Made by a program: the position numbers and the translations under genes. The notes under the pieces are model-generated. The model did no database searches, was not told the DNA's origin, and was given only the letters and a program-made list of their open reading frames with translations. DNA of 64,000 bases from Clostridiales bacterium (lineage in GTDB: Bacteria > Bacillota > Clostridia > Lachnospirales > Lachnospiraceae): the NCBI GenBank assembly GCA_021202925.1, contig JAJQCD010000017.1, positions 1 through 64,000 on the forward strand, given 5' to 3'. Below are positions 1 through 64,000 of the stretch, in pieces. Position 1 is the stretch's first letter. Every line of letters starts with the position of its first letter.

Positions 1-35
1 TCGATTTCCTTACGGAACATATCCTTAATCAGCAT
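1..35 (-). CDS. brxC: BrxC, start of BREX ATPase gene (partial)
   Basis: Only the first eleven or so codons lie in the window, reading M-L-I-K-D-M-F-R-K-E-I before the left edge. BrxC proteins, the large P-loop ATPases of BREX phage defence, often start with a similar short stretch in which MF is followed by a basic residue and a hydrophobic one. The start is chosen because AGAGG lies 7 nt upstream of the ATG; in-frame ATGs at 53 and 56 have no such site. Position directly after brxA and brxB matches the type 1 BREX order. The assignment rests mainly on context, because so little protein is visible. Confidence 0.6.
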   Translation of the reverse strand, partial: MLIKDMFRKEI

Positions 36-74
36 TTCAATACCTCTTTCCATCATTTTCGCGTAAGCAATGAG

Positions 75-133
75 CCAAGTGAATATTTATATTCATTTGG
101 CGACTGCCCGCGAGCTGAAAACCTGTTTTCAGC
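75..133 (-). other. Two hairpins between brxB and brxC
   Basis: Two inverted repeats fill the brxB-brxC junction. The first (75-85 with 90-100) has an 11-nt arm, a 4-nt loop and one imperfect pair. The second (114-121 with 126-133) is a perfect 8-bp stem with a 4-nt loop and overlaps the brxB stop codon. Neither is followed by a T-run on the minus strand, so they look like RNA processing, stability or partial attenuation elements within the operon rather than a terminator. Confidence 0.45.
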
Positions 134-707
134 GCACGAGCTTGAACGCCCGATAGTAATTGTCGTCTTTTATCTCATTAAACAGGATCAATTCCTGCTC
201 ATTGTAAGTTCCGGGGAAGAACAGCACCACCGGCACCCTGACAAATGCCTGGTGCAGATTGTTCAGCACCTTGTGGGAACGCAGGATGGGATAGCATTTC
301 CCGATTCCGGTCAGAAACACAACCGCGTTCTCCGGCGTGTGGTCTTTGATGTACTGGACAATCAGGCTGTCATCATCGTTGATCTTCATGGAATTGTTGA
401 CCGCTTTTGTGATTCGATCAAAGCCACGTTTCTGCTCGAAGCCATAGCACTTGTCCATGAAGTTCTTATCAATCAGAAAGTCTATGATGATGTCATAGAG
501 GTCGAAAACAACCAGTTCAAACCCGTCTGTCCCTTTCTGATTTTTGTTCTGTAGATACGCGATGCGCTCACGAACCTCCAGTTTCTGCTCCGGGGGATAA
601 TCAAAAATCCAGTAATTCACTTCATTCGCACGTCCGCTGCTGCTACGAAAGGAAGGCTTCCGGATCGCCTTTTCCATTTCGTCCAGCCGTGCAGCCAGGT
701 CTGCCAT
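129..707 (-). CDS. brxB: BrxB, BREX protein (DUF1788 family)
   Basis: A 192-residue protein with the DUF1788/BrxB pattern: the GIGKCYPILRSH stretch near residue 135, a following PVVLFFPG strand and turn, and a C-terminal NYYRAFKL block. BrxB is one of the conserved small proteins of type 1 BREX phage defence; its biochemical role is poorly defined. The start codon overlaps the brxA stop as TAATG, with GGGGGTG 5 nt upstream, which implies translational coupling. Length is normal for the family and no disruption is seen. The next gene on this strand is the start of brxC. Confidence 0.88.
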   Translation of the reverse strand: MADLAARLDEMEKAIRKPSFRSSSGRANEVNYWIFDYPPEQKLEVRERIAYLQNKNQKGTDGFELVVFDLYDIIIDFLIDKNFMDKCYGFEQKRGFDRITKAVNNSMKINDDDSLIVQYIKDHTPENAVVFLTGIGKCYPILRSHKVLNNLHQAFVRVPVVLFFPGTYNEQELILFNEIKDDNYYRAFKLVR

Positions 708-1387
708 TATCTCACCCCCGTCAGTGCTTTTACGAGTACACCCATGTCATGCTCATTCAGCCAACGCTCAAACATGGGGTCTAAAATCGGTCTGAATATC
801 TTTCTGGTTTCTTTTGCCTTGTGACCCAGGCCATCTTCCACCCCAGAGTGCCTTCTCGCCCTGTCGGACTCACCTTGTCGCCCTGTCGGGCTCACCTTAT
901 CCGTGATGCCAGCCTCATAGAGCAGGGTTTTATAACACCGCCCCAGGCGGTTCAGCGTTTCGTCCGTCCATCTGGCTGTTTTTTCATCCTGTATCTGTTT
1001 GTCTTTAAAGAAAATCCGCACGTCGCTGTCGCTCAATTCATTGCTGCCGATGATCAGTTTTTCCCGGACGACTTCATACACAAAATCAAAAAACAATGCA
1101 TCAGTGGCCATAATAGCAACAAGGTTAAATAGCTTCTGTGTTGCCAGATCACTTTCCAAAAAAACAGGATAAAAGCTCTCATCCAGACTCTGCACCCGCG
1201 TTGTTACCGTACTGCAGATCTGTTTCGCTCTTGCTGGGGTAGAAGTCGCAAAAAGGTTCTTCTCCTGACTCAGCCGTTTGATGTCCTCATATGTTTTACC
1301 TTCGCCGCGAAGCTCTACAACTTTCCGAAATTCCATAAACCAGAAGGACAGTTTCACGGCCCCCGCGCTGTATTCTTTCCGCTCCAT
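707..1387 (-). CDS. brxA: BrxA, BREX protein (DUF1819 family)
   Basis: A 226-residue protein matching the BrxA/DUF1819 family: an N-terminal KLSFWFMEFRKVVEL helix with a helix-turn-helix-like segment, a central RVQSLDES block, and a C-terminal segment ending VLVKALTG. BrxA is a small DNA-binding component of type 1 BREX. GAGGAG lies about 11 nt upstream of the ATG. The linker near residues 164-179 is encoded by a 22-bp tandem repeat that is not a multiple of three, so the two copies are read in different frames. Despite this the whole gene is open and the C-terminus looks native. It is the first brx gene after a promoter at 1462-1489. Confidence 0.88.
   Translation of the reverse strand: MERKEYSAGAVKLSFWFMEFRKVVELRGEGKTYEDIKRLSQEKNLFATSTPARAKQICSTVTTRVQSLDESFYPVFLESDLATQKLFNLVAIMATDALFFDFVYEVVREKLIIGSNELSDSDVRIFFKDKQIQDEKTARWTDETLNRLGRCYKTLLYEAGITDKVSPTGRQGESDRARRHSGVEDGLGHKAKETRKIFRPILDPMFERWLNEHDMGVLVKALTGVR
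851..898 (-). repeat. 22-bp tandem repeat inside brxA
   Basis: Two adjacent 22-bp units (851-872 and 873-894) differ at two positions and are followed by the first 4 bases of a third unit. Each contains a short inverted repeat, GCCC-TGTC-GGGC in the second copy. Because 22 is not divisible by 3, the copies encode different peptides, KVSPTGRQ and GESDRARR. Gain or loss of one unit would shift the brxA frame. Confidence 0.85.
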
Positions 1388-1450
1388 ATAATCAGGTTCT
1401 CCTCATGATGCTGTTTTTTCGATCTAATGTACCCTTTTCAGGTCGCTAAA

Positions 1451-1468
1451 ATATAAGAATTATTATAT
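1451..1468. promoter_or_regulatory. Inverted repeat overlapping the brxA -10 box (candidate operator)
   Basis: A perfect 6-bp inverted repeat (1451-1456 ATATAA and 1463-1468 TTATAT) separated by 6 nt overlaps the predicted -10 element of the brxA promoter. BREX regulators of the BrxR type, which carry wHTH and WYL domains, bind inverted repeats near BREX promoters, and a WYL regulator is encoded two genes upstream. The sequence is A+T-rich, so chance is a real alternative. Confidence 0.35.
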
Positions 1469-1489
1469 CATGGGCAAACACAAAAACAA
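1462..1489 (-). promoter_or_regulatory. Promoter for brxABC
   Basis: On the minus strand TTGTTT (1489-1484) and TATAAT (1467-1462) are separated by 16 nt. Transcription would start near 1455, giving a leader of about 65 nt before brxA. It lies between the helicase stop codon and brxA, so the brx genes can be transcribed separately from the helicase. Confidence 0.55.
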
Positions 1490-1545
1490 AGGTAAAACTC
1501 GGCGGTCTCAGGAACTTTTAAGCAAACCCAGGAAGTACTTTATAC

Positions 1546-4500
1546 TCATATCTCCCACGGTTTCAAAAAATGCCCTCTGTCACAGCGAATATATGGTCCA
1601 TACCTTCCAACCGCTCCCTCGATACAGCCTCCGTCCTTCGGACAGCATACATTCCTTACAATGATGTACCAATTCATGAGTTCTTTCCCCAGATACTTTA
1701 TGGTATCACAATCTTTTCCGGAGCATTTCAGGTACGCCATACCCTTCGCATTTCTGGTAAGAATCAGATGGCTTTTACATTTGGGACAGAATTCCTTTTC
1801 TTCCACAAATCCTCCCAACCCCGGCGGAATGATCTCGCCTTCTCCGCCATCACATGTCGGCAGGTGCATAGAAGCACCTTTTTTCTGCAACAACGGTTTC
1901 GTGTTTATCCCCGCCTTTATCATTTCCAGATTAGTCAGGGCTTTGATCATCTCAACTGTGTTGTCCCCATCGATTCGAACCATGACAGGAACAACCGTAT
2001 CCTGTCCTGTAGTCTTATCCACCTGAAAGCGCAGTCTGGATGTTGGCAGTCCATACCACACAACCCGGTCATCAATTACAAGCAATGGAAATACCGCATT
2101 ATCTGCGCCAAAGCAATACGTCTTCCAGGTATCCGGCAAATCCTGATAACCATTGGATTTCATCAGGATCGCAACACCACGCCGATAAGCATCATCAATG
2201 ATGCCAATGATCCGTTCTTCTGTTTCCCTGAGATTCCCATCCGGAATTGACAAGACCACCCTGCCTTTGGCTCGTTTGATATCTTTTTCAAGCTCAGCGA
2301 TGGCTTCATTCTCTTCCGTATAAATACGAATCATCTTATCGGGGTTTACGGATTCGATATATGACTTCAGGTTATGATTCTGAGCGTGATTCACCACATT
2401 ATGATTGACCGACAGGTATTCCAGAAGCCGATAATAAATATGATTTGTTCCTTTAAATGTGCTTTGCCAGAACCGGACATTGGCCACAGTGATCAATTTT
2501 CCCCTTGCGCGAGTGACAGCAACATTAATCAATCTGATAACGGCATCCATATCTTTCCCCAGCAGGAAGCCCACCTTATGGGTTGGATAACTTTCTACCG
2601 CATCGAAAATCAAAACATCTGATTCCGAGCCCTGGTACTGATGCACAGTTGCACAACTGACCTTCTCAGTGCCAGACGGATAATAATCCCGCAGCATGGC
2701 CCGAATCAGACGGGTCTGAGCTGCATAAGGTGTTATAATGCCTACCGTCTCCGCTGTACCGTCCTGATCAGCCCTGACAGCTGTTGAGAAAGAAATAACA
2801 GCGCTTAATAGATTAAATCTTGAATTGTCACTGTTTTTATCAGCTGCACAGTACGTTCCGGTCAGATCAATCAGGTTCATGGCATCTCCCGGCAACGGAG
2901 CCGAAGCCACGATAGAATCCCGGTTGTGAAGGACAGACTTATCGTTTTTCAACAACCTCTGATATACAAATCGATTGGGGAATGCAGAGATATCCGGATG
3001 CATGCGACGCTGTTCGTTCAACATGACAAGCCATGGATGACCGTACATCTTCCCCAGATTATCCGTAATTCGTAGATACGAAAAGATATCTCTCTGCAAA
3101 ATTGGTTTTGCCCCGGTACTCTGAGCAATCGGCGACAGCTGCCTGAAATCTCCGACACACATAAATTTCTCTCTGGCCAGAGCTGCCGCTGCTATGATCT
3201 GCGGAACGTAAGCCATCGATACCTCGTCAAACATAACGAGATCATACTGGCGATCCTCAAACATACCATCTATGGTAGCTTTTGAGATCGTCGTCCCCAG
3301 AATCCTTGCTTTCTCCGCGTATTTCTTTTCCTCTTTCCGGATTGCCTCCCGGATCCCTTTCATATTTTTCTCAACCAGATGATAGGCGTCTGTCTTTATC
3401 TGGTTTTTTGCCTTCATCTTATCTTTCTGCGCACTCAGAACATCCAGCTCTTTTCTGAGCGTCGGATTCTTTGCGAGAGCGTAGTTAAACGAAGTCGCAT
3501 ATTCATGATTGGCAAGCTCGGTATCCCGAACATACCCATATCGAAGGATACTGCCTTTCTGCAGATATGATTTTACAGACGTGTCCGGCATATTCAGCAC
3601 CTGTTTGATCACACCATCCACAGAAACGTTACTGTGAGAAACAATCAAAACCGATTTTCCGCGCTTCAGATAATCAATCGCAATCATAGCCATTGTATAA
3701 ATCTTACCGGTTCCTGGAGGTCCCCAGACTACCACGATATCCTCTTTTTTCAGTTTGCTGATTACCGCCGGCTGACCTTTGGGAATTTTGGTGATATCCG
3801 ATTTTCCTGCCAGTTTCGGTCCTTCTTCCATCAACTTTATGGCAAGTCTGTGGACATCGGGATTCAGGGAATTCATCTTTTTGTCCAGACTCTCCAGCAA
3901 TTTCCAGGGTTCAACTGTAATATACGCAGTCCTTACGCGGTCGTTCAGATCCCGATTCAGCATAAGCGTGATCTGGAAGTCATCGCATACGAGTACAGAT
4001 CCGGAGGCATGCAATCCCGCGGCTGTTTCAACCGTTACCGGAGCATCGTCCGGCAGATGAAGCTCGGTCTCCATTTCAAAAGTATAGGTATAAATTCCCT
4101 GGTTGTCTTTATGAAGTTTCTCGCCATTGACAACCTTATACTTTTTTCCTCTGCCCTGTTTTAGAAAACTAATTTCTTTTTTCAGGGCTTCCGAAAACTG
4201 CTCGAGACTGGGAGAAGTAAAAATCGATGCATCTGCTCCGACATTACTTGTCACTGTTGCCAAAGAAAGACTCTTCGATTTATTGGATTTGCCGATCGCT
4301 GATAGAGATTTATTTTTCAGGAGCCCGCGTATGCCCTGCATCTTTTCTCGCTCGGAATCGCTCATTTTATAAATGGAAATTTGCTGTAACTTCCAGCTTT
4401 TGGAATTGGGAAGGAAGTAAGTGACCACAATTTTCTTCTGATTGCTGCAAAGGAACGTCAGCTCCACCTTTGAATCTTTCAGGTAAATTCTTTTTCCGGA

Positions 4501-4794
4501 AGTCGGTACTTCTACAGAAAACTTTGTGTTCTTTGTCCCAGATAGGAACATCTGATAATCCATGACAGAAGAATGAACCCGCTTAAATGCATCCGTCACC
4601 TTGCATTTTTCCAAAATAGAATCTACAGTCTCCCCAGTTTCCTGATAATTAAATACAGACGTAATTTCCACATGATCACTATATTCCATGTAAATGGGAA
4701 GATTCAATTTAAAATGCACATCAAAATAATTTTTGCAGACTATCGGATTATCATGACCTTTTTCCGCTATAGTACTTTCATCACTTATCCCCAT
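1546..4794 (-). CDS. SF1 (UPF1/DNA2-like) helicase with PLD-like and zinc-ribbon C-terminus
   Basis: A 1,082-residue protein with superfamily 1 helicase motifs in order: Walker A GPPGTGKI ending at residue 365, DEVS at 523-526, the QLSP motif soon after, NEQRR from 593, TVHQYQGSE, and VAVTRARG near 758-765. A region at about 815-930 resembles a phospholipase D-like fold but lacks the HxK signature. The C-terminus has CPKC/C-x5-C and CCPKD...C zinc ribbons like those of topoisomerase I. The start at 4794 is chosen for GGGAG 8 nt upstream; an in-frame ATG at 4809 lacks a site. Walker A carries Ile (codon ATT) where Thr or Ser binds Mg-ATP. It sits between a WYL regulator and brxA, so a defence role is inferred from context only. 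It is not the SF2 helicase BrxHI/BrxHII. Confidence 0.8.
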   Translation of the reverse strand: MGISDESTIAEKGHDNPIVCKNYFDVHFKLNLPIYMEYSDHVEITSVFNYQETGETVDSILEKCKVTDAFKRVHSSVMDYQMFLSGTKNTKFSVEVPTSGKRIYLKDSKVELTFLCSNQKKIVVTYFLPNSKSWKLQQISIYKMSDSEREKMQGIRGLLKNKSLSAIGKSNKSKSLSLATVTSNVGADASIFTSPSLEQFSEALKKEISFLKQGRGKKYKVVNGEKLHKDNQGIYTYTFEMETELHLPDDAPVTVETAAGLHASGSVLVCDDFQITLMLNRDLNDRVRTAYITVEPWKLLESLDKKMNSLNPDVHRLAIKLMEEGPKLAGKSDITKIPKGQPAVISKLKKEDIVVVWGPPGTGKIYTMAMIAIDYLKRGKSVLIVSHSNVSVDGVIKQVLNMPDTSVKSYLQKGSILRYGYVRDTELANHEYATSFNYALAKNPTLRKELDVLSAQKDKMKAKNQIKTDAYHLVEKNMKGIREAIRKEEKKYAEKARILGTTISKATIDGMFEDRQYDLVMFDEVSMAYVPQIIAAAALAREKFMCVGDFRQLSPIAQSTGAKPILQRDIFSYLRITDNLGKMYGHPWLVMLNEQRRMHPDISAFPNRFVYQRLLKNDKSVLHNRDSIVASAPLPGDAMNLIDLTGTYCAADKNSDNSRFNLLSAVISFSTAVRADQDGTAETVGIITPYAAQTRLIRAMLRDYYPSGTEKVSCATVHQYQGSESDVLIFDAVESYPTHKVGFLLGKDMDAVIRLINVAVTRARGKLITVANVRFWQSTFKGTNHIYYRLLEYLSVNHNVVNHAQNHNLKSYIESVNPDKMIRIYTEENEAIAELEKDIKRAKGRVVLSIPDGNLRETEERIIGIIDDAYRRGVAILMKSNGYQDLPDTWKTYCFGADNAVFPLLVIDDRVVWYGLPTSRLRFQVDKTTGQDTVVPVMVRIDGDNTVEMIKALTNLEMIKAGINTKPLLQKKGASMHLPTCDGGEGEIIPPGLGGFVEEKEFCPKCKSHLILTRNAKGMAYLKCSGKDCDTIKYLGKELMNWYIIVRNVCCPKDGGCIEGAVGRYGPYIRCDRGHFLKPWEI

Positions 4795-4891
4795 ACAGCA
4801 GACTCCCATCTTGTTTTTATCTGATCCTATTATCCCACTTATCGTGTCCTATAAAAAGGTCTTATTATCCGAACTGTCGTTCTCTTTTGGC

Positions 4892-5881
4892 TTATTCGTA
4901 CTGTTTTGCCAGACGACAAATCTCTTCTTTCACTTCTGCCACTACTGACTCCGAACCGATGATTTTTGCTCCGGCACCCAGTGCCATCACCCAATGGATA
5001 AACTGATTGCTCACGACTACTTTTACGCTGACAGAAAAATGCTGCTCGTCCTCTTTTATAATGCTGACTCCTTTTCCGAAGCGATCTATGATTGCTCCGA
5101 CAAGACTGTTCTCACAACACAGCTTCACAATTTCTTCCCTGCCGCCATACATTCCAAATACTTTCCGCGCATAGACAGCCATGTCAAATTCCTTGAATTG
5201 CTCTCGTCCTTCGCGCCTTTCCTTTACACTTTCAATTCGGAGCATCTTGTCCACGCGAAAATGTTTGATTTTGCCTGCCGCATTGTCATATGCAATCAGG
5301 TAATAATTCTCATCGTCCCAGCTGAGCGCCCAGGGGCTGACCTGATAGTACGCGCCATTGTGCCGCAACTCCGTCTTCTTTTTTACATTCCACTGGAAAT
5401 ACTGGAAACGAATCTGCTCGTTGTCAGCAATCGCGCCATGAATCGCATCTACATTATAATAGATGCTTTCATTCATAGTCTTAATCCGCTGCGCCACATA
5501 CACCTGACGCTGCAACTGGCTGGCCTCATGCTTACTTGCAAGCCCTTCAATCTTTTTAATCAGTTCATTTGATTTTCCAGCCGTTATGAATTTTGCGGAC
5601 TGTACGGAGTCTACCAGAAGTTTTAGCTCTGCAAGCTCGAACCGACGATTGACTACCCGATAATAATAGGTACGTTCCTGATGTTCCCCGATGATGTCTA
5701 TCCCATACTGGCGCAGACTTTCCATGTCACTGTAAAGGCTTTTTCTCTCCGCCGTAATCCCATAACTGCTCAGTTTTGCTATAATCTCCGGCATGCTGAT
5801 ACTGTGCGTCTCATCGGTTTCTTCCAGCAAAATTTTCATCAGATATAATATTTTCAGTTTTTGATTTGGTCCCTTCGCCAT
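4892..5881 (-). CDS. WYL-domain transcriptional regulator
   Basis: A 329-residue protein with an N-terminal winged helix-turn-helix (about 1-70, including TAERKSLYSDMESLRQYG), a WYL domain at about 145-222 (WALSWDDENYYLIAYD followed by HFRVDKML), and a C-terminal WCX-like segment. WYL regulators sense ligands, often nucleic acid or nucleotides, and many control phage defence loci; BrxR/CapW are examples beside BREX and CBASS. The start MAKGPNQKL is preceded by GGGGTG 6 nt upstream. An in-frame upstream ATG would add 19 residues not expected in the family. The location, in line with the helicase and brx genes, suggests it controls this island. Confidence 0.85.
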   Translation of the reverse strand: MAKGPNQKLKILYLMKILLEETDETHSISMPEIIAKLSSYGITAERKSLYSDMESLRQYGIDIIGEHQERTYYYRVVNRRFELAELKLLVDSVQSAKFITAGKSNELIKKIEGLASKHEASQLQRQVYVAQRIKTMNESIYYNVDAIHGAIADNEQIRFQYFQWNVKKKTELRHNGAYYQVSPWALSWDDENYYLIAYDNAAGKIKHFRVDKMLRIESVKERREGREQFKEFDMAVYARKVFGMYGGREEIVKLCCENSLVGAIIDRFGKGVSIIKEDEQHFSVSVKVVVSNQFIHWVMALGAGAKIIGSESVVAEVKEEICRLAKQYE

Positions 5882-6041
5882 AGCGTCACCCCACATTTTT
5901 TCTATGCAAGCATAACATGAAATAACCTGTATTTCCACTATTTTCTCATTTGTGAGTCCAAAAATGGTACTTATACTAACGTGCAGGCAATTGCCAGTTT
6001 ATCCTTCTCGCCTTTTTCTCTGTCATATTGCGTACGCCGCC

Positions 6042-6662
6042 TCAACAAAATGATAGTTTTCTATATTCTTCGTTTCCGTTCTCTATCTTGCGGAACAGAT
6101 CATCCAGCTGTCTGGCCTGTTGCCGTCGCTGTCTGCGACGCGCTGAGGCCTGATATTTTCTGTCAATCCGGATCCGTCCAAGATTCCCATTCGCTGCTGT
6201 CTCTGCTTTTCGAAACTCATCGTGCTTATATATGTACATAAACGCGCCAATCAACGACCTCACGTAGCGGATATCTTTCTGCCGGTGATATTGCTCTTTC
6301 TCCGGATGCTCGAAACTCGATGGCCTTCCTTTGTGATTCCGGTGAAAAATTGAAAAGTTCTGTGTATCTGTCCAATAAACGATTTTCCAGCAGCTCATAC
6401 CTGTCCTTATGTAAATCGCGTCTGAAATCATTTTGAACTCCAGTTCCTTATGCTCACTGTATCTTTGCAGATTACCCAATTCTTTCTCCATCCTGAATTT
6501 CATTGTATTACAGCATTTACACGGCCTGTAGCCACTTCTTTCCATGTCACGTCGCGACTGACCTAATCTGTTTTTCGGCAAAATACTTTTTATAAAACGA
6601 CATTCAGGATAATGATATACTCTTTCGCCGCTGTGCAAACTGGCGACTCTCGCATTACTCAT
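6042..6662 (-). CDS. Small protein with Ada-like HxxxC...CxxC metal site, unknown function
   Basis: I cannot name the full 206-residue protein. Residues 13-51 resemble the zinc-binding N-terminal module of the Ada methyltransferase: H17-x3-C21, then GYRPCKCC with C48 and C51. Ada has four cysteines, so the first ligand would be His here. The remainder (TGMSCWKIVYWTD..., then a basic C-terminus with many Arg) matches nothing I recognise. The start is set by AAGGAGG 5-6 nt upstream; the open frame extends 24 codons further without a site. It lies on the same strand and directly upstream of the WYL regulator, so it may belong to the defence island. A nucleic-acid-binding role is inference. Confidence 0.55.
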   Translation of the reverse strand: MSNARVASLHSGERVYHYPECRFIKSILPKNRLGQSRRDMERSGYRPCKCCNTMKFRMEKELGNLQRYSEHKELEFKMISDAIYIRTGMSCWKIVYWTDTQNFSIFHRNHKGRPSSFEHPEKEQYHRQKDIRYVRSLIGAFMYIYKHDEFRKAETAANGNLGRIRIDRKYQASARRRQRRQQARQLDDLFRKIENGNEEYRKLSFC

Positions 6663-6856
6663 TTGCAGCCTCCTTACCAAGATCATTTTTACAGATATCA
6701 TAGTATTCACATAAGAGACAGAAACCTCTGGCAATTTCTTCCTTCATTATTCTGATTCCATTCTCTCATATCAGCTGTCCCAAAAACAGTTCTCGCAATG
6801 CGAACCTGTGTTCACCTGTATTGCTCTGCCAGAGGAATCTCCCCGCCTTTTTGTTA

Positions 6857-6885
6857 TTGCATTTTTCTCCAAAAAAGCGTACAAT
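6857..6885 (+). promoter_or_regulatory. Promoter for peptide transporter operon A
   Basis: TTGCAT (6857-6862) and TACAAT (6880-6885) are separated by 17 nt, 55 nt upstream of the receptor gene start. The -10 box is near consensus; only the TTG of the -35 matches. Confidence 0.5.
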
Positions 6886-6939
6886 AACTTCGGCAATTCA
6901 ATAATGGGAGAAATATTAGAGAGTAGAGAGGTAACTCAC

Positions 6940-8556
6940 ATGAAAAAGAAACGGATTCTTTTCTGCGCACTGGCCCTTCTCGTCTCTGTTGCACTTGGCG
7001 CATGCGGCCAGGGTAGCAAGAGCTCCGATACACAGGCCACGGAATCGGCCTCGTCCGAAAACGGTTCTGCAACCGATACGGAAAACGCCGATGCTTCCAC
7101 GAAACCTGATACTTCTTCAGACGGTACACCTACAACAGGCGGCAGCGTTGTGCTCGGCATGACGCAGGACCTGGTAAGTCTTGACCCCCATGAAACGACG
7201 GACGCAGGAACTCGAAGTGTGGTGTTCAATATGTATGAAGGCCTTGTCAAGGCCACTTCCGACGGTGATCTTGAGCCGGCGGTCGCCAGCAGTTACGTGA
7301 TCTCAGAAGATGCGACGTGCTATACGTTCACTTTAAGAGACGGCATTTTATTCAGTGACGGAACCGCTGTAACCGTGGAAGACATCCAGTATTCGATCGA
7401 ACGCTATGCCCAGATTCAGGGCGAAACTTCCTCCTTCGCAAAAGCAGTGGATTCGGTTGTCATTGACGATGAAAATACGGTCAGTATCTATCTGACAGAA
7501 GCCAATTCAGAGTTTCTGGCGCAGTTAACGGTCGCCATCATTCCGGCATCCAATGCCACCCCCGCGGGCAATCCCATCGGGACGGGGCCTTTCAGATATG
7601 TTTCCTATTCCGTAGGGCAGAATCTGATCCTGGAGCGAAATGAGTATTACTGGGGCGATGCGGCGTATCTGGATCAGGTGGAATTTAAATTTATCGCAGA
7701 TACGGAAACCGCCTTCACACAGCTTTTAGCAGGAACCATTGACATCCTCAATTATCTGACCACCTCCCAGGTACAGACTCTTGAGACACAGTATGCGGAA
7801 CAGTTTCACGTTGTAGAAGGCTCCATGCATCTGGTGCACGCCCTGTATCTGAATAACGCCTGCGAGCCGCTGTCCGATGTCCGTGTACGTCAGGCACTGT
7901 GCTACGCGATCAACCGCGACGAGATCAATCAGTTCCTGTTTGGCGGCGCCAGTGAGATCATTGGCTCCCACATGATTCCCGCACTGACCACCTGGTATGA
8001 GGAAAGCACCGCCAGTATGTACACCTACGACGTGGAAAAGGCAAAAGAGCTGCTTACCGAAGCCGGTTACGGAAACGGCTTTGACTTAACGATTACGGTT
8101 CCCGGCTCCTACTCCCAGCATGTGGATACGGCGCAGATCATCGCCAGCGAACTGGAGGCCGTAGGCATCAACGTGACCATTCAGGAAGTGGAGTGGAGCT
8201 CGTGGCTGACGGACGTCTACCATAACCGCGACTACGAGGCCACTGTCATCAGCTTTGACGGCGACTTAAATCCCAGCGACTGGCTCGCAAGATACAAGTC
8301 TGACGCCTCCAACAATTTCTTCAATTATTCCAGTGAGGAATACGATTCTCTGCTGGAGCAGGCGTTAGCCGCTATCGATACAAACGAAAAGGCGGATCTG
8401 TACAAACAGATGCAGATTAATCTGGCCGAACATGCGGTCGCTGTTTATATCGAGGACCCCGCAGACTTTGTGGCAGTCAGTGCCGATTACGGCGGATATG
8501 TGTTCTATCCTACCTCCGCGTGGGATATGTCCACGGTGTATCCGATTTCAGAATAA
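6940..8556 (+). CDS. Peptide ABC transporter substrate-binding lipoprotein (family 5), system A
   Basis: A 538-residue extracellular receptor. The N-terminus MKKKR, a hydrophobic stretch and the lipobox LGAC make Cys21 or so the lipid-anchored residue, followed by a Ser/Thr/Asp-rich linker of about 45 residues. The body has the SBP family 5 features: DPHETTDAGTRSVVFNMYEGL, YTFTLRDGILFSDG, and VRQALCYAINRDEI. It delivers oligopeptides or related solutes to the permeases encoded downstream. The start is chosen for GAGAGGTAA just upstream and the signal peptide; the open frame runs 44 codons further with no signal. First gene of a four-gene operon with its own promoter. The substrate cannot be read from sequence. 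Confidence 0.9.
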   Translation: MKKKRILFCALALLVSVALGACGQGSKSSDTQATESASSENGSATDTENADASTKPDTSSDGTPTTGGSVVLGMTQDLVSLDPHETTDAGTRSVVFNMYEGLVKATSDGDLEPAVASSYVISEDATCYTFTLRDGILFSDGTAVTVEDIQYSIERYAQIQGETSSFAKAVDSVVIDDENTVSIYLTEANSEFLAQLTVAIIPASNATPAGNPIGTGPFRYVSYSVGQNLILERNEYYWGDAAYLDQVEFKFIADTETAFTQLLAGTIDILNYLTTSQVQTLETQYAEQFHVVEGSMHLVHALYLNNACEPLSDVRVRQALCYAINRDEINQFLFGGASEIIGSHMIPALTTWYEESTASMYTYDVEKAKELLTEAGYGNGFDLTITVPGSYSQHVDTAQIIASELEAVGINVTIQEVEWSSWLTDVYHNRDYEATVISFDGDLNPSDWLARYKSDASNNFFNYSSEEYDSLLEQALAAIDTNEKADLYKQMQINLAEHAVAVYIEDPADFVAVSADYGGYVFYPTSAWDMSTVYPISE

Positions 8557-8564
8557 ACCGATAT

Positions 8565-8582
8565 GCGCCGCTCTCGCGGCGC
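8565..8582 (+). other. Intercistronic hairpin between receptor and permease genes
   Basis: A perfect 7-bp G+C-rich stem (8565-8571 with 8576-8582) and a 4-nt loop lie 8 nt after the receptor stop codon, with no T-run. Such hairpins between receptor and permease genes commonly stabilise or partly terminate the transcript so that the receptor is made in excess. Confidence 0.6.
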
Positions 8583-8612
8583 TCCACCACGCATGAAAAT
8601 CAGGTGCTGAAT

Positions 8613-9566
8613 ATGAGCCTACAATATTTTATAAGAAAATTTATCACTCTCATTTTGACATTGTTGTTGATTACCCTGCTAACCTTCACGGCGTTTACCA
8701 TAATTCCCGGCGATGCAGCCATATCAAAGCTGGGAACGGATGCGACCGAAGAACAGGTGGAGGCGTTACGCGAAGAACTGGGATTCAACGACCCGCTTCC
8801 CCTGCGCTATATCAACTGGCTCACATCAGCCCTGCATGGTGATTTCGGAGAATCCTATCAGTACAGTGGCGTCACCGTAGCTGAGCTTTTAACCGCCCGG
8901 TTTCCGGTGACGCTCCTTCTGGCAACCCTGTCCCTGATTCTGATTCTGGTTGTTTCTTTTCCTCTCGGAATGTTATGCGCCATGTACACAGGGAAATGGC
9001 CGGATACCCTGATCAACCAGCTAAGCCAGATTACCATGGCTGTTCCCGCCTTTTTTCTGGGAATGATGATGACATGGCTGTTCGGCCTGGTTTTGAAATG
9101 GTTCCAGCCCGGTGCCTTCATTGACCCATTCGAAGACTTCATCGGCTGTGTGCGCTACATGATTTTCCCCACCATCGCAGTGGCGCTGCCCAAAATCGCC
9201 ATGGTCGTGAAATTCCTGCGCAATTCCATTCTAAATGAGCTGCATCAGGACTATGTGCGCACGGCCCGCAGCAAGGGTGTGCGCTCCCTCCGTGTGCTTT
9301 ACGGCCATGTGCTGAAAAACGCCCTGATCCCTGTGATCACCTTTCTCGCCATGATCCTCGCGGAAATCCTCGCCGGCAGCATCGTGGTAGAACAGGTCTT
9401 TGGCCTGCCCGGCATGGGACGGCTTTTAATCACCTCCATCTCCGCCAGAGACTATCCGGTGGTGCAGGCCATTGTTACCTATATCACCACGGTGGTGGTA
9501 CTGATCAATTTTATCGTCGATGTTTTGTATCAGTTTGTAGACCCCAGGGTCCGGACAACGTCGTAA
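8613..9566 (+). CDS. Peptide ABC transporter permease, DppB/OppB type, system A
   Basis: A 317-residue inner-membrane permease with about six transmembrane segments, an N-terminal hydrophobic helix (FIRKFITLILTLLLITLLTF), the IIPGD motif, and the cytoplasmic EAA-type loop ending in the DYVRTARSKGV segment that contacts the ATPase. The typical start MSLQYFIRKF is used; the open frame begins inside the receptor gene and the upstream part is not membrane-protein-like. The ribosome site (CAGGTG) is weak, which would lower expression relative to the receptor. Partner of the DppC-type permease that follows 19 nt later. Confidence 0.92.
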   Translation: MSLQYFIRKFITLILTLLLITLLTFTAFTIIPGDAAISKLGTDATEEQVEALREELGFNDPLPLRYINWLTSALHGDFGESYQYSGVTVAELLTARFPVTLLLATLSLILILVVSFPLGMLCAMYTGKWPDTLINQLSQITMAVPAFFLGMMMTWLFGLVLKWFQPGAFIDPFEDFIGCVRYMIFPTIAVALPKIAMVVKFLRNSILNELHQDYVRTARSKGVRSLRVLYGHVLKNALIPVITFLAMILAEILAGSIVVEQVFGLPGMGRLLITSISARDYPVVQAIVTYITTVVVLINFIVDVLYQFVDPRVRTTS

Positions 9567-9585
9567 TGGCCACGGGAGGTATTCT

Positions 9586-10389
9586 ATGAAAAAACAAAGG
9601 AACTACAATCTGATCATCGGCCTTGCCCTCACCATCGCACTCGCCCTGATGGCCCTCATCGGCCACTTCTGGACGCCCTGTTCTCCTACAGCCATGGATG
9701 CCTCCGCCGTCAACCTGGCTCCCTGCCTGAAGTATCCATTGGGAACGGACAATTTCGGCCGCGATATTTTAAGCCGCATCATGAACGGCAGCGGAATCAC
9801 GTATCTGGTCGCGGTCTGTACCGTCCTGATCGGAGCCGTAGGCGGAACCATCATCGGCGCGTTTACCGGTTATTTCGGCGGAATTCCGGATGAGATTGTG
9901 ATGCGTCTGAACGATGTCCTTCTCTCCTTTCCCAGCGTCCTGCTGGCCCTGCTGTTTATCAGCTTTCTGGGAGAGGGCACGGCCAATCTGATCCTGGCTC
10001 TGGGAGTCCTTTTTATCCCCAGCTTCGCGCGCATTGTCCGAAGTGAAATGATACGATGCCGGGATCTGGATTTTGTGCGCAGTGCAAAGGTCACAGGCGT
10101 GGGGACGTTGCGCATTATATTCGCCCATATTCTGCCGAATTCGCTGGTCAGCATGCTCACCAGCGCGGCAATTGGTTTCAACAACGCGGTACTGGCAGAA
10201 GCCAGTATGAGCTACCTGGGGCTGGGCGTACAGCCGCCCCACGCCAGTCTGGGCCGAATGCTGTCGGAAGCGCAGTCCTGCCTGTATGTAGCGCCCTGGT
10301 ACGCGATTGCGCCAGGCGTGACCATTATTCTGATGATACTGGGATTCAGTCTGATCAGCGAAGGACTGCGGAAGGTACAGAACCATTAA
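9586..10389 (+). CDS. Peptide ABC transporter permease, DppC/OppC type, system A
   Basis: A 267-residue permease with an N-terminal transmembrane helix, the periplasmic-loop signature YPLGTDNFGRDILSRI, and the coupling-loop segment DFVRSAKVTGVGTLRIIFAHILPN. These are the marks of the second permease of peptide/nickel transporters. GGGAGGT lies 6 nt before the ATG. It forms the channel with the preceding DppB-type protein and uses the fused ATPase encoded 81 nt downstream. Confidence 0.92.
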   Translation: MKKQRNYNLIIGLALTIALALMALIGHFWTPCSPTAMDASAVNLAPCLKYPLGTDNFGRDILSRIMNGSGITYLVAVCTVLIGAVGGTIIGAFTGYFGGIPDEIVMRLNDVLLSFPSVLLALLFISFLGEGTANLILALGVLFIPSFARIVRSEMIRCRDLDFVRSAKVTGVGTLRIIFAHILPNSLVSMLTSAAIGFNNAVLAEASMSYLGLGVQPPHASLGRMLSEAQSCLYVAPWYAIAPGVTIILMILGFSLISEGLRKVQNH

Positions 10390-10470
10390 CCGATTGATTT
10401 ACCGTTTCATTCAGCAAAAGGTTCCTGCAATTGTGCATGAGAATCCGAAATACCGTGACAGGAGTTTTCT

Positions 10471-12123
10471 ATGGCAGAATCACTTTTTCAAATCGACCAT
10501 CTTTCCATAGCCTTTCCGGAAGCTGGAAAAGGCAGCCATGGTCTTACCATGCATACCGTGGTGGACGATATTTCATTTTCCATGAAACGCGGAGAAATCC
10601 TCGGAATTGTAGGTGAATCCGGCTCCGGCAAATCCATGACGGCACTGGCGACCATGGGGCTGTTGTCCAAAGGGGCAACGATCCTCGGAGGCCATATCCG
10701 CTTTGACGGACATGAGTTTTTGTCTATGACAGAGGAAGAACGGAATTCGATACGCGGGAACGATATTTCCATGATTTTTCAGGAACCCATGACTTCTTTA
10801 AATCCGGTCATGAGAATTGGTACGCAGGTCGGCGAGACATTACAGCTGCACACAGCCCTCAGGAAAGAGGAAGTCCACCGGCGGGTGCTGGAGGCTTTGA
10901 CGGACGTAGGGCTGCCGGATCCGGAAGCTCTCTGCCGCAAATATCCCCACGAGCTCTCCGGCGGTATGCGCCAGCGGGTCATGATCGCGCAGGCTATGAT
11001 CTGTGAGCCGAAGCTTCTCATCGCGGACGAGCCCACAACCGCCCTGGACGTCCTCGTGCAACAGCAGATTCTGGATCTTCTGCTGGAATTGCACCACAAA
11101 AAGAACGTGGCCATCCTCTTTATCTCCCACGATTTGAATGTGATTAAGAAAATCTGTGATCACGTCCTCGTCATGTATGAAGGCAAAATCGTGGAACGGG
11201 GCGAGGTGCGCCGCGTTCTGGAACATCCGCAGCATGATTATACAAAAACCCTGATAGCCTCTTTTCCGGAACATACGGTCAGCACTGTCAGAGAAATCCC
11301 TGCTCTTTCCTTACAGCATGTGAATGTATATTATCAGGAAAATCCGCGCGCGCTTTTCGGCAAAAAAGGACGCTTTCAGGTGATCAGGGATCTGTCCCTC
11401 ACGGTACGGGAAGGGGAAATGTTTGGCATCGTCGGCGAGAGCGGCTGTGGCAAGTCCACACTGGCAAAAGCGATTACCGGATTAAACCCGGATTATGACG
11501 GAGAAATCCGGTTTCTTGCGGATGGCAGGATGGTCGGATCCCCTACCTGCTGCAGAAACCGCAAAGCACCCTCCAATCCGGAGGAACATGCAGGCGCCCT
11601 GAATCGCTCATCCCTTTATCGCCCCCAGATGGTTTTCCAGGATCCCTTCAGTTCCTTAAATCCGGTGCGAAAAATCGGCTGGATCATGACAGAGCCGCTG
11701 CGGGTGCTGAAAATCCGAGACAAAAAAGAACAGCGCCGCCGTGTGGAGGAAATGCTCACAGACATCGGCCTGAATCCGTCCTATTATGACCGTTACCCCA
11801 GGGAGCTCTCCGGCGGTCAGCGCCAGCGTGTCAGCATCGGAACGGTGCTTTTGCGCGATCCGAAAATCCTCGTGGCCGACGAGCCAGTCTCGGCACTGGA
11901 TGTCACGATTCAGTCCCAGATTCTCGATCTTCTGCTGGAGCTTCATGAGAAACGACACCTGACCATCGTTTTTATTTCACATGACCTGAATCTGGTGCGT
12001 CATATCTGTTCCCGGGTTGCGGTTTTGTACAACGGGGAACTGGTAGAGATGGGTGATGTGGAGGAAGTGTACCGGCATCCACAGCATGAATATACGAAGA
12101 AACTGCTGGCTGCAGCTTTATAG
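10471..12123 (+). CDS. Fused double ABC ATPase (DppD-DppF type), system A
   Basis: A 550-residue protein holding two complete nucleotide-binding domains. The first has GESGSGKS at 48-55, signature LSGGMRQR at 162-169 and Walker B IADEP at 184-188. The second has GESGCGKST at 322-330, LSGGQRQR at 446-453 and VADEP at 468-472. Most peptide transporters use two separate ATPase genes; here they are joined, as in GsiA/YejF-type proteins. An extra loop of about 30 residues (near 352-383, containing a Cys-Cys pair) interrupts the second domain between Walker A and the Q-loop. The domains lack the usual C-terminal Cys-rich tail. AGGAG precedes the ATG. It is the last gene of the operon. Confidence 0.93.
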   Translation: MAESLFQIDHLSIAFPEAGKGSHGLTMHTVVDDISFSMKRGEILGIVGESGSGKSMTALATMGLLSKGATILGGHIRFDGHEFLSMTEEERNSIRGNDISMIFQEPMTSLNPVMRIGTQVGETLQLHTALRKEEVHRRVLEALTDVGLPDPEALCRKYPHELSGGMRQRVMIAQAMICEPKLLIADEPTTALDVLVQQQILDLLLELHHKKNVAILFISHDLNVIKKICDHVLVMYEGKIVERGEVRRVLEHPQHDYTKTLIASFPEHTVSTVREIPALSLQHVNVYYQENPRALFGKKGRFQVIRDLSLTVREGEMFGIVGESGCGKSTLAKAITGLNPDYDGEIRFLADGRMVGSPTCCRNRKAPSNPEEHAGALNRSSLYRPQMVFQDPFSSLNPVRKIGWIMTEPLRVLKIRDKKEQRRRVEEMLTDIGLNPSYYDRYPRELSGGQRQRVSIGTVLLRDPKILVADEPVSALDVTIQSQILDLLLELHEKRHLTIVFISHDLNLVRHICSRVAVLYNGELVEMGDVEEVYRHPQHEYTKKLLAAAL

Positions 12124-12135
12124 GGCAACCTCCGG

Positions 12136-12153
12136 GTTACAGTTCAAACTGCA
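12136..12153 (-). pseudogene. Possible remnant of an MBL-hydrolase gene 3' end
   Basis: On the minus strand this 18-bp segment matches the end of the MBL hydrolase gene (13240-13257) with one mismatch, including the codons for Phe-Glu-Leu and the stop. It is short enough to arise by chance, but it pairs with a NUDIX-tail remnant on the other side of the AlbA_2 pseudogene. Confidence 0.3.
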
Positions 12154-12247
12154 CACCATATACACACTCTCATTCTCCATCTCCTGTCCTTCTGCTTGAT
12201 CTGCGACCATATCCATAAGGACAGACATCCCAGTCAGTCCCTAACAT

Positions 12248-12299
12248 GATTCGCCCATTAATTCGCCCATAGTTGAATGGGCGAATTAATGGGCGAATC
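12248..12299. repeat. Perfect 23-bp inverted repeat built from a 12-bp unit
   Basis: Two 23-nt arms (12248-12270 and 12277-12299) are exactly complementary around a 6-nt loop. Each arm consists of nearly two copies of a 12-bp unit reading ATGGGCGAATNA on one strand. The same unit occurs inside the neighbouring pseudogene at 12532-12571. The hairpin starts 9 nt past that gene's stop codon and is not followed by a T-run, so it is not a standard terminator. Confidence 0.9.
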
Positions 12300-12308
12300 C
12301 TTTACTTT

Positions 12309-13149
12309 CTATTTCAAAAAATAAACTTTGGACTTTGTTTTTCCATCACTAATAAGTATGCCAAATTTCTCTGCCTTCCGGAGCAATGCTCCGGCTGTTT
12401 TTACCTGTACATTTAACAATTCTGCAGCTGTATTACTCCTAATTTTACCATTCTGATGTAGATATTCTATAATCACATACATTCTTTTCTGTTCAAGCTT
12501 AGACATATGTTCAGACAATATTTCCACTTTCGATTCGCCCATTGATTCGCCCATTCGGCCATGGGCGAATCCTTCTCTGCATCGAATCGTTGTAATTAAA
12601 TATGTCCTGTCTTCATCTGTCTCAAATTCTGGTTCCGGTGAACCATTCTTTTGCAGCTCACGTAAAATCTTTGTAATACCTGTCGACTGCTTCTCGGACA
12701 GATCTAAGTCTTTCAAAAATTCACCAATCCGTCGATTTCGATATTTACGAGCTCTTACTTTCCCGGCCGCAAACTTGTCCATATCAATCCAACGATACGG
12801 CCCCGGATAGTTAATAATCTGAATATAGTTCAAATATATCCTGATTTCCACTGGTTCCGGATCCCGATATAGTTTGTGAAATTCTGCGTTTACCAAAGCT
12901 TCTTCTAAAGCATTATAGGGATAGTTAAAATATCGCTCCGCCTTTGCCTCCAGTAAGAGGAAACTGTGGGATACCATCCTCTGCTTTTACACCAATAACA
13001 AGATAACCTCCATTTACATTAGAATAATCATTTGCAAACGAGCAAATCGTGTGTATGATATCATTTGGGTTCCAACCTTCTTTATATTCTACGCGGTTCT
13101 GCTCAACAACCCGACCAGCCAGCAAAGTATCTATTTTTAAAGGAATCAT
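12309..13149 (-). pseudogene. AlbA_2/HATPase_c_4 (RecG-like) DNA-binding protein, deleted and frameshifted
   Basis: Two fragments of one gene. The 5' part (from 13149) encodes an AlbA_2 start: RVEYKEGWNP, then SFANDYSNVNGGYLVIGV, then GIPQFPLTG. The 3' part, in another frame from about 12960 down, resumes at EAKAERYFNYPYNALEEALVNA and continues through YRNRRIGEFLKDLDL to a C-terminal winged-helix-like segment ending at 12309. Intact relatives have roughly 200 more residues between these blocks, so an internal deletion plus frameshift has joined FPLTG to EAKAER near 12955. Relatives are predicted ATP-binding DNA-associated regulators, often near toxin-antitoxin or defence genes. The 3' part contains MGES repeats encoded by a 12-bp unit. 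Confidence 0.82.
12532..12571 (-). repeat. 12-bp coding repeat forming an 11-bp hairpin
   Basis: Inside the AlbA_2 pseudogene the unit encoding MGES is present twice (12532-12554) and again inverted at 12561-12571. The arms 12544-12554 and 12561-12571 are exactly complementary around a 6-nt loop, the same loop length as the larger hairpin at 12248-12299. Confidence 0.8.
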
Positions 13150-13187
13150 GATCAGCTCTCCTGCTACAATATATTTATGGGTTAGAT

Positions 13188-13239
13188 ACCTCAGAACAGA
13201 TGCTCCCGGTAACTGCCATCCGACTGCAATTCCTCAAAA
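13188..13239 (-). pseudogene. Duplicated 3' end of the NUDIX gene
   Basis: This 52-bp segment matches 14166-14217, the last codons and stop of the NUDIX gene, with only two mismatches. It lies right after the MBL hydrolase stop codon and has no gene body attached. It is a duplication scar. Confidence 0.85.
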
Positions 13240-13240
13240 G

Positions 13241-14086
13241 TTACAGTTCAAACCGCATCCCTGTCGTAAGTCGGTGCATCCGATCCCCCAACCGGTTGCG
13301 AAGCTTCTCAAACCCCGGCGTCCCGGTACAGTGTCCGGTATAAATCTGTTCCACGCCCTCCTGCACAAGAACCGCACAGAGTGCGTCAATCTCCGCATCT
13401 GAGAAAGCACAGATTTCCCGATCGTCCTTTTTACCTTTCATATGCAGGCCGCCAACATAGACATAAACCTGTTTTTGTCCACAGGCCTCTTTTACTTCCC
13501 GAATGATATTGGCAACACCCGCATGGGAACAGCTGTTAAAAATCACCAGACCATACCCCGTATCGATCACCAGACTCTGCTCATGCGCAAAATCATCGGG
13601 AACAATACGACCGTCCAGACGTTTGTACAGCCCGCTCTTTTCTCCGATCCGCTCCAGCCCTTCTGTATGGTGCGGCACAAGAAAGATTCCGGGAAGAATC
13701 TCCCTGAAGCCATCCACCAGAATGAACCGGTCCCGATGCAATGCTACCTGCTGCGGCACACTGATTTCATGCATTCCTCCGCTCGCAGATAAATAAGTAT
13801 CCAGCGCTTCCTGCCGCGCATATACTTTTGCAGCCGGGTCTCTGAGAAAAACCTTCCCAAAGCCGCCGGAATGATCATAATGTCCATGTGACAGAACACA
13901 GGCGTCCAGGCCAGTCAGAGGAATTCCCAGTGCATCCGCATTCCCGCAGAAAGCTTCCGTGCTTCCTGCGTCCAGCAATATCCGTTTTCCTGCATATTCA
14001 ATCAAAAGACTGAGCCCGTGTTCACAGGCAAGGATCCCATCCGACGTATTTTCAATCAGTACGGTTACGCGAATCGCATCGCTCAT
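13241..14086 (-). CDS. MBL-fold metallo-hydrolase
   Basis: A 281-residue metallo-beta-lactamase-fold protein. Metal ligands are visible: H67-G-H69-Y-D71-H72 (HGHYDHSGG), H188 in CSHAG, and H252 in TGHCTG, with GGLHM at 213-217. This arrangement matches the group annotated as 7,8-dihydropterin-6-methyl-4-(beta-D-ribofuranosyl)aminobenzene 5'-phosphate synthase-like, whose actual substrates in Firmicutes are mostly unknown. Predicted to bind two metal ions and act in the cytoplasm; no signal peptide. The ATG has only a modest purine-rich site upstream (GGAATAAAAATTT). The NUDIX gene lies 82 nt upstream on the same strand, and both have a tail copy nearby, so the pair may once have been duplicated. 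Confidence 0.82.
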   Translation of the reverse strand: MSDAIRVTVLIENTSDGILACEHGLSLLIEYAGKRILLDAGSTEAFCGNADALGIPLTGLDACVLSHGHYDHSGGFGKVFLRDPAAKVYARQEALDTYLSASGGMHEISVPQQVALHRDRFILVDGFREILPGIFLVPHHTEGLERIGEKSGLYKRLDGRIVPDDFAHEQSLVIDTGYGLVIFNSCSHAGVANIIREVKEACGQKQVYVYVGGLHMKGKKDDREICAFSDAEIDALCAVLVQEGVEQIYTGHCTGTPGFEKLRNRLGDRMHRLTTGMRFEL

Positions 14087-14168
14087 AAATTTTTATTCCT
14101 CTCTTCCCTGACATCTCTGACCAGCGTGTCCGGATTCCGCTCATCAAAGTTTTTCCGTTTCCGTCACC

Positions 14169-14648
14169 TCAGAACAGATGCTCCCGGTAACTGCCATCCG
14201 GTTGCAATTCCTCAAAACATTCCGTCAGAGCATCCTCGTCCATAATCTGCAGCACCTGCCTCATCCCGCCGGCCAACTTCTTTTTCTCATATTCTTTTCT
14301 TGTAATCCAGTAGACCTGTCCCTCCTCAGAGCTTTTTAATTCTCCCTCACAGGATTCCGCGCGGTAAAGCAGTCCCACATTATGCAACCCATTTCGGTAC
14401 CAGTGGTAAATTCCCTTCAGGATCGGATGGTGAATGGTCAGCCCTGTTTCTTCCTTCATTTCCCGGATGACTGCTTCCGAAAAAGTCTCTCCCGCTTCCA
14501 CATGACCTCCTGGAAATGTCGTTCCATTGTAGTCGCTTCCCGTCTTGTCCAACGCGAGTACCCGATCTCCATCGCACAGCATACACATATTCATGAAAAT
14601 AACTTTTTCCGGCTGGTGTTTTTCCGCCGCCACCTGATTATTTTTCAT
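14169..14648 (-). CDS. NUDIX hydrolase (MutT-like)
   Basis: A 159-residue protein with a complete Nudix box at residues 48-70: G48, E54, R62-E63, E66-E67, G69. All catalytic glutamates are present, so it should hydrolyse a nucleoside diphosphate derivative; 8-oxo-dGTP-type clean-up is common for this size, but specificity is not readable. GGAGG precedes the ATG. The last 52 bp are repeated about 1 kb downstream at 13188-13239. Confidence 0.87.
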   Translation of the reverse strand: MKNNQVAAEKHQPEKVIFMNMCMLCDGDRVLALDKTGSDYNGTTFPGGHVEAGETFSEAVIREMKEETGLTIHHPILKGIYHWYRNGLHNVGLLYRAESCEGELKSSEEGQVYWITRKEYEKKKLAGGMRQVLQIMDEDALTECFEELQPDGSYREHLF

Positions 14649-14682
14649 TTGCCTCCTCCTATCTCTGACTGGCAGATGCCCC

Positions 14683-14919
14683 TCAGAGTCTCTCTCTCAA
14701 CGGACAGGCCGACTGAAAAACCCGACCGGCCAGCCTTGCATATCCATGATCGTTCAGATAATCCTGCAAAATCGGGATCGACTGGGTGGTTTCCGGCCCC
14801 ACAATCAGCTCGGGCAGCAAATCCTCCCGAAACGCAATACAGACGCCCCTGCCTCTGTTCGCATACCGCTCCCACTGCGCAGCATCGTCACGGTAACACG
14901 AAAAGCAGGCGGCATACGC
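14683..14919 (-). pseudogene. Remnant of a DUF2971-family gene
   Basis: A 79-codon open stretch with an in-frame stop immediately upstream (14922-14920) and no plausible start. The peptide contains YAACFSCYRDDAAQWERYA, NRGRGVCIAF and LIVGPETT, which resemble the ACFS...W..YA..G.GVCI.F core and the later IGP block of DUF2971 proteins. The N-terminal part and the spacer between these blocks are missing. DUF2971 function is unknown; some members lie in defence or mobile regions. The family call is from memory of the motif and is moderate. Confidence 0.5.
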
Positions 14920-15057
14920 TCATTTTGTCTGAATAATTGCATTTTTCTGATACCACCTTTGCCGCCCGCTCCTTTGCTCCTGATTCATTATACCACAGAT
15001 AAATACAAAAGCGTAGGTCAACTTCCGCATTCTCTGTCACTCTTTTTCCTAACGAAG

Positions 15058-15146
15058 AAAGGAAGTGGCGTCCGCAAAACGACAAATCCACTTCCTTCCT
15101 CTTTTGCCAAAGCCTGTGACAGAAGCTGAAAACAACAGCTTCTGTC
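15058..15146. other. Two hairpins downstream of rubredoxin
   Basis: An 11-bp perfect stem (15118-15128 with 15136-15146) and a 10-bp stem (about 15059-15068 with 15088-15097) follow the rubredoxin gene on the minus strand. T-runs after them are short, so they are only possible weak terminators. The remaining bases between 14920 and 15167 show no gene. Confidence 0.45.
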
Positions 15147-15167
15147 GTTTACGCATCCATGCAGCGC

Positions 15168-15323
15168 TTATGCCGGACTGAACTGATCTTTGCCAACCTG
15201 GCAAAGTGGGCATACCCAGTCCTCGGGCACATCTTCCCATTTTGTTCCCGGCGCAACTCCGTTATCTGGATCGCCAAGGGCTTCGTCATACTCATATCCA
15301 CATACATCACAGATATACTTCAT
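15168..15323 (-). CDS. Rubredoxin
   Basis: A 51-residue one-iron electron carrier. The four iron ligands are C5-x2-C8 (CDVCGY) and C38-x2-C41 (CPLCQVGK), with the conserved [11 protein letters not shown] turn and W30/W37 aromatic residues. Length is typical. It accepts electrons in the cytoplasm of anaerobes, often for oxygen or peroxide detoxification. The start is [15 protein letters not shown] lies 11 nt upstream. It is preceded on this strand by the isocitrate dehydrogenase-like gene at a distance of about 100 nt and may be transcribed separately. Confidence 0.95.
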
Positions 15324-15420
15324 TTCTTCTACCGTCCTTTCTGATTCTTTCTGACGATATAAGAATAGCATTTCCGGCTGGATTGTTCCGTGATATTGTC
15401 ACAAAACCGGAGCTGTTTCC

Positions 15421-16581
15421 TTACCGGATCCGGTCGATCACTTCCAGCAGATAATCGGTAAACTCTGCGGAACTCGCTCCGTCGACATCTGTGGTAACCA
15501 CTTTCCGGCGCTCTGTCACTGTGCAGATGTCCAGCGCCTGATCCAGAATTGCTTTGCGGTCACCGTAACCAATGTGCGCCATCAGCATACCGGCCGCACG
15601 GATCAGAGAACAGGGATCTGCATATGCGCCGCGCCCATGACTCATCAGATAGGGAGCCGTTCCATGAATGGCCTCAAAGAGCGCATACCGGTTACCAATA
15701 TTGGAGGAGGAGGCCGTACCAAGACCGCCCTGATGCTCCGCAGCCACATCTGTCACGATATCGCCATACAGGTTCGGGAGAACAATCACCTCGATCCCTT
15801 TATTGAATTCCGGATCCAGCATTTTCGCACACATGGCGTCCACCAATCGCTCCTGAATCTCGATTTCCGGATATTCCTCTCCCACTTTCCGGACTGCCTT
15901 AATGAAATTGCCATCCGCAAGCTTGACAATGTTTGCCTTGGTCACGACGGTCACGTTCTTTTTGCCGTTCTTCCTGGCATAATCAAACGCTGCCCGGGCA
16001 ATGCGTTCGCTGCCCTGTCTGGTCTGCACCTTAAAATCGACCGCCAGATCTTCATTGACCTGAATTCCCTTGTTCCCCCAGATATATTCCCCTTCTATAT
16101 TCTCGCGGAAGAAGGTCCAGTCGATTCCCCTGTCCGGAATCCGGATCGGACGCACCGCTGCGAACAGTTCCAGGCCGCGGCGCAGCAGACTGTTGGCAGA
16201 TACCAGATTCGGCCACGGATCACCGGCTCTTGGCGTCACCATCGGTCCCTTGATCAGAACATGGCACGCTTTGATTTTCTCAAACACATCCGCCGGCAGG
16301 CTTTCCATCCTTGCCGCACGATTTTCAATCGTCATTCCCTCAATCCCGCGAAGCTCCACGCGTCCGGATTCGATTTCCGAAGCCAGCAGCTTTCTCAACA
16401 CACGCAGCGCCTGTTCCATAATCAGCGGACCGATTCCGTCTCCCGGCAAAACGCCCACGACAATTCGCTCCAGTTTGCTAAAATCGGTAACCTCCTGATC
16501 CGCTTTCATCCGCTCAATGCGCTCATATTCACTTTTGATCAGTTTGCCAAATGCTTCCTGTGCTACCGTAATCTCACTCAT
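15421..16581 (-). CDS. Isocitrate/isopropylmalate dehydrogenase family enzyme, probable isocitrate dehydrogenase
   Basis: A 386-residue beta-decarboxylating dehydrogenase. It has an extra N-terminal segment of about 38 residues, then VVGVLPGDGIGP, SANSLLRRGLELFAAVRP, the variant phosphate/substrate loop RENIEGEY (159-166; RENTEGEY in most relatives), catalytic K215 in VTKANI, metal ligands D249, D274 and D278, and the cofactor-site HGTAP (306-310). The neighbouring aconitase and 2-hydroxycarboxylate transporter favour isocitrate to 2-oxoglutarate conversion. Homoisocitrate, 3-isopropylmalate or another 2-hydroxy-3-carboxyacid remain possible. The start is uncertain: AAAGG lies 12 nt before this ATG, 9 nt before a GTG one codon upstream, and abuts an ATG at 16593. 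Confidence 0.75.
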   Translation of the reverse strand: MSEITVAQEAFGKLIKSEYERIERMKADQEVTDFSKLERIVVGVLPGDGIGPLIMEQALRVLRKLLASEIESGRVELRGIEGMTIENRAARMESLPADVFEKIKACHVLIKGPMVTPRAGDPWPNLVSANSLLRRGLELFAAVRPIRIPDRGIDWTFFRENIEGEYIWGNKGIQVNEDLAVDFKVQTRQGSERIARAAFDYARKNGKKNVTVVTKANIVKLADGNFIKAVRKVGEEYPEIEIQERLVDAMCAKMLDPEFNKGIEVIVLPNLYGDIVTDVAAEHQGGLGTASSSNIGNRYALFEAIHGTAPYLMSHGRGAYADPCSLIRAAGMLMAHIGYGDRKAILDQALDICTVTERRKVVTTDVDGASSAEFTDYLLEVIDRIR

Positions 16582-16687
16582 CACGCTACCCATCCTTTCT
16601 TTTCAAACGACTGTGCCAGGCTCAGCCTGTATCGGTTTTCACCGCTGCCATACAAACGCCTCAAACCGGTGCCGGAATACAGGTATC

Positions 16688-17596
16688 CTACATCATATGC
16701 CTGAGTCCGATCCGTATCATGCGTTCCGCTTCCTGATATTCCCCCTTCCGCTGCACCACAAATCCATGGTTGCTGTGCAGAAAGCGTTTTCCATATACCG
16801 GAACCCCCTGACGCAGAAGGCGATTGTGGAACTCCGCTGCTTCATCACAGAAGGTATCATTTTCACAGTAAATCATGATCGTCGGCGGCATCTTTTCCAG
16901 GTCTTCATCCGAAGCCAGGCCAGGGCTGCAATAGATTTCTTCCGTATTCTCCGGGTTCACATACATTTTGTTATAAAAATCTGCTTTCCAGGCAGGAATC
17001 CGCGGATTGCTGTTCCCGTTTCGCTTCTCAATCGCCGGTGTTTTCATGTCAAATCCTGCATAGTCCAGAATCTGCAGGGCCGGGATCGCCCCATTTTCAT
17101 GAATGGCCATCAGGACGATGGCCGCCGTCAGATTTCCTCCTGCGGAATGTCCGCCCAGTGCAATCCGTGCCGGATCTGCGTTCCATTCTGACGCATGTGC
17201 GGCAAAATACTGAAACACATCATAACACGCATAGACCTGGCCGGGATAGCGCATCGCCGGCGCCGGAACGTAATCAATATCCGCGATGATCACCCCTGCC
17301 TGGCTGCAGAAATTCCGGCAGAAGACAATGTCCTGATCCCGGCGCCCTTTGATAAACCCACCGCCGTGGATATTGACAAACAGCGGAAGCGGACCTTCAC
17401 TCTCCTCCGGGAAATACAGATGCACCAGCGTTTTTCCCACCCGTGTATCGATCTCCACATCCGTTTCCTCTCTGACCTGAAATTCAGCCATCTGTTCCGG
17501 GCTGAGACGGCTTCCGACACCCCCGTCCCGGATTTCCTGCGCCAGCTTTTCCTCCTCCGGCGTCACCTGTAATTCCTTCCAGATTTGATTTTTCAT
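16688..17596 (-). CDS. Alpha/beta hydrolase of the hormone-sensitive lipase type
   Basis: A 302-residue esterase-like protein with the oxyanion-hole motif HGGG (77-80), nucleophile elbow GHSAGG with Ser151, and a C-terminal His in LHSNHGF. These define HSL-group carboxylesterases that act on short acyl or aromatic esters. No signal peptide, so cytoplasmic. The start at MKNQIW is preceded by AAGGAG; a longer open frame upstream lacks a site. It lies inside the aconitase-transporter-dehydrogenase cluster, suggesting it frees a carboxylic acid from an ester taken up by the transporter. That link is inference. Confidence 0.85.
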   Translation of the reverse strand: MKNQIWKELQVTPEEEKLAQEIRDGGVGSRLSPEQMAEFQVREETDVEIDTRVGKTLVHLYFPEESEGPLPLFVNIHGGGFIKGRRDQDIVFCRNFCSQAGVIIADIDYVPAPAMRYPGQVYACYDVFQYFAAHASEWNADPARIALGGHSAGGNLTAAIVLMAIHENGAIPALQILDYAGFDMKTPAIEKRNGNSNPRIPAWKADFYNKMYVNPENTEEIYCSPGLASDEDLEKMPPTIMIYCENDTFCDEAAEFHNRLLRQGVPVYGKRFLHSNHGFVVQRKGEYQEAERMIRIGLRHMM

Positions 17597-17704
17597 GCTT
17601 CTCCTTTCCGCACTGTCATCCTCAAAATGGCATCCCCGTCCGCCGCAACGGACGGACGCCACCAAAATGACAGGCAACTGTTCTTTTCTGTCTTCTCCTT
17701 CGCC

Positions 17705-19027
17705 TTACAGAAAGAAGGAGAAGAAGAACGATGCCACAATCAGAACAACACCACCGCCTACACGGCTGGAAAGCTGCGCGTAACTGATCAGGTCCAGACG
17801 GTTGGCCGCTCCCAGGACGGCGATATCGCCGGAGCCGCCGCGGTTCGCCATACAAAGCCCGGCCGTAACAGCCGCATCGATGGGATAAAAGCCAACCAGT
17901 TTTCCTACAAAAGCACTTCCCAGAATGGCTCCGAGCACAACCATCAGCGCAATCAGCAGATTCGACGGACTCATCGCGGCAACCAGCTCGGCCAGATCAA
18001 AATCCACACCCATGCCAACCATCGTCAGCATACCGACGACAGATACCATAAATCCCTGCATATTCTTCGCTGCCACCCGGATATTGGCCGGGATGATACC
18101 CAAAGCAGCAATAATAACCACAAAAATAATACTGTACGCAAAATTATGAATCTGTGCGCCGAGAACAGTCGGAAGCAGGACTTTACTGAACAGGCGACCC
18201 ACTGCAAACACGGTTCCTAACAGAAGCAGCGCTCCGCAATAATCATTTAAGGTTACATCGACCTTGATGTCCTCTTTGATCAGTTTGCTGTCCACCGGCA
18301 TAATCTGGGTTCCGTCTCCGGTCAGGCTGGGTCTGATCTGTCCCAGCCGGTTTAACAGCGCACCGGCTACAATACAGAACAGATTGGCAATCGTCAGAAT
18401 AATGATGGCGAACGAATAATAGTTGGCCGCGGGTTCTCCGCTGATCTGTTCATAAATCTGCGACAGCGGCACGGCCCCGGCTCCGTTTCCACCTCCCATG
18501 ATCGGAAGCACATACTTGATTACCATATCGATGGGGCTTACGCCAAAGATCAGGCCGGTAGCGACACCGAGCAGCGCCGCACCTGCAAGTCCTCCCAGAA
18601 TCGTGGGAATATACCCGCCGAAACTGCGAATCAGTACATTCCGATCCAGCGACAGAATCGAGCCCATAATCAGAGAAATGATAAACACATTCAGAATATT
18701 TACATCTCCCTGTACCATATCGCCGATCAGCTCTACATACTGCTCCGGAATCAGGTTAAACTGTTTCAGGACTGCGGTTCCGAAGAAGATCATCAGCAGA
18801 CCGCCGCCGATATAAGTGTTCCAGATCGGAAGAACCTTGCCAATCTTGTAAAACAAAATGGAAATCACACAGCAGACTGCGATAAATGCCGTAATATCCG
18901 ATCCGAGGGCTCCCGCCGCCACAACGGCAATAATAATAATGGAACAGACAGCGTACAGCCAGATCGGCATGCCGCCCAGGTCATTGAGTTCCTGCCATAA
19001 CGTTTTTTTTCCTTTGGTTTCGCTCAT
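17705..19027 (-). CDS. 2-hydroxycarboxylate transporter family permease (CitS/CimH type)
   Basis: A 440-residue membrane protein with about eleven hydrophobic segments and both re-entrant loop signatures of the 2HCT family: GGGNGAGAVPLS in the middle and NRGGSGDIAVL near the C-terminus. Family members are Na+ or H+ symporters or precursor/product exchangers for citrate, malate or lactate. The start MSETKGKK is preceded by AGAGGA 9-10 nt upstream and lies 4 nt after the aconitase stop, so the two are coupled. The partner genes suggest uptake of citrate or a related tricarboxylate for conversion to 2-oxoglutarate. A paralogue is encoded at 36615-37928. Confidence 0.92.
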   Translation of the reverse strand: MSETKGKKTLWQELNDLGGMPIWLYAVCSIIIIAVVAAGALGSDITAFIAVCCVISILFYKIGKVLPIWNTYIGGGLLMIFFGTAVLKQFNLIPEQYVELIGDMVQGDVNILNVFIISLIMGSILSLDRNVLIRSFGGYIPTILGGLAGAALLGVATGLIFGVSPIDMVIKYVLPIMGGGNGAGAVPLSQIYEQISGEPAANYYSFAIIILTIANLFCIVAGALLNRLGQIRPSLTGDGTQIMPVDSKLIKEDIKVDVTLNDYCGALLLLGTVFAVGRLFSKVLLPTVLGAQIHNFAYSIIFVVIIAALGIIPANIRVAAKNMQGFMVSVVGMLTMVGMGVDFDLAELVAAMSPSNLLIALMVVLGAILGSAFVGKLVGFYPIDAAVTAGLCMANRGGSGDIAVLGAANRLDLISYAQLSSRVGGGVVLIVASFFFSFFL

Positions 19028-19031
19028 TTTC

Positions 19032-21011
19032 TTATTCCTCTCCAATCCCTGATTCGTTTCGGTTTTCCAGCTGTTTTTTCAGATAACGCAGCTGCCCGCC
19101 GCACAGAATGACCTCCAGCTCACTGTCCGACAGCTCCAGCCTGACACGAAATGTCACATCCTTTGTGATGTCCCGAACTTCCACCTGTTTCGTCCGCATC
19201 TGTTCCGGCAGATTGACAATTTCCAGTTCATCTCCCTGTTCCAGCCTGTCATAATCATCTGCCTGTTCGAAAATCATCGGAATAATGCCGTGATTGATCA
19301 GATTTCCTTTATGGATTCTGGCAATACTTTTGGCGATCACAGCCCGCACGCCCAGATACATCGGATTGATGGCCGCGTGCTCACGGGAAGACCCCTGGCC
19401 GTAATTTTCTCCGCCGATAATCACGCTCTGTCCCATCGCGCGCGCCCGTTTTGCGAAATCCGGATCGTATCGATGATAGCAGAACTGGCTCATCATCGGA
19501 ATATTGGAACGCATGCTGGAAAACTCGGCACTGGCCGGTGTAATATCATCCGTGGTGATATGATCCACCGTCTTCAGGCTGACCGGAACACGCAGATTCT
19601 GCGCAGGCGGTTCCGGAACCGGAAGCGGCTGGATATTCGGCCCCCGGACGATCTCGACCTGCTTCGCCTCTTCTTCCGGAAGCGGCTGGACGATCATGGA
19701 ATCATCCACCGGCATTTCCTCCGGCTCATGGATATCCGCAAGGATGGAAAGCTCATCTCCGAGAATCTCCTCTGCACTGGCAAAGGTTCCTTTGATCGCG
19801 GTCGCCGCCGCGCTCTCCGGACTCACCAGATAAATCTCGGCGGTCGGATTTCCGGCGCGCCCCTTAAAATTCCGGTTCGACGTGCGTACCGCAACCCCCT
19901 TCGTCGCCGGTGACTGGCCGATCGCACAGCAGGGGCCGCAGGCAATTTCCAGCAGACGCACACCTGCGTCCACCAGCATTTCCAGATAACCGTCCCTCAT
20001 CAGCTGTTTGTAGATCTGCCTGGACGAAATTCCGCAGGTACAGCTCACGTCCTCGCTTACATGATGTCCCCGGAAAACCAGCGCCGCCTTTGCCACATCC
20101 GCATAACTGGTATTCGTACAGCTTCCGATGAACACCTGTTGTACCTTTTTCTTTTCCACATCCTTTAACGGCTTTACGTTATCCGGCTGATGCGGACAGG
20201 CGCACAATGGCTCCAGCGCCCCCAGATCCACCTCAATTACGCCATCGTATTCCGCATCCGCGTCCGGAAGCAGTTCCACATAATCCGCTTCGCGCTGCTG
20301 CGCCTTCAGGAATTTCCTTACCTGCCCGTCCGCGGGAAAGATCGAAGAGGTTGCGCCCATTTCCGCGCCCATGTTCGTGATGGTGGCACGCTCATTGACC
20401 TCCAGCGCCGCCGCTCCCTCGCCCACATACTCAAATATCTTGCCGAGTCCTCCTTTGATACCGACCCGCCGCAGCATTTCCAGAATGATATCCTTGGCAT
20501 TGCAGCCCGGTTTCAGGCGCCCGCTCAGCTTCACCTGAATGACCTCCGGCATTTTCAGGCGCATCGGAACTCCTGTCATCGCCGTCGCCACATCCATCCC
20601 GCCGACGCCGATACAGAGCATGCCGATTGCCCCTCCGTGCGGCGTATGACTGTCTCCACCCATCGAGAGCTTGCCCGGTTTTCCGAATCGCGCCATATGT
20701 ACGGCATGGCAGATTCCATTTCCGGGTCTGGACACATGAACACCGTAACGCTTTGCCACCGACTGCAGGTAAATGTGGTCATCCGGCGTTTTGTTGTCCA
20801 GATACAACAGATTGTGATCCAGATAACTGACACTGCACTCCACCTGTGTCCGCTCCAGCCCCACCGCCTCAAAGGCAAGATAGGTCATCACCGCGTTGAT
20901 GTCATGGGTCAGCGTCTGATCCACCCGCAGGAAGACCTCCTCTCCCGGCTTCATCGCAGACGGCTTCGCCAGGTGTGCTTCCACAATTTTTCTTGTCAGG
21001 TTTTTTCCCAT
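19032..21011 (-). CDS. Aconitase family hydratase
   Basis: A 659-residue enzyme with catalytic and swivel domains in one chain. [4Fe-4S] ligands are the Cys of GSCTNTS and the two-cysteine motif ACGPCCAIGQSP; GGDSHTPHGG is the active-site block; the swivel domain has NYGQGSSREHAA. This shorter aconitase (about 650 residues) is the form common in Clostridia. It interconverts citrate and isocitrate, or a close analogue. The ATG at 21011 has GGGGG 7 nt upstream; a TTG one codon earlier is the alternative. First gene of the cluster, behind a promoter at 21057-21086 and downstream of a LysR gene on the same strand. Confidence 0.9.
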   Translation of the reverse strand: MGKNLTRKIVEAHLAKPSAMKPGEEVFLRVDQTLTHDINAVMTYLAFEAVGLERTQVECSVSYLDHNLLYLDNKTPDDHIYLQSVAKRYGVHVSRPGNGICHAVHMARFGKPGKLSMGGDSHTPHGGAIGMLCIGVGGMDVATAMTGVPMRLKMPEVIQVKLSGRLKPGCNAKDIILEMLRRVGIKGGLGKIFEYVGEGAAALEVNERATITNMGAEMGATSSIFPADGQVRKFLKAQQREADYVELLPDADAEYDGVIEVDLGALEPLCACPHQPDNVKPLKDVEKKKVQQVFIGSCTNTSYADVAKAALVFRGHHVSEDVSCTCGISSRQIYKQLMRDGYLEMLVDAGVRLLEIACGPCCAIGQSPATKGVAVRTSNRNFKGRAGNPTAEIYLVSPESAAATAIKGTFASAEEILGDELSILADIHEPEEMPVDDSMIVQPLPEEEAKQVEIVRGPNIQPLPVPEPPAQNLRVPVSLKTVDHITTDDITPASAEFSSMRSNIPMMSQFCYHRYDPDFAKRARAMGQSVIIGGENYGQGSSREHAAINPMYLGVRAVIAKSIARIHKGNLINHGIIPMIFEQADDYDRLEQGDELEIVNLPEQMRTKQVEVRDITKDVTFRVRLELSDSELEVILCGGQLRYLKKQLENRNESGIGEE

Positions 21012-21056
21012 CAAAAATCCCCCTTACAATCCTCTCATGTTTTTCTTGCTGAGATG

Positions 21057-21086
21057 ATTATAAGGGGGAAGTGCCCCATAAGTAAA
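21057..21086 (-). promoter_or_regulatory. Promoter and possible LysR site upstream of aconitase
   Basis: On the minus strand TTTACT (21086-21081) and TATAAT (21062-21057) are 18 nt apart. The spacer holds a GGGG-N6-CCCC inverted repeat flanked by TTAT and ATAA, the kind of partial dyad that LysR proteins bind. The LysR gene is the next gene upstream. Confidence 0.5.
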
Positions 21087-21129
21087 ATTTCTTTTTATGA
21101 ATGGGTCTGATAACCTTTTCTTATGGTGT

Positions 21130-22038
21130 TCAATTCGCGCGCATGGCTTCTTTCGCTATCTCCAGAAAACTCTGCTCCACCTCACCGATATAAGTGCCTT
21201 CGCGATACAGGGCCTGGACGTCCCAGGTAACCGGGTATTCCGACAAATGATAGACCTCTGCCTCCATGCTTCCTTCCATCAGATCCAGCGTGATATCCGG
21301 TACAATGGCAAACCCCAGCCCCTGCGCCGCCAGCCGGTAGGATAGCATATTGCTGTGCGATTCCAGAAAAATATCCGGCTTACGTCCGACGTTGCGATAC
21401 AGCACGTCCACACTGGAACGGAGCGCATGTCCTTTATACAGCGTGATAATCGGCAGCTTTGACAACTGTCTCCAGTCTACAATCTTTCTCTCCCGATCCT
21501 TCACATGCTCCTCCTGCAGATAGCCTTTCGCCGCCACCACAACCAACTCCTCCCAGGAAATCGTCACCTGACTGATATCCTTATATTTGCTCCAGGTCGG
21601 CAAAAGGACAAAATCCACCTCGCCCGCCCGCAGATTTTCCCGCAAGCTGTTGCCGGAGCCGCTGATCACCTTCACATCAATTCCCGGATAGCGCTGTTTA
21701 AACGGAGCCAGGATCAGCGGAAGCATATAGATGATCCGTTCACTGGGAAATCCCAGCTTCAGCCGTCCGCGCATATGATGCGTGATATCCCGGAACTCCC
21801 GGTCCATATCCTCCATCTGCGACAGGATCACACGGCTCCGCTTCAGATACTGTTCGCCGGCATAGGTCAGTTTCAAAGGCGTCGAAGAGCGGTCAAACAA
21901 CTTCACCCCCAGGCTCTCTTCCACCTTGCCGATATAATTGCTGAGCGCCGGCTGGCTGATAAACAGCTTTTCAGCCGCCTTGGTAAAGCTGCCGCAGTCC
22001 GCCGCCATCTTGACATAGGTAAACTGACGAAGTTCCAT
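21130..22038 (-). CDS. LysR-family transcriptional regulator
   Basis: A 302-residue regulator with an N-terminal winged helix-turn-helix (MELRQFTYVKMAADCGSF..., AAEKLFISQPALSNYIGKVE) and a periplasmic-binding-like effector domain from about residue 90 (GRLKLGFPSERIIYMLP). AAGGGAG lies 6 nt before the chosen ATG. It is encoded just upstream of, and in the same direction as, the aconitase cluster, with a dyad in between, so it is the likely activator of that cluster in response to a carboxylic acid. LysR genes are more often divergent from their targets, so the arrangement is slightly unusual. Confidence 0.88.
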   Translation of the reverse strand: MELRQFTYVKMAADCGSFTKAAEKLFISQPALSNYIGKVEESLGVKLFDRSSTPLKLTYAGEQYLKRSRVILSQMEDMDREFRDITHHMRGRLKLGFPSERIIYMLPLILAPFKQRYPGIDVKVISGSGNSLRENLRAGEVDFVLLPTWSKYKDISQVTISWEELVVVAAKGYLQEEHVKDRERKIVDWRQLSKLPIITLYKGHALRSSVDVLYRNVGRKPDIFLESHSNMLSYRLAAQGLGFAIVPDITLDLMEGSMEAEVYHLSEYPVTWDVQALYREGTYIGEVEQSFLEIAKEAMRAN

Positions 22039-22054
22039 AGTCTCCCTTTCCTCG

Positions 22055-22603
22055 TTATTCCGAAACCGGTAGGCTGATAATAATCGGCTGATGCGCAACC
22101 GCTGGCAAAAACAGTTCCGTCAGATCCCTCGTTCTCAGCCGCAGGCTTGATGTGTTAATACAGGGATGACAGCCGACGTATTCGCTCTCCAGCACCTCTT
22201 CGTCTATCACAAGCTGCACACGATTCTCCCGATCGTTCATCAGCCCCATGACGCTCACTGAACCAGGCGTGATATCCAGGAACTTCTCCATATACGTTTC
22301 CGGTGCAAAGGACAGACGGCTGATTCCCAGTTGTTTTGACAAATCCTTCGTCTTAAATTTTTTATTTCCCGGCATCATCAGCAGATAAAAAGCTGTTTCC
22401 TGCCGGTTGCAGAGGAACAGATTTTTGCAGATAACCGCCTGCAGAGCCTGATCAATTTCCTCGCATACCACCATCGTCATTGCCGCCTCATGATCAATCC
22501 GTTCATAAACCATTCCCAGCGAATCCAGAAGGTCGTAGACCCGGATTTCCTTTGCCAGCCGTCCCGCATTGGTCTTTGGACGTCCTTTTTGTAATTCCAG
22601 CAT
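22055..22603 (-). CDS. YbaK/ProX-type aminoacyl-tRNA editing deacylase (PrdX/ProXp-ala-like)
   Basis: A 182-residue stand-alone editing domain. It has the YbaK fold markers: YERIDHEAAMT, CKNLFLCNRQ with the catalytic-site Lys (K71 or so), the LMMPGNKKFKTKDLSKQLG block, and GSVSVMGLMND. These are the marks of ProXp-ala/PrdX proteins, which remove Ala mischarged on tRNA-Pro. GGGAGG lies 4 nt upstream of the ATG. It ends 16 nt before the LysR gene. Confidence 0.85.
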   Translation of the reverse strand: MLELQKGRPKTNAGRLAKEIRVYDLLDSLGMVYERIDHEAAMTMVVCEEIDQALQAVICKNLFLCNRQETAFYLLMMPGNKKFKTKDLSKQLGISRLSFAPETYMEKFLDITPGSVSVMGLMNDRENRVQLVIDEEVLESEYVGCHPCINTSSLRLRTRDLTELFLPAVAHQPIIISLPVSE

Positions 22604-22648
22604 ACATCCTCCCTCTGATCAGCTGTACATTCATCCGTTCCGGTCTTT

Positions 22649-23551
22649 TTATCCCGTAATAGTCAGTTTCCCATAAAAGAAATCATTTTTCGGCGTCGCG
22701 ATCCCGTATTTCGCCCCCAGCCGCCGCACTTCACCGGCAAAGATTTCCACTTCGGTCTGCCGTCCTGCACGCGTATCCTGGCGCATGGATGGTTCTCCCT
22801 CCGGCGAAAGCGTATCGATCAGAGCCACCCAGGCGTCCAGTTCCTCTCTCGTAAGCAGAATTCCATGTGCACCGGCTACCGCCCGCGCCTCCTCCATCGC
22901 CGCGATCATGTCCGCACGCACCGGGCCATCCTTCTGCACGCCGCCATAATTCGTCGCATACACCGCGCATGCCTGATTCACCCCGACATTTAACATCCAC
23001 TTACTCCAGAGCTGATGCATGATATCCTTCGGTATCGCACAGACAATTCCCGCCTTCCCAAACAGCTCCTCTACCGCGCACACGGCGTTGCTTCGTGTGT
23101 TATCCCTCTCCCCAAAGGTTACGGAGCCCGTCTTCGTATAGGTCAGGTGATTTCCCCGTTTCGTCGCATCCATCCCCTGCACCGTACTATAAAGAAGATG
23201 CTGCGGATGCAGCTGCTCCGCAATCCTCTCCTCGGAACCGACGCCATTGAGAAACGACATCACAATCGTATCCTGACCACATACCGGCCCGGCAGACGCG
23301 ATCGCACCCGTCAGATCATTGTACTTCGTCGCAAAAATCAGCAGATCCATCTTCTCCGACACCTCGTTCGGATCGCAGTACCGGAATTCACATATCTCCC
23401 CATTCGCATAAATGCCCTCACTCGTGTAGCGACGAATCCGGGAAGCGTCCGCAATCACATACAGGTTTTCCCGACCCACTGCCCTCTGCAGCTGACCGGC
23501 AAACAAAATGCCAATTGCGCCTAAACCAATGATGCCCACCTTCTGAATCAT
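22649..23551 (-). CDS. Ketopantoate reductase family protein (ApbA/PanE)
   Basis: A 300-residue NADPH-dependent reductase. The Rossmann loop GLGAIG is at residues 9-14; a Lys in TKYND and the C-terminal domain stretch WSKWMLNVGVNQ with a following conserved Glu/Ser region match the ApbA/PanE family. The typical reaction is 2-dehydropantoate to pantoate in coenzyme A synthesis, but the family has many paralogues acting on other 2-oxo acids, so the exact substrate is open. GGAGGG precedes the ATG. The gene lies 25 nt after deoB on the same strand. Confidence 0.82.
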   Translation of the reverse strand: MIQKVGIIGLGAIGILFAGQLQRAVGRENLYVIADASRIRRYTSEGIYANGEICEFRYCDPNEVSEKMDLLIFATKYNDLTGAIASAGPVCGQDTIVMSFLNGVGSEERIAEQLHPQHLLYSTVQGMDATKRGNHLTYTKTGSVTFGERDNTRSNAVCAVEELFGKAGIVCAIPKDIMHQLWSKWMLNVGVNQACAVYATNYGGVQKDGPVRADMIAAMEEARAVAGAHGILLTREELDAWVALIDTLSPEGEPSMRQDTRAGRQTEVEIFAGEVRRLGAKYGIATPKNDFFYGKLTITG

Positions 23552-23576
23552 ATTTCCCTCCGAATCGTCATCCATG

Positions 23577-24767
23577 CTATCTCAGCTTTTCCAGAATCGA
23601 ATACCCAATCGTTCCCTCCGGCATGGCCAGCCCGAAATTATCGGTGATCGTAGCTCCGATGATGGCAAACGTATCGGTCTCCGGAAGCGGCCCGCTCCCT
23701 TGCATCGACGGCGAATACGCCAGGAAGGGCACCTTCTCGCGTGTGTGGTCCGTGCCGGTGTATGTGGGATCGTTGCCATGATCGGCGGTGAGGATCAGCA
23801 GATCATCGTCCTTCAGAAGCGGCAGCAGCACGCCCAGATTGCAGTCAAATTTCTCAATTTCTTCGGCATAGCCGACCGGATTTCTCCGATGTCCCCAAAG
23901 AGCGTCAAAATCAACCAGATTCACGAAGCAAAGCCCGCGAAAATCTTCCTTCGCGACCTCAATCGTCTGTTCCATCCCGTGAACGGAGCTCTTTGATTTC
24001 AGGGCGCGGGTGATCCCCTCTCCGTCAAAAATATCCTTAATTTTCCCGATGGAAATCACATCCAGCCCAGCCTCCTTCAGCACGTCGAGCGCAGTCTTTC
24101 CCGTCGGTTTGAGGGCGTAGTCGTGCCGATTGCTCGTGCGCACGAACTCTCCCTTTTTCCGCCCCAGATACGGTCTCGCGATCACGCGGCCAACCTTCCA
24201 TTCATCCTTCATCGTCAGCTCTCTGGCAATCTCACAGCAGCGATAAAGCTCCTTCAGATCAAAGGTTTCCTCATTGCCGCAAATCTGCAGGACGGAATCC
24301 GCCGAAGTGTAGACGATCATGTGGCCGGTAGCGATCTCTTCCTCCGCCAGTTCCTCGAGAATCTCCGTTCCGCTGGCGCTCTTATTTCCGATAACCTTGT
24401 GTCCGGTGCGCTCTTCCAGTTCCCGGATCAGTTCCGGTGGGAAGCCCGTCTCCGTAAAGGTGATAAACGGCTTTTTCCCTTCCAGCCCCATCATCTCCCA
24501 GTGTCCGGTCATGGTGTCCTTGCTGCGGCTCTTTTCATTGAGCTTCGCGTAATAGGCCAGGGGCTTTTCCACTGGTTCCACCTGTTTCAGATGACTGAGA
24601 TTGGCGATTCCCATCCTTCTGAGATTCGGAATATCGAACCGTTCCACGGACTCCGAAATGTGTTCCAGTGTATTGACGCCCACATCACCAAATTCCTCTG
24701 AATCTGCCATGGCTCCGACTCCCAGTGAATCCAGCACCACCACAAAAATACGATTCCATCTGCTCAT
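23577..24767 (-). CDS. deoB: Phosphopentomutase
   Basis: A 396-residue alkaline-phosphatase-superfamily mutase that interconverts ribose (or deoxyribose) 1- and 5-phosphate in nucleoside salvage. Diagnostic blocks: [11 protein letters not shown] with the metal-binding Asp, [11 protein letters not shown] with the phospho-Thr site, DALWGHRRN, and [19 protein letters not shown] with further metal ligands. Full length for the family. GGAGAGGAG precedes the ATG. Cytidine deaminase is the next gene upstream, which fits a nucleoside catabolism unit. Confidence 0.96.
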
Positions 24768-24865
24768 TCTGATTTCTCCTCTCCTGAAAAAACAAATTCC
24801 CGCACAGCCAACGGCTGCAGCGGAAGCTGTCAGCCTGCATTCTTACAAATACACTTCCGAACCGA

Positions 24866-25288
24866 TTATGCCAGATTCGACGGTCCAAATCCCACCGGTA
24901 AAAGCTCCGCAAGGGAATACACTTCATATTTCTCCTGGTTCACCGCAACAATAATCGCAAATTCTTCCGGATCACAGAATTCCATCATCACCTGACGGCA
25001 GACGCCGCAGGGTCCCGCTGAATCTGTCGGGACACCATTCTGCCCGCCCACAATGCAGATGGCGTCAAACTCCCGTACGCCCTCACTCACCGCCTTAAAG
25101 AAAGCCGTGCGTTCTGCGCAGATCGTCGGCGTATAGGCGGCATTCTCGATGTTGCAACCGGTATAAATCTCGCCATTTTTTGCCAGCAGAGCCGCTCCCA
25201 CATGAAAATGCGAGTACGGCGCATAGGAGTAATCCAGCTGACGCACAGCGATATCAATCAGTTCCTCTATACGTTCCGGTTTTTTCAT
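24866..25288 (-). CDS. cdd: Cytidine deaminase
   Basis: A 140-residue homotetrameric-type cytidine deaminase. The zinc and catalytic residues are visible: C57-A-E59 (catalytic Glu59) and P93-C94-x2-C97. It converts cytidine and deoxycytidine to uridine and deoxyuridine. The start MKKPERIEEL has a strong AAGGAGG site. It lies between argH and deoB on the same strand. Confidence 0.95.
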   Translation of the reverse strand: MKKPERIEELIDIAVRQLDYSYAPYSHFHVGAALLAKNGEIYTGCNIENAAYTPTICAERTAFFKAVSEGVREFDAICIVGGQNGVPTDSAGPCGVCRQVMMEFCDPEEFAIIVAVNQEKYEVYSLAELLPVGFGPSNLA

Positions 25289-25325
25289 AAAACATCTCCT
25301 CCTTTTAATAGAATAGCCGCCTGGC

Positions 25326-26699
25326 TTATTTCCCCAGATACTCTTTATACACTGCAAGCACCTGCTCCATCGCCTGACGCCCGGGCGCCCCGATGGTGGT
25401 CCGCTTCTCCACACAGGTCTTCATGCGGATGGCCTCGTAAATATCCGCCTCAAAAACCGGACTCACCGCACGGTATTCCTCCAGCGTCATATCATCCAGC
25501 GCAATTCCTTTTTCCAGGCAATGCAGCACCAGCTGTCCCACGATTCCATGTGCGTCGCGGAACGGAACACCGTGATTGACCAGATAATCCGCTACATCCG
25601 TGGCATTTGTGAAGCCATGCTTCGCGCTCTCCTCCATCACATCCTTGCGGAAGGTCATCGTCGCGATCATACCGGTAAACAGGGCCAGACACCCCTTCAC
25701 CGTATCGATCGCGTCAAAGGTCAGTTCCTTATCCTCCTGCATATCCTTATCATAGGCCAGCGGAATCCCCTTCATCACGGTCAGGATCGAGACCAGCGCA
25801 CCGTAGACCCGCCCGGTCTTGCCGCGCACCAGCTCCGCAATATCCGGATTCTTTTTCTGCGGCATAATGCTGCTGCCAGTGCTGTAAGCGTCATCCAGTT
25901 CCACGAACCGGTATTCATTGCTGTTCCAGATAATGATCTCCTCGCTGAAGCGGCTTAAATGCATCGCGACCGTCGAGAGCGCGCTGAGCAGCTCAATCAC
26001 ATAATCCCGGTCAGAAACCGAATCCATACTGTTAAGCGTCGGTCCGTCGAACCCCAGAAGCTCCGCCGTATACGCCCGGTCAAGCGGATAGGTCGTCCCC
26101 GCCAGCGCCCCGCTTCCCAGCGGACAGGTATTCATCCGCCGACGGATATCCGCCAGCCGGCTCCGGTCACGGACAAACATCTCAAAATACGCACCCATAT
26201 GATGCGCCAGGGTCACTGGCTGCGCCTTCTGCAAATGCGTAAAGCCAGGCATGAAGGTGTCCAGGTTCTCCTCCATGATCGCATACAGAGCCTCCAGAAG
26301 CGCCTTCACCAGACCATCGATCTCGTCGATCTCATCCCGGCAGTAAAGCTTCATGTCCAGCGCCACCTGATCGTTGCGGCTGCGCCCCGTATGCAGACGC
26401 TTGCCCGCCTCTCCAATCCGCTCCGTAAGAACAGCCTCCACGAAGGAATGGATATCCTCATGCTCCTTCGTAAATACCAGCTTTCCCTCATCCAGATCTC
26501 TGCATATTCCCTCCAGGCCATCTGTAATCGCCCGGGCGTCCTCCTCCGAGAGGATGCCCTGCTTCGCCAGCATGGTCGCATGCGCAATGCTCCCCCGGAT
26601 ATCCTGATGATAAAACTTCTGATCAAAGGAAAGCGACTCATTAAAATTGTGTACCAGCTGATTCTCTTCCTTAGTAAAACGTCCGCCCCATAATTTCAT
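25326..26699 (-). CDS. argH: Argininosuccinate lyase
   Basis: A 457-residue member of the fumarase/aspartase superfamily that splits argininosuccinate into arginine and fumarate. Visible: MKLWGGRF start, HTGRSRNDQVA (about 103-113), HLQKAQPVTLAHH, and the superfamily signature GSSIMPQKKNPD with the catalytic Ser loop. GAGGAG lies 11 nt before the ATG; a GTG four codons upstream overlaps that site and is unlikely. It starts 8 nt after the YfhO gene. No argG is in the window. Confidence 0.95.
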   Translation of the reverse strand: MKLWGGRFTKEENQLVHNFNESLSFDQKFYHQDIRGSIAHATMLAKQGILSEEDARAITDGLEGICRDLDEGKLVFTKEHEDIHSFVEAVLTERIGEAGKRLHTGRSRNDQVALDMKLYCRDEIDEIDGLVKALLEALYAIMEENLDTFMPGFTHLQKAQPVTLAHHMGAYFEMFVRDRSRLADIRRRMNTCPLGSGALAGTTYPLDRAYTAELLGFDGPTLNSMDSVSDRDYVIELLSALSTVAMHLSRFSEEIIIWNSNEYRFVELDDAYSTGSSIMPQKKNPDIAELVRGKTGRVYGALVSILTVMKGIPLAYDKDMQEDKELTFDAIDTVKGCLALFTGMIATMTFRKDVMEESAKHGFTNATDVADYLVNHGVPFRDAHGIVGQLVLHCLEKGIALDDMTLEEYRAVSPVFEADIYEAIRMKTCVEKRTTIGAPGRQAMEQVLAVYKEYLGK

Positions 26700-26707
26700 G
26701 GTATCTA

Positions 26708-29470
26708 TCACTCCTCATCTGTTCTATTCTCGTCCCAGTCATCCTCATCCATATCCTCTTCCTGGTCCGCATATCTCCGATACATCCATTCCCCCAGCGT
26801 GATCACCGCCAGAAGAACCACACTTCCGGCCGTCAGCATGCGCCCGACAGCCAGCCCCTCCGGAAAATAATCCATCACAACCGTGTGGCTCCCCGGAGTC
26901 AGCCGCACGCCGAGGAAGGCCCCGATCATTGGAAAAGTGGGTTGTTCTACGCCATCCACCGTTACCGTCCAGCCACGGTCATACGGAATGGTCGTCATCA
27001 GATACTCCGTCTCCCCGCAGGAAATCGTCCCCTCCAGATGGGTATCCGTCCAGCTTTCAAGCTGCCAGGACGCTTCAGACAGGGCGGCCCAGAGTTCCCT
27101 CAGACCATCCTCAGAGAAACGATACACGCTTGCATTCAATGCCTCTGACGTATCCTGTCCGGTCAGCGTCACTTCCTCGCCTGCGTAACAGTATCCCAGC
27201 TCCACGAAAAATCCCCGGTCCACATTGGAGACCGTCCGGTTCATCAACATTGTCGAGACCGAAACCTTTTCTACCTTCTTATTGCCGATGAACGCATAAT
27301 ATTCTCCGTTCTCTTCCGGATAAAAGGTCACGCTTCTTGCATCCGCCTCGACGTCCAGCGCTGTCTCCAGCACAACCGGCGCACCCACCGCATCAGCCAG
27401 ACTGTTCTGAACATCCGCCGGATTGTCAAAATCCAGATTCCACCGGCTTTCAAAATCCACCGGAACCGCAAAACCGGGCGGCAGGGTATATACATTTTCG
27501 TACAGATACGTATCCCCCTCCCTGGCCACAAAGCGTCGAAGTTCCGAAGCCTCCGGTTCCTCCGAATAGAGCCCGTATTTCACGGAAAACAGGGAATCGA
27601 CCAGTGGTGTACTGCCCGTAATGCTGTAAGCATTCGTCGACGACTCGCAGCCCAGCTTCCGGAACAGCTCCGACAGATTCGCATTCGCCGTCGATGAGAA
27701 CAGCGATACAGACGGGAAATGCATCCATGCGCCGTCATTCTTCGTCTTCCGCGAGACCTTCTCTATCCGGAAAAAGCTGTCATTCGGCACGATCGATGCG
27801 ACAAGCGCCTCCACGTCGGCGTTGTCCTCCGTATAGGCCGTCCGGCTCGTGGTTGTCACGCTGGTCACCGTCGTGTTGATGCCCGCCTCCACGGCGACCA
27901 CTGCCAGCGTGTACAGGATGGCCGCCTGCCTGAAGCGAGGCCCCTTCCGATACAGAGCAATTCCGCCCAGATACAGACTCAGAAACAAAATCGCCACATA
28001 AAACACAAGAAAATGGAAATCTTTCTCCGTCACCAGCTTCTGCGCCATCAGCACAAAAATCACCGCCGCCGCAAAGGCGGTCGTCACCTGCTTCCAGGAC
28101 GTTTCTTCCAGGTACATATACGACCGGTAACACATAAGCAGCACCAGCAGAATATAGATATACGACTGTCGGCAGGGCAGGCTGTTGGGATAGTGAAATC
28201 CATGCCAGATAAAATTCAGCACATTAATGGAGAAGCTCGCAAAAAACAACAGGAGGATGATACAATAAACGGCCTTTTCCTTCGCGGAAATCCTGCGGCT
28301 TTGCAGGTACAGCACAAACAGCATCAGCACCGCAACGCCGCAATACAGATTCGGCCAGTGTTCCAGGCCGATTTCCACCTCCACATTGCCGATGTGGCGC
28401 GCAATCATATCAAAAATCGGGAAATACTGGCTATAAGTCTTTGGGAAACTGATCTCACCGGACGCCGTCATCTGCAGCGCATAGATCTCCGGCAGAAGCA
28501 CCAGTGCCGCAAGCCCGCCTGCCAGCAGCGAATTCACCGCAAACCGGAAGCTCCTGCCGATGAATTTCTCCCAGCCCATATCCTCATCCAGTACCAGCAG
28601 CGCGATAAAATAAATCACCATGAACAGGCAGGTCATAATGGAGATATAGTAATTCGACAGGATGGAACACCCCAGCGTCAGACAGTACAGAAGTCCCTTC
28701 CCATCTCTCACCAGGCGCTCCAGACCCAGCATCACCAGCGGAAAGAGGATGATGCAGTCCAGCCACATAATGTTCCAGCTGTAGGCCGCCATATACCCGG
28801 ACAGGGCATAAAAGATCCCGAAATAGGCAACGCCAAAATCCCCTGTTCCACAATGCTTTCGCAGATAATATGCCATTGACAGACCGCTCAGGCCAATCTT
28901 CACCACAATGGAATACGTCATGAATTCGATCACATAACGCGCCGGACACAAAAGCAAAAGCCAGTTGAACGGGCTGGCCAGATAATATGCATACAGGGCG
29001 GAAAAATTCACTCCCATGCCCACATCCCAGCTGTACAGCAGGCTTCCTCCGGTACTCAGCTTATACTTGAATTCCGAAAAGAAAGGGGCGTATTGATGAT
29101 ACATATCCGTCCGCAGAAACGTCTCTTCACCGAACGGGAAAATTCCGCGCTGGATAAAAATCACAACCATAATGATAACCGGAATCAGAAAAGCCGCAGC
29201 CAGGCCTTCCCAGACCCGAATCGGTGCTGCTCCATCCTCTCCGACCGACCGGCCCTCTGCCCGGTCCGGCTCTCTGTTTCCCTGTCCGGTCTGCTCTGTC
29301 TGTCCGGTCTGCTCTGTCTGCCCGGTCTCATCCGGCATCCCCGGCTCGTCCGCTTTCCCGGCCTGCCTTCCCACTCCCGGGGGACGCTCCGACGCGGCAA
29401 TTGCCGCATCCATCTCATCCAGGAGCTGCGCCACGGTACTCCTGCGCGACTCCATCCTCTCGTCCGTCAT
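26708..29470 (-). CDS. YfhO-family polytopic membrane protein
   Basis: A 920-residue protein with a cytoplasmic N-terminus of about 90 residues, then about a dozen transmembrane segments, and a large extracytoplasmic C-terminal domain before one last membrane helix. The loop FLRTDMYHQYAPFFSEF and the SGYMAAYSWNIMWLD stretch are characteristic of YfhO proteins, GT-C-like membrane proteins that glycosylate cell-wall teichoic acids in Bacillus. The N-terminus holds a short tandem repeat, TEQTGQ. The gtrA gene directly upstream fits undecaprenyl-phosphate-sugar supply. The start is uncertain: ATG at 29470 has AAAAGGA about 12 nt upstream, while an ATG at 29536 overlaps gtrA and has no site. Confidence 0.85.
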   Translation of the reverse strand: MTDERMESRRSTVAQLLDEMDAAIAASERPPGVGRQAGKADEPGMPDETGQTEQTGQTEQTGQGNREPDRAEGRSVGEDGAAPIRVWEGLAAAFLIPVIIMVVIFIQRGIFPFGEETFLRTDMYHQYAPFFSEFKYKLSTGGSLLYSWDVGMGVNFSALYAYYLASPFNWLLLLCPARYVIEFMTYSIVVKIGLSGLSMAYYLRKHCGTGDFGVAYFGIFYALSGYMAAYSWNIMWLDCIILFPLVMLGLERLVRDGKGLLYCLTLGCSILSNYYISIMTCLFMVIYFIALLVLDEDMGWEKFIGRSFRFAVNSLLAGGLAALVLLPEIYALQMTASGEISFPKTYSQYFPIFDMIARHIGNVEVEIGLEHWPNLYCGVAVLMLFVLYLQSRRISAKEKAVYCIILLLFFASFSINVLNFIWHGFHYPNSLPCRQSYIYILLVLLMCYRSYMYLEETSWKQVTTAFAAAVIFVLMAQKLVTEKDFHFLVFYVAILFLSLYLGGIALYRKGPRFRQAAILYTLAVVAVEAGINTTVTSVTTTSRTAYTEDNADVEALVASIVPNDSFFRIEKVSRKTKNDGAWMHFPSVSLFSSTANANLSELFRKLGCESSTNAYSITGSTPLVDSLFSVKYGLYSEEPEASELRRFVAREGDTYLYENVYTLPPGFAVPVDFESRWNLDFDNPADVQNSLADAVGAPVVLETALDVEADARSVTFYPEENGEYYAFIGNKKVEKVSVSTMLMNRTVSNVDRGFFVELGYCYAGEEVTLTGQDTSEALNASVYRFSEDGLRELWAALSEASWQLESWTDTHLEGTISCGETEYLMTTIPYDRGWTVTVDGVEQPTFPMIGAFLGVRLTPGSHTVVMDYFPEGLAVGRMLTAGSVVLLAVITLGEWMYRRYADQEEDMDEDDWDENRTDEE
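29283..29328 (-). repeat. 18-bp tandem repeat in the YfhO gene
   Basis: Two identical 18-bp units (29283-29300, 29301-29318) and a partial third with one mismatch encode Thr-Glu-Gln-Thr-Gly-Gln repeats in the disordered N-terminus. Copy changes would keep the reading frame. Confidence 0.85.
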
Positions 29471-29535
29471 AAACCACTCTTGTCCTTTTCCTGCGCAACG
29501 GTTCCGAACTTCCCTGTTCTGCATATACGGAATCA

Positions 29536-29955
29536 TCACTTAAAGATAAACAGCTTGCTGAACAGATAATTCAGAACCAGCGAAATCGCCGATACCACAA
29601 TCTTACAAATCATATCCTGCCGGATACCCAGTCCATCCACCATCCCAATCATTGCCACCATCGTAAACACTCCGGTCGCCGCCCGGCAGACCACAAACGG
29701 CGCAAATTCGGACCAGACCTTCTTTGGGTGCAGGTCCAGACTCTGAAAGACAAACACCTTATTCGTCACAAAAGCGAACAGAACCGCCGCCACCCAGGAC
29801 AGAGCCGTCGCCACCCGATAGTCCACGCCAGCACGCCGCATCAGCCAGTAGCTGATCCAGTCAACCAGTGTCGTCAGCACGCCAAAAATCAGATACGACA
29901 CCGTCTCCCGGTTCACAAATCTGCTCCATATTCGTTCCCACAAACGACCAATCAT
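29536..29955 (-). CDS. GtrA-family membrane protein
   Basis: A 139-residue protein with four transmembrane helices and the GtrA motifs YLIFGVLTTLVDW, ALSWVAAVLFAFVTNKVFVF and VLNYLFSKLFIF. GtrA proteins are thought to move polyprenyl-phosphate-linked sugars across the membrane for glycosyltransferases acting outside. GGAG lies 5 nt upstream of the ATG. It is first in line with the YfhO glycosyltransferase-like gene, which supports a joint role in envelope glycosylation. Confidence 0.9.
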   Translation of the reverse strand: MIGRLWERIWSRFVNRETVSYLIFGVLTTLVDWISYWLMRRAGVDYRVATALSWVAAVLFAFVTNKVFVFQSLDLHPKKVWSEFAPFVVCRAATGVFTMVAMIGMVDGLGIRQDMICKIVVSAISLVLNYLFSKLFIFK

Positions 29956-30043
29956 CCTGTCTCCATTCCCTGAACGGACCGGCTTTTATCACGCCGGTTT
30001 TATCACAAAACAATTATAGGACATGACTCAGAAAAAGTAAACC

Positions 30044-30088
30044 AAAAGAGAGGAGATCACCGGAAAAAGCGGCAATCTCCTCTCTTTT
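30044..30088 (-). terminator. Terminator of the aspS-gatCAB-aminotransferase operon
   Basis: A perfect 14-bp stem (30044-30057 with 30075-30088) follows the aminotransferase stop by 8 nt. The arm itself ends in TTTT on the minus strand and further T-runs follow. Its symmetry would let it act in both directions. Confidence 0.88.
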
Positions 30089-30096
30089 TACAGGCC

Positions 30097-31398
30097 TTAT
30101 GCCTCAGCGGCTTTGCGGTCAACAATCAGCTTTTCCATGCTTACCAGCTTCACACAGAGCGCAAACAATTTCATGGCAACCTTCAGATCATCTAATGGCG
30201 GATACGACGGCGCGATACGAATGTTGCGGTCACGCGGATCCTTTCCGTAGGGGAAGGTCGCGCCGGCACCGGTCATCACCAGACCGGCCTTCTTGCAGCG
30301 GGCGACGATATGCTTCGCACAGCCATCCAGCGAATCAAAAGAAATGAAATATCCGCCGTTCGGCTTCGTCCAGGTACCGATCCCCAGTCCGCCCAGCTCC
30401 GTCTCCAGCGTCTCTTCCACGGCCTCAAATTTCGGACGAAGAATCTCCGCATGAAGCCGCATATGCTCCACCATGCCGTGAATATCCTTAAAGAAACGGA
30501 CATGGCGCAGCTGATTCACCTTATCATGGCCGATCGTCTGATACTGCAGCTGCTTCTCGATATCTTCCAGGTTGTTGCTCGACGCGGCAATGGCTGCGAT
30601 ACCGGAGCCGGGGAAGGTAATCTTCGAAGTAGAGGAAAACTTATACACCATATCCGGGTTGCCCGCCCGCTTGCATTCCGCCAGAATCTCAATCAGATGA
30701 TCCTGGTCATGATCATACAGGTGATGGATCCCGTAAGCGTTATCCCAGTAGATCCGGAAATCCGGAGCGGCCGGTTTCAGACGGGCCAGACGGCGCACCG
30801 TCTGATCGGAATAGCTGTTTCCGGTCGGATTGGAATACTTCGGCACACACCAGATGCCTTTAATGGAATCATCCTCCGCCACCAGCTTCTCCACCATATC
30901 CATGTCCGGTCCATCTCCCAGGAGCGGTACATTGATCATCTCAATCCCAAAATATTCCGTGATTCCAAAGTGGCGGTCATAACCTGGAACCGGGCAGAGG
31001 AATTTTACTTTATCCAGCTTGTACCAGGGTGTGCACCCCATGACCCCGTGCGTCATCGAACGGGAAACCGTATCGAACATGACATTCAGACTGGAGTTTC
31101 CATAGATGATTACATTTTCCGGAGCCACCTCCATCATATCGCCGATCAGGACCTTTGCCTCGCGGATACCGGTCAGCACACCGTAATTGCGGCAGTCCGT
31201 CCCATCCTCACAGATCAGATCCTCATCGCTGTTGAGCACATCCATCATCCCCATTGACAGATCCAGCTGCTCGGCACTTGGCTTCCCCCGGGACATATTC
31301 AGTTTCAGATCCTTCAACTGGTACTCTTTGTACTTTGCGGAAAGCTGTGACCGCAATGCCTGTAACTCTTCCAGGCTCAATTCTGCATATGGCTGCAT
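30097..31398 (-). CDS. Aspartate aminotransferase, AspT (subgroup Ic) type
   Basis: A 433-residue PLP enzyme with an atypical N-terminus, KLNMSRGKPSAEQLDLS, and PLP-site elements CVPKYSNPTGN, YWDNAYGIHHLYD and the Schiff-base Lys in FSSTSKITFPGSG. This matches the AspT group of aspartate aminotransferases (as in Corynebacterium), distinct from classical AspC. It would interconvert oxaloacetate/glutamate and aspartate/2-oxoglutarate. GAGGAGG precedes the ATG. It is the last gene behind aspS-gatCAB, 40 nt after gatB and before a strong terminator, so the T-box likely controls aspartate supply as well as tRNA charging. Confidence 0.85.
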   Translation of the reverse strand: MQPYAELSLEELQALRSQLSAKYKEYQLKDLKLNMSRGKPSAEQLDLSMGMMDVLNSDEDLICEDGTDCRNYGVLTGIREAKVLIGDMMEVAPENVIIYGNSSLNVMFDTVSRSMTHGVMGCTPWYKLDKVKFLCPVPGYDRHFGITEYFGIEMINVPLLGDGPDMDMVEKLVAEDDSIKGIWCVPKYSNPTGNSYSDQTVRRLARLKPAAPDFRIYWDNAYGIHHLYDHDQDHLIEILAECKRAGNPDMVYKFSSTSKITFPGSGIAAIAASSNNLEDIEKQLQYQTIGHDKVNQLRHVRFFKDIHGMVEHMRLHAEILRPKFEAVEETLETELGGLGIGTWTKPNGGYFISFDSLDGCAKHIVARCKKAGLVMTGAGATFPYGKDPRDRNIRIAPSYPPLDDLKVAMKLFALCVKLVSMEKLIVDRKAAEA

Positions 31399-31438
31399 GG
31401 CTTACATCCTCCTCTTTTCCTTCATACTGTCTGCATCA

Positions 31439-32875
31439 CTATCTGCTCATCATTTCCTCCACCAGACGGTTGACCACCGCCGGGTCGGCCTTTCCCTTCA
31501 TCGCGCGCATGGTCTGGCCAACGATAAAGCCCATGGCCTTTTTCTTACCGGCTTTGTAATCCACCACCGACTGTGGATTCTTTAACAACAGTTCCTCAAT
31601 GGTCTGTCTCACCGCACCCTCGTCGTTTACCACCTTCAGGCCATGCTCTTCCACATAGACTTCCGGATCAACGTCGTCACGGAAAATCGCTTCAAATACG
31701 CTTCTCGCCACCGTCCGGTTGATGACATTTTTTTCTACCAGGTCGATCAGTTTTGCCAGATTTGCCGGTGTAAAATCCAGATCCTCCGGGTCCTTCTCAG
31801 CCTCCTTTAACAGACGCATCGCGTCGGTCATCAGCCAGTTGGAAACATCCTTCGGCCGGCCACACTGCGCCACAGTTTCCTCAAAAATGTCTGCCAGATG
31901 CTTCGAACCGGTCAGGATATCCGCATCATAAAGCGGCAGACCATATTCCTCCTGATAACGGGCCATCTTCTCCGGACGCAGTTCCGGCTGTGCCGCACGC
32001 ACCCGTTCCAGCCAGGCGTCACTGATCATCACCGGAACCAGATCCGGATCCGGGAAATAGCGGTAATCCTGCGCGTCTTCTTTGGAGCGCATCGCGTGAG
32101 AGGATTCCTTATTGTCATCCCAGCGGCGCGTCTCCTGAACGACCTTCTTCCCATCCTCCAGCAGTTCAATCTGACGTGTCCGCTCCCCTTCAATCGCCCG
32201 GGCGATGGCCTTGAAGGAATTCAGATTCTTCATCTCGGTCCGGGTGCCGAATTCCGTCGCTCCCGCTTCACGGACAGACAGGTTCACGTCGGCACGCATC
32301 GATCCCTCCTGCAGTTTGCAGTCCGAAGCGCCCAGATACTGAATCGTCATGCGCAGTTTCTCCAGGTAAGCGATGACCTCGTCGGCGCTTCGCATATCCG
32401 GTTCCGATACAATCTCGATCAACGGCACACCGCTTCGGTTGTAATCCACCAGAGAGCAGTCTCCCCACTCGTCATGAATCAGCTTGCCCGCATCCTCCTC
32501 CATGTGAATCTCATGAATGCGGACTTTCTTCTTGCCGGCCGCTGTCTCGATCTCCACCCAGCCGTCGTGACAGATCGGCAGATAGAGCTGGGAAATCTGA
32601 TAATTCTGCGGATTATCCGGATAAAAATAGTTCTTGCGGTCAAATTTACAATACTGGTTGATGCCGCAGTTGGTCGCCAGACCGACCGCCAGGGCATATT
32701 CCACCACCTGCCGGTTAAGCACAGGGAGAGAACCAGGCATGCCGGTACAGACCGAACAGGTATGCGTATTCGGCGCGCCGCCAAACGCCGTCGAACAGCC
32801 GCAGAAAATCTTGGTCTTCGTCGCCAGCTCCACATGAACCTCCAGGCCAATCACCATCTCATACTGTCTGCTCAT
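31439..32875 (-). CDS. gatB: Asp/Glu-tRNA amidotransferase subunit B
   Basis: A 478-residue kinase/tRNA-binding subunit of GatCAB. Visible: MVIGLEVHVELATKTKIFCGC, the zinc cysteines CGC...CSVCTGMPG, KNYFYPDNPQNYQISQ, EEDAGKLIHD, and the C-terminal YqeY-like helical domain ending MGFIVGQTMRAMKGKADP. It phosphorylates Asp- or Glu-tRNA before amidation. Its ATG, with AAGGAGG, lies inside the last codons of gatA (17-nt overlap), implying coupling. Confidence 0.97.
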   Translation of the reverse strand: MSRQYEMVIGLEVHVELATKTKIFCGCSTAFGGAPNTHTCSVCTGMPGSLPVLNRQVVEYALAVGLATNCGINQYCKFDRKNYFYPDNPQNYQISQLYLPICHDGWVEIETAAGKKKVRIHEIHMEEDAGKLIHDEWGDCSLVDYNRSGVPLIEIVSEPDMRSADEVIAYLEKLRMTIQYLGASDCKLQEGSMRADVNLSVREAGATEFGTRTEMKNLNSFKAIARAIEGERTRQIELLEDGKKVVQETRRWDDNKESSHAMRSKEDAQDYRYFPDPDLVPVMISDAWLERVRAAQPELRPEKMARYQEEYGLPLYDADILTGSKHLADIFEETVAQCGRPKDVSNWLMTDAMRLLKEAEKDPEDLDFTPANLAKLIDLVEKNVINRTVARSVFEAIFRDDVDPEVYVEEHGLKVVNDEGAVRQTIEELLLKNPQSVVDYKAGKKKAMGFIVGQTMRAMKGKADPAVVNRLVEEMMSR

Positions 32876-34397
32876 TTACTCTGCCTCCTTTCCCGAACGC
32901 ATCGGTTCGCACCCGGGCGGGATCAGGCGTACCAATGCTGTGCGCGATCGCAGGCGCCTGATAACTCCGGCTCCGTTCAAACGCATACCCGGCGCGAATG
33001 ATATTCTTCTCCCGGAAGCAATCCCCGATCAGCTGCAGGCCGATCGGAAGTCCCTGTGCATCGATGCCGCAGGGCACGGTCATGCCCGGAAGACCTGCCA
33101 GGTTCACGGAAATAGTATAAATATCGCCCAGATACATCTGCAACGGATCGCTTAAGGATTCGCCCAGCTTTGGCGCGGTCGTCGGCGCCGCCGGTCCCAG
33201 AATCACGTCATACTTCTCAAACGCACGGACAAAGGCCTGTTTGATCAGCGCCTTTGTCCGCAATGCCTTCAGATAATAGGCGTCATAATAACCGCTGCTG
33301 AGGACAAATGACCCCAGCATAATTCTCCGTTTGACCTCCGGCCCGAAGCCCTCGGAACGGCTTTTCTTGTACATGTTGTGAAGGCCCTCATATTCTCTGG
33401 CCCGATAGCCGTACTTGACCCCGTCGAAACGGGACAGATTGGAACTGGCCTCCGCCGATGCGATCACATAATACGCCGGAATCGCGTATTCCACCAGGCT
33501 CAGATCAAACTCCTCCACGATTGCGCCCTTCGATGCAAGCACCTCTGCCGCATCCAGAATCGCTTTCTTTACCTCCGCGTTCAGGCCATCCCCCAGATAA
33601 TCCTTCGGAATCCCGATCCGCATCCCCTTCACATCGTCCACCAGGGCGGATGTAAAGTCCGTATCTTCCCGCTTCAGAGAGGTACTGTCCTTCCCGTCAT
33701 AAGTCGAAATAATCTCAAGAATCGTCGCGCAGTCCGTGACATCCTTCGCAATCGGCCCGATCTGATCCAGCGAGGAGCCATAGGCAATCAGACCATAACG
33801 GGAAACCGTGCCATAAGTCGGCTTAATGCCGGTTACACCGCAGAAGGAACTCGGCTGGCGAATGGAACCACCCGTATCCGAACCCAGTGCATAAAAGCAC
33901 TCATTTGCCGCAACCGCCGCGCAGGAACCACCGGAAGAGCCGCCCGGCACATGGGCCGTATTCCAGGGATTCTTCGTCTCCCCGAACGCGGACGTCTCCG
34001 TGGTGCTTCCCATGGCAAATTCATCCATGTTGGTCTTACCGAGAATCACCGCGCCCGCCTTTTCCAGGTTGGTCACTGCCTCCGCCGTATAGGTCGGCAC
34101 GAAATTGTACAGAATCTTCGAACTACAGGTCGTCAGCAGTCCTTCCGTACACATATTATCCTTGATCGCCACCGGCACACCGGCCAGCGGGCCCGCGAGT
34201 TCGCCCGTCTCGATCTTTTTCTGAACCGCTTCCGCTCTCGCCTTTGCGCCTTCCTCATCAATCGTCACATAACAGTTGAGCGTCGACTCCAGCGCTTTCA
34301 TCTGGGCCAGCGTCTCTCTCGTCGCCTGCACGGCGGTCACTTCGCCCGCTTTTATCTTCCTGCCGAGTTCCACGGCTGTTAAATCCAGTAAGCTCAC
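32859..34397 (-). CDS. gatA: Asp/Glu-tRNA amidotransferase subunit A
   Basis: A 512-residue amidase-signature enzyme that releases ammonia from glutamine for the GatB active site. The Ser-cisSer-Lys triad elements are present: Lys in GVPVAIKDN, GGSSGGSCAAVAA, and the nucleophile Ser in GSDTGGSIRQP. Full length. It begins 10 nt after gatC and overlaps gatB. Together with aspS it makes Asn-tRNA(Asn), and with glutamyl-tRNA synthetase it makes Gln-tRNA(Gln), replacing AsnRS and GlnRS. Confidence 0.97.
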   Translation of the reverse strand: MSLLDLTAVELGRKIKAGEVTAVQATRETLAQMKALESTLNCYVTIDEEGAKARAEAVQKKIETGELAGPLAGVPVAIKDNMCTEGLLTTCSSKILYNFVPTYTAEAVTNLEKAGAVILGKTNMDEFAMGSTTETSAFGETKNPWNTAHVPGGSSGGSCAAVAANECFYALGSDTGGSIRQPSSFCGVTGIKPTYGTVSRYGLIAYGSSLDQIGPIAKDVTDCATILEIISTYDGKDSTSLKREDTDFTSALVDDVKGMRIGIPKDYLGDGLNAEVKKAILDAAEVLASKGAIVEEFDLSLVEYAIPAYYVIASAEASSNLSRFDGVKYGYRAREYEGLHNMYKKSRSEGFGPEVKRRIMLGSFVLSSGYYDAYYLKALRTKALIKQAFVRAFEKYDVILGPAAPTTAPKLGESLSDPLQMYLGDIYTISVNLAGLPGMTVPCGIDAQGLPIGLQLIGDCFREKNIIRAGYAFERSRSYQAPAIAHSIGTPDPARVRTDAFGKGGRVNEQTV

Positions 34398-34407
34398 GTC
34401 GTCCCTC

Positions 34408-34701
34408 CTACTCTACCGTCTTCGGCGCCACAAACTGTCCGTCCTTCTTCTCCGGCGCGTTGCGGATCATGTTCTCACGGTCGTCCCCGTTGGTCACCAC
34501 GTCCTCCCGGAATACATTGTTCACCGGGAACACATGGGACATCGGTTCCACGCCGCCCGTATCCAGTTCGTTCAGCTTATCAATATAATCCAGCATCCGC
34601 CCCATGTCTTTCTTCGCGTCTTCCTTTTCCGCCTCCGAAAGCTCCAGCTTCGCCAGAATTCCGACATACTCGATCGTCTCATCGCTGATGATATTTGCCA
34701 T
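34408..34701 (-). CDS. gatC: Asp/Glu-tRNA amidotransferase subunit C
   Basis: A 97-residue protein that wraps around and stabilises GatA-GatB. It has the family pattern [21 protein letters not shown], the [12 protein letters not shown] helix, and the C-terminal [16 protein letters not shown] followed by [23 protein letters not shown] precedes the ATG at 34701; six further upstream codons are open but lack a site. Confidence 0.95.
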
Positions 34702-34767
34702 CTGATACTCCTTTCCCTTCATCCGGCCATTGACCCGGCCCTTCAGAAACCCTCCGGCTTCTCTCCG

Positions 34768-36099
34768 TTACGGATTGAGGCGCGTGACGTCTCTTGGGAA
34801 GAGCGTCGTCTCGCGCACATTCTGCTCATCCAGAAGCCGCATGGTCAGGCGCTCCAGACCGATGCCCAGGCCTCCGTGCGGCGGCATCCCGTATCGGAAA
34901 ATCATCAGATAATCGCTGATATCCTCCGGATCCATATTCCGCTTCGACATCTTATCCAGGATCATCTGATAATCATGGATGCGCTGTCCGCCGGTCGTAA
35001 TCTCCAGACCCTTATAGAGCAGGTCGAAACTCAGCGTAAACCGCGGATCCGCCGGGTCATCCATCGCGTAAAACGGACGCTTCTTGCTCGGATAATGCGT
35101 GACAAACACGAAATCACTGTCATATTCTTCCTTAAAATACCGCCCGATCAGCACTTCCTCCTCTGGCTCCAGGTCAAACGGATTGCGAATCTTCCGGTTA
35201 TATTTCTCTGCTACCAGTTCCTTTGCCCGGTCAAACCGCACCTGCGGAATCTTCTCAATGGAAGGCACTTCCACTCCCAGAATTTCCAGCTCCGTCCGGT
35301 ACTCTCGTTTCAGAAGTTCCATCGTGTACATCAGGAAACCGGCCTCCATCGCCATGACGTCCTCAAAGCTGTCAATATAGCCCATCTCAAAATCCAGACT
35401 GGTATATTCATTCAGGTGGCGGGTGGTATTGTGCTTCTCCGCACGGAACACCGGTGCGGTCTCAAACACCCGGTCATACACGCCCACCATCATCTGCTTG
35501 TAAAACTGCGGGCTCTGACCCAGCTCTGCTTTTTTGTTAAAATAATTCAGCTTGAAGACGTTCGCGCCGCCCTCCGCGCCGCGGGATACAATCTTTGGCG
35601 TATGCACCTCCGTAAATCCCTGCGACGACAAAAACTCACGGAAGCCTCTGACCAGCCCTTCCTGAATCCGGAACTTCGCCCGCTCGCGCACATTGCGAAG
35701 TGTGATTGGACGCAGCGCCAGCTTCGTCTCCAGGGACGTGTTCAGCTTCCACTTGTTGATCGCGATCGGAAGCCCCTCCGCCGGTTCCGACAACACCTGA
35801 ATCCCGCCAAGCCGCAGTTCAAATCCGTGTGGCGCCCGCTCTTCCGTCGCAACCGTACCGGTCACCACAACCGCGGACTCCTCCTTCAGATTTCTCAGCT
35901 CAAACGCCGTCTTTCCCGCCTCATACACACACTGCACCAGACCGTCCGCTCTGCGCAGAATCACGAAGGCAAATTCACCCATATCGCGGATATTGTGCAC
36001 CGCTCCCTCCATCTTTACGGTTCTGCCTACGAAATCCCCGTCCAGAATCGCCTGGACGCCGATCGTCTCCTTCTCTTTTACACCAGTCAAAAACTCCAT
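34768..36099 (-). CDS. aspS: Aspartyl-tRNA synthetase, archaeal-type, probably non-discriminating (Asp/Asn)
   Basis: A 443-residue class II synthetase without the GAD insertion of the standard bacterial AspRS. It has an N-terminal OB fold (VKMEGAVHNIRDMGEFAFVILRR), motif 2 region VFRAEKHNTTRHLNEYTSLDFEMG, and motif 3 GGLGIGLERLTMRLL. This shorter archaeal-type form is the one that charges both tRNA-Asp and tRNA-Asn in bacteria relying on GatCAB. The direct link to gatCAB makes tRNA-Asn the likely main substrate; non-discrimination is inferred from context. AGGAAG precedes the ATG, and a T-box leader lies upstream. Confidence 0.93.
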   Translation of the reverse strand: MEFLTGVKEKETIGVQAILDGDFVGRTVKMEGAVHNIRDMGEFAFVILRRADGLVQCVYEAGKTAFELRNLKEESAVVVTGTVATEERAPHGFELRLGGIQVLSEPAEGLPIAINKWKLNTSLETKLALRPITLRNVRERAKFRIQEGLVRGFREFLSSQGFTEVHTPKIVSRGAEGGANVFKLNYFNKKAELGQSPQFYKQMMVGVYDRVFETAPVFRAEKHNTTRHLNEYTSLDFEMGYIDSFEDVMAMEAGFLMYTMELLKREYRTELEILGVEVPSIEKIPQVRFDRAKELVAEKYNRKIRNPFDLEPEEEVLIGRYFKEEYDSDFVFVTHYPSKKRPFYAMDDPADPRFTLSFDLLYKGLEITTGGQRIHDYQMILDKMSKRNMDPEDISDYLMIFRYGMPPHGGLGIGLERLTMRLLDEQNVRETTLFPRDVTRLNP

Positions 36100-36202
36100 C
36101 TTTTCTTCCTGCCTTTCATCGGTACATTCATTCCGCAGACGGGAACCTTTCACTTAAGCTGCAGGACCTGCCACAGGCAGTTCCTTCCGTATGCTACGGC
36201 AA

Positions 36203-36550
36203 ATAAAAACCCGCCCCGGAATACTGTTACATACTCCGGGACGGGACACATTCTCAACGATTCCCGCGGTACCACCCGCATTGAACTCCGCCATCTGCAT
36301 CCAGACGATCCAGACTGCGAAATCCCACTCTTGACCCGTAACGTGCGCCTGACGGGTACCCCTACGCAGCCATCGTCCGCCGCATCTGCCACGGCAATCC
36401 TCTGGCTCTTTCGAAATACCGGCTCCGGAGTGTTCCCTTCTGCCGAGTCCAACCTGACGGCGCTCTCAGTCGGTGACGCCATCTTCCTGTCGAAGTCCTG
36501 CTGGCAAGAGTCTCCTTCTCAGCCTTTCGCGTGCTGTTCAGCACCAGATT
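36203..36550 (-). promoter_or_regulatory. T-box riboswitch controlling aspS-gatCAB, GAAC specifier
   Basis: The minus-strand leader contains the T-box core GGGTGGTACCGCGGG at 36277-36263. A terminator follows: 14-bp stem 36232-36245 with 36210-36223, then a T-run at 36209-36203. Stem I is recognisable: GGAG pairs with CTCC at the base, and a CTCTTGCC/GGCAGAAG helix lies above. The intervening internal loop has GGAACA on its 3' side (36436-36431). It holds AAC (Asn, 36434-36432) followed by the usual A, and GAA (Glu) overlapping by two bases. The AGAG and GGTTGG apical elements are present. Uncharged tRNA should stabilise the antiterminator. The T-box base facing the tRNA discriminator is U, so pairing to a G73 tRNA would be a wobble. 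Confidence 0.93.
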
Positions 36551-36556
36551 TCTAAC

Positions 36557-36585
36557 ATCTTAACACAGCTTTTTTTTGAATGCAA
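36557..36585 (-). promoter_or_regulatory. Probable promoter of the T-box operon
   Basis: On the minus strand TTGCAT (36585-36580) and TAAGAT (36562-36557) are 17 nt apart. Transcription would begin near 36550, just before the first stem of the T-box leader. Matches to consensus are moderate. Confidence 0.4.
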
Positions 36586-36614
36586 GGTCAAATTTCCACA
36601 AAGTTTCACGCCCG

Positions 36615-37928
36615 CTACCCAAGGAAAGCCTGGAATTGCCCAAAAAGGATACTGGCGAGGATCAGCACAATCCCTCCCCCGAGCCGCGAGGACAGCTGCG
36701 CATATGCCATCAATCCCAGTCGCTTCGAAGCCCTCAGCACCGCCAGGTCGCCGGAGCTGCCGCAGTTCGCCATGCAGAGGCCGGCTGTGATCGCCGAATC
36801 GATCGGGTACAGTCCAGCCAGCCAGCCCACCAGAGCCGATCCGATGATCGCGCCCAGGATGATCGCCAGCGCAATCACCACATTCGCCGGGTTCAGGAAG
36901 GTTATCATTTCATGGATGTCCGTATTCGCGCCAATGCCAACCATCAGAATCAATGTCATATTCTTGCTGAAAAAGGCCTGCAGGCGTCGGCATGCCGCAC
37001 AGACGCTGGATGGAACAGTACCGGACATGGCCACAAGTACCGTAAACACGATCATGCAGGCCAGTGGATGAATCGAAATTCCACATATCCCCGGCAGGAT
37101 CGCCAGTGCGAACAATCTGCCAAGTGCATAAAGCCCCAGTTCCAGGAAGAACGCACCGCCCAGGTCACGCACACTGCAGCCAACCCGTTTCTTTTCCGCG
37201 GCAGGAAACCCTCCCCTGCAAAACAATGTCTTCCGATCTCCGGTCCATTCCGGATACCTTTCCCCAAACCGATCCAGAAAGGCAGCCATCAGAACCGCAA
37301 AAATATTTGCCATCGTCAGAATCGTGATTGCAAAAGAATAATAATGGGCAAAGGAACCTCCCGTAGCTGTCCGGTAGATCTGACTTAAAGGGATGGCCCC
37401 CGCACCATTGCCGCCTCCCATTACGGGAAGCATATATCGCAGGATAACAGCCAATGGCTCTATTCCAAACACAACTCCGGCCATTGCTCCCAGGAAACTC
37501 GCCCCCGCCAGTCCTCCCAGAATCGCCGGAATATACTGCCGAAACGAACAGACCAACAGCCGTCGCTCCAGCGAAAGAAGCGAACCGGTAAGCAGAAAAA
37601 CAATATAAAGCGTAAGAAGATCCGCTTCGTTCATCATCTTATCGATGGATTCCGCATAAGCCGGCAAAATTACATCATAAGAAAACAGAATCGCAGATAC
37701 CAGAAACGTAAGGATCAGCTCCCCGCCCACGTATGTATTCCAGAACGGAATTCGTTCTCCAATCTCATTGCAGACCACCCCGATGGACAACATAAGCACA
37801 AAACATCCTGCCGCATCCTTAGACAACACCCCGGTCATCGCCGAAACGACAGCCGTCACTGCCACCGCCAACGCAAGATACCATGGCAAGCCAAATGAAA
37901 CCATCTGAAACTTTTTCTCCTCTGACAC
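36615..37928 (-). CDS. Second 2-hydroxycarboxylate transporter family permease
   Basis: About 437 residues, with the hydrophobic profile and both loop signatures of the 2HCT family: MGGGNGAGAIPLS and NCGSSGDLAVL. It is clearly related to the transporter at 17705-19027 but has extra cysteines and a divergent central loop (RKTLFCRGGFPAAEKKR). It is predicted to transport citrate, malate or a similar acid with a cation. The start is uncertain: the GTG at 37928 (VSEEKKF) has GGGGGTG upstream, while an ATG at 37904 has AGAGGAG. It has its own promoter at 38020-38048 and no catabolic partner genes nearby. Confidence 0.85.
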   Translation of the reverse strand: MSEEKKFQMVSFGLPWYLALAVAVTAVVSAMTGVLSKDAAGCFVLMLSIGVVCNEIGERIPFWNTYVGGELILTFLVSAILFSYDVILPAYAESIDKMMNEADLLTLYIVFLLTGSLLSLERRLLVCSFRQYIPAILGGLAGASFLGAMAGVVFGIEPLAVILRYMLPVMGGGNGAGAIPLSQIYRTATGGSFAHYYSFAITILTMANIFAVLMAAFLDRFGERYPEWTGDRKTLFCRGGFPAAEKKRVGCSVRDLGGAFFLELGLYALGRLFALAILPGICGISIHPLACMIVFTVLVAMSGTVPSSVCAACRRLQAFFSKNMTLILMVGIGANTDIHEMITFLNPANVVIALAIILGAIIGSALVGWLAGLYPIDSAITAGLCMANCGSSGDLAVLRASKRLGLMAYAQLSSRLGGGIVLILASILFGQFQAFLG

Positions 37929-38019
37929 AAGCACACCCCCAGCCACAACATAATTTTGATGAACAATCACGAAATTCCCGCAAAATTCCCCCGTTTTTTG
38001 TCACATCTTCATACTAATA

Positions 38020-38048
38020 AGCATAACATTTGCTGATTTTCATGTCAA
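38020..38048 (-). promoter_or_regulatory. Promoter for the second 2HCT transporter
   Basis: Perfect TTGACA (38048-38043) and TATGCT (38025-38020), 17 nt apart, on the minus strand about 90 nt upstream of the transporter start. Confidence 0.65.
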
Positions 38049-38111
38049 TTATGTTTTCACGCCAGGACAGAATATTCGTGTCCCTTTTACTTGTATCTGT
38101 CCTGCCTCCCT

Positions 38112-39917
38112 TTATTCCTTTTGTTCTCTGCTCCGCAGCTGCCCGGCCAGTTCGCGGATGCAGCGCGCAGGATTATTCCCCCGCACATAGAGAACGATCT
38201 GCTCCTCTCCCCTCTCTGCGAGCATCCGGTAATAACTGCTGTGTTTGAGTACCGCCGTATTAATAATAATCACATCGCGGTTGCGGATCAGGGCCGGATC
38301 ATAATTGTTCTTCCCCGCTGCAAGGAACTGCCATTCCGGAAAAATTTCCCGAAACCGGCGCTGCCAGTTCGCGTGCCCGCCAATCGCCACCACCTGTCTG
38401 TGAGAGAGAGCAGTGCGGAGTTCCTGCTCTTCCGGTTCTCCTGATCCGTCACTCTTCTCCATCGACTCCCGCTCCGACGCGTCCACGTTCCCATCCGTCT
38501 GACAGATATAATCCAGAAGTTCCCCGGCCTCCCTCTGCCATCGTTTCTGTTCCTGTCCCACGCGCACCAGCTGTTCCTTCCTGCGCTCCAGTTCTTCCCT
38601 CACCCGGTTCAGAGCGTCCGCATACTCGTCCTTCTCCCGCTTCACCTGCTCCAGGCTGTTTTCCAGTTCCCGAAGCTTCCGTTTCAACTGTTTCGTCTCC
38701 TCCTCTGCTTCTATCTGTCTCAGACGAACCATCTCCCCCTCTTTCACAGACGGATACGATCCATGCAGCTCGGCAATGTATTTGCAAAGCGTCGCCGCCA
38801 GAAGAAACGGCAGATATCCTTCCCAGTTCAACCGCGGGTAAGCAGAAAATATCTGCTGCATTTCCGTCTTCGACAGGTGGATTCCGGACAAAATCAGCGG
38901 ATGCAGATGAAACATGGCGAACACCTCCCGATAATCCAGAGTGCGCACCGCTCCATAGGCTGTTGACTGCTCCCGCAGCAGAGAAGTCAGTTTTCTTTCC
39001 GGCCTCTGTTCGCAACACATCACATAATTGTCACAGTGGTATTGCTCCATCATCTCACGCCAGCTTTCCTGCCCTTCCTCCGTGATTGCCAGGCCATCCT
39101 CCTCCAGCGCTTCCTGACAGAATCGTCTCACATTCATAAACGCAAGGCTCGTACCCAGGTTCATCGGAAGCGGAACCTTCATTATCTTCGCCATCACCAG
39201 TTCCATTGCCATAACAGAAGCCTGATATACCGGGTCGCCCGCATCGTTCCCGCTTTCATACAGGAGAGCAAACTGCTGTTCCCCATCCATCCTGCCCCAG
39301 CGCCGAATCTCATTCTTTAATCTGCGGTAACCACTCTCCACGATGGACAGAAACCTGCGCACACCATCTCCCACGTCCTGCCCCTGCAGCAGACCAACGC
39401 AGTGAATAACGTCCTGCCGCTCGGATATCCGAAACCAGGATAAAAACGGCGCATCCACATACACCGACTGTTCAAATGCCGCCTGAAAACACACTCCATC
39501 CATCTGCACATAACTGTGCAGCTTTTCCAGGCACTTCTTATTCTTCACGATCGCATACGTCAGAAGTCCCGTGGTGTCAATGACAAGCGATTCTCCCTCC
39601 AGTTCCAGAATCGGTTTTACATAATAGCGCATCGCTGGCTGTACATACTCCAGAAGTTTTCCCAGCATTCTCTCGTCCACGATCTGTTCAAACACTTCCT
39701 GCATGAACGTTTCATTCAGGGCCGCCACCGATTTTTGCACAGAGTCCGGGCCATACTCCGTCACAGCATATCCCCTGACCGCTTTTCCCTTCTCCTCTTC
39801 CGTAAGCCTGAGTCTCTCGATCGAACCTGCCAGGATTCTCGCGCAATCCGGAATCGTCAGCAGATAACGCATCAGCTGTGCTTTTACCCGAACATGCCAT
39901 TCCAGTCTTCCGATCAC
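38112..39917 (-). CDS. Large coiled-coil protein with C-terminal DUF2325-like domain, unknown function
   Basis: A 601-residue soluble protein. Residues 1-390 are mostly helical and match nothing I know, apart from ESLVIDTTGLLTYA near 110. Residues about 400-480 are a charged coiled coil (LKRKLRELENSLEQVKREKDEY). Residues about 507-595 fit the DUF2325 pattern: VVAIGGHANWQRRFREIFPEW, then DVIIINTAVLKHSSYY, then LYVRGNNPARCIREL, a Rossmann-like fold of unknown role. The start is GTG at 39917, supported by GGAGG 8 nt upstream; an out-of-frame ATG lies between. It has a near-consensus promoter and a leader of about 190 nt with hairpins. Confidence 0.62.
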   Translation of the reverse strand: MIGRLEWHVRVKAQLMRYLLTIPDCARILAGSIERLRLTEEEKGKAVRGYAVTEYGPDSVQKSVAALNETFMQEVFEQIVDERMLGKLLEYVQPAMRYYVKPILELEGESLVIDTTGLLTYAIVKNKKCLEKLHSYVQMDGVCFQAAFEQSVYVDAPFLSWFRISERQDVIHCVGLLQGQDVGDGVRRFLSIVESGYRRLKNEIRRWGRMDGEQQFALLYESGNDAGDPVYQASVMAMELVMAKIMKVPLPMNLGTSLAFMNVRRFCQEALEEDGLAITEEGQESWREMMEQYHCDNYVMCCEQRPERKLTSLLREQSTAYGAVRTLDYREVFAMFHLHPLILSGIHLSKTEMQQIFSAYPRLNWEGYLPFLLAATLCKYIAELHGSYPSVKEGEMVRLRQIEAEEETKQLKRKLRELENSLEQVKREKDEYADALNRVREELERRKEQLVRVGQEQKRWQREAGELLDYICQTDGNVDASERESMEKSDGSGEPEEQELRTALSHRQVVAIGGHANWQRRFREIFPEWQFLAAGKNNYDPALIRNRDVIIINTAVLKHSSYYRMLAERGEEQIVLYVRGNNPARCIRELAGQLRSREQKE

Positions 39918-40103
39918 CTTTCATTCCTCCATCCTCTGAAAACGAACGCGTGTCTCCATGAAATCACAACAAAACCTGCCGCTGTCAGTTTCCTTCTCAT
40001 ACTGTAACAAACGGCAGAATAAAACTCCCCCGGGAGCGCGCCCGTCCCCGGCAAAGGTCATCCTTCGTATTCAACTTTAATTTGGGTAGAAAATGATAAG
40101 AAC
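39918..40103 (-). other. Structured leader of the DUF2325-like gene
   Basis: Between promoter and start codon there are two possible RNA structures. One is a G+C-rich stem at 40030-40051 (6 bp with a bulge). The other is a longer imperfect hairpin closed by CTGCCG/CGGCAG (39976-39981 with 40012-40017) and followed on the minus strand by GTTTTGTTGT. The second resembles a terminator, so the gene may be attenuated. No known riboswitch motif was recognised. Confidence 0.4.
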
Positions 40104-40110
40104 AGCATCT

Positions 40111-40139
40111 AGTATAATCGGTATTTGACCCGATGTCAA
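40111..40139 (-). promoter_or_regulatory. Promoter of the DUF2325-like gene
   Basis: Perfect TTGACA (40139-40134) and TATACT (40116-40111) spaced by 17 nt on the minus strand; start of transcription expected near 40104. Confidence 0.75.
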
Positions 40140-40208
40140 TACCCGATTGTGCGCAAACAAAAAGACACCCGGAGTGGTCAATGGCAACGCCTTCCATACC
40201 GTGTAAGC

Positions 40209-40252
40209 AAAAACCGCCGCACCAGTCACTTCATCGGTGACCCGTGCGGCGG
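40209..40252 (-). terminator. Terminator after the phosphohexomutase gene
   Basis: A 9-bp G+C-rich stem (40214-40222 with 40244-40252), with a further GTCAC/GTGAC inner pairing, is followed on the minus strand by TTTTT (40213-40209). It lies about 45 nt after the mutase stop codon. Confidence 0.85.
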
Positions 40253-40298
40253 GATCTGTTTTTCCCTTACGACAGGCAACTGCCTGGCATAAAAATCT

Positions 40299-42038
40299 TT
40301 ACTTCGTCAGCTCATCCACAATCGCGCCGACAGCCTCTCCAAACGCAGCCGACTTCGCGTCCGCATCCTCCAGAGAAGCGCCCTTCACACCATAGTAGAA
40401 CTTGATCTTCGGCTCGGTGCCGGAAGGTCTCACGCACAGCCATGCGTTGTCGTTCATGTCATAATAGAGTACATTCGAGGACGGAAGCCCGGTCGGAGTG
40501 ACCTCGCCGGTCGCCATATCCTTGATGGTATCCTTCTGATAATCGCGTGCGGACAGAACATGATAACCGCCCACCTCTGTCGGCGGATCGTTGCGCAGGG
40601 CTTCCATGATCGCCTTGATCTTCGCCAGGCCCTCGATGCCGGACATGCCAATGGACTTGACCGCGTCTTTGTAATAACCGTACTTATTATACATATCGAT
40701 CATCGCATCCCAAAGCGTCTTGCCCTGAGTCTTATAATAAGCGGCAGCCTCACACAGAGCGACCGTAGCGGAAACCGCATCCTTGTCACGGGCATAGGTG
40801 CCGATCAGGCAGCCATAGCTTTCTTCCATACCGAACATATAATGACCGACGCCCGTCTTTTCTTCCTTCAGGACCTGCTGTCCGATCCACTTGAAACCGG
40901 TCAGGCACTCCACCAGCTTACAGTCATAATCTGCAGCAACCGCATCGATCAGGTTGGTGCTGACGATCGACTTCACAACCTCCGCATCTGCCGGGATCGC
41001 GTTCTGAACCTTCTTCTGGCTCAGCACATACTCACACAGAAGGGAACCGGACATATTGCCGGTCAGGGAAATGTACTCGCCGGACTTCGTATCCTTCACA
41101 TAAACACCCAGGCGATCCGCATCCGGATCCGTCGCAAGGACCAGATCCGCATCGATCTCTTTCGCCAGCTTCAGGCCAAGCGCAAATGCCTCCGCTGCCT
41201 CCGGATTCGGGTAGCTGACCGTCGGGAACTCGCCATCCGGCAGCTCCTGCTCAGGAACCACATAGACATTCTCAAAACCGATATCATGCAGTGCGCGGCG
41301 TACCAGAACATTGCCGGTACCATGGAGCGGAGTATAAACAATCTTGATATCCTTCTGCATCGCGTCGATGGCGTCCTGATTCACGACCTGCGCCTCCACC
41401 TGTGCCAGATACTTATCATCAATATCCGCGCCGATTACCTTGTAAAGTCCCAGGGACTTCGCGTCGGATGCAGTCATCGTCTTCACCGTGGACAGATCCT
41501 CGATCGCCAGCACTTCCTCCGTCACACCCTTGTCATGAGGCGGGGTAAACTGTGCACCGTCCTCCCAGTAAACCTTGTAACCATTGTACTCCGGCGGGTT
41601 ATGGCTCGCGGTAATATTGATACCGGCGATGCAGCCCAGTTCACGAACTGCAAAGGACAGCTCCGGCGTCGGACGCAGGGACTCAAACTTATACGCAAGG
41701 ATCCCATTCGCAGCCAGCGTACGGGCAGCCTCATCCGCAAACTCCGGGGACATTCTTCTGGAATCGAAAGCGATCGCAACGCCCTTGTTCGCGCCACCCT
41801 GCTTGATGATATAATTTGCAAGACCCTGCGTCGCGCGGCGAACCACATAAATATTCATCCGGTTGATTCCAGCGCCAAGCACACCGCGAAGACCGGCGGT
41901 ACCGAATTCAAGATCCATATAGAAGCGTTCCTTGATCGCGTTCTCATCGTCGGCAATCGCCCGTAATTCTTCCTTCGTTGCCTCGTCGAAATACGGATTG
42001 TCCAGCCACTCCTGGTAGATCTTCATGTAATCCTTCAT
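40299..42038 (-). CDS. Phosphoglucomutase/phosphomannomutase family protein
   Basis: A 579-residue alpha-D-phosphohexomutase. Visible: FGTAGLRGVLGAGINRMN at the N-terminus, the phospho-Ser loop ITASHNPPEYNGYK, the metal loop DPDADRLG, the sugar-binding loop GMEESYG, and the phosphate-binding RPSGTEPKIKFYYG. It most likely interconverts glucose 1- and 6-phosphate; its length (about 580) fits the PgcA-type enzyme of Firmicutes. GGAGGG lies about 11 nt upstream of the ATG at 42038; the longer frame upstream is unlike the family. A TATAAT-like box lies about 95 nt upstream. Confidence 0.94.
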   Translation of the reverse strand: MKDYMKIYQEWLDNPYFDEATKEELRAIADDENAIKERFYMDLEFGTAGLRGVLGAGINRMNIYVVRRATQGLANYIIKQGGANKGVAIAFDSRRMSPEFADEAARTLAANGILAYKFESLRPTPELSFAVRELGCIAGINITASHNPPEYNGYKVYWEDGAQFTPPHDKGVTEEVLAIEDLSTVKTMTASDAKSLGLYKVIGADIDDKYLAQVEAQVVNQDAIDAMQKDIKIVYTPLHGTGNVLVRRALHDIGFENVYVVPEQELPDGEFPTVSYPNPEAAEAFALGLKLAKEIDADLVLATDPDADRLGVYVKDTKSGEYISLTGNMSGSLLCEYVLSQKKVQNAIPADAEVVKSIVSTNLIDAVAADYDCKLVECLTGFKWIGQQVLKEEKTGVGHYMFGMEESYGCLIGTYARDKDAVSATVALCEAAAYYKTQGKTLWDAMIDMYNKYGYYKDAVKSIGMSGIEGLAKIKAIMEALRNDPPTEVGGYHVLSARDYQKDTIKDMATGEVTPTGLPSSNVLYYDMNDNAWLCVRPSGTEPKIKFYYGVKGASLEDADAKSAAFGEAVGAIVDELTK

Positions 42039-42175
42039 AATTAAATACTCCCTCCTGTAATTTTCCCGGCCATGATCCGTAAAAAAATGCACAAAATCAT
42101 CCCCGGATGCAATTTGATCCATGTTCTTATTATATAACAGGCTGTCAGAAAAAGGAAGGAAAAAGTATGCAAAAA

Positions 42176-43162
42176 TCACAGATAAATTTTTGCCAGGAAT
42201 TCCTTTCTGGACTTCTGCCGGATTTCCAGAGCATTCAGTTTCTCCACATTTTTCTCCGGAATCCAGGCTTTGTTTGCATTATTGTAATAATTTAACTGTT
42301 TCCAGTATTTTTCCGGATACAGGAGCAGATAATACAGGCATTTTCGTTCATTCAATGAAATCGGCCGCACCCGGTCATAACGTTCGATCATGGCAAGCCC
42401 CAGGCTTTCATCCCAATCCTGCCGCTCCAGGCATTTGCGCAGGAAACGGCAAAGATCCGTCATCGGAATGCCAAGGTGCATCTGATTGAACTCGATAAAC
42501 GCCACGTCCCGTCCGCAGATCAGGATATGATGCTGGTCCAGATCGCCGTGGCAAATCTGTCTCGGCAGAACGACCTGCGTCGTCTCCATCAGGCTTCCCA
42601 GCCCTTCCTGTGCCTGCAGCGCTTCCTCAAAATAAGAATCAAAACGGGCGATCACGCAGCGCTCGAAATCGCCCTTCTTCTTCTGATTGCGGATAAATGT
42701 CCGCACACGCTTCATCTCGCGTGTATGCCGCCGCATCTCGCTGAGCGGATCCGGCGGCAGCATGGAACGCAGATCCCACTCTTTTCGCCAGGCAATTTTC
42801 CCCATCGCCTGATGCAGTCTGGCAATGTGAGAAACCGATTCCAAAATCTCCCGGCTGTCGCGCAGGCTGCATTCCCGGTCGATAAACCACTCCTTCAACA
42901 CATAATTTGTTCCATCCTCTGCGGCGGTAAGAAGATTTCCATCCTGATTGCGCACATAACGGTCTGTCCGGGTAATACCCTGGTTTCCCAGCTCCTCCAG
43001 AACCGTCGTCTCGAATTCCAGACGTTTCAGTGTTCCCCGATATTCCTTCAGTTGCTTCACACTGCCATCCGACCACTGACAGATCCAGGCTCCCCTTCCC
43101 TTCCGGACAGAGAGCGCTTCTCCCTCAAAATGCTGCAGCACTTCCAGATAACTGTCGTACAC
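42176..43162 (-). CDS. CotS-like spore coat protein / APH-fold kinase-like protein
   Basis: A 328-residue protein of the aminoglycoside-phosphotransferase fold. CHGDLDQHHIL gives the HGD catalytic loop, but the usual metal-binding DFD is replaced by IEFNQ, as in CotS relatives where this site is also degenerate. The C-terminal WDESLGLAMIERYDRVRPISLNE...LYYLLLYPEKYWKQLNYYNN block is characteristic of the CotS/YutH group. CotS is a spore-coat component, so this supports a spore former. The GTG at 43162 is chosen because GGAGG lies 7 nt upstream; the GTG two codons earlier directly abuts that site. Confidence 0.8.
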   Translation of the reverse strand: MYDSYLEVLQHFEGEALSVRKGRGAWICQWSDGSVKQLKEYRGTLKRLEFETTVLEELGNQGITRTDRYVRNQDGNLLTAAEDGTNYVLKEWFIDRECSLRDSREILESVSHIARLHQAMGKIAWRKEWDLRSMLPPDPLSEMRRHTREMKRVRTFIRNQKKKGDFERCVIARFDSYFEEALQAQEGLGSLMETTQVVLPRQICHGDLDQHHILICGRDVAFIEFNQMHLGIPMTDLCRFLRKCLERQDWDESLGLAMIERYDRVRPISLNERKCLYYLLLYPEKYWKQLNYYNNANKAWIPEKNVEKLNALEIRQKSRKEFLAKIYL

Positions 43163-43169
43163 GTCCACC

Positions 43170-43218
43170 CCTCCACTCTGATTGTTTCACCACAACTGTT
43201 TCATGGTATGAGTGGAGG
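43170..43218. repeat. 9-bp inverted repeat covering the cotS-like ribosome binding site
   Basis: CCTCCACTC at 43170-43178 and GAGTGGAGG at 43210-43218 are exact complements, 31 nt apart. The first arm contains the ribosome-binding site of the cotS-like gene on the minus strand, so pairing could mask it. Confidence 0.5.
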
Positions 43219-43246
43219 AAACGGATTATTCATGGCACTGCAATCA

Positions 43247-44605
43247 CTACAGCGATTTGATTTTCCTGATGTAAACCTGCCGGAAATGAAGCATTGCGTA
43301 AATCATCGCCAGACTTTCTGAAATCCACGCCGCGTACCAGGTATACTCCAGCCCGATCGCCGTAGCGAAATAATACGAAAAAGGAACCAGCACCACCAGC
43401 TGCCTCAACAAGGTTCCGATCATACTCAGGAGCCCGTTTCCCATACCGGAACCACAAAATCCGATCGTAATCGTAACCGCGGCAAGCGGGAAGGTCAGCG
43501 AAATAATCTTTAAACCACGTACCCCGATCCTCATCATCTCATCACCGGCCTTATACAAACCAAGCAGCTGTGCCGGAAACGCCTGAAACAAAATGGTGCC
43601 AATCAGCATGATGAGGACAGCGACCGCCAGTGTCACTTTGAAGGTCTCCATGATCCGATCTTTCTTCCCTGCACCATAATTGTATCCCACAATCGGGATC
43701 TGACCCTGAGCCAGTCCGCTGACCGGCATGTAGACAAATGTCCACAGTTTATAATATACACCGTAGAACGCCACCGCTGCGCTTGAAAAATCAATTAGCA
43801 AGCGATTCATACAGATCATCATAAAGCTTCCCATCATCTGTGTCAGCATCGTCGGAAAACCGACCACATAGACATCCTTTATGATTCGACCGTCTGGACG
43901 GAATCCTCGAAACTCAAAATGAATCTCTTCATTTTTTACCTTATTCAGCCCAAGCGCCGCAATCGCTGCGACAAACTGCCCCATAATCGTCGCGATCGCC
44001 GCCCCTCGAATCCCCATAGACGGCAATCTAAACATCCCGAAAATCAGGATCGGATCCAGCACGATATTAGTCACAGCACCCAGTGTCTGCGCCGCCATAC
44101 TCAAAAATGTATTTCCCGTGGCCTGAAGCAGCCGCTCTCCCGTCGTCGCAAGAAAGATGCCACAGCAACCCACCATACAAATAGTCAGATACTGCACACC
44201 CAACTCCAGAATTTCCGCATCATCGGTAAACATCGACAGGAAACGCTCTGAACCGAAATATCCGAACACCATAAATATGATCGAACAGACAATCGCCAGA
44301 AACAGACCGTTGACCGCGACCTGATTGACCGCCTTTAAATCATGCCTGCCCAGGTTCCTCGACAAAAGCGAGTTGACACCTACACCCGTCCCTACGGCAA
44401 CCGCCAGCATCAGCATCTGCGCGGAATAAGCCAGGGACGTTGCCGTCAATGCGTTTTCGTTAATTCTTGAAACATAGATGCCATCCACGATATTATACAA
44501 TGACTGTACCAGCATGGACGCCATCAACGGCACGGAGACATTGGCGATCAGTTTGGGGATTGCCATGACCTCCATTTTATTTACTTTGTCCATATCTCTC
44601 ACCAT
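43247..44605 (-). CDS. MATE-family efflux transporter
   Basis: A 452-residue protein with about twelve transmembrane helices in two homologous halves. Family marks include LIANVSVPLMASMLVQSLYNIVDGIYVSRI at the N-terminus, GTGVGVNSLLSRNLGRHD, and GLAQGQIPIVGYNYGAGKKDRI at the start of the second half. Such proteins export drugs or metabolites with Na+ or H+. The start is uncertain among three in-frame ATGs within 12 codons (44605, 44593, 44575). A TTGACA at 44638-44633 on this strand could be the -35 of a promoter divergent to the LysR gene. Confidence 0.93.
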   Translation of the reverse strand: MVRDMDKVNKMEVMAIPKLIANVSVPLMASMLVQSLYNIVDGIYVSRINENALTATSLAYSAQMLMLAVAVGTGVGVNSLLSRNLGRHDLKAVNQVAVNGLFLAIVCSIIFMVFGYFGSERFLSMFTDDAEILELGVQYLTICMVGCCGIFLATTGERLLQATGNTFLSMAAQTLGAVTNIVLDPILIFGMFRLPSMGIRGAAIATIMGQFVAAIAALGLNKVKNEEIHFEFRGFRPDGRIIKDVYVVGFPTMLTQMMGSFMMICMNRLLIDFSSAAVAFYGVYYKLWTFVYMPVSGLAQGQIPIVGYNYGAGKKDRIMETFKVTLAVAVLIMLIGTILFQAFPAQLLGLYKAGDEMMRIGVRGLKIISLTFPLAAVTITIGFCGSGMGNGLLSMIGTLLRQLVVLVPFSYYFATAIGLEYTWYAAWISESLAMIYAMLHFRQVYIRKIKSL

Positions 44606-44661
44606 TCTTTTCTAAAAAGTAACAAAAGTGTGTGTCAAAAAAACAGCGAATCTGTCTATAT

Positions 44662-44690
44662 TTGACTAATATCATTTTCCGTAGTATAAT
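44662..44690 (+). promoter_or_regulatory. Promoter of the LysR regulator at 44757
   Basis: TTGACT (44662-44667) and perfect TATAAT (44685-44690) with 17-nt spacing. The LysR start codon is 66 nt downstream. Confidence 0.8.
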
Positions 44691-44756
44691 TTGAGTGTTA
44701 TTATTTTAAGAATCCGGACAGCGATAACAGACCGATCCGGAGAAGAGGATGATCGC

Positions 44757-45704
44757 ATGAATTTTCTGAGCCTGGAATATTTTACAGCCATAGCTGAAGA
44801 AAAAAGCTTTACCAAGGCCGCCGAACGCCTGTTTGTCTCTCAGCAGTCCCTGAGCGAACATGTCAAAAAACTCGAGGCTGAGATCGGCTGCCCTCTGTTC
44901 AAACGCGGACGCACTCTCTCCCTCACTTCCGCCGGAGAAATTTTTCTGCACGGTTCCCGGGATATCCTGGCCACGCGCGACCAGACTCTTCTCGATATCT
45001 CAGCCCTGACTCATGAATCGTCCAACCAGCTGACCATCGCGACTGCGACCTTCGGCACACCTCCATTTCTGTCTGATCTCCTGCTGCAGTTTTCTGCGGA
45101 TTATCCGCAGTACCGGACCATCATCGCCAAGCGACTGGTTCGGGATATCGCCTCTCACATGGATGGAGTTAACCTGTACATCAGCTGGTTGCCGTTAAAC
45201 GACGGCCTGAAGCATTGTCCGATCATAGACGATACCTTTGCTGCTGTCGTCAGCAAAAGCCTGCCGAACAAAATTTACGAATCGCGATGGCCAGCCATCG
45301 AGGCAGAACTTCTTGCTACCCGCAACCTTTCTCTGCTCGCGGAAGTACCATTTGTCTATCTGTATGACAGAGACGGCTATCTTGCACCGGATCTGGACGT
45401 GATCTTTAAATACTACTCCATCCACCCGGCAGAAGGCTTTCAGTCGGAAAACTCCGATCTGAATTTTTCTATCTGTCTCAACGGAGCAGGCGTTTATCTG
45501 GCTCCGCTGGATCTGATCCGGCGCAAGCTGAAACAAAGCTCCTCTGAAGCAAGAGAGGCTGTCGCCGTCTATCCGATCGACACTGGCGAACTGAAAGCCA
45601 CACTCGCCCTCAGTTATCAGAAAGGCCATATTCTGAATAATGCGGAAAAGCGGTTCATTGACGCTACCCGGCAATATATCCTGCGTACACAGAATGATTT
45701 ATAA
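44757..45704 (+). CDS. LysR-family transcriptional regulator
   Basis: A 315-residue regulator: winged helix-turn-helix at residues 1-60 (MNFLSLEYFTAIAEEKSFTKAAERLFVSQQSLSEHVKKLE) and an effector-binding domain from about 90. AGAGGAT lies 8 nt upstream of the ATG. The gene is divergent from the MATE exporter, the classic LysR arrangement, and converges with the lactonase gene, overlapping its 3' end by 6 nt. It could control the exporter, the lactonase/hydrolase pair, or both. Confidence 0.9.
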   Translation: MNFLSLEYFTAIAEEKSFTKAAERLFVSQQSLSEHVKKLEAEIGCPLFKRGRTLSLTSAGEIFLHGSRDILATRDQTLLDISALTHESSNQLTIATATFGTPPFLSDLLLQFSADYPQYRTIIAKRLVRDIASHMDGVNLYISWLPLNDGLKHCPIIDDTFAAVVSKSLPNKIYESRWPAIEAELLATRNLSLLAEVPFVYLYDRDGYLAPDLDVIFKYYSIHPAEGFQSENSDLNFSICLNGAGVYLAPLDLIRRKLKQSSSEAREAVAVYPIDTGELKATLALSYQKGHILNNAEKRFIDATRQYILRTQNDL

Positions 45705-46901
45705 CCGGACAAACCGGATAGCCGACGGAGCAACCGCATCAATCTTTTTTCCGGTTTCTTCCAGCCTCCCGTCTTTTCCGATCCGAAAAACAGTAATATC
45801 GCCAGAAATCATGTTTCCCGAGAACAGATATCTCCCATCCGGCGAGATCTGAAGCGCCCTCGGCATGATGCCCCCGCAGGAAGCTACCTGCACCAGTGTT
45901 GGCAACCCGGACTCATCCAGTTCCATCACCGCGATGCTGTTTACGCTCATCAGTGAACAATAGAGCGTCCTGCCGTCTGGGGAGACCATGATATCCTGTG
46001 CGCCCACCGGCTTGCCATCGATCAGTCCCGCATCCTCAAATAACAACGAAATCTGTGAAAGTCGGTGCATTTTCCCTGTCTTCTTGTTATAGGCAACTGT
46101 TTCCAGCGTCGGTGCAAATTCATGATTTACATAAAGCACCTGCAGTGCCGGATGAAACGCCGCATACCGCGGAAACGTCTTGAAGTCAGACTCCAGACAA
46201 TCTAACTGCTCCAGTTTGCCGCGTAGCCTGTCCAGCCCATAGGTGTAAATGCGATCCATTCCCTTATCGCAGGCTACATAGATTTCTCCTTCCGGGTTTG
46301 GAATCACACAGTGAACACGGGAAAGCCCCCTTACCACCTGGATATGACCGGATACCGGATCGACATTGACCTCAGAATCCGGATCCCTCCCGTCTGTACT
46401 TTGTGTAACGGAGATATCGCACATTCCACCGATTCCTCCGTCTTCTTCGATGCGAAACAGTGCTATGCCCGCATCGTCAAACAGGACTTTATTTGTATAA
46501 GTACCATCCGGATTTTTTTCAATTTTTGTGACATGCCACGGATCCGCGTGCAGGCTCACCAACAGGAACTGCTGTGACTTGTCCATGCATATATAAGACG
46601 GCTCCGGACAAAGGGATTCTTTTTCATTTACCAGCGTCAATTTCCCTGTTTCCGCGTCCATTCGAAATGATGCAATGTAACCGCCTCCTCCGATCTCACC
46701 GCGGCGCTCTCCCCGCTCATCACAGGCATATACCATTCTTTTTTCCGAATCGATCCACAGCTGTCCGGCTGCCATCTCTGAGCGGATAGTCTCAATCAGT
46801 TCCATGTTTCCGGATTCCGGATCATATCGATACGTTGTGATTCCCTTGGGTGCCTCGGCAAATCCCCAGTTTCCCACAACCGCATACATCTTTTCTGACA
46901 T
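45699..46901 (-). CDS. Lactonase, seven-bladed beta-propeller (Pgl/YbhE-like)
   Basis: A 400-residue cytoplasmic propeller protein of the 6-phosphogluconolactonase type. Repeated blades show FRMDAETGKLTLVNE, SYICMDKSQQFLLVS, HPALQVLYVNHE, DIMVSPDGRTLYCS and LQISPDGRYLFSGN. It may hydrolyse sugar lactones or another lactone; nothing in the sequence fixes the substrate. AAGGGAG precedes the ATG. It lies 21 nt after a PhlG-like C-C hydrolase gene on the same strand, so the pair may act on one compound. Confidence 0.85.
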   Translation of the reverse strand: MSEKMYAVVGNWGFAEAPKGITTYRYDPESGNMELIETIRSEMAAGQLWIDSEKRMVYACDERGERRGEIGGGGYIASFRMDAETGKLTLVNEKESLCPEPSYICMDKSQQFLLVSLHADPWHVTKIEKNPDGTYTNKVLFDDAGIALFRIEEDGGIGGMCDISVTQSTDGRDPDSEVNVDPVSGHIQVVRGLSRVHCVIPNPEGEIYVACDKGMDRIYTYGLDRLRGKLEQLDCLESDFKTFPRYAAFHPALQVLYVNHEFAPTLETVAYNKKTGKMHRLSQISLLFEDAGLIDGKPVGAQDIMVSPDGRTLYCSLMSVNSIAVMELDESGLPTLVQVASCGGIMPRALQISPDGRYLFSGNMISGDITVFRIGKDGRLEETGKKIDAVAPSAIRFVRL

Positions 46902-46922
46902 AAATGTACTCCCTTCCGGACT

Positions 46923-47792
46923 TTAGTCCGCGTCCTCAGGCTTATTATGGTATTCTTCATAAAGCCCCGGCAAAAAGACTCCAAGCTGCTGCGCTTCGAT
47001 CACATTGTGCCGGATTACCTTTCGCAGATAATCATCCGAACACATCTCGGCCGGTGTTGTTTTATCCTGCACGATTTTTCCATTCTCCACTCCGTATCCG
47101 ATCCATTCACGGGTTCGTTTCTCCATAAAGCCCCGCGGATTATTTCTCGAAAGTGTCAGGCACAGGTGCATACCCGGTAGCCTCGTATGAGACGCGTCCA
47201 TTGTGTGGAAGGTTTCGTATGCGAAATCCACAAAGCAGCCATGCTCCTTCAATATCTTTGCCTGTTCCTCCGTCAGTCCGAAATCCATCGGATCCAGCGC
47301 ATGGCGAACAGTATAAGTCTTGGGGTCTCCCTCTCCCTCATCCAGAGATTCCACGGTCCAGATCCCGTCTGTCCGGTCCTTGCCATTGACAAAACCATGC
47401 CCGACATGATCCGCCTGATTCCAGATCTTATACCGGATATTGTCATACCCCTGTTCTCCAAGCGGCTGATGTTTACTCGGCGTATTGACCCAGCGGAAAT
47501 ACCAGGCCAGCATCTTCGGGTTACAGTTCATATACGTTGTATAGGTAGCGATGTAAGCGGAACCGTCATCCATATGGCAATAACCGAATTCCAGGTTGGA
47601 GTAACCTTCCGGTACCAGCAATTCGGCAAAATTCTCAGCCCGGATCGCCAGCGAAGGATCCGACGGGCAGCCCCGATCCAGCAGTTCCTTCTCGATGGGT
47701 CCCATCTCATACAGCGGTAAATCGTAATATTTTGCAAGCGGAAGCGCCCGCTCTTCTTCACAAAGTACAGGTCTTCTGGTAATTTGAATCAT
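46923..47792 (-). CDS. DAPG hydrolase (PhlG)-like C-C hydrolase, phloretin hydrolase-related
   Basis: A 289-residue protein whose blocks resemble PhlG and the phloretin hydrolase of Eubacterium ramulus. These are GYCHMDDGSAYIATYTTYMNC, then MLAWYFRWV, IRYKIWNQADHVGHGF, and the C-terminal NPRGFMEKRTREWIGYG. Members use a metal held by His and Glu residues to cleave a carbon-carbon bond next to a phenol ring. A polyphenol or acylphloroglucinol substrate is therefore suggested, which fits a gut anaerobe. The family call is by motif memory and should be checked. AAGGAG precedes the ATG; the start overlaps the stop of the gene upstream by 4 nt. Confidence 0.65.
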   Translation of the reverse strand: MIQITRRPVLCEEERALPLAKYYDLPLYEMGPIEKELLDRGCPSDPSLAIRAENFAELLVPEGYSNLEFGYCHMDDGSAYIATYTTYMNCNPKMLAWYFRWVNTPSKHQPLGEQGYDNIRYKIWNQADHVGHGFVNGKDRTDGIWTVESLDEGEGDPKTYTVRHALDPMDFGLTEEQAKILKEHGCFVDFAYETFHTMDASHTRLPGMHLCLTLSRNNPRGFMEKRTREWIGYGVENGKIVQDKTTPAEMCSDDYLRKVIRHNVIEAQQLGVFLPGLYEEYHNKPEDAD

Positions 47793-48247
47793 AATGAATC
47801 TCCTTCTCTATTTTTGTTTACTTCTTCTCTTAATGCCTCATAAAGGCTCTCCGTTGACTGTTCTCCCTCATAATTCAGGATCAGGATACTCTGACCCTGC
47901 CGGATCCGGATAGCTGTTTTGGCGGCATCCCGCACACAAAGGAAATATTCCCCCCATTCGTCCGACTGCCAGATCCCGTAATGATATCCTCTTTTTGTCT
48001 CTCCATCCACACAGGCTCCATAATCCTGCGGAAGTTCGGCCAGCTGGAGTTCCTCAACTTCCGCGTACCGGATCGGATATTCCCTGCCCTGTGGATCTGT
48101 CACCACAATCCCGCCATCCGATGCCGTGATCGTCACCTGCACCGACATTTTCCCGAACAGGAATAAAAACACGGCTACGATCGCTATCACACTCAGTAAA
48201 TGCAAAATCATTTGATTCAGAGCGGAGTCTTCTTTCTTTTGCTTCAT
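47789..48247 (-). CDS. Small single-pass membrane protein, unknown function
   Basis: I do not recognise this 152-residue protein. It has one transmembrane helix (about residues 13-32, MILHLLSVIAIVAVFLFLFG) and an outward or inward beta-rich domain with ITASDGGIVVTDPQGREYPIRYAEVEELQL and LCVRDAAKTAIRIRQGQSILILNYEG, reminiscent of a PH-like fold. AAGGAG precedes the ATG. It overlaps the hydrolase gene by 4 nt and follows another membrane-protein gene by 35 nt. Confidence 0.7.
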   Translation of the reverse strand: MKQKKEDSALNQMILHLLSVIAIVAVFLFLFGKMSVQVTITASDGGIVVTDPQGREYPIRYAEVEELQLAELPQDYGACVDGETKRGYHYGIWQSDEWGEYFLCVRDAAKTAIRIRQGQSILILNYEGEQSTESLYEALREEVNKNREGDSL

Positions 48248-48282
48248 AGCTGCTCCTTTCCCTCGCCGGAATTTCCCTTTTC

Positions 48283-48891
48283 TCAGCTTTCCAGTTTCTC
48301 ATAAAAAACCCGATATTCGTTTAGCCCGATCACAAGCGCGGCAGCTCCCGTAATAACAAAGAGCGCCAGGCTCAAAACAGTCCTGTCATTTCCACTGATT
48401 CCTTCCCTCAGCAGGAAAACGACGACTGACAGCGCGGAGAGAATACTGCAGATTTCCACGCCCCGGATCCCTGCCGCGAAGCCACGCACGGCGGTCCGGT
48501 AATATCTGCGCTCCATCTTTTCCGGCATCGCCACATAATGACAGAGAGCGAAAAAGGTATACAGCAGACAGGGTAGACACAGGGCCTGGGGCAGGTTGAC
48601 ATACCAGACGCAGTTACTCGCGATCGGCATGCTCGCGCCGCAGATATAGGCAGCCAGTCCGGCCGCAAACAGCACGGAATAACCGACCCGGTTCCGTATG
48701 CTTTTCGTACGGGGCAGCGCCTGCCTGTAATACTCCGCCGTATAGACGCGCCGGATCTTTCCCGAGCCGTCCGCGTCATAGGACTCCTCATAGCCGTCAA
48801 AATGCTGATGATAAAAAATGCTGTGCCATACCTGCATTTTTCCTGCTTCTTCGTTCAGCTGTCTGTCTTTTCTGCGCAGTCTCTCTCCCAT
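48283..48891 (-). CDS. Polytopic membrane protein, unknown function
   Basis: A 202-residue protein with a polar N-terminus of about 65 residues rich in Arg and Tyr, then four predicted transmembrane helices. No family recognised. AGGAGA lies about 13 nt upstream of the ATG, a long spacing. It heads the small group with the single-pass protein and the C-C hydrolase on this strand and follows the peptide transporter operon B. Confidence 0.65.
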   Translation of the reverse strand: MGERLRRKDRQLNEEAGKMQVWHSIFYHQHFDGYEESYDADGSGKIRRVYTAEYYRQALPRTKSIRNRVGYSVLFAAGLAAYICGASMPIASNCVWYVNLPQALCLPCLLYTFFALCHYVAMPEKMERRYYRTAVRGFAAGIRGVEICSILSALSVVVFLLREGISGNDRTVLSLALFVITGAAALVIGLNEYRVFYEKLES

Positions 48892-48943
48892 GTCTTGTCA
48901 TCTTCTCCTGTTTTCCTGAACAGTTAACTGATTCTGTAATAGG

Positions 48944-49894
48944 TTATCCGATTTCCTTCAATCTGCAGCAGGAAACGAAATGGTCGTTATCCACCTGTTT
49001 CAGCTCCTGAGGCTGCTCGCACGCCTCTGTCGCGTACGGACAGCGGCTCGCGAACCGGCATCCCGGCTTCGGGTTGATCGGACTTGTGATCTCTCCCTTG
49101 AGGACAATCCGCTTCATCGGATGATCCAGGTCAACTGACGGCACCGCGGAGAGCAGAGCCTTGGTATAGGGATGCATCGGATTTTTAAACAACTCCTGAG
49201 ATGGGCTGACTTCCACCAGCTGTCCCAGATACATCACGCAGATGTGGTTGGATATGTGCCGGACCACGGACAGATCGTGCGTAACAAAAATATAGGTAAG
49301 CTTCAGCTGATCCTGCAGATCCATCAGCAGATTCAGCACCTGTGCCTGAATGGAAACATCCAGCGCCGATACCGGCTCATCGCACATGATAAACTCCGGA
49401 CTGAGCGCCAGCGCGCGGGCAATTCCTACCCTCTGACGGCGTCCGCCGTCAAGCTCATGCGGATACGCCATACGCAGCCGCTCCTCGACGCCGCACAGAT
49501 CCATCAGCCGTTCTGTCTCCTCGAGGATTTCCTTCTTTTTAAAACGCTTCGACAGGTAAAGCGGCTCCTGAACCGCTTCCTCCACGGTCATACGCGGATT
49601 GAGCGAGGAATACGGGTCCTGAAAAATGATCTGCATATTTTCCCTTACTCTCCTCAGATCCTTTCCCTTTGCCTCCGTGATATCTTCTCCGTTCAGATAG
49701 ATTTTCCCTGCAGTGGGATCCTGCAGACGGATAATGGTACGTCCGAGCGTGGACTTCCCGCAGCCGGATTCTCCCACGACGCCCATTGTTTCGCCCTTCT
49801 GAATCTCAAAGCTGATATCATCTACCGCATGGTTGATTCCCATCGGCACATTAAAATATTTTTTTAAATGCTCAACCTTCAATAATGCAGACAT
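48944..49894 (-). CDS. Peptide ABC transporter ATPase, OppF type, system B
   Basis: A 316-residue ATPase with Walker [10 protein letters not shown] at 41-49, Walker [12 protein letters not shown] and the Cys-rich C-terminus ([15 protein letters not shown]) typical of OppF, which can bind an Fe-S cluster in some relatives. The signature motif reads LDGGRRQR instead of LSGGQRQR, a change of the Ser that contacts ATP. I have seen the same variant in other clostridial OppF proteins, so it is probably natural. AAGGAGG precedes the ATG. Last gene of operon B. Confidence 0.93.
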
Positions 49895-49905
49895 CTCTGA
49901 CCTCC

Positions 49906-50865
49906 TTAATTAAGCATACACCGGCATGCGTGCTGCTTTGAAAGTTCCTTAAGCGGAATCGATCCCTTCCGGCATTTGTCACAAACCTGCGGGCATCGCG
50001 GCCCAAACGCACATCCATCCGGCAGATCGGACGGATCCGGCGGCAGGCCCGGGATCGGGCTCAGCCTTGGCTTATCGCTGTTCATGCTCGGCAGCGATCC
50101 AAATAATCCCTTTGTATAAGGATGAGCCGGATGGCGGAACACTTCTTCTTTATCGCCATACTCCACGATCTTGCCGGCGTAAATAATTGCGACCTTATCG
50201 CAGCTCTCTGCCACAACTCCCAGATCATGAGTAATCAGGATCATCGCCATATTGTACTTTTCCTTCAGCCGTCCCATCATCTCCATGACCTGTGCCTGAA
50301 CGGTCACATCCAGTGCCGACGTCGGCTCGTCCGCCAGCAGCAGCTCCGGATTGCAGGCAAGCGCCATTGCGATGACGACTCTCTGCTTCATCCCGCCGGA
50401 AAACTGATGCGGATATTCACTGTAACGCTCTGCCGGAATTCCCACCATCTCCAGCATTTCACAGGCTTTCTTTTTTGCTTCATTTAACTTCATATCTTCG
50501 TGCAGGCTGATCGCTTCGGTGATCTGCCCGCCGACGGTCATGACCGGATTTAACGCCGTCATCGGATCCTGGAAAATCATCGAAATCTTATTTCCTCTGA
50601 TTTTCAGCATTTCCTTCTCCGGGATCCCCAGCAGTTCCTGCCCGTCCAGCCACACTTCCCCGCCCTGCACCTTCGCGGAACGATCCGGAAGGATACGCAG
50701 GATGGATTTAGCAATCGTTGTCTTGCCCGCTCCTGTCTCTCCGACAAGTCCCAGAGTCTCACCTGCGTCCAGATTGATCGAGACGCCGTTCACCGCATGG
50801 ATGATGGATCCGTCTGAGGTATATTCCACCGCAAGATCTTTTATCTCAAGAAAATGATTATTCAT
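49906..50865 (-). CDS. Peptide ABC transporter ATPase, OppD type, system B
   Basis: A 319-residue ATPase: Walker A GETGAGKT, signature FSGGMKQR, Walker B LLADEPTSALD, and the C-terminal oligopeptide motif with PGLPPDPSDLPDGCAFGPRCPQVCDKC. It pairs with the OppF-type ATPase 11 nt downstream; the OppD subunit carries the canonical signature motif while its partner does not, so the two ATP sites may be unequal. AAGGAG precedes the ATG. Confidence 0.95.
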   Translation of the reverse strand: MNNHFLEIKDLAVEYTSDGSIIHAVNGVSINLDAGETLGLVGETGAGKTTIAKSILRILPDRSAKVQGGEVWLDGQELLGIPEKEMLKIRGNKISMIFQDPMTALNPVMTVGGQITEAISLHEDMKLNEAKKKACEMLEMVGIPAERYSEYPHQFSGGMKQRVVIAMALACNPELLLADEPTSALDVTVQAQVMEMMGRLKEKYNMAMILITHDLGVVAESCDKVAIIYAGKIVEYGDKEEVFRHPAHPYTKGLFGSLPSMNSDKPRLSPIPGLPPDPSDLPDGCAFGPRCPQVCDKCRKGSIPLKELSKQHACRCMLN

Positions 50866-50877
50866 ATTACCGACTCC

Positions 50878-51756
50878 TTAATTCTTCATCTTCGGGTCAA
50901 GTGCGTCCCGCAATCCGTCGCCAAACAGGTTCAGAGCCAGTACGGTCATGGCGATCGCGATCCCCGGGAAAGTTATCATATGCGGATATTTCATGATATA
51001 ATCACGTCCGCTTGCCAGCATGGCTCCCCACTCCGGAGTCGGAGGCTGCACGCCCAGTCCGATATATGCAAGTCCCGCGACGGAACAGATCGTCGTACCG
51101 ATTCCCATCGTCGTTCCTACAATCGTCGGACTGATAATATTGGGCACCATATGTTTGTACATAATCCGGAATTTCCCGGCATTCAGAGAACGCGCCGCTT
51201 CCAGATAATCCATTTCCCGTTCCTTTAAACTCATGGCACGGGTACTTCGGATACCGCCCGGCACATTAGAGATCAGCATCGCGATAATCGTATTGACATA
51301 ACCGGCTCCCAGTGTCGCGGAGATCAGGATGGCCAGCAGTGTGCTCGGAATGGATGCCCAGATATCTACGATTCTCATTCCGATCAGGTCAACCTTGCCT
51401 CCTGTATAACCGATATAGGCGCCGACTAGCACACCGATCACCTGGCTGACCACATCTGCAATCAGGCCGATCGACAGGGAATATCTGGCTCCATAGATCA
51501 GGCGGCTCAGGATATCGCGCCCCACCTCGTCACAGCCGCAGATATGCTTCATCGTCGGCGTCGCGTACATGGATGTCAGATCCATCTTTGTGGGCGAATA
51601 CGGCGCGAATACCGGGGCAAAGATCGCCACGATCGAGATGACAATCAGCAGGATCAGGCCGAACATGGCCGTCGGATTTTTGGAAAGCCGTTTAAAAACC
51701 TGCACGAAATTACTCTGTTTTTTGTATTTTTTCTTCTTTGTATTCTCTGCACTCAC
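50878..51756 (-). CDS. Peptide ABC transporter permease, OppC type, system B
   Basis: A 292-residue permease with the OppC signs: a cytoplasmic Lys-rich N-terminus, first helix PTAMFGLILLIVISIVAIFAPV, the CGCDEVGRDILSRLIYGAR loop, and coupling loop MDYLEAARSLNAGKFRIMYKHMVPN. The GTG at 51756 is chosen because AAAGGG lies 8 nt upstream; the GTG three codons earlier sits on the preceding stop codon and has no site. Confidence 0.92.
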   Translation of the reverse strand: MSAENTKKKKYKKQSNFVQVFKRLSKNPTAMFGLILLIVISIVAIFAPVFAPYSPTKMDLTSMYATPTMKHICGCDEVGRDILSRLIYGARYSLSIGLIADVVSQVIGVLVGAYIGYTGGKVDLIGMRIVDIWASIPSTLLAILISATLGAGYVNTIIAMLISNVPGGIRSTRAMSLKEREMDYLEAARSLNAGKFRIMYKHMVPNIISPTIVGTTMGIGTTICSVAGLAYIGLGVQPPTPEWGAMLASGRDYIMKYPHMITFPGIAIAMTVLALNLFGDGLRDALDPKMKN

Positions 51757-51761
51757 TTTGG

Positions 51762-52709
51762 TCACCCTTTCTTTCCGGATACGACGTACTGTGCCTTGAT
51801 TCTCGGGTCAATATACGCATAAACCAAATCCACGATCAGCATGACGGTTGCTGCGAACAGCGCAAGAATTAAAACAGAAGAACGAACCGACGGGTAATCT
51901 CTGGTATTGATGCTGTTCAAAAGGAAAAGTCCTACTCCAGGGAAGGTAAACACACTCTCCAGCACAACCGTTCCTCCGATGCTTTTACCGAACTGCGCGC
52001 CCAGGATATTGATGACCGGGATCAGCGCATTGGGCAGCATATGGCCATAAATCACACTCCGCTCCGGAACTCCCTTTGCCCTCGCCGTAGAGATATAATC
52101 CGAGCGGATCGTTTCCAGCGCAGAAGAACGCATCTGCCTTGCGTTTTTCGCAATTCCAGCCACGGAACCCGCTGCCACCGGCAGAATCCAGTTCGAGATA
52201 CTCCCGATGCCAAACGCGGGGAGCACATTCAGCTTCAGGCAAAATAGCAGAATCAGCATCAATGCCAGCCAGAACTCCGGCATGGATACCCCCACCATGG
52301 CCAGTGTCATCAACGCATGATCCTGCCAGCGGTTCTGATGCAGGGCGGCGCTGATTCCCAGCGGAATCCCCACCGCGGCGCCAATGATGATGGTGATCAG
52401 ACTGAGCATGATCGTTCTGGGAATACGCCCCATCAGTTCCTCAATTACCGGTACATTATAAGACCACGAAACTCCCAGATCGAATCGAATAAATGTATCA
52501 TACAGGTACCTTCCCAGCTGCACGATATACGGATCATTTAACCCCAGGCTGTCCCGGAACGCCTGTCGTTCCGCATATGTCGCGGTAGTCGGCAGTGCGA
52601 TATCCGCAGGATCTCCAGGCACAAAATACAGTACCGTGAAGATTACGAATGCGGTGCCAACCGCTACAACGATCAGCCATAAAATCCTTTTTACTACATA
52701 TTTCCACAT
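51762..52709 (-). CDS. Peptide ABC transporter permease, OppB type, system B
   Basis: A 315-residue permease beginning MWKYVVKRILWLIVV, with the YFVPGDPAD motif, six membrane helices and coupling loop SDYISTARAKGVPERSVIYGHMLPNALIP. AAGGAGG precedes the ATG. A longer upstream open frame runs back into the receptor gene and is not protein-like. It follows the receptor gene after a hairpin at 52759-52786. Confidence 0.95.
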   Translation of the reverse strand: MWKYVVKRILWLIVVAVGTAFVIFTVLYFVPGDPADIALPTTATYAERQAFRDSLGLNDPYIVQLGRYLYDTFIRFDLGVSWSYNVPVIEELMGRIPRTIMLSLITIIIGAAVGIPLGISAALHQNRWQDHALMTLAMVGVSMPEFWLALMLILLFCLKLNVLPAFGIGSISNWILPVAAGSVAGIAKNARQMRSSALETIRSDYISTARAKGVPERSVIYGHMLPNALIPVINILGAQFGKSIGGTVVLESVFTFPGVGLFLLNSINTRDYPSVRSSVLILALFAATVMLIVDLVYAYIDPRIKAQYVVSGKKG

Positions 52710-52758
52710 AAGTCCTCCTTTGAGTAACTTTGAAAGTTCAGAAGTTCTTTCAAACGAA

Positions 52759-52786
52759 CGGACACCCGGATTAAAACAGGTGTCCG
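52759..52786 (-). other. Intercistronic hairpin between receptor and OppB genes, system B
   Basis: An 8-bp stem (52759-52766 with 52779-52786) and 12-nt loop lie between the receptor stop and the permease ribosome site, with only scattered T residues after it. Equivalent in position to the hairpin of system A at 8565-8582. Confidence 0.6.
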
Positions 52787-52797
52787 CCTTTCGCCGG

Positions 52798-54462
52798 TTA
52801 TTCGGCCATAATGCAGGACCCCGGTACGACCAGATGCTGCCCCTGATAAGTAATCTCAGAAATCTTGTCCGTACGGTATGCCATATTCGCATTGAACTGC
52901 AAAAGCCCATACGCATAACCCTTTTCTATCACATAATCATACAGTGCGTTCATACTGTCTTCATTATGAGTATCCAGTCTGTATGCTGTGTCAAAGAGCT
53001 CCTGAAGTTTTGCATCCTCTACAAACCACTGTGTCTTTCCCGTGGACGTTGTCTCCGTATTAAACAGGAATGTGTACATTTCCATCAGAGAACTTGTGCA
53101 GGAAATCGCGGTTCCAATTTCCATGTCATATGCACTGGGATCGGTACGATTCGCCTCTGCGGTCGCTTTATCGACAACAACGATCTCCGATTTGACGCCA
53201 ATTTCTTCGAGGAACGCGTTGATGCAGAGTGCCACGGTTTTATACACACCATTGTTGTCAGTATTGGTCAGAATCGTCAGAGTCTCTCCGTTGTAGTTCG
53301 ACTTGGCCAGATATTCCTTCGCGAGGTCCAGATTGTAGGTCGTCTGATAGCTTTCCTCTGTTTCCCAAGCCGGATTATAATCAGAAACACCATTAGAAAT
53401 ACCAAGTGCACTGCTCGGAACTGCCGAACCCTCACCCAGGCTGGCCGCGACGTAAGTGTTGTCGATCGCATAATAGACCGCCAGACGCAGATTTTCATCG
53501 CTCATCGGACTCTCAGGGCTGCAGTTCGGGGTCAGAACCAGCTGTTTATTGTCAGCCAGCATACTCACTGCCACCTGATCACTGTATTTTCCGCCCTCCA
53601 TAAAATCCGAACAGTTTTCAGTGGCAATCTTCGTGCAGAGATCGATCGTACCGCTCTCCAGTCCGATTACGATCTGTGTCTCCTCAGACATAAAATTCTC
53701 TACAATCTTCTCTACATAAGCCTGATGGCGCTTGTTGATCAGACTCTCGTCCTTCTGCCAGTAATCATCCCAACGCTCCAGGGTCAGGCTTGCTCCGCTG
53801 ACAAAATCCGTCAGCATATAACGTCCGGTCCCGCACGCGTCTGTCGTCAGTCCGGATGCGCTCGCGTTATAAGCCGCTTCCGTGTATACCCAGATGTTAA
53901 TCAGATAGGTGTTAAACTCTGATACATTTTCGATCGGCGCGGAAAGCTCCAGACAGACCGTCGTATCGTCGATCGCGTAGGCATTGTCCAGCTTGGAGTA
54001 GTAGGACTTATAGCCCTCCTCGATATTATGCATATAGGTGAACGCGACGTCAGAAGCGGTCACATGATTTCCGGCATGATCGTAGATATCATCATAAATA
54101 TAGATCTCATAGGTTGTATCGTCCACAATCGTATAACCGTTATTTTCCCCTCTGCTGCCGTCAGCCAGTACCGGACATAATTCTCCGGTATCCGGATCCA
54201 GGTCGTACAGAGATTCATAAACACTCCAGAGAAGACCTTTTGTGCCTTTATCTGTTTTGAACGGAGCCACATCCTCCGGATCCGAACCTGCTATGTTCAG
54301 TACACTCTTATCCACCGGACCCGTCGGCGCCGCTACTGTCTCCGTGTCGGATCCGCTTTCCCCTCCCCCGGAAGCGCCTGAACTTCCGGAACCTCCGGAA
54401 CACCCTGCCAACAAACACATAATCAGTGCCGCAGACGCTACTAAATACGTTTTCCTTCTCAT
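52798..54462 (-). CDS. Peptide ABC transporter substrate-binding lipoprotein, system B
   Basis: A 554-residue receptor with signal MRRKTYLVASAALIMCLLAGC (lipobox LAGC), a Gly/Ser-rich linker, and SBP family 5 blocks such as KGLLWSVYESLYDLDPDTGEL and LAVYYAIDNTYVAASLGEG. It binds an oligopeptide or related solute outside the cell and hands it to the permeases of this operon. GGAGGAAG precedes the ATG at 54462; a start five codons earlier would itself contain that site. Confidence 0.92.
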   Translation of the reverse strand: MRRKTYLVASAALIMCLLAGCSGGSGSSGASGGGESGSDTETVAAPTGPVDKSVLNIAGSDPEDVAPFKTDKGTKGLLWSVYESLYDLDPDTGELCPVLADGSRGENNGYTIVDDTTYEIYIYDDIYDHAGNHVTASDVAFTYMHNIEEGYKSYYSKLDNAYAIDDTTVCLELSAPIENVSEFNTYLINIWVYTEAAYNASASGLTTDACGTGRYMLTDFVSGASLTLERWDDYWQKDESLINKRHQAYVEKIVENFMSEETQIVIGLESGTIDLCTKIATENCSDFMEGGKYSDQVAVSMLADNKQLVLTPNCSPESPMSDENLRLAVYYAIDNTYVAASLGEGSAVPSSALGISNGVSDYNPAWETEESYQTTYNLDLAKEYLAKSNYNGETLTILTNTDNNGVYKTVALCINAFLEEIGVKSEIVVVDKATAEANRTDPSAYDMEIGTAISCTSSLMEMYTFLFNTETTSTGKTQWFVEDAKLQELFDTAYRLDTHNEDSMNALYDYVIEKGYAYGLLQFNANMAYRTDKISEITYQGQHLVVPGSCIMAE

Positions 54463-54931
54463 AACTTCCTCCTTCATTTGCGTTCCCTCCTGGTAAATCT
54501 TATCCGCAGGAGTTAACTGGTAATGTTTCTGTCAGACATTTCGTCTGTAGAACGCCGCTCGCGCGGTTTACGAGATTAAAAGCAAAATCCGAACCAAAAT
54601 GCTTTCTCTCTTATTCCATCATCCGCCCCCTTCTGTTTTGTCAAAATTACAACGTACCCACTGCTCTTCAAGCTTTTTTCTTTGTGCATTTTGATCGGTT
54701 TGTTTCGTTTTTTCATCTCCTTGTGCTACAAGTTTACCATTATCTTTTATTGCAAGTCCAACATGAAAGTTTTTTGTTGTTACAAGCAAATACCTGTACT
54801 TCTGTCTGATTTTCGCGCACAAAAGAAAAGCCCTTACCTGCCCCGGAACGTTTTCCTCTCAAAAGGCAAGCGTTCCGAACATAGCAATGGCTATTCCTGT
54901 TTTCTTATACTGTATTCTGTCTTATATATCG
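54463..54931. other. A+T-rich intergenic region upstream of transporter B
   Basis: About 470 bp without a convincing gene. A TTGACA at 54644-54639 on the minus strand may be a -35 box, but no good -10 box follows at the right distance. A 7-bp inverted repeat (54844-54850 with 54871-54877) is present without a T-run. Short open frames on both strands (67 and 91 codons) lack ribosome sites and recognisable features. Confidence 0.6.
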
Positions 54932-54969
54932 AAAAAACATCAGATGTTCAGAAATAGAAAACCATCTGA
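54932..54969 (-). terminator. Probable terminator after cca
   Basis: A 7-bp stem (54940-54946 with 54963-54969) is followed on the minus strand by six T residues (54937-54932). It lies about 40 nt downstream of the cca stop codon. Confidence 0.55.
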
Positions 54970-55006
54970 ATCCACCTGTAATAATAAAACGGTATGGTGA
55001 AATCTT

Positions 55007-56257
55007 TCATTTCTGACAGAAGTCATCCGTCTCGAACCCATCGGCGCGAAGCAAGGTTTCCCGTTCATTGTCCTCCGGGTGCGCCAGCACATGGTCCAGC
55101 ATGCGTGCCAGGATCGCCCCGATTTCCTTCCCCGGTTTCACGCCCGCATCAATCAGATCCTTCCCCTTCACGGCCAGCTCACTGAGCCGCAGGCAGTCTC
55201 CGTCTGCGCGAATCTTTGCCGTCTGCGCACGGATCGCCGCACCGTATTCGTTCAGTTCCGTCAGCGCGTCCCAGAGCTCCGGCTCCATCTGTGCCATCGC
55301 CCGTCTTACCGCTTCCGGCTCCGCAACCGGTTCTACGCCCGACCAGGACACCAGCGTCTTCACCCGGGCAATGGTGTCATGATCCATTTTCAGTTCTTTT
55401 AAGATCCGGACAGCGGTTGCCGCCGCATCCGTATTCCCTGTCGCTTCTCCCATCTTCCCGTCAAAAACCGTCGTCCCCTGCTCACATGCGCAACGCAGAA
55501 ACGCCGCCCAGCGCACATATTTCACGCGTGGCAGCGTCGCGGGAATACGCACACGCCCCTGAGGGAGCGTCGCAAAAACCGGAGAAATATACGGACTCAT
55601 CCCAGTCTCAAAGACCTCCCTGATCCGTTCCGGATGATCCGACAGAAGCGTCTTCGTCAGTTCCACCTGAATCCGCTCCCTGCTGACCCTCGCCAGGTTC
55701 GGCGCAATCACCGTGATCGCCTTCCAGGTTCCCGCTTCCACCGCAAAGCCAAGCTGTGCGGAAAAACGGACCGCCCGCAGAATCCGCAGCGCATCCTCCG
55801 TGAAACGCTCCAGCGGATCCCCCACACACCGGATCACCCCGGCAGCCAGATCCGCCATACCGCCGAATTCATCCACAATCCCGGTTTCATGGCTGTACGC
55901 CATCGCGTTGATTGTAAAATCCCGCCGTTTCAGATCCTCCAGCAGACTTGCGGTGAACTCCACCCGCTTCGGATGGCGCCCATCCTCGTACTCTCCGTCA
56001 ATCCGGTATGTGGTCACCTCGTATCCGGTACGGCCAATCATCACCGTTACCGTCCCGTGCTGAATCCCCGTGTCGATCGTCCGCCGAAACAGAGCCTTCA
56101 CCTGCCCCGGGCGTGCCGACGTCGTAATGTCCCAGTCCTCCGGCTCCCGCCCAAGCAGCGCGTCCCGGACACAGCCGCCCACCGCAAACGCCTCATAGCC
56201 GTTCTCGTTCAGTTTTCGAATAATCTGCTCCACCTGGGCGGGCATCTGTATCCGCAT
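55007..56257 (-). CDS. cca: CCA tRNA nucleotidyltransferase
   Basis: A 416-residue class II CCA-adding enzyme that repairs or builds tRNA 3' ends. Visible: AVGGCVRD (26-33), catalytic aspartates in EDWDITTSA (D41, D43), RRDFTINAMAY, and the template-side motif EDALRILRAVRFSAQLGF. The C-terminal half is more divergent. GGGAG precedes the ATG at 56257. It begins 21 nt after the last ATPase gene of transporter C and is probably co-transcribed with it, an unusual pairing. Confidence 0.94.
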   Translation of the reverse strand: MRIQMPAQVEQIIRKLNENGYEAFAVGGCVRDALLGREPEDWDITTSARPGQVKALFRRTIDTGIQHGTVTVMIGRTGYEVTTYRIDGEYEDGRHPKRVEFTASLLEDLKRRDFTINAMAYSHETGIVDEFGGMADLAAGVIRCVGDPLERFTEDALRILRAVRFSAQLGFAVEAGTWKAITVIAPNLARVSRERIQVELTKTLLSDHPERIREVFETGMSPYISPVFATLPQGRVRIPATLPRVKYVRWAAFLRCACEQGTTVFDGKMGEATGNTDAAATAVRILKELKMDHDTIARVKTLVSWSGVEPVAEPEAVRRAMAQMEPELWDALTELNEYGAAIRAQTAKIRADGDCLRLSELAVKGKDLIDAGVKPGKEIGAILARMLDHVLAHPEDNERETLLRADGFETDDFCQK

Positions 56258-56278
56258 TTTTTGCTCTCCCTTCCACAT

Positions 56279-57268
56279 CTATCTCTCTTCCGGCTCGTGG
56301 CAGGCGACCAGACGCCCGCCGACATCCCGCAGCACCGGACATTCCTTCCGGCAGATTTCTGTCGCCCGCACACAGCGGGTGGAGAACGGGCATCCGCCCG
56401 GCGGATTCAGCGGACTGGGGATCTCTCCCTCCAGCAATACCCGCTGACGCGTTTTTGCGATCCGTGGATCCGGAATCGGCACCGCCGAAAGCAGCGCTTT
56501 CGTGTACGGATGCATCGGATGATGATAGAGGTCATTGCTTTCTCCGATTTCCATCATATGCCCGAGATACATGACGCCGATGCGATCGGAAATATGCTTG
56601 ACCATGCTCATATCATGGGCAATAAAGAGATAGGAGATACCGAGCTGTTCCTGAATCTGCTTTAGCAGATTAATCACCTGCGCCTGAATCGAGACGTCCA
56701 GCGCCGAAATCGGCTCGTCGCAAATGATAAATTCCGGATCGAGCGCCAGGGTACGGGCAATGGAAATCCGCTGCCTCTGACCGCCGGAAAATTCATGCGG
56801 ATAACGGCGGATGTGATCCGGCTTCAGGCCAACCGTCTCCAGAAGCTCCGCTACGCGGCTTTCCTGCTCCTTCGCGCTCCCATGCGTTCCGTGAACGATC
56901 ATCGGCTCGCGGATGATCTCGCCCGCCGTCATCCGTGGATTCAGGGACGCATACGGATCCTGAAAAATCATCTGCACCCGCTTGCGAAAGGCCTTCTCAT
57001 CCTCTCCCTTCAGGCTCATGACCGAAACCCCGTCATAGCGGATCTCTCCCGCCGTCGGATGGTTGATCCTGACAATGGTGCGGCCCAGCGTCGATTTGCC
57101 GCAGCCGGATTCTCCGACAAGACCGAAGGTCTCTCCCCGATATACATCGAAAGACACATCATCCACGGCCTTGATATATTGTTTTTTCTGAAAGAGGCCG
57201 TTCCTTGCCTCAAACCAGACCTTCAGATGGTCAATCTGAAGGATCGGCTTTGCGTCCCCGCTTTTCAT
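56279..57268 (-). CDS. Peptide ABC transporter ATPase, OppF/DppF type, system C
   Basis: A 329-residue ATPase with Walker [10 protein letters not shown], signature FSGGQRQR, Walker [13 protein letters not shown], and C-terminal [16 protein letters not shown]. Unlike its system B counterpart the signature motif is canonical. The start MKSGDAKP has GGGAGG upstream and overlaps the end of the OppD-type gene by 4 nt, so the two are translationally coupled. Confidence 0.95.
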
Positions 57269-58272
57269 TTCACGGCCTCCCTTCTCAGGCGTTCCCCAAG
57301 CCAGCATGCGCACCGGTGCGTCTTTGAGTACTCCGTCTCCCCCGGCATCCTCACCTTACAGATCCGCATGGCCTGCTCACAGCGATCGACAAACGGACAG
57401 CCCGCCGGCGGCTTCAGCAGATCCGGCGGAGAGCCGGGAATCGGGTGCAGCTCCTCCTCATCCTTCTCCGGATTGTGTACACAGGACAACAATCCCTTTG
57501 TGTACGGGTGCTTCGGTTCATAGAAAATCTCCTCGTCGCTGCCGGTCTCCACAATCTTTCCCCCATACATAATGGCAATCCGGTCGCAGATCCTGGCCAC
57601 CATGCCGAGATCATGTGTAATCATAATCACCGAAGAACCGGCCTTCTGTGTCATCTCCTGAATCAGTTCCAGCACCTGCGCCTGAATGGTCACATCCAGC
57701 GCGGTCGTCGGCTCATCGGCGATGATCAGCTTTGGACTGCACGCCAGTGCAATCGCAATGATGATACGCTGGCGCATACCGCCGGAAAATTCATGCGGAT
57801 ACTGCCGCAGCCGCTTCTCGGGCGACGGAATCCCGACCTGCGCCATCAGCTCAATCGCCTTCGCTCTGGCCTCGGCCCGGCTGATTTTCATATGATTAAA
57901 TAAAGGCTCCATCAGCTGCTTACCGACAGGCAGAACCGGATTTAAAAACGTCATCGGATCCTGAAATATCATGGAAATCTCATTTCCTCTCAGATCCCAC
58001 ATCATCTTCCGGTAATCCTGGCGATTCGCATAATGACTTCTCGTCAGATCATGCCCGTTAAACGTGATCTCCCCTTCACACATATGTCCGTTGCGGGCCA
58101 GAAGTCCCATCACCGAGTACATGGTCTGACTCTTGCCGCTTCCGGATTCCCCGACAATACCGAGTACCTCATGCTCTCCCACCTGGAAGGAGACGTCGCG
58201 AACGGCATGTACGATGCCCTGGTCGGTTGTAAAATCCACACTCATATGTCTGACATCCAACAAGCTTCTCAT
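57265..58272 (-). CDS. Peptide ABC transporter ATPase, OppD/DppD type, system C
   Basis: A 335-residue ATPase: Walker A GESGSGKS, signature FSGGMRQR, Walker B IIADEPTTALD, and a Cys-containing C-terminus (PAGCPFVDRCEQAMRIC). GGAGGAG precedes the ATG. It supplies energy with the OppF-type partner to the two permeases encoded just upstream. Confidence 0.95.
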   Translation of the reverse strand: MRSLLDVRHMSVDFTTDQGIVHAVRDVSFQVGEHEVLGIVGESGSGKSQTMYSVMGLLARNGHMCEGEITFNGHDLTRSHYANRQDYRKMMWDLRGNEISMIFQDPMTFLNPVLPVGKQLMEPLFNHMKISRAEARAKAIELMAQVGIPSPEKRLRQYPHEFSGGMRQRIIIAIALACSPKLIIADEPTTALDVTIQAQVLELIQEMTQKAGSSVIMITHDLGMVARICDRIAIMYGGKIVETGSDEEIFYEPKHPYTKGLLSCVHNPEKDEEELHPIPGSPPDLLKPPAGCPFVDRCEQAMRICKVRMPGETEYSKTHRCACWLGERLRREAVK

Positions 58273-58284
58273 AAGCTCCTCCCA

Positions 58285-59217
58285 CTATTTTTTCCTGGGA
58301 TCCAGCGCTTCGCCGATCCCGTCGCCGATAAAGTTGAACGCAAGCACCGTCAGACAGATCGCCGCCGTCGGCCAGGCAATCTGAATCGGCGCAATCTGCA
58401 GCATCTGACGGGCTTCATTGCACAGCGTCCCCCAGCTGGCCTGCGGCAGGGAAATGCCAATGCCGATGAACGCCAGAAATGCCTCCGTAAAAATCGCTTC
58501 CGGCACCATCATCGTCGCATCCACAATGATCGGCCCCATACTGTTGACAATCAGATGCTGGAACAGAATCCGCGCATTGCCCGCGCCGATCACATAGGCA
58601 GCCAGGGCGAATTCCTGCTGTTTCAGGGTCTGAATCTGCGTGCGCACCTGTCTCGCCATTCCAATCCAGGAAGACACACAGATACCAAGCAGAACCGAAT
58701 ACATATTGGAGCCCAGCACCAGCATGATCAGAATCACATACAGCATGGACGGAATCGAGTAAATACAGTCGATAATCCGCATCATAATCATGTCGGTCTT
58801 GCCGCCGACATAGCCGGATATTCCCCCATACACCACGCCGATGATCAGATTCATGACCGCCGCCATGAACCCGACCGAAAGACTGATCCGTGCGCCATAC
58901 ATCAGGCGGGTCAGAATATCGCGCCCGAACTTATCGGTCCCGAGCAGATGACTGGCACATGGCAGCAGATTGACTGCGTTCAGATTCTGTTCATCATAGG
59001 AATACGGAGATACGATCGGCACCACGATCGCAAGGAATATCATACAGGCCAGAAAAACCAGGCTGATCAATGCCAGTCTGTTCTTTCTGAACCGACTGCA
59101 TGCGTCCTGCAGATAGGTCTTGCTCTCCATCGCCACAAACTCCAGGTTCCGCTCCTCATCCGGAAGCGGTTCAAACCAGCTGTTGTCCAGTTCTTCCATT
59201 GGAATTTTTTTCTCCAT
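58285..59217 (-). CDS. Peptide ABC transporter permease, OppC/DppC type, system C
   Basis: A 310-residue permease with a cytoplasmic N-terminus, first helix LALISLVFLACMIFLAIVVPIV, the LLGTDKFGRDILTRLMYGAR loop, and coupling region QEFALAAYVIGAGNARILFQHLIVN. GGAGGA precedes the ATG at 59217; six more in-frame codons upstream overlap the previous gene and lack a site. Confidence 0.93.
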   Translation of the reverse strand: MEKKIPMEELDNSWFEPLPDEERNLEFVAMESKTYLQDACSRFRKNRLALISLVFLACMIFLAIVVPIVSPYSYDEQNLNAVNLLPCASHLLGTDKFGRDILTRLMYGARISLSVGFMAAVMNLIIGVVYGGISGYVGGKTDMIMMRIIDCIYSIPSMLYVILIMLVLGSNMYSVLLGICVSSWIGMARQVRTQIQTLKQQEFALAAYVIGAGNARILFQHLIVNSMGPIIVDATMMVPEAIFTEAFLAFIGIGISLPQASWGTLCNEARQMLQIAPIQIAWPTAAICLTVLAFNFIGDGIGEALDPRKK

Positions 59218-59231
59218 CGCCGCGTTCCTCC

Positions 59232-60155
59232 TCACTTTCCGAGCTTAATTCGCGGATCCGCCATCGCGTTGACGATATCCGTCAGAATATTTGCCGCGAT
59301 AATCATCGCACCATACAGGATCGTCAGTGCCATAATCATGGTGTAATCCCGGTTTGTCACACTGTTTACATATTCTGCGCCGATTCCGGGAATCGAGAAC
59401 AGACTCTCGATTACAAAGGAACCCGTAAGCAACGTTGCAAACATCGGACCGGCGTATGTAATCACCGGAAGAATGGCATTTTTCAGTCCATGGCGAAAGA
59501 TCACCTTCTTATCCGGCGTACCCTTGGACTTCGCAAGAATCATGTAATCCTGCTTCATGACCTCCTGCATTCCTGACTTCACCAGGCGCGTGATCGTCGC
59601 CACCGCGCTGAACGAGAGACAAAGAGTCGGCAGCACATAATGGAACGGCGTTGACAGACCGACAAACGGAAGAATCCGCAGCTGCACGCCGAACAGTAAC
59701 ATCAGAAGCACACCGAGCAGGAAGCTGGGCACGCTCACGCCAAGCGTAGAAATAAAAATAATAAAACTGGTCAGCCACTTTCTTTTTGTAAATGCCGCAA
59801 TCGTTCCCAGCAGAATGCCGGCCACGATTCCGTAAACACTCGCCACCAGCCCCAGCTTCGCCGTGTAAGGCAGGCCAGACGCAATGATTTTGGAAATGCT
59901 CTTCCCCTTGCGGTAAATGGACACGCCAAAATCCCCCCGCACAACATTGCCCATGTAGGCAAGATACTGTTCCCAGATTGTCTTGTCCAACCCGTATTTT
60001 TCATTCAGCTTCTGCACGACACTGGGCGGCAGATTCGACGACTCCCCTGAAAAAGGCGACCCCGGGATAATGTGCATGAGGAAAAATGTAACCGTTGCCA
60101 ACACAAACAGCGTCAGGATTCCCACCGCGATTCGTTTCACAACATATCGAACCAT
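59232..60155 (-). CDS. Peptide ABC transporter permease, OppB/DppB type, system C
   Basis: A 307-residue permease beginning MVRYVVKRIAVGILTLFVL, with the HIIPGSPF motif, six membrane helices and coupling loop QDYMILAKSKGTPDKKVIFRHGLKNAILP. AAGGAG precedes the ATG. It is the first gene of the B-C-D-F-cca unit and is divergent from the S9 peptidase gene, 94 nt away. Confidence 0.95.
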   Translation of the reverse strand: MVRYVVKRIAVGILTLFVLATVTFFLMHIIPGSPFSGESSNLPPSVVQKLNEKYGLDKTIWEQYLAYMGNVVRGDFGVSIYRKGKSISKIIASGLPYTAKLGLVASVYGIVAGILLGTIAAFTKRKWLTSFIIFISTLGVSVPSFLLGVLLMLLFGVQLRILPFVGLSTPFHYVLPTLCLSFSAVATITRLVKSGMQEVMKQDYMILAKSKGTPDKKVIFRHGLKNAILPVITYAGPMFATLLTGSFVIESLFSIPGIGAEYVNSVTNRDYTMIMALTILYGAMIIAANILTDIVNAMADPRIKLGK

Positions 60156-60192
60156 TGACTGCTCCTTTCTCTTGCCCGCCTTTTACTTTCTC

Positions 60193-60221
60193 TTGTTTTT
60201 TCCCTTTCTCTGTCTTAAAAT
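60193..60221 (+). promoter_or_regulatory. Promoter of the S9 peptidase gene
   Basis: TTGTTT (60193-60198) and TAAAAT (60216-60221) with 17-nt spacing, 28 nt before the peptidase start codon. Confidence 0.6.
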
Positions 60222-60249
60222 ATCAGTAAAAACAAAAGAGGAGGAAAAC

Positions 60250-62205
60250 ATGGACGGTTTAAAACTCGACGATTTTACCAAGTATCATTTTCTCTCCGGC
60301 GTGCGATTCGCTCCCGACGGAACAAGCGCCGCCTTCATAGACAAAATCAGCAATGTCCGGGAAAACGGCTATGACTCCTGCATCCGTCTGATCCGTCTTC
60401 CGGAAATGACCGTGACCCGGCTGACCACAGGCGGAAAGGAAGACCGCTTTCTCTATGACGATTCCGATACGATTCTTTTCCCGGCGTCACGGACACCGGA
60501 AGACCAGCCGCAGCCGCATCATCAGAAAACTGTGTTCTATCGCATCGGTCTGCATGGAGGCGAAGCGCTCCGGGCCTTTTCCCTTCCCTGGGACGTGACG
60601 CGTCTGGAACGACTCCGCGAACACCTTTATCTGTTCATTGCCAGAACCGACGTCAATCGTCCCGATCCCACGAATGCCGCAGAATATGTCCTCGACGATT
60701 ACGCCGATTACCATGTCCTGACGGAGCTTCCCTACTGGGCCAATGGCGCCGGTTTCGTGTCCGGAATCCGGCATACCCTCGGAATCTATGACGAAACCAC
60801 AGACCACTGCACCCTCCTCACCGAGCCCCTGTTTGACACCGATGAGATTGCGTTCACTGGGGAGCGGATCGTCTACACCGGACGCAGCTACGACGAGCTG
60901 CGCAGCGAACGGGCAGGCCTTTATCAGTATGACATAAATTCCGGGAAAACGCAAATTATTGTTGAACCGGATATCCTCGAAATCCGCAGTCTCGCCTGCG
61001 ACGCGAAGGGATTCTGGTTCCTGGCCAGCGACCGGAAGCGATTCGGCTCCTCGCAGACCTGCGATCTCTGGTACTACGACGGAGAAATTCATCTACGCAA
61101 TGACGCCATGCCGGCCGTCGGCGTCATGCCGACCACGGATTCCGTCCTCGGAGACGGCGCCCCGTTCTTCACCCGGGACAACCGGCTGTACTTCCGCGCA
61201 CTGGTTGATTTCCAGACCCTGCTTTACTCGACCGATCACGACGCGCTCAGGCAGGAACTTTCCTTCGACGGACCGGTTCTGTCCTTTGACGTCAACAGCC
61301 GCCAGGTTCTCTTTGTCAGCATGCTTCCCGGCAGGCTCCAGGAACTTTACCTTGCCGACCGCACCACCGGCAGGGTTCAGCCGGTCACGCATCTCAACAA
61401 AGCGGTTCTGAACGGCAAATATGTCGGCGAATGCCGCTACATCCCGTTCACCAACTCGGACGGCGTCCGGATCGACGGCTGGATCATCCCGCCCGGAGAT
61501 TTTGATCCGACGCGCACCTGGCCCGGCATCCTCAATATTCACGGCGGACCGCGCGCCGCATTCGGCCCCTGCTTCTTCCACGAGATGCAATACTGGGCAG
61601 GGCAGGGGTATTTCGTCTTTTTCTGCAACCCGCGCGGCAGCGAAGGAAGGGGAGACGCGTTTGGCGACCTGCGCGGAAAATGGGGAACCGTCGACTACCG
61701 TGACCTGATGGAATTTGTCGACCATGTCCTTGAAATAACTCCAAGTCTCGACCGGAACCGCCTGGGCGTCACCGGCGGAAGCTACGGCGGCTGGATGACC
61801 AACTGGATCATCGGCCACACCGGGCGCTTTGCCGCCGCCGCCAGCCAGCGCAGCTTTTCCAACTGGCTGTCCGATTTCGGATGCAGCGAGATCGGTTTCA
61901 CCTACGATGTAAGCGAAGTCGGCGCAACGCCCTGGGAGGACCCACAGACGCTCTGGGAGCGTTCCCCGGTCCGTTACGCCAACCAGGTCACCACCCCGAC
62001 CCTCTTCATCCACTCCCTGCAGGATTACAACTGTCCCTTCTCCGAAGGAATGCAGATGTTCGCCGGTCTCAAATACCATCATGTCCCATCCCGGGTCTGC
62101 GCAATCGAAGGCGAGAACCACAGTCTCTCCCGTTCCGGAAAGCCCCGGCACCGCATCCGCCGTCTCGCGGAAATCACCGACTGGATGAATCAGTGGCTGA
62201 AATGA
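60250..62205 (+). CDS. S9-family (prolyl oligopeptidase-like) peptidase
   Basis: A 651-residue cytoplasmic serine peptidase. An N-terminal beta-propeller (about 1-390, beginning YHFLSGVRFAPDGTSAAF) precedes the alpha/beta hydrolase domain. Triad residues are Ser511 in GGSYGGW, Asp592 in SLQDYNCPFSEG and His624 in GENHSLSRSG. Such enzymes (acylaminoacyl or dipeptidyl peptidase types) cut short peptides after uptake. GAGGAGG precedes the ATG; the longer frame upstream runs antisense to the permease gene. It lies between the receptor gene and the permease genes of transporter C but points the other way, which supports breakdown of imported peptides. Confidence 0.93.
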   Translation: MDGLKLDDFTKYHFLSGVRFAPDGTSAAFIDKISNVRENGYDSCIRLIRLPEMTVTRLTTGGKEDRFLYDDSDTILFPASRTPEDQPQPHHQKTVFYRIGLHGGEALRAFSLPWDVTRLERLREHLYLFIARTDVNRPDPTNAAEYVLDDYADYHVLTELPYWANGAGFVSGIRHTLGIYDETTDHCTLLTEPLFDTDEIAFTGERIVYTGRSYDELRSERAGLYQYDINSGKTQIIVEPDILEIRSLACDAKGFWFLASDRKRFGSSQTCDLWYYDGEIHLRNDAMPAVGVMPTTDSVLGDGAPFFTRDNRLYFRALVDFQTLLYSTDHDALRQELSFDGPVLSFDVNSRQVLFVSMLPGRLQELYLADRTTGRVQPVTHLNKAVLNGKYVGECRYIPFTNSDGVRIDGWIIPPGDFDPTRTWPGILNIHGGPRAAFGPCFFHEMQYWAGQGYFVFFCNPRGSEGRGDAFGDLRGKWGTVDYRDLMEFVDHVLEITPSLDRNRLGVTGGSYGGWMTNWIIGHTGRFAAAASQRSFSNWLSDFGCSEIGFTYDVSEVGATPWEDPQTLWERSPVRYANQVTTPTLFIHSLQDYNCPFSEGMQMFAGLKYHHVPSRVCAIEGENHSLSRSGKPRHRIRRLAEITDWMNQWLK

Positions 62206-62245
62206 AACGATCCGCCAATGCCGAACCAACATTGGCGGATCGTTT
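62205..62245. terminator. Bidirectional terminator between peptidase and receptor genes
   Basis: A perfect 16-bp stem (62205-62220 with 62230-62245) with a 9-nt loop overlaps the peptidase stop codon and lies 4 nt before the end of the converging receptor gene. A CCTTTTA tail follows on the plus strand and TTTCATTT on the minus strand. Confidence 0.85.
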
Positions 62246-62249
62246 CCTT

Positions 62250-63926
62250 TTATTCCGTAAAGTACGCCGTCGAATAATTCGGCTGGCCACCCGGTGCGCA
62301 GACAATCCCTTCGAGGTTCGCATCCCTCAATGCCACATCACCGTAGTCAAACAGAGGAATCAGATAAACCATGTCCTGAATCAGGTAATGCTCCGCGTCA
62401 TGCAGCGCCTCCATATACTCCGTCGGGTCGACGATATAGGAAGCGTCCTCTATCATCTGGTCAAAGGCCGGATCATCGACCGCCGCAACGATCTGCATGC
62501 TTCTGGTCCACAGATCAAGATAATAAGAGGGATCGATCGCATCGGAATAACCATAGCGGCTCAGTTCGAAATTGCCATTGTCGATCTGATCATAGAACAC
62601 GCCGGATTCCACCACTTCCAGATCGATCTCAATGCCCGCATTCTTCCACTGCTGCTGTAGCAGCTGCGCGATATCCGCATGCAGAGAGGAATCGGAATAT
62701 TTGTACTTCAGATGAAGCGGATTCGACTCATCATATCCCGCATCTGCCAGAAGCCGCTTCGCCTCTTCCAGATCGTATTCCAGGAACTTTTCCTTCTCAT
62801 CGCTCTCGACACGGAAATCCTTCTCCGCTCCCTGCATCCCGGACGGGACATAGCCATGGATCGGCGGATACAGCTTACCGAGATTTGCGCTGATCGCATC
62901 CTTGTCAATTGACAGTGCCAGGGCCCGGCGAACATTTACATCCTTCAGCACCTCTGGTCCTGTCTCGCCACTGTTGATCGCGACAAAATAAACCGCGACC
63001 GACGGCAGGATCCACACGGAATCCGGGTCTTCGTAGGAATCTGCAATCGTCGTATTCACCCCGATTGCTACATCCAGATCCCCGATTTGAAACGACGCTT
63101 CTTCTGCGTCCGGATCCATCATGACCAGAAAAGTAATCTTGTCAACCGTCACGTTCTCCGCGTCATAATACCGGTCATTCTTGACGATAACCGCCTTCTC
63201 ATTCTCGTTGCACTCCTCCAGGATATAGGCACCAACCGACGGATAACCGCCCTCCAGCGCCCACTCGCTTCCGTGCGCCTCCACAAAATCCTCACGCAAC
63301 GGCATGAATACCTGCGTCTTTAACAATGTAGTAAAGAACGCACACGGCTTCGTCAGGTGATAGACAATCGTCTGCTCATCCTGCGCCTCCACGCCGGTGA
63401 AATCCGTCAGGTCAGACGCTTCCAGATCGCTGTTGTTCGCATACTCCGCCGCGCCCTCAATAAACTTGACCAGATAATTGGTCGACCACGCATTCTCTGC
63501 ACCGTAGGTCAGATTGCGCTTGATTGCATAGACGAAATCATCTGCGACCAGATCCTCTCCGTCGCTCCACTGAAGTCCATCCTTCAGAGTGACCGTATAC
63601 GTCAGACCATCCTCACTGACCGTGTAATCCTCTGCCAGATCCGGAATCACCGCGCCGGTCTCATCCTTCTTAAACAGTCCGGCACAGGTGTGTTCCAGCA
63701 CATAGCTGTTGACCGTCTCCGTATTCAGTCCCGGATCCAGTGTCGTAAACTGCGCGTCGATCGCGACCGTCAGTTCCACACTCTCTGCGCTTTCCGCGCC
63801 GGTCTCCGCTCCGCCGCTGCCGCCCGTACTTCCCGTACTGCTGCTTCCTCCGCCCGTCGAACAACCGGTGAGCGCACCGGCCAGCATCGAAAACGCCAGA
63901 AGCAGCGCAATTCCATTTTTCTTCAT
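62250..63926 (-). CDS. Peptide ABC transporter substrate-binding lipoprotein, system C
   Basis: A 558-residue receptor with signal MKKNGIALLLAFSMLAGALTGC (lipobox LTGC), a Gly/Ser-rich linker, and SBP family 5 blocks: TLDPGLNTETVNSYVLEHTCAGL, YTVTLKDGLQWSDGEDL, VRRALALSIDKDAI. GGAGGA precedes the ATG at 63926. It is separated from its presumed permease genes by the opposing peptidase gene and is closed by a strong terminator, so it must have its own promoter; a TATACT at 63988-63983 fits a -10 box whose -35 lies beyond the window edge. Confidence 0.93.
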   Translation of the reverse strand: MKKNGIALLLAFSMLAGALTGCSTGGGSSSTGSTGGSGGAETGAESAESVELTVAIDAQFTTLDPGLNTETVNSYVLEHTCAGLFKKDETGAVIPDLAEDYTVSEDGLTYTVTLKDGLQWSDGEDLVADDFVYAIKRNLTYGAENAWSTNYLVKFIEGAAEYANNSDLEASDLTDFTGVEAQDEQTIVYHLTKPCAFFTTLLKTQVFMPLREDFVEAHGSEWALEGGYPSVGAYILEECNENEKAVIVKNDRYYDAENVTVDKITFLVMMDPDAEEASFQIGDLDVAIGVNTTIADSYEDPDSVWILPSVAVYFVAINSGETGPEVLKDVNVRRALALSIDKDAISANLGKLYPPIHGYVPSGMQGAEKDFRVESDEKEKFLEYDLEEAKRLLADAGYDESNPLHLKYKYSDSSLHADIAQLLQQQWKNAGIEIDLEVVESGVFYDQIDNGNFELSRYGYSDAIDPSYYLDLWTRSMQIVAAVDDPAFDQMIEDASYIVDPTEYMEALHDAEHYLIQDMVYLIPLFDYGDVALRDANLEGIVCAPGGQPNYSTAYFTE

Positions 63927-64000
63927 AAAGTATTCCTCCACTTTCCTGAATCATGATCTTCTGCAACACGTTAATCAAGTAGAGTATACAACCAAATGCA

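Follow-up and report, generated by a model that had tools for sequence, protein, structure and literature searches.

Auxiliary genes, chiefly for nucleases, are known to accumulate around BREX and classical restriction systems. In the available text of one account, BREX auxiliary effectors are variable extra genes directly beside the BREX core, and those given are nucleases of the PD-(D/E)XK, HNH, HKD, OLD/TOPRIM, HEPN, PIN and Schlafen kinds (PMC12839542); the term SF1 occurs in its main text once, within a reference title. UPF1-like SF1 helicases are represented by CnuH of type II and III CoCoNuT systems, which is tied to type IV restriction, and CoCoNuT superoperons also include type I restriction-modification (RM) systems and BREX, according to the available portions of that source (PMC11090510). 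Homologues of BrxR, a WYL regulator, are known beside BREX, according to the part of the source at hand (PMC9122601).

The window, the whole 64,000-nucleotide stretch of Lachnospiraceae DNA analyzed here, begins at base 1 of its contig, and the left end of the contig falls within brxC (table 1). The brxA, brxB, and first brxC codons recognized in the earlier note are all real, as judged from profile matches and reading of the sequence, and the arrangement of three same-strand genes ahead of brxA, for a helicase, a WYL regulator, and a zinc-motif protein, is borne out. The leftward extension that it proposed is precluded by the contig end. The note's description of the stretch as A+T-rich holds for 1–7 kb (GC by kb of 0.41–0.49) against 7–12 kb (0.51–0.55), but GC drops again to 0.42 at 12–13 kb. 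Counts of promoters and terminators in the window are near those of shuffled sequence.

Table 1. Genes at the left end of the window.
Feature	Position	Strand	Evidence
brxC, first codons	1..35	-	MLIKDMFRKEI read from base 35; cut by contig end; in-frame ATG also at 53, 56
brxB	129..707	-	PF08747 E 1.9e-42; PADLOC BrxB E 1.1e-70; 86% identity to G021
brxA	707..1387	-	PF08849 E 5.4e-55; PADLOC E 4.3e-72
UPF1-like SF1 helicase	1546..4809	-	AAA_11 E 2.7e-19; AAA_12 E 3.5e-32; PADLOC MkoA E 1.1e-51
WYL-WCX transcription regulator	4892..5881	-	PF13280 E 2.3e-12; ATG start; longer GTG start at 5938
Small zinc-motif protein	6042..6662	-	N-terminal Ada-like zinc motif; one full-length relative (G063)

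The brxA and brxB genes are adjacent and co-directional, as in type 1 BREX, and the closest core, that of genome G021, is a complete type 1 system with BrxC, an Eco57I-type methylase at the place of pglX, PglZ, and BrxL. The stretch holds the 5′ part of a BREX operon that is most likely of type 1. Elsewhere in the assembly of this one genome, neither PglZ (PF08665) nor BrxC is matched; the PglZ search could have found one because PF08665 matches the type 1 PglZ of G021 (E 1.7e-53), and the BrxC search was run without a positive control. Aligned with nine other BrxA proteins, that of the window has an in-frame insert of ∼24 residues near its C-terminus, within which a 19-base repeat is present twice.

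The helicase is organized, in order, as an N-terminal extension, a beta-rich domain, two RecA cores, a PLD-like region, and C-terminal cysteine pairs. Its PDB matches are SMUBP-2 and UPF1 chains, and its best PADLOC matches are the Mokosh helicases MkoA (residues 344–804) and MkoC (E 7.6e-30, best stretch residues 595–882). Kinase domains are not matched at E ≤ 1, nor is NERD. The earlier note had proposed PLD-like and zinc-ribbon regions. The sole hint of the former is that the MkoC match runs to residue 882; six C-terminal regions gave no PLD Pfam match at E ≤ 1, and by eye the catalytic H and K are missing at the expected spacing in all 13 family members, of 15, in which the strand could be located. 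With these residues absent, the PLD-like region gives no support to a nuclease role, and PLD nuclease activity was rejected. Comparison by hhalign with the N-terminal part of an HKD-Snf2 neighbor returned nothing (probability 0.3). As for the zinc ribbon, the window copy matches Zn_ribbon_RPB9 only weakly (E 0.0047, below cut-off), but the match is clear in a relative, that of G524 (E 3.5e-19). The predicted structure of the helicase is unusable (mean pLDDT 34, highest around residues 200–280 and 430–470). In the window copy, Walker A reads GKI, with Ile for Thr, versus the usual GKT/S, and the N-terminus is shortened; because of these two features, the copy may be inactive. Its dN/dS of 0.17 relative to the G020 helicase indicates purifying selection.

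On its sequence, the helicase is a member of a rare and well-supported clade of UPF1-like helicases (support of 100/100 in a tree that held six of the seven members). Restriction-type genes lie ≤5 kb from the helicase in six of the seven members found, and the clade does keep company with restriction systems. At all six of these loci, the helicase and the adjoining restriction-type genes are co-oriented. BREX accounts for two of the loci (diverged cores) and type I RM for another two (near-copies), with type III RM and a GmrSD type IV enzyme at one each, making four kinds of neighbor. In the window, 158 bases separate the helicase from brxA. In G020, the helicase is just ahead of another BREX core, with a small XRE gene between them. 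This core is diverged (brxB 28% identical; BrxC domain E 1.5e-44), and the 96% DNA identity between the two helicase genes extends no further than the stop codon; their flanks are unmatched by blastn. L007 carries the type III genes for Mod (E 5.3e-203) and Res (E 8.8e-289), of which Res ends 3 bases ahead of the helicase frame. Near the helicase of G931 are Fic, HsdM (E 5.1e-182), HsdS, an integrase, HsdS, and HsdR; the locus of G1237 is a near-copy, and therefore five of six independent contexts are restriction-linked. In G956, GmrSD (PF03235 E 4.4e-35) is 1.4 kb upstream of the helicase. At the type I, III, and IV loci of the clade, the stretches examined showed no BREX genes. A helicase homolog recurs ahead of a BREX core in G020, but the association extends to restriction systems of several kinds, and the helicase appears to be an auxiliary of restriction at large rather than a part of BREX. 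By title or abstract start, we found no paper on this clade beside several restriction types, in a search that reached chiefly open-access main texts.

As a control, 104 proteins at 19 WYL loci were searched, and none of the best 25 of 44 families (matches down to E 1.7e-42) is an REase, MTase, Brx, or Pgl model, in a comparison that is imperfectly matched: helicase neighbors were chosen by eye and the control took all complete proteins of at least 150 residues. The control loci also hold defense families (HerA, SIR2, PbeA, RecD-like, and mad3), and one, L079, has a PLD-ResIII helicase. Among 11 shorter relatives of the helicase, two (G524 and G227) are in defense-type loci, six are solitary, one is cut, and two are unjudged. 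A 197-residue gene of G227 was tried as DUF3780 and rejected, as Pfam gives DUF7680. In viral contigs, none of 88 pattern matches is a relative, and phage records have no match at E ≤ 1e-20. Plasmid records hold three distant relatives, one solitary (L105) and two amid mostly hypothetical genes (L106 and L107).

The WYL regulator has the WYL and WCX architecture expected of BrxR, the WCX domain (PF25583) scoring 23.6 bits versus a cut-off of 23.9. In PDB it has only weak matches, the best being PafBC (E 0.069); no match carries the name BrxR, and several are labeled simply 'WYL domain-containing protein'. Relatives are present in 49 of 145 related genomes, its own included, and a BREX core is absent from all 20 best other loci (53–68% identity; 3.3–19.5 kb each). 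Because of this distribution, we conclude from sequence comparison that the WYL gene is not BREX-specific and that its family is common in the same bacterial family. Ahead of the WYL genes, a search for operator motifs yielded only weak inverted repeats in common. The zinc-motif protein has no Pfam (including PF02805), PADLOC, or NCBIfam match at E ≤ 1, and its predicted structure is unusable (mean pLDDT 42). Its description as Ada-like survives only via an intermediate, L018, which has the motif in common and matches PF02805 under the cut-off (E 5.9e-4). The sole full-length relative, in G063, is 12 bases ahead of a WYL gene 65% identical to that of the window, and no BREX core or long-form helicase is in the 19.5 kb examined there. 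The zinc-motif protein is probably a partner of the WYL gene.

A joint module of helicase and zinc protein, as the earlier note had envisaged, was rejected. The two occur apart in other genomes: the helicases of G020 and L007 stand without an adjoining zinc or WYL gene, and G063 has the zinc-WYL pair. Because their contexts separate, the three extra genes do not make up a single module. The best overall explanation, and one we consider somewhat probable, is that two separately inherited cassettes, the helicase and the WYL-zinc pair, occupy a variable slot ahead of brxA. The helicase would most likely be an auxiliary, second-layer defense protein, an ATP-driven translocase and not a subunit of any single restriction system. 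It would bind single-stranded nucleic acid or ends arising during restriction of phage DNA, and the bound intermediates would be stalled or remodeled. The WYL regulator, with its zinc-motif partner, would probably control the operon in response to a nucleic-acid damage signal, by analogy with other WYL regulators, a proposal based on gene order and spacing, with promoter counts equal to those of shuffled sequences. We tentatively suggest that the clade is a general companion of DNA restriction, swapped among BREX, type I, III, and IV systems, and that it targets a common intermediate, unwound or cut phage DNA, as a second layer regardless of the source system. The helicase loci number only seven, and adjacency denotes company, not joint function.

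It is quite possible that the helicase is instead a stand-alone defense gene, Mokosh- or Hhe-like, that is merely co-resident in islands with functionally unrelated neighbors. The MkoA and MkoC matches, the variation of partner systems between loci, and the solitary shorter relatives are consistent with this, but the tight spacing from res in L007 and from brxA in the window, the orientation common to six of six loci, and a restriction-type system at each argue against it. Another reading, somewhat unlikely, sees the stretch as a relic in decay, with an impaired helicase and a truncated BREX whose other genes are lost: the altered Walker A, shortened N-terminus, brxA insert, and absence of PglZ and BrxC matches would fit decay, but all frames are open, the helicase is under purifying selection, and the contig simply ends in brxC. 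Island contigs are often missing from draft assemblies. We likewise doubt that the WYL gene encodes BrxR, the BREX regulator, as its WYL-WCX architecture, its place ahead of a BREX core, and the known company of BrxR homologs would suggest, given its 20 best relatives at loci without a core and an XRE gene being more usual ahead of brxA (7 of 17 BREX loci by eye, 2 confirmed by Pfam). A dedicated BREX subunit or accessory, like BrxHI or BrxHII of other BREX types, is very improbable, and a BREX-specific helicase was rejected: a UPF1-like helicase is ahead of brxA at 3 of 17 brxA loci (the window and G020, with diverged cores, and G032, where a different one with DUF2726 is directly ahead), but the genomes with the closest cores (G021 and G016; brxB 83–86% identical to the window) lack the helicase and the same clade is beside type I, III, and IV systems.

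One helicase clade with four kinds of restriction would suggest a shared post-recognition step that helicases exploit or repair. The loci of G931 and G1237 (type I RM), L007 (type III), G956 (GmrSD), and G020 (BREX) are a small testable set.

Relative to described systems, the helicase is like MkoA and MkoC of Mokosh in its UPF1-like SF1 core and defense setting. It differs in having no kinase, NERD, or PLD family match and in missing the PLD H and K; moreover, the neighbors of the clade are restriction systems, and those in the window are a WYL gene and brxA rather than the kinase or MkoB partners of type I. Like CnuH, it is a UPF1-like SF1 helicase near restriction, but by eye no McrBC-type CnuB/CnuC or TerY-P was seen at the long-form loci, and the kind of restriction varies. 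The regulator resembles BrxR as a WYL protein with a C-terminal domain ahead of a BREX core, as described in the available part of PMC9122601, but its closest relatives in the same bacterial family are away from BREX and here it has a zinc-motif partner. Finally, the variable extra genes adjoining the core of the window are like BREX auxiliary effectors, but those listed are nucleases, and here the gene next to the core encodes a helicase.

Gene calls and family matches bear out the composition that the earlier note proposed for the left contig end: brxA, brxB and the start of brxC, preceded by three extra genes on the same strand (table). Window base 1 is base 1 of a 137.6-kb contig. Within the window's assembly, PglZ was not matched by a family search whose model matches PglZ of genome G021 (E 1.7e-53), nor was BrxC when the BrxC protein of G021 served as query, a search run without a positive control. 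G021 carries the nearest core, with a brxB 86% identical to that of the window, in the order XRE, brxA, brxB, brxC, Eco57I-type methylase (in the place of pglX), Schlafen AlbA_2 protein, pglZ, and brxL. This layout is type 1 BREX, and because it belongs to the nearest core, we infer that the window system is type 1 by analogy.

Genes at the start of the window BREX operon, in order of transcription
Gene	Position	Strand	Order
Zinc-motif protein, 206 residues	6042-6662	-	1
WYL regulator	ATG 5881, stop 4892	-	2
SF1 helicase, 1087 residues	1546-4809	-	3
brxA	707-1387	-	4
brxB	129-707	-	5
brxC, first codons	contig left end	-	last

The window brxA carries an in-frame insert of ∼24 residues near the C-terminus (856-896), lacking a counterpart in nine aligned BrxA proteins; it includes a 19-base repeat twice, which is absent elsewhere in the window with up to two mismatches allowed. 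A gene at 12309-12977, within a second AT-rich dip, encodes a 222-residue HATPase_c_4 protein that groups with the Schlafen AlbA_2 family and seems to correspond to just the C-terminal part of such proteins. Proteins of this type also occur within the G021 BREX locus and after the helicase of locus L007.

The slot before brxA is variable because its contents differ among 17 brxA loci. An SF1 helicase is just upstream in three: the window, genome G020 (with an XRE gene between), and G032, where a distinct UPF1-like helicase carrying DUF2726 at its C-terminus directly precedes brxA (L103, 3674-6142). By eye, an XRE gene holds the slot in seven loci, including G020 (two were checked), and a NERD protein in one (G101). 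One gene further up are LmuB (G077) and DUF2326 (G026).

The helicases of the window and G020 are 96% identical over 3225 bases, a match that runs from 13-20 codons inside the gene to the stop codon, with no blastn match in the flanks; brxB of G020 is 28% identical to that of the window. Helicase dN/dS is 0.17 between the two and 0.14-0.15 against L007, with dS above 1.2. Both lack ∼100 N-terminal residues present in L007. In L007, the C-terminal zinc-ribbon end runs on in another frame (12960-13265), an apparent frameshift.

The helicase is rare. It occurs in two of 145 related genomes, those of the window and G020 (E ≤ 1e-30), and a scan of 84,980 species, one genome each, gave nine pattern matches, including L007 and L006 (a 28,203-base contig, equal in length to that of G020 and counted as the same). 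Relatives occur in 8 of 398 genomes sampled from the phylum (E ≤ 1e-60), 2 of 391 from the class (E ≤ 1e-100), and 4 of 397 from the family (N-terminal alignment, E ≤ 1e-6), and among 111 relatives each, one match was found around G956 and two around G931; these counts take in the window's or the centre genome, and the samples overlap. A long form of 1050-1173 residues is present at seven loci (window, G020, L007, G956, G1128, G931, and G1237). In a tree rooted only at its midpoint and built without G1237, which was found later, a branch with 100/100 support sets the other six members apart.

Restriction-type genes are within 5 kb at six of these seven loci, or five of six when the near-copies G931 and G1237 are counted once, and at all six such loci are co-directional with the helicase. 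In the window, these are brxA and brxB. In G020, a small XRE gene (HTH_26) and then brxA, brxB, and brxC follow, and the contig ends in the next gene. In L007, type III Mod and Res precede the helicase, with Res ending 3 bases before its frame, and DUF4391 and an HKD-Snf2 protein are further up. In G931, the helicase is followed by Fic, HsdM, HsdS, and an integrase, then a second HsdS at 5.5 kb and HsdR at 6.6 kb; G1237 is 97% identical over 7 kb that include helicase, Fic, and HsdM. The hsdS and integrase stretch differs between these two loci (L132 and L136), apparently reflecting specificity switching. In G956, GmrSD is 1.4 kb before the helicase; between them (L130, 8783-9874) is a gene for a 363-residue protein with no match in Pfam (E ≤ 0.001) or PADLOC (E ≤ 1e-5). 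G1128 has no restriction-type gene in contig flanks of just 1.6 and 1.3 kb.

Whether the whole family serves defence is harder to argue because the contexts of 11 shorter relatives (∼740-880 residues, one cut at 527) are mixed, which counts against it. In G524, BrxF, PglXI, PglZ, and Mrr models match upstream of the relative. Within 2009-5073 of this locus (L116), the BrxF and PglXI models fall on one 325-residue frame, and the frame at 4048-5073 matches the PglZ model in its C-terminal half only; it is apparently a reduced BREX type 3. The G227 relative is 468 bases from a divergent DUF499-DUF7680-DUF1156 set, and the accessible text of PMC12839542 treats DUF499-centred systems as BREX-related. 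Pfam assigned the small gene of this set to DUF7680, and DUF3780 was rejected. By eye, the solitary relatives, surrounded by other genes, are those of G148, G195, G411, G337, G746, and a Cytobacillus plasmid. The G262 copy is truncated where its contig stops, and two copies on cyanobacterial plasmids are outside the context count.

Among PDB entries, the helicase matches SMUBP-2, an RNA helicase-like protein, and UPF1 best; SEN1 and DNA2 come next. Its Walker A motif (window 3700-3723) reads GKI, with ATT encoding an Ile where the other 14 of 15 family members have Thr or Ser; given the known role of this residue, the change probably impairs ATP use. The strand of the PLD-like region (IDD..WYG) is conserved, but the PLD His and Lys are absent at the expected spacing in the 13 of 15 members in which the strand was located (by eye), and PLD models match none of six C-terminal regions.

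The other two extra genes have different associations. Of 145 genomes, 49 (own counted) have a relative of the WYL regulator (E ≤ 1e-20). The best 20 other WYL loci, at 53-68% identity and in stretches that range from 3.3 to 19.5 kb, contain no member of the brxA, brxB, or brxC clusters; neighbors judged by eye there include SbcCD-, RecD2-, HIRAN-, and NrdD-like genes. As a control, we took every complete frame of at least 150 residues that lies no more than 5 kb from the WYL gene at these 20 loci, yielding 104 proteins from 19 of them. These match 44 PADLOC families (E ≤ 1e-20); the best 25 include HerA, SIR2, PbeA, RecD-like, mad3, and PDC, with REase, MTase, Brx, and Pgl models absent among them, and the remaining 19 are single-protein matches weaker than E 1.7e-42. 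Control locus L079 has a PLD-ResIII helicase. The comparison with helicase loci is uneven, as helicase neighbors were picked for scanning by eye. In G090, a distant WYL relative (28%) lies past a BREX core, in a stretch with OLD-TOPRIM and UvrD genes resembling a Gabija pair (L093, 10022-17832).

Matches to the zinc-motif protein occur in 14 of 145 genomes (own counted; E ≤ 1e-3). Only that of G063 spans the whole protein (E 3.6e-15), ending 12 bases before a WYL gene whose product is 65% identical to that of the window; of the other 12, 11 cover the zinc motif and one (G085) the C-terminal part, and two checked partial matches are DNA/RNA non-specific endonucleases. Of the two proteins that the earlier note asked to be traced beside brxA, the helicase recurs there in G020, and the full-length zinc homologue is beside a WYL gene. 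With two loci, a partnership of zinc-motif protein and WYL regulator is no more than suggestive.

Our preferred reading is that the helicase is an auxiliary layer beside restriction, under a putative regulator that comes from a WYL family whose neighbors suggest DNA repair. The defence role, like the substrate of the helicase and control of the window operon, is inferred. The long-form clade was not found in the literature searched, which is weak evidence of novelty. In the accessible parts of the following papers, BrxR and its neighboring genes are described (PMC9122601), other WYL regulators bind ssDNA (PMC11804915, PMC12340889), and auxiliary nucleases of BREX are catalogued (PMC12839542). 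Mokosh, as described in the accessible text of PMC10952713, includes a PLD-like domain. In the portion of PMC11090510 available, the UPF1-like helicase CnuH is linked to type IV systems, in superoperons that also contain type I RM and BREX.
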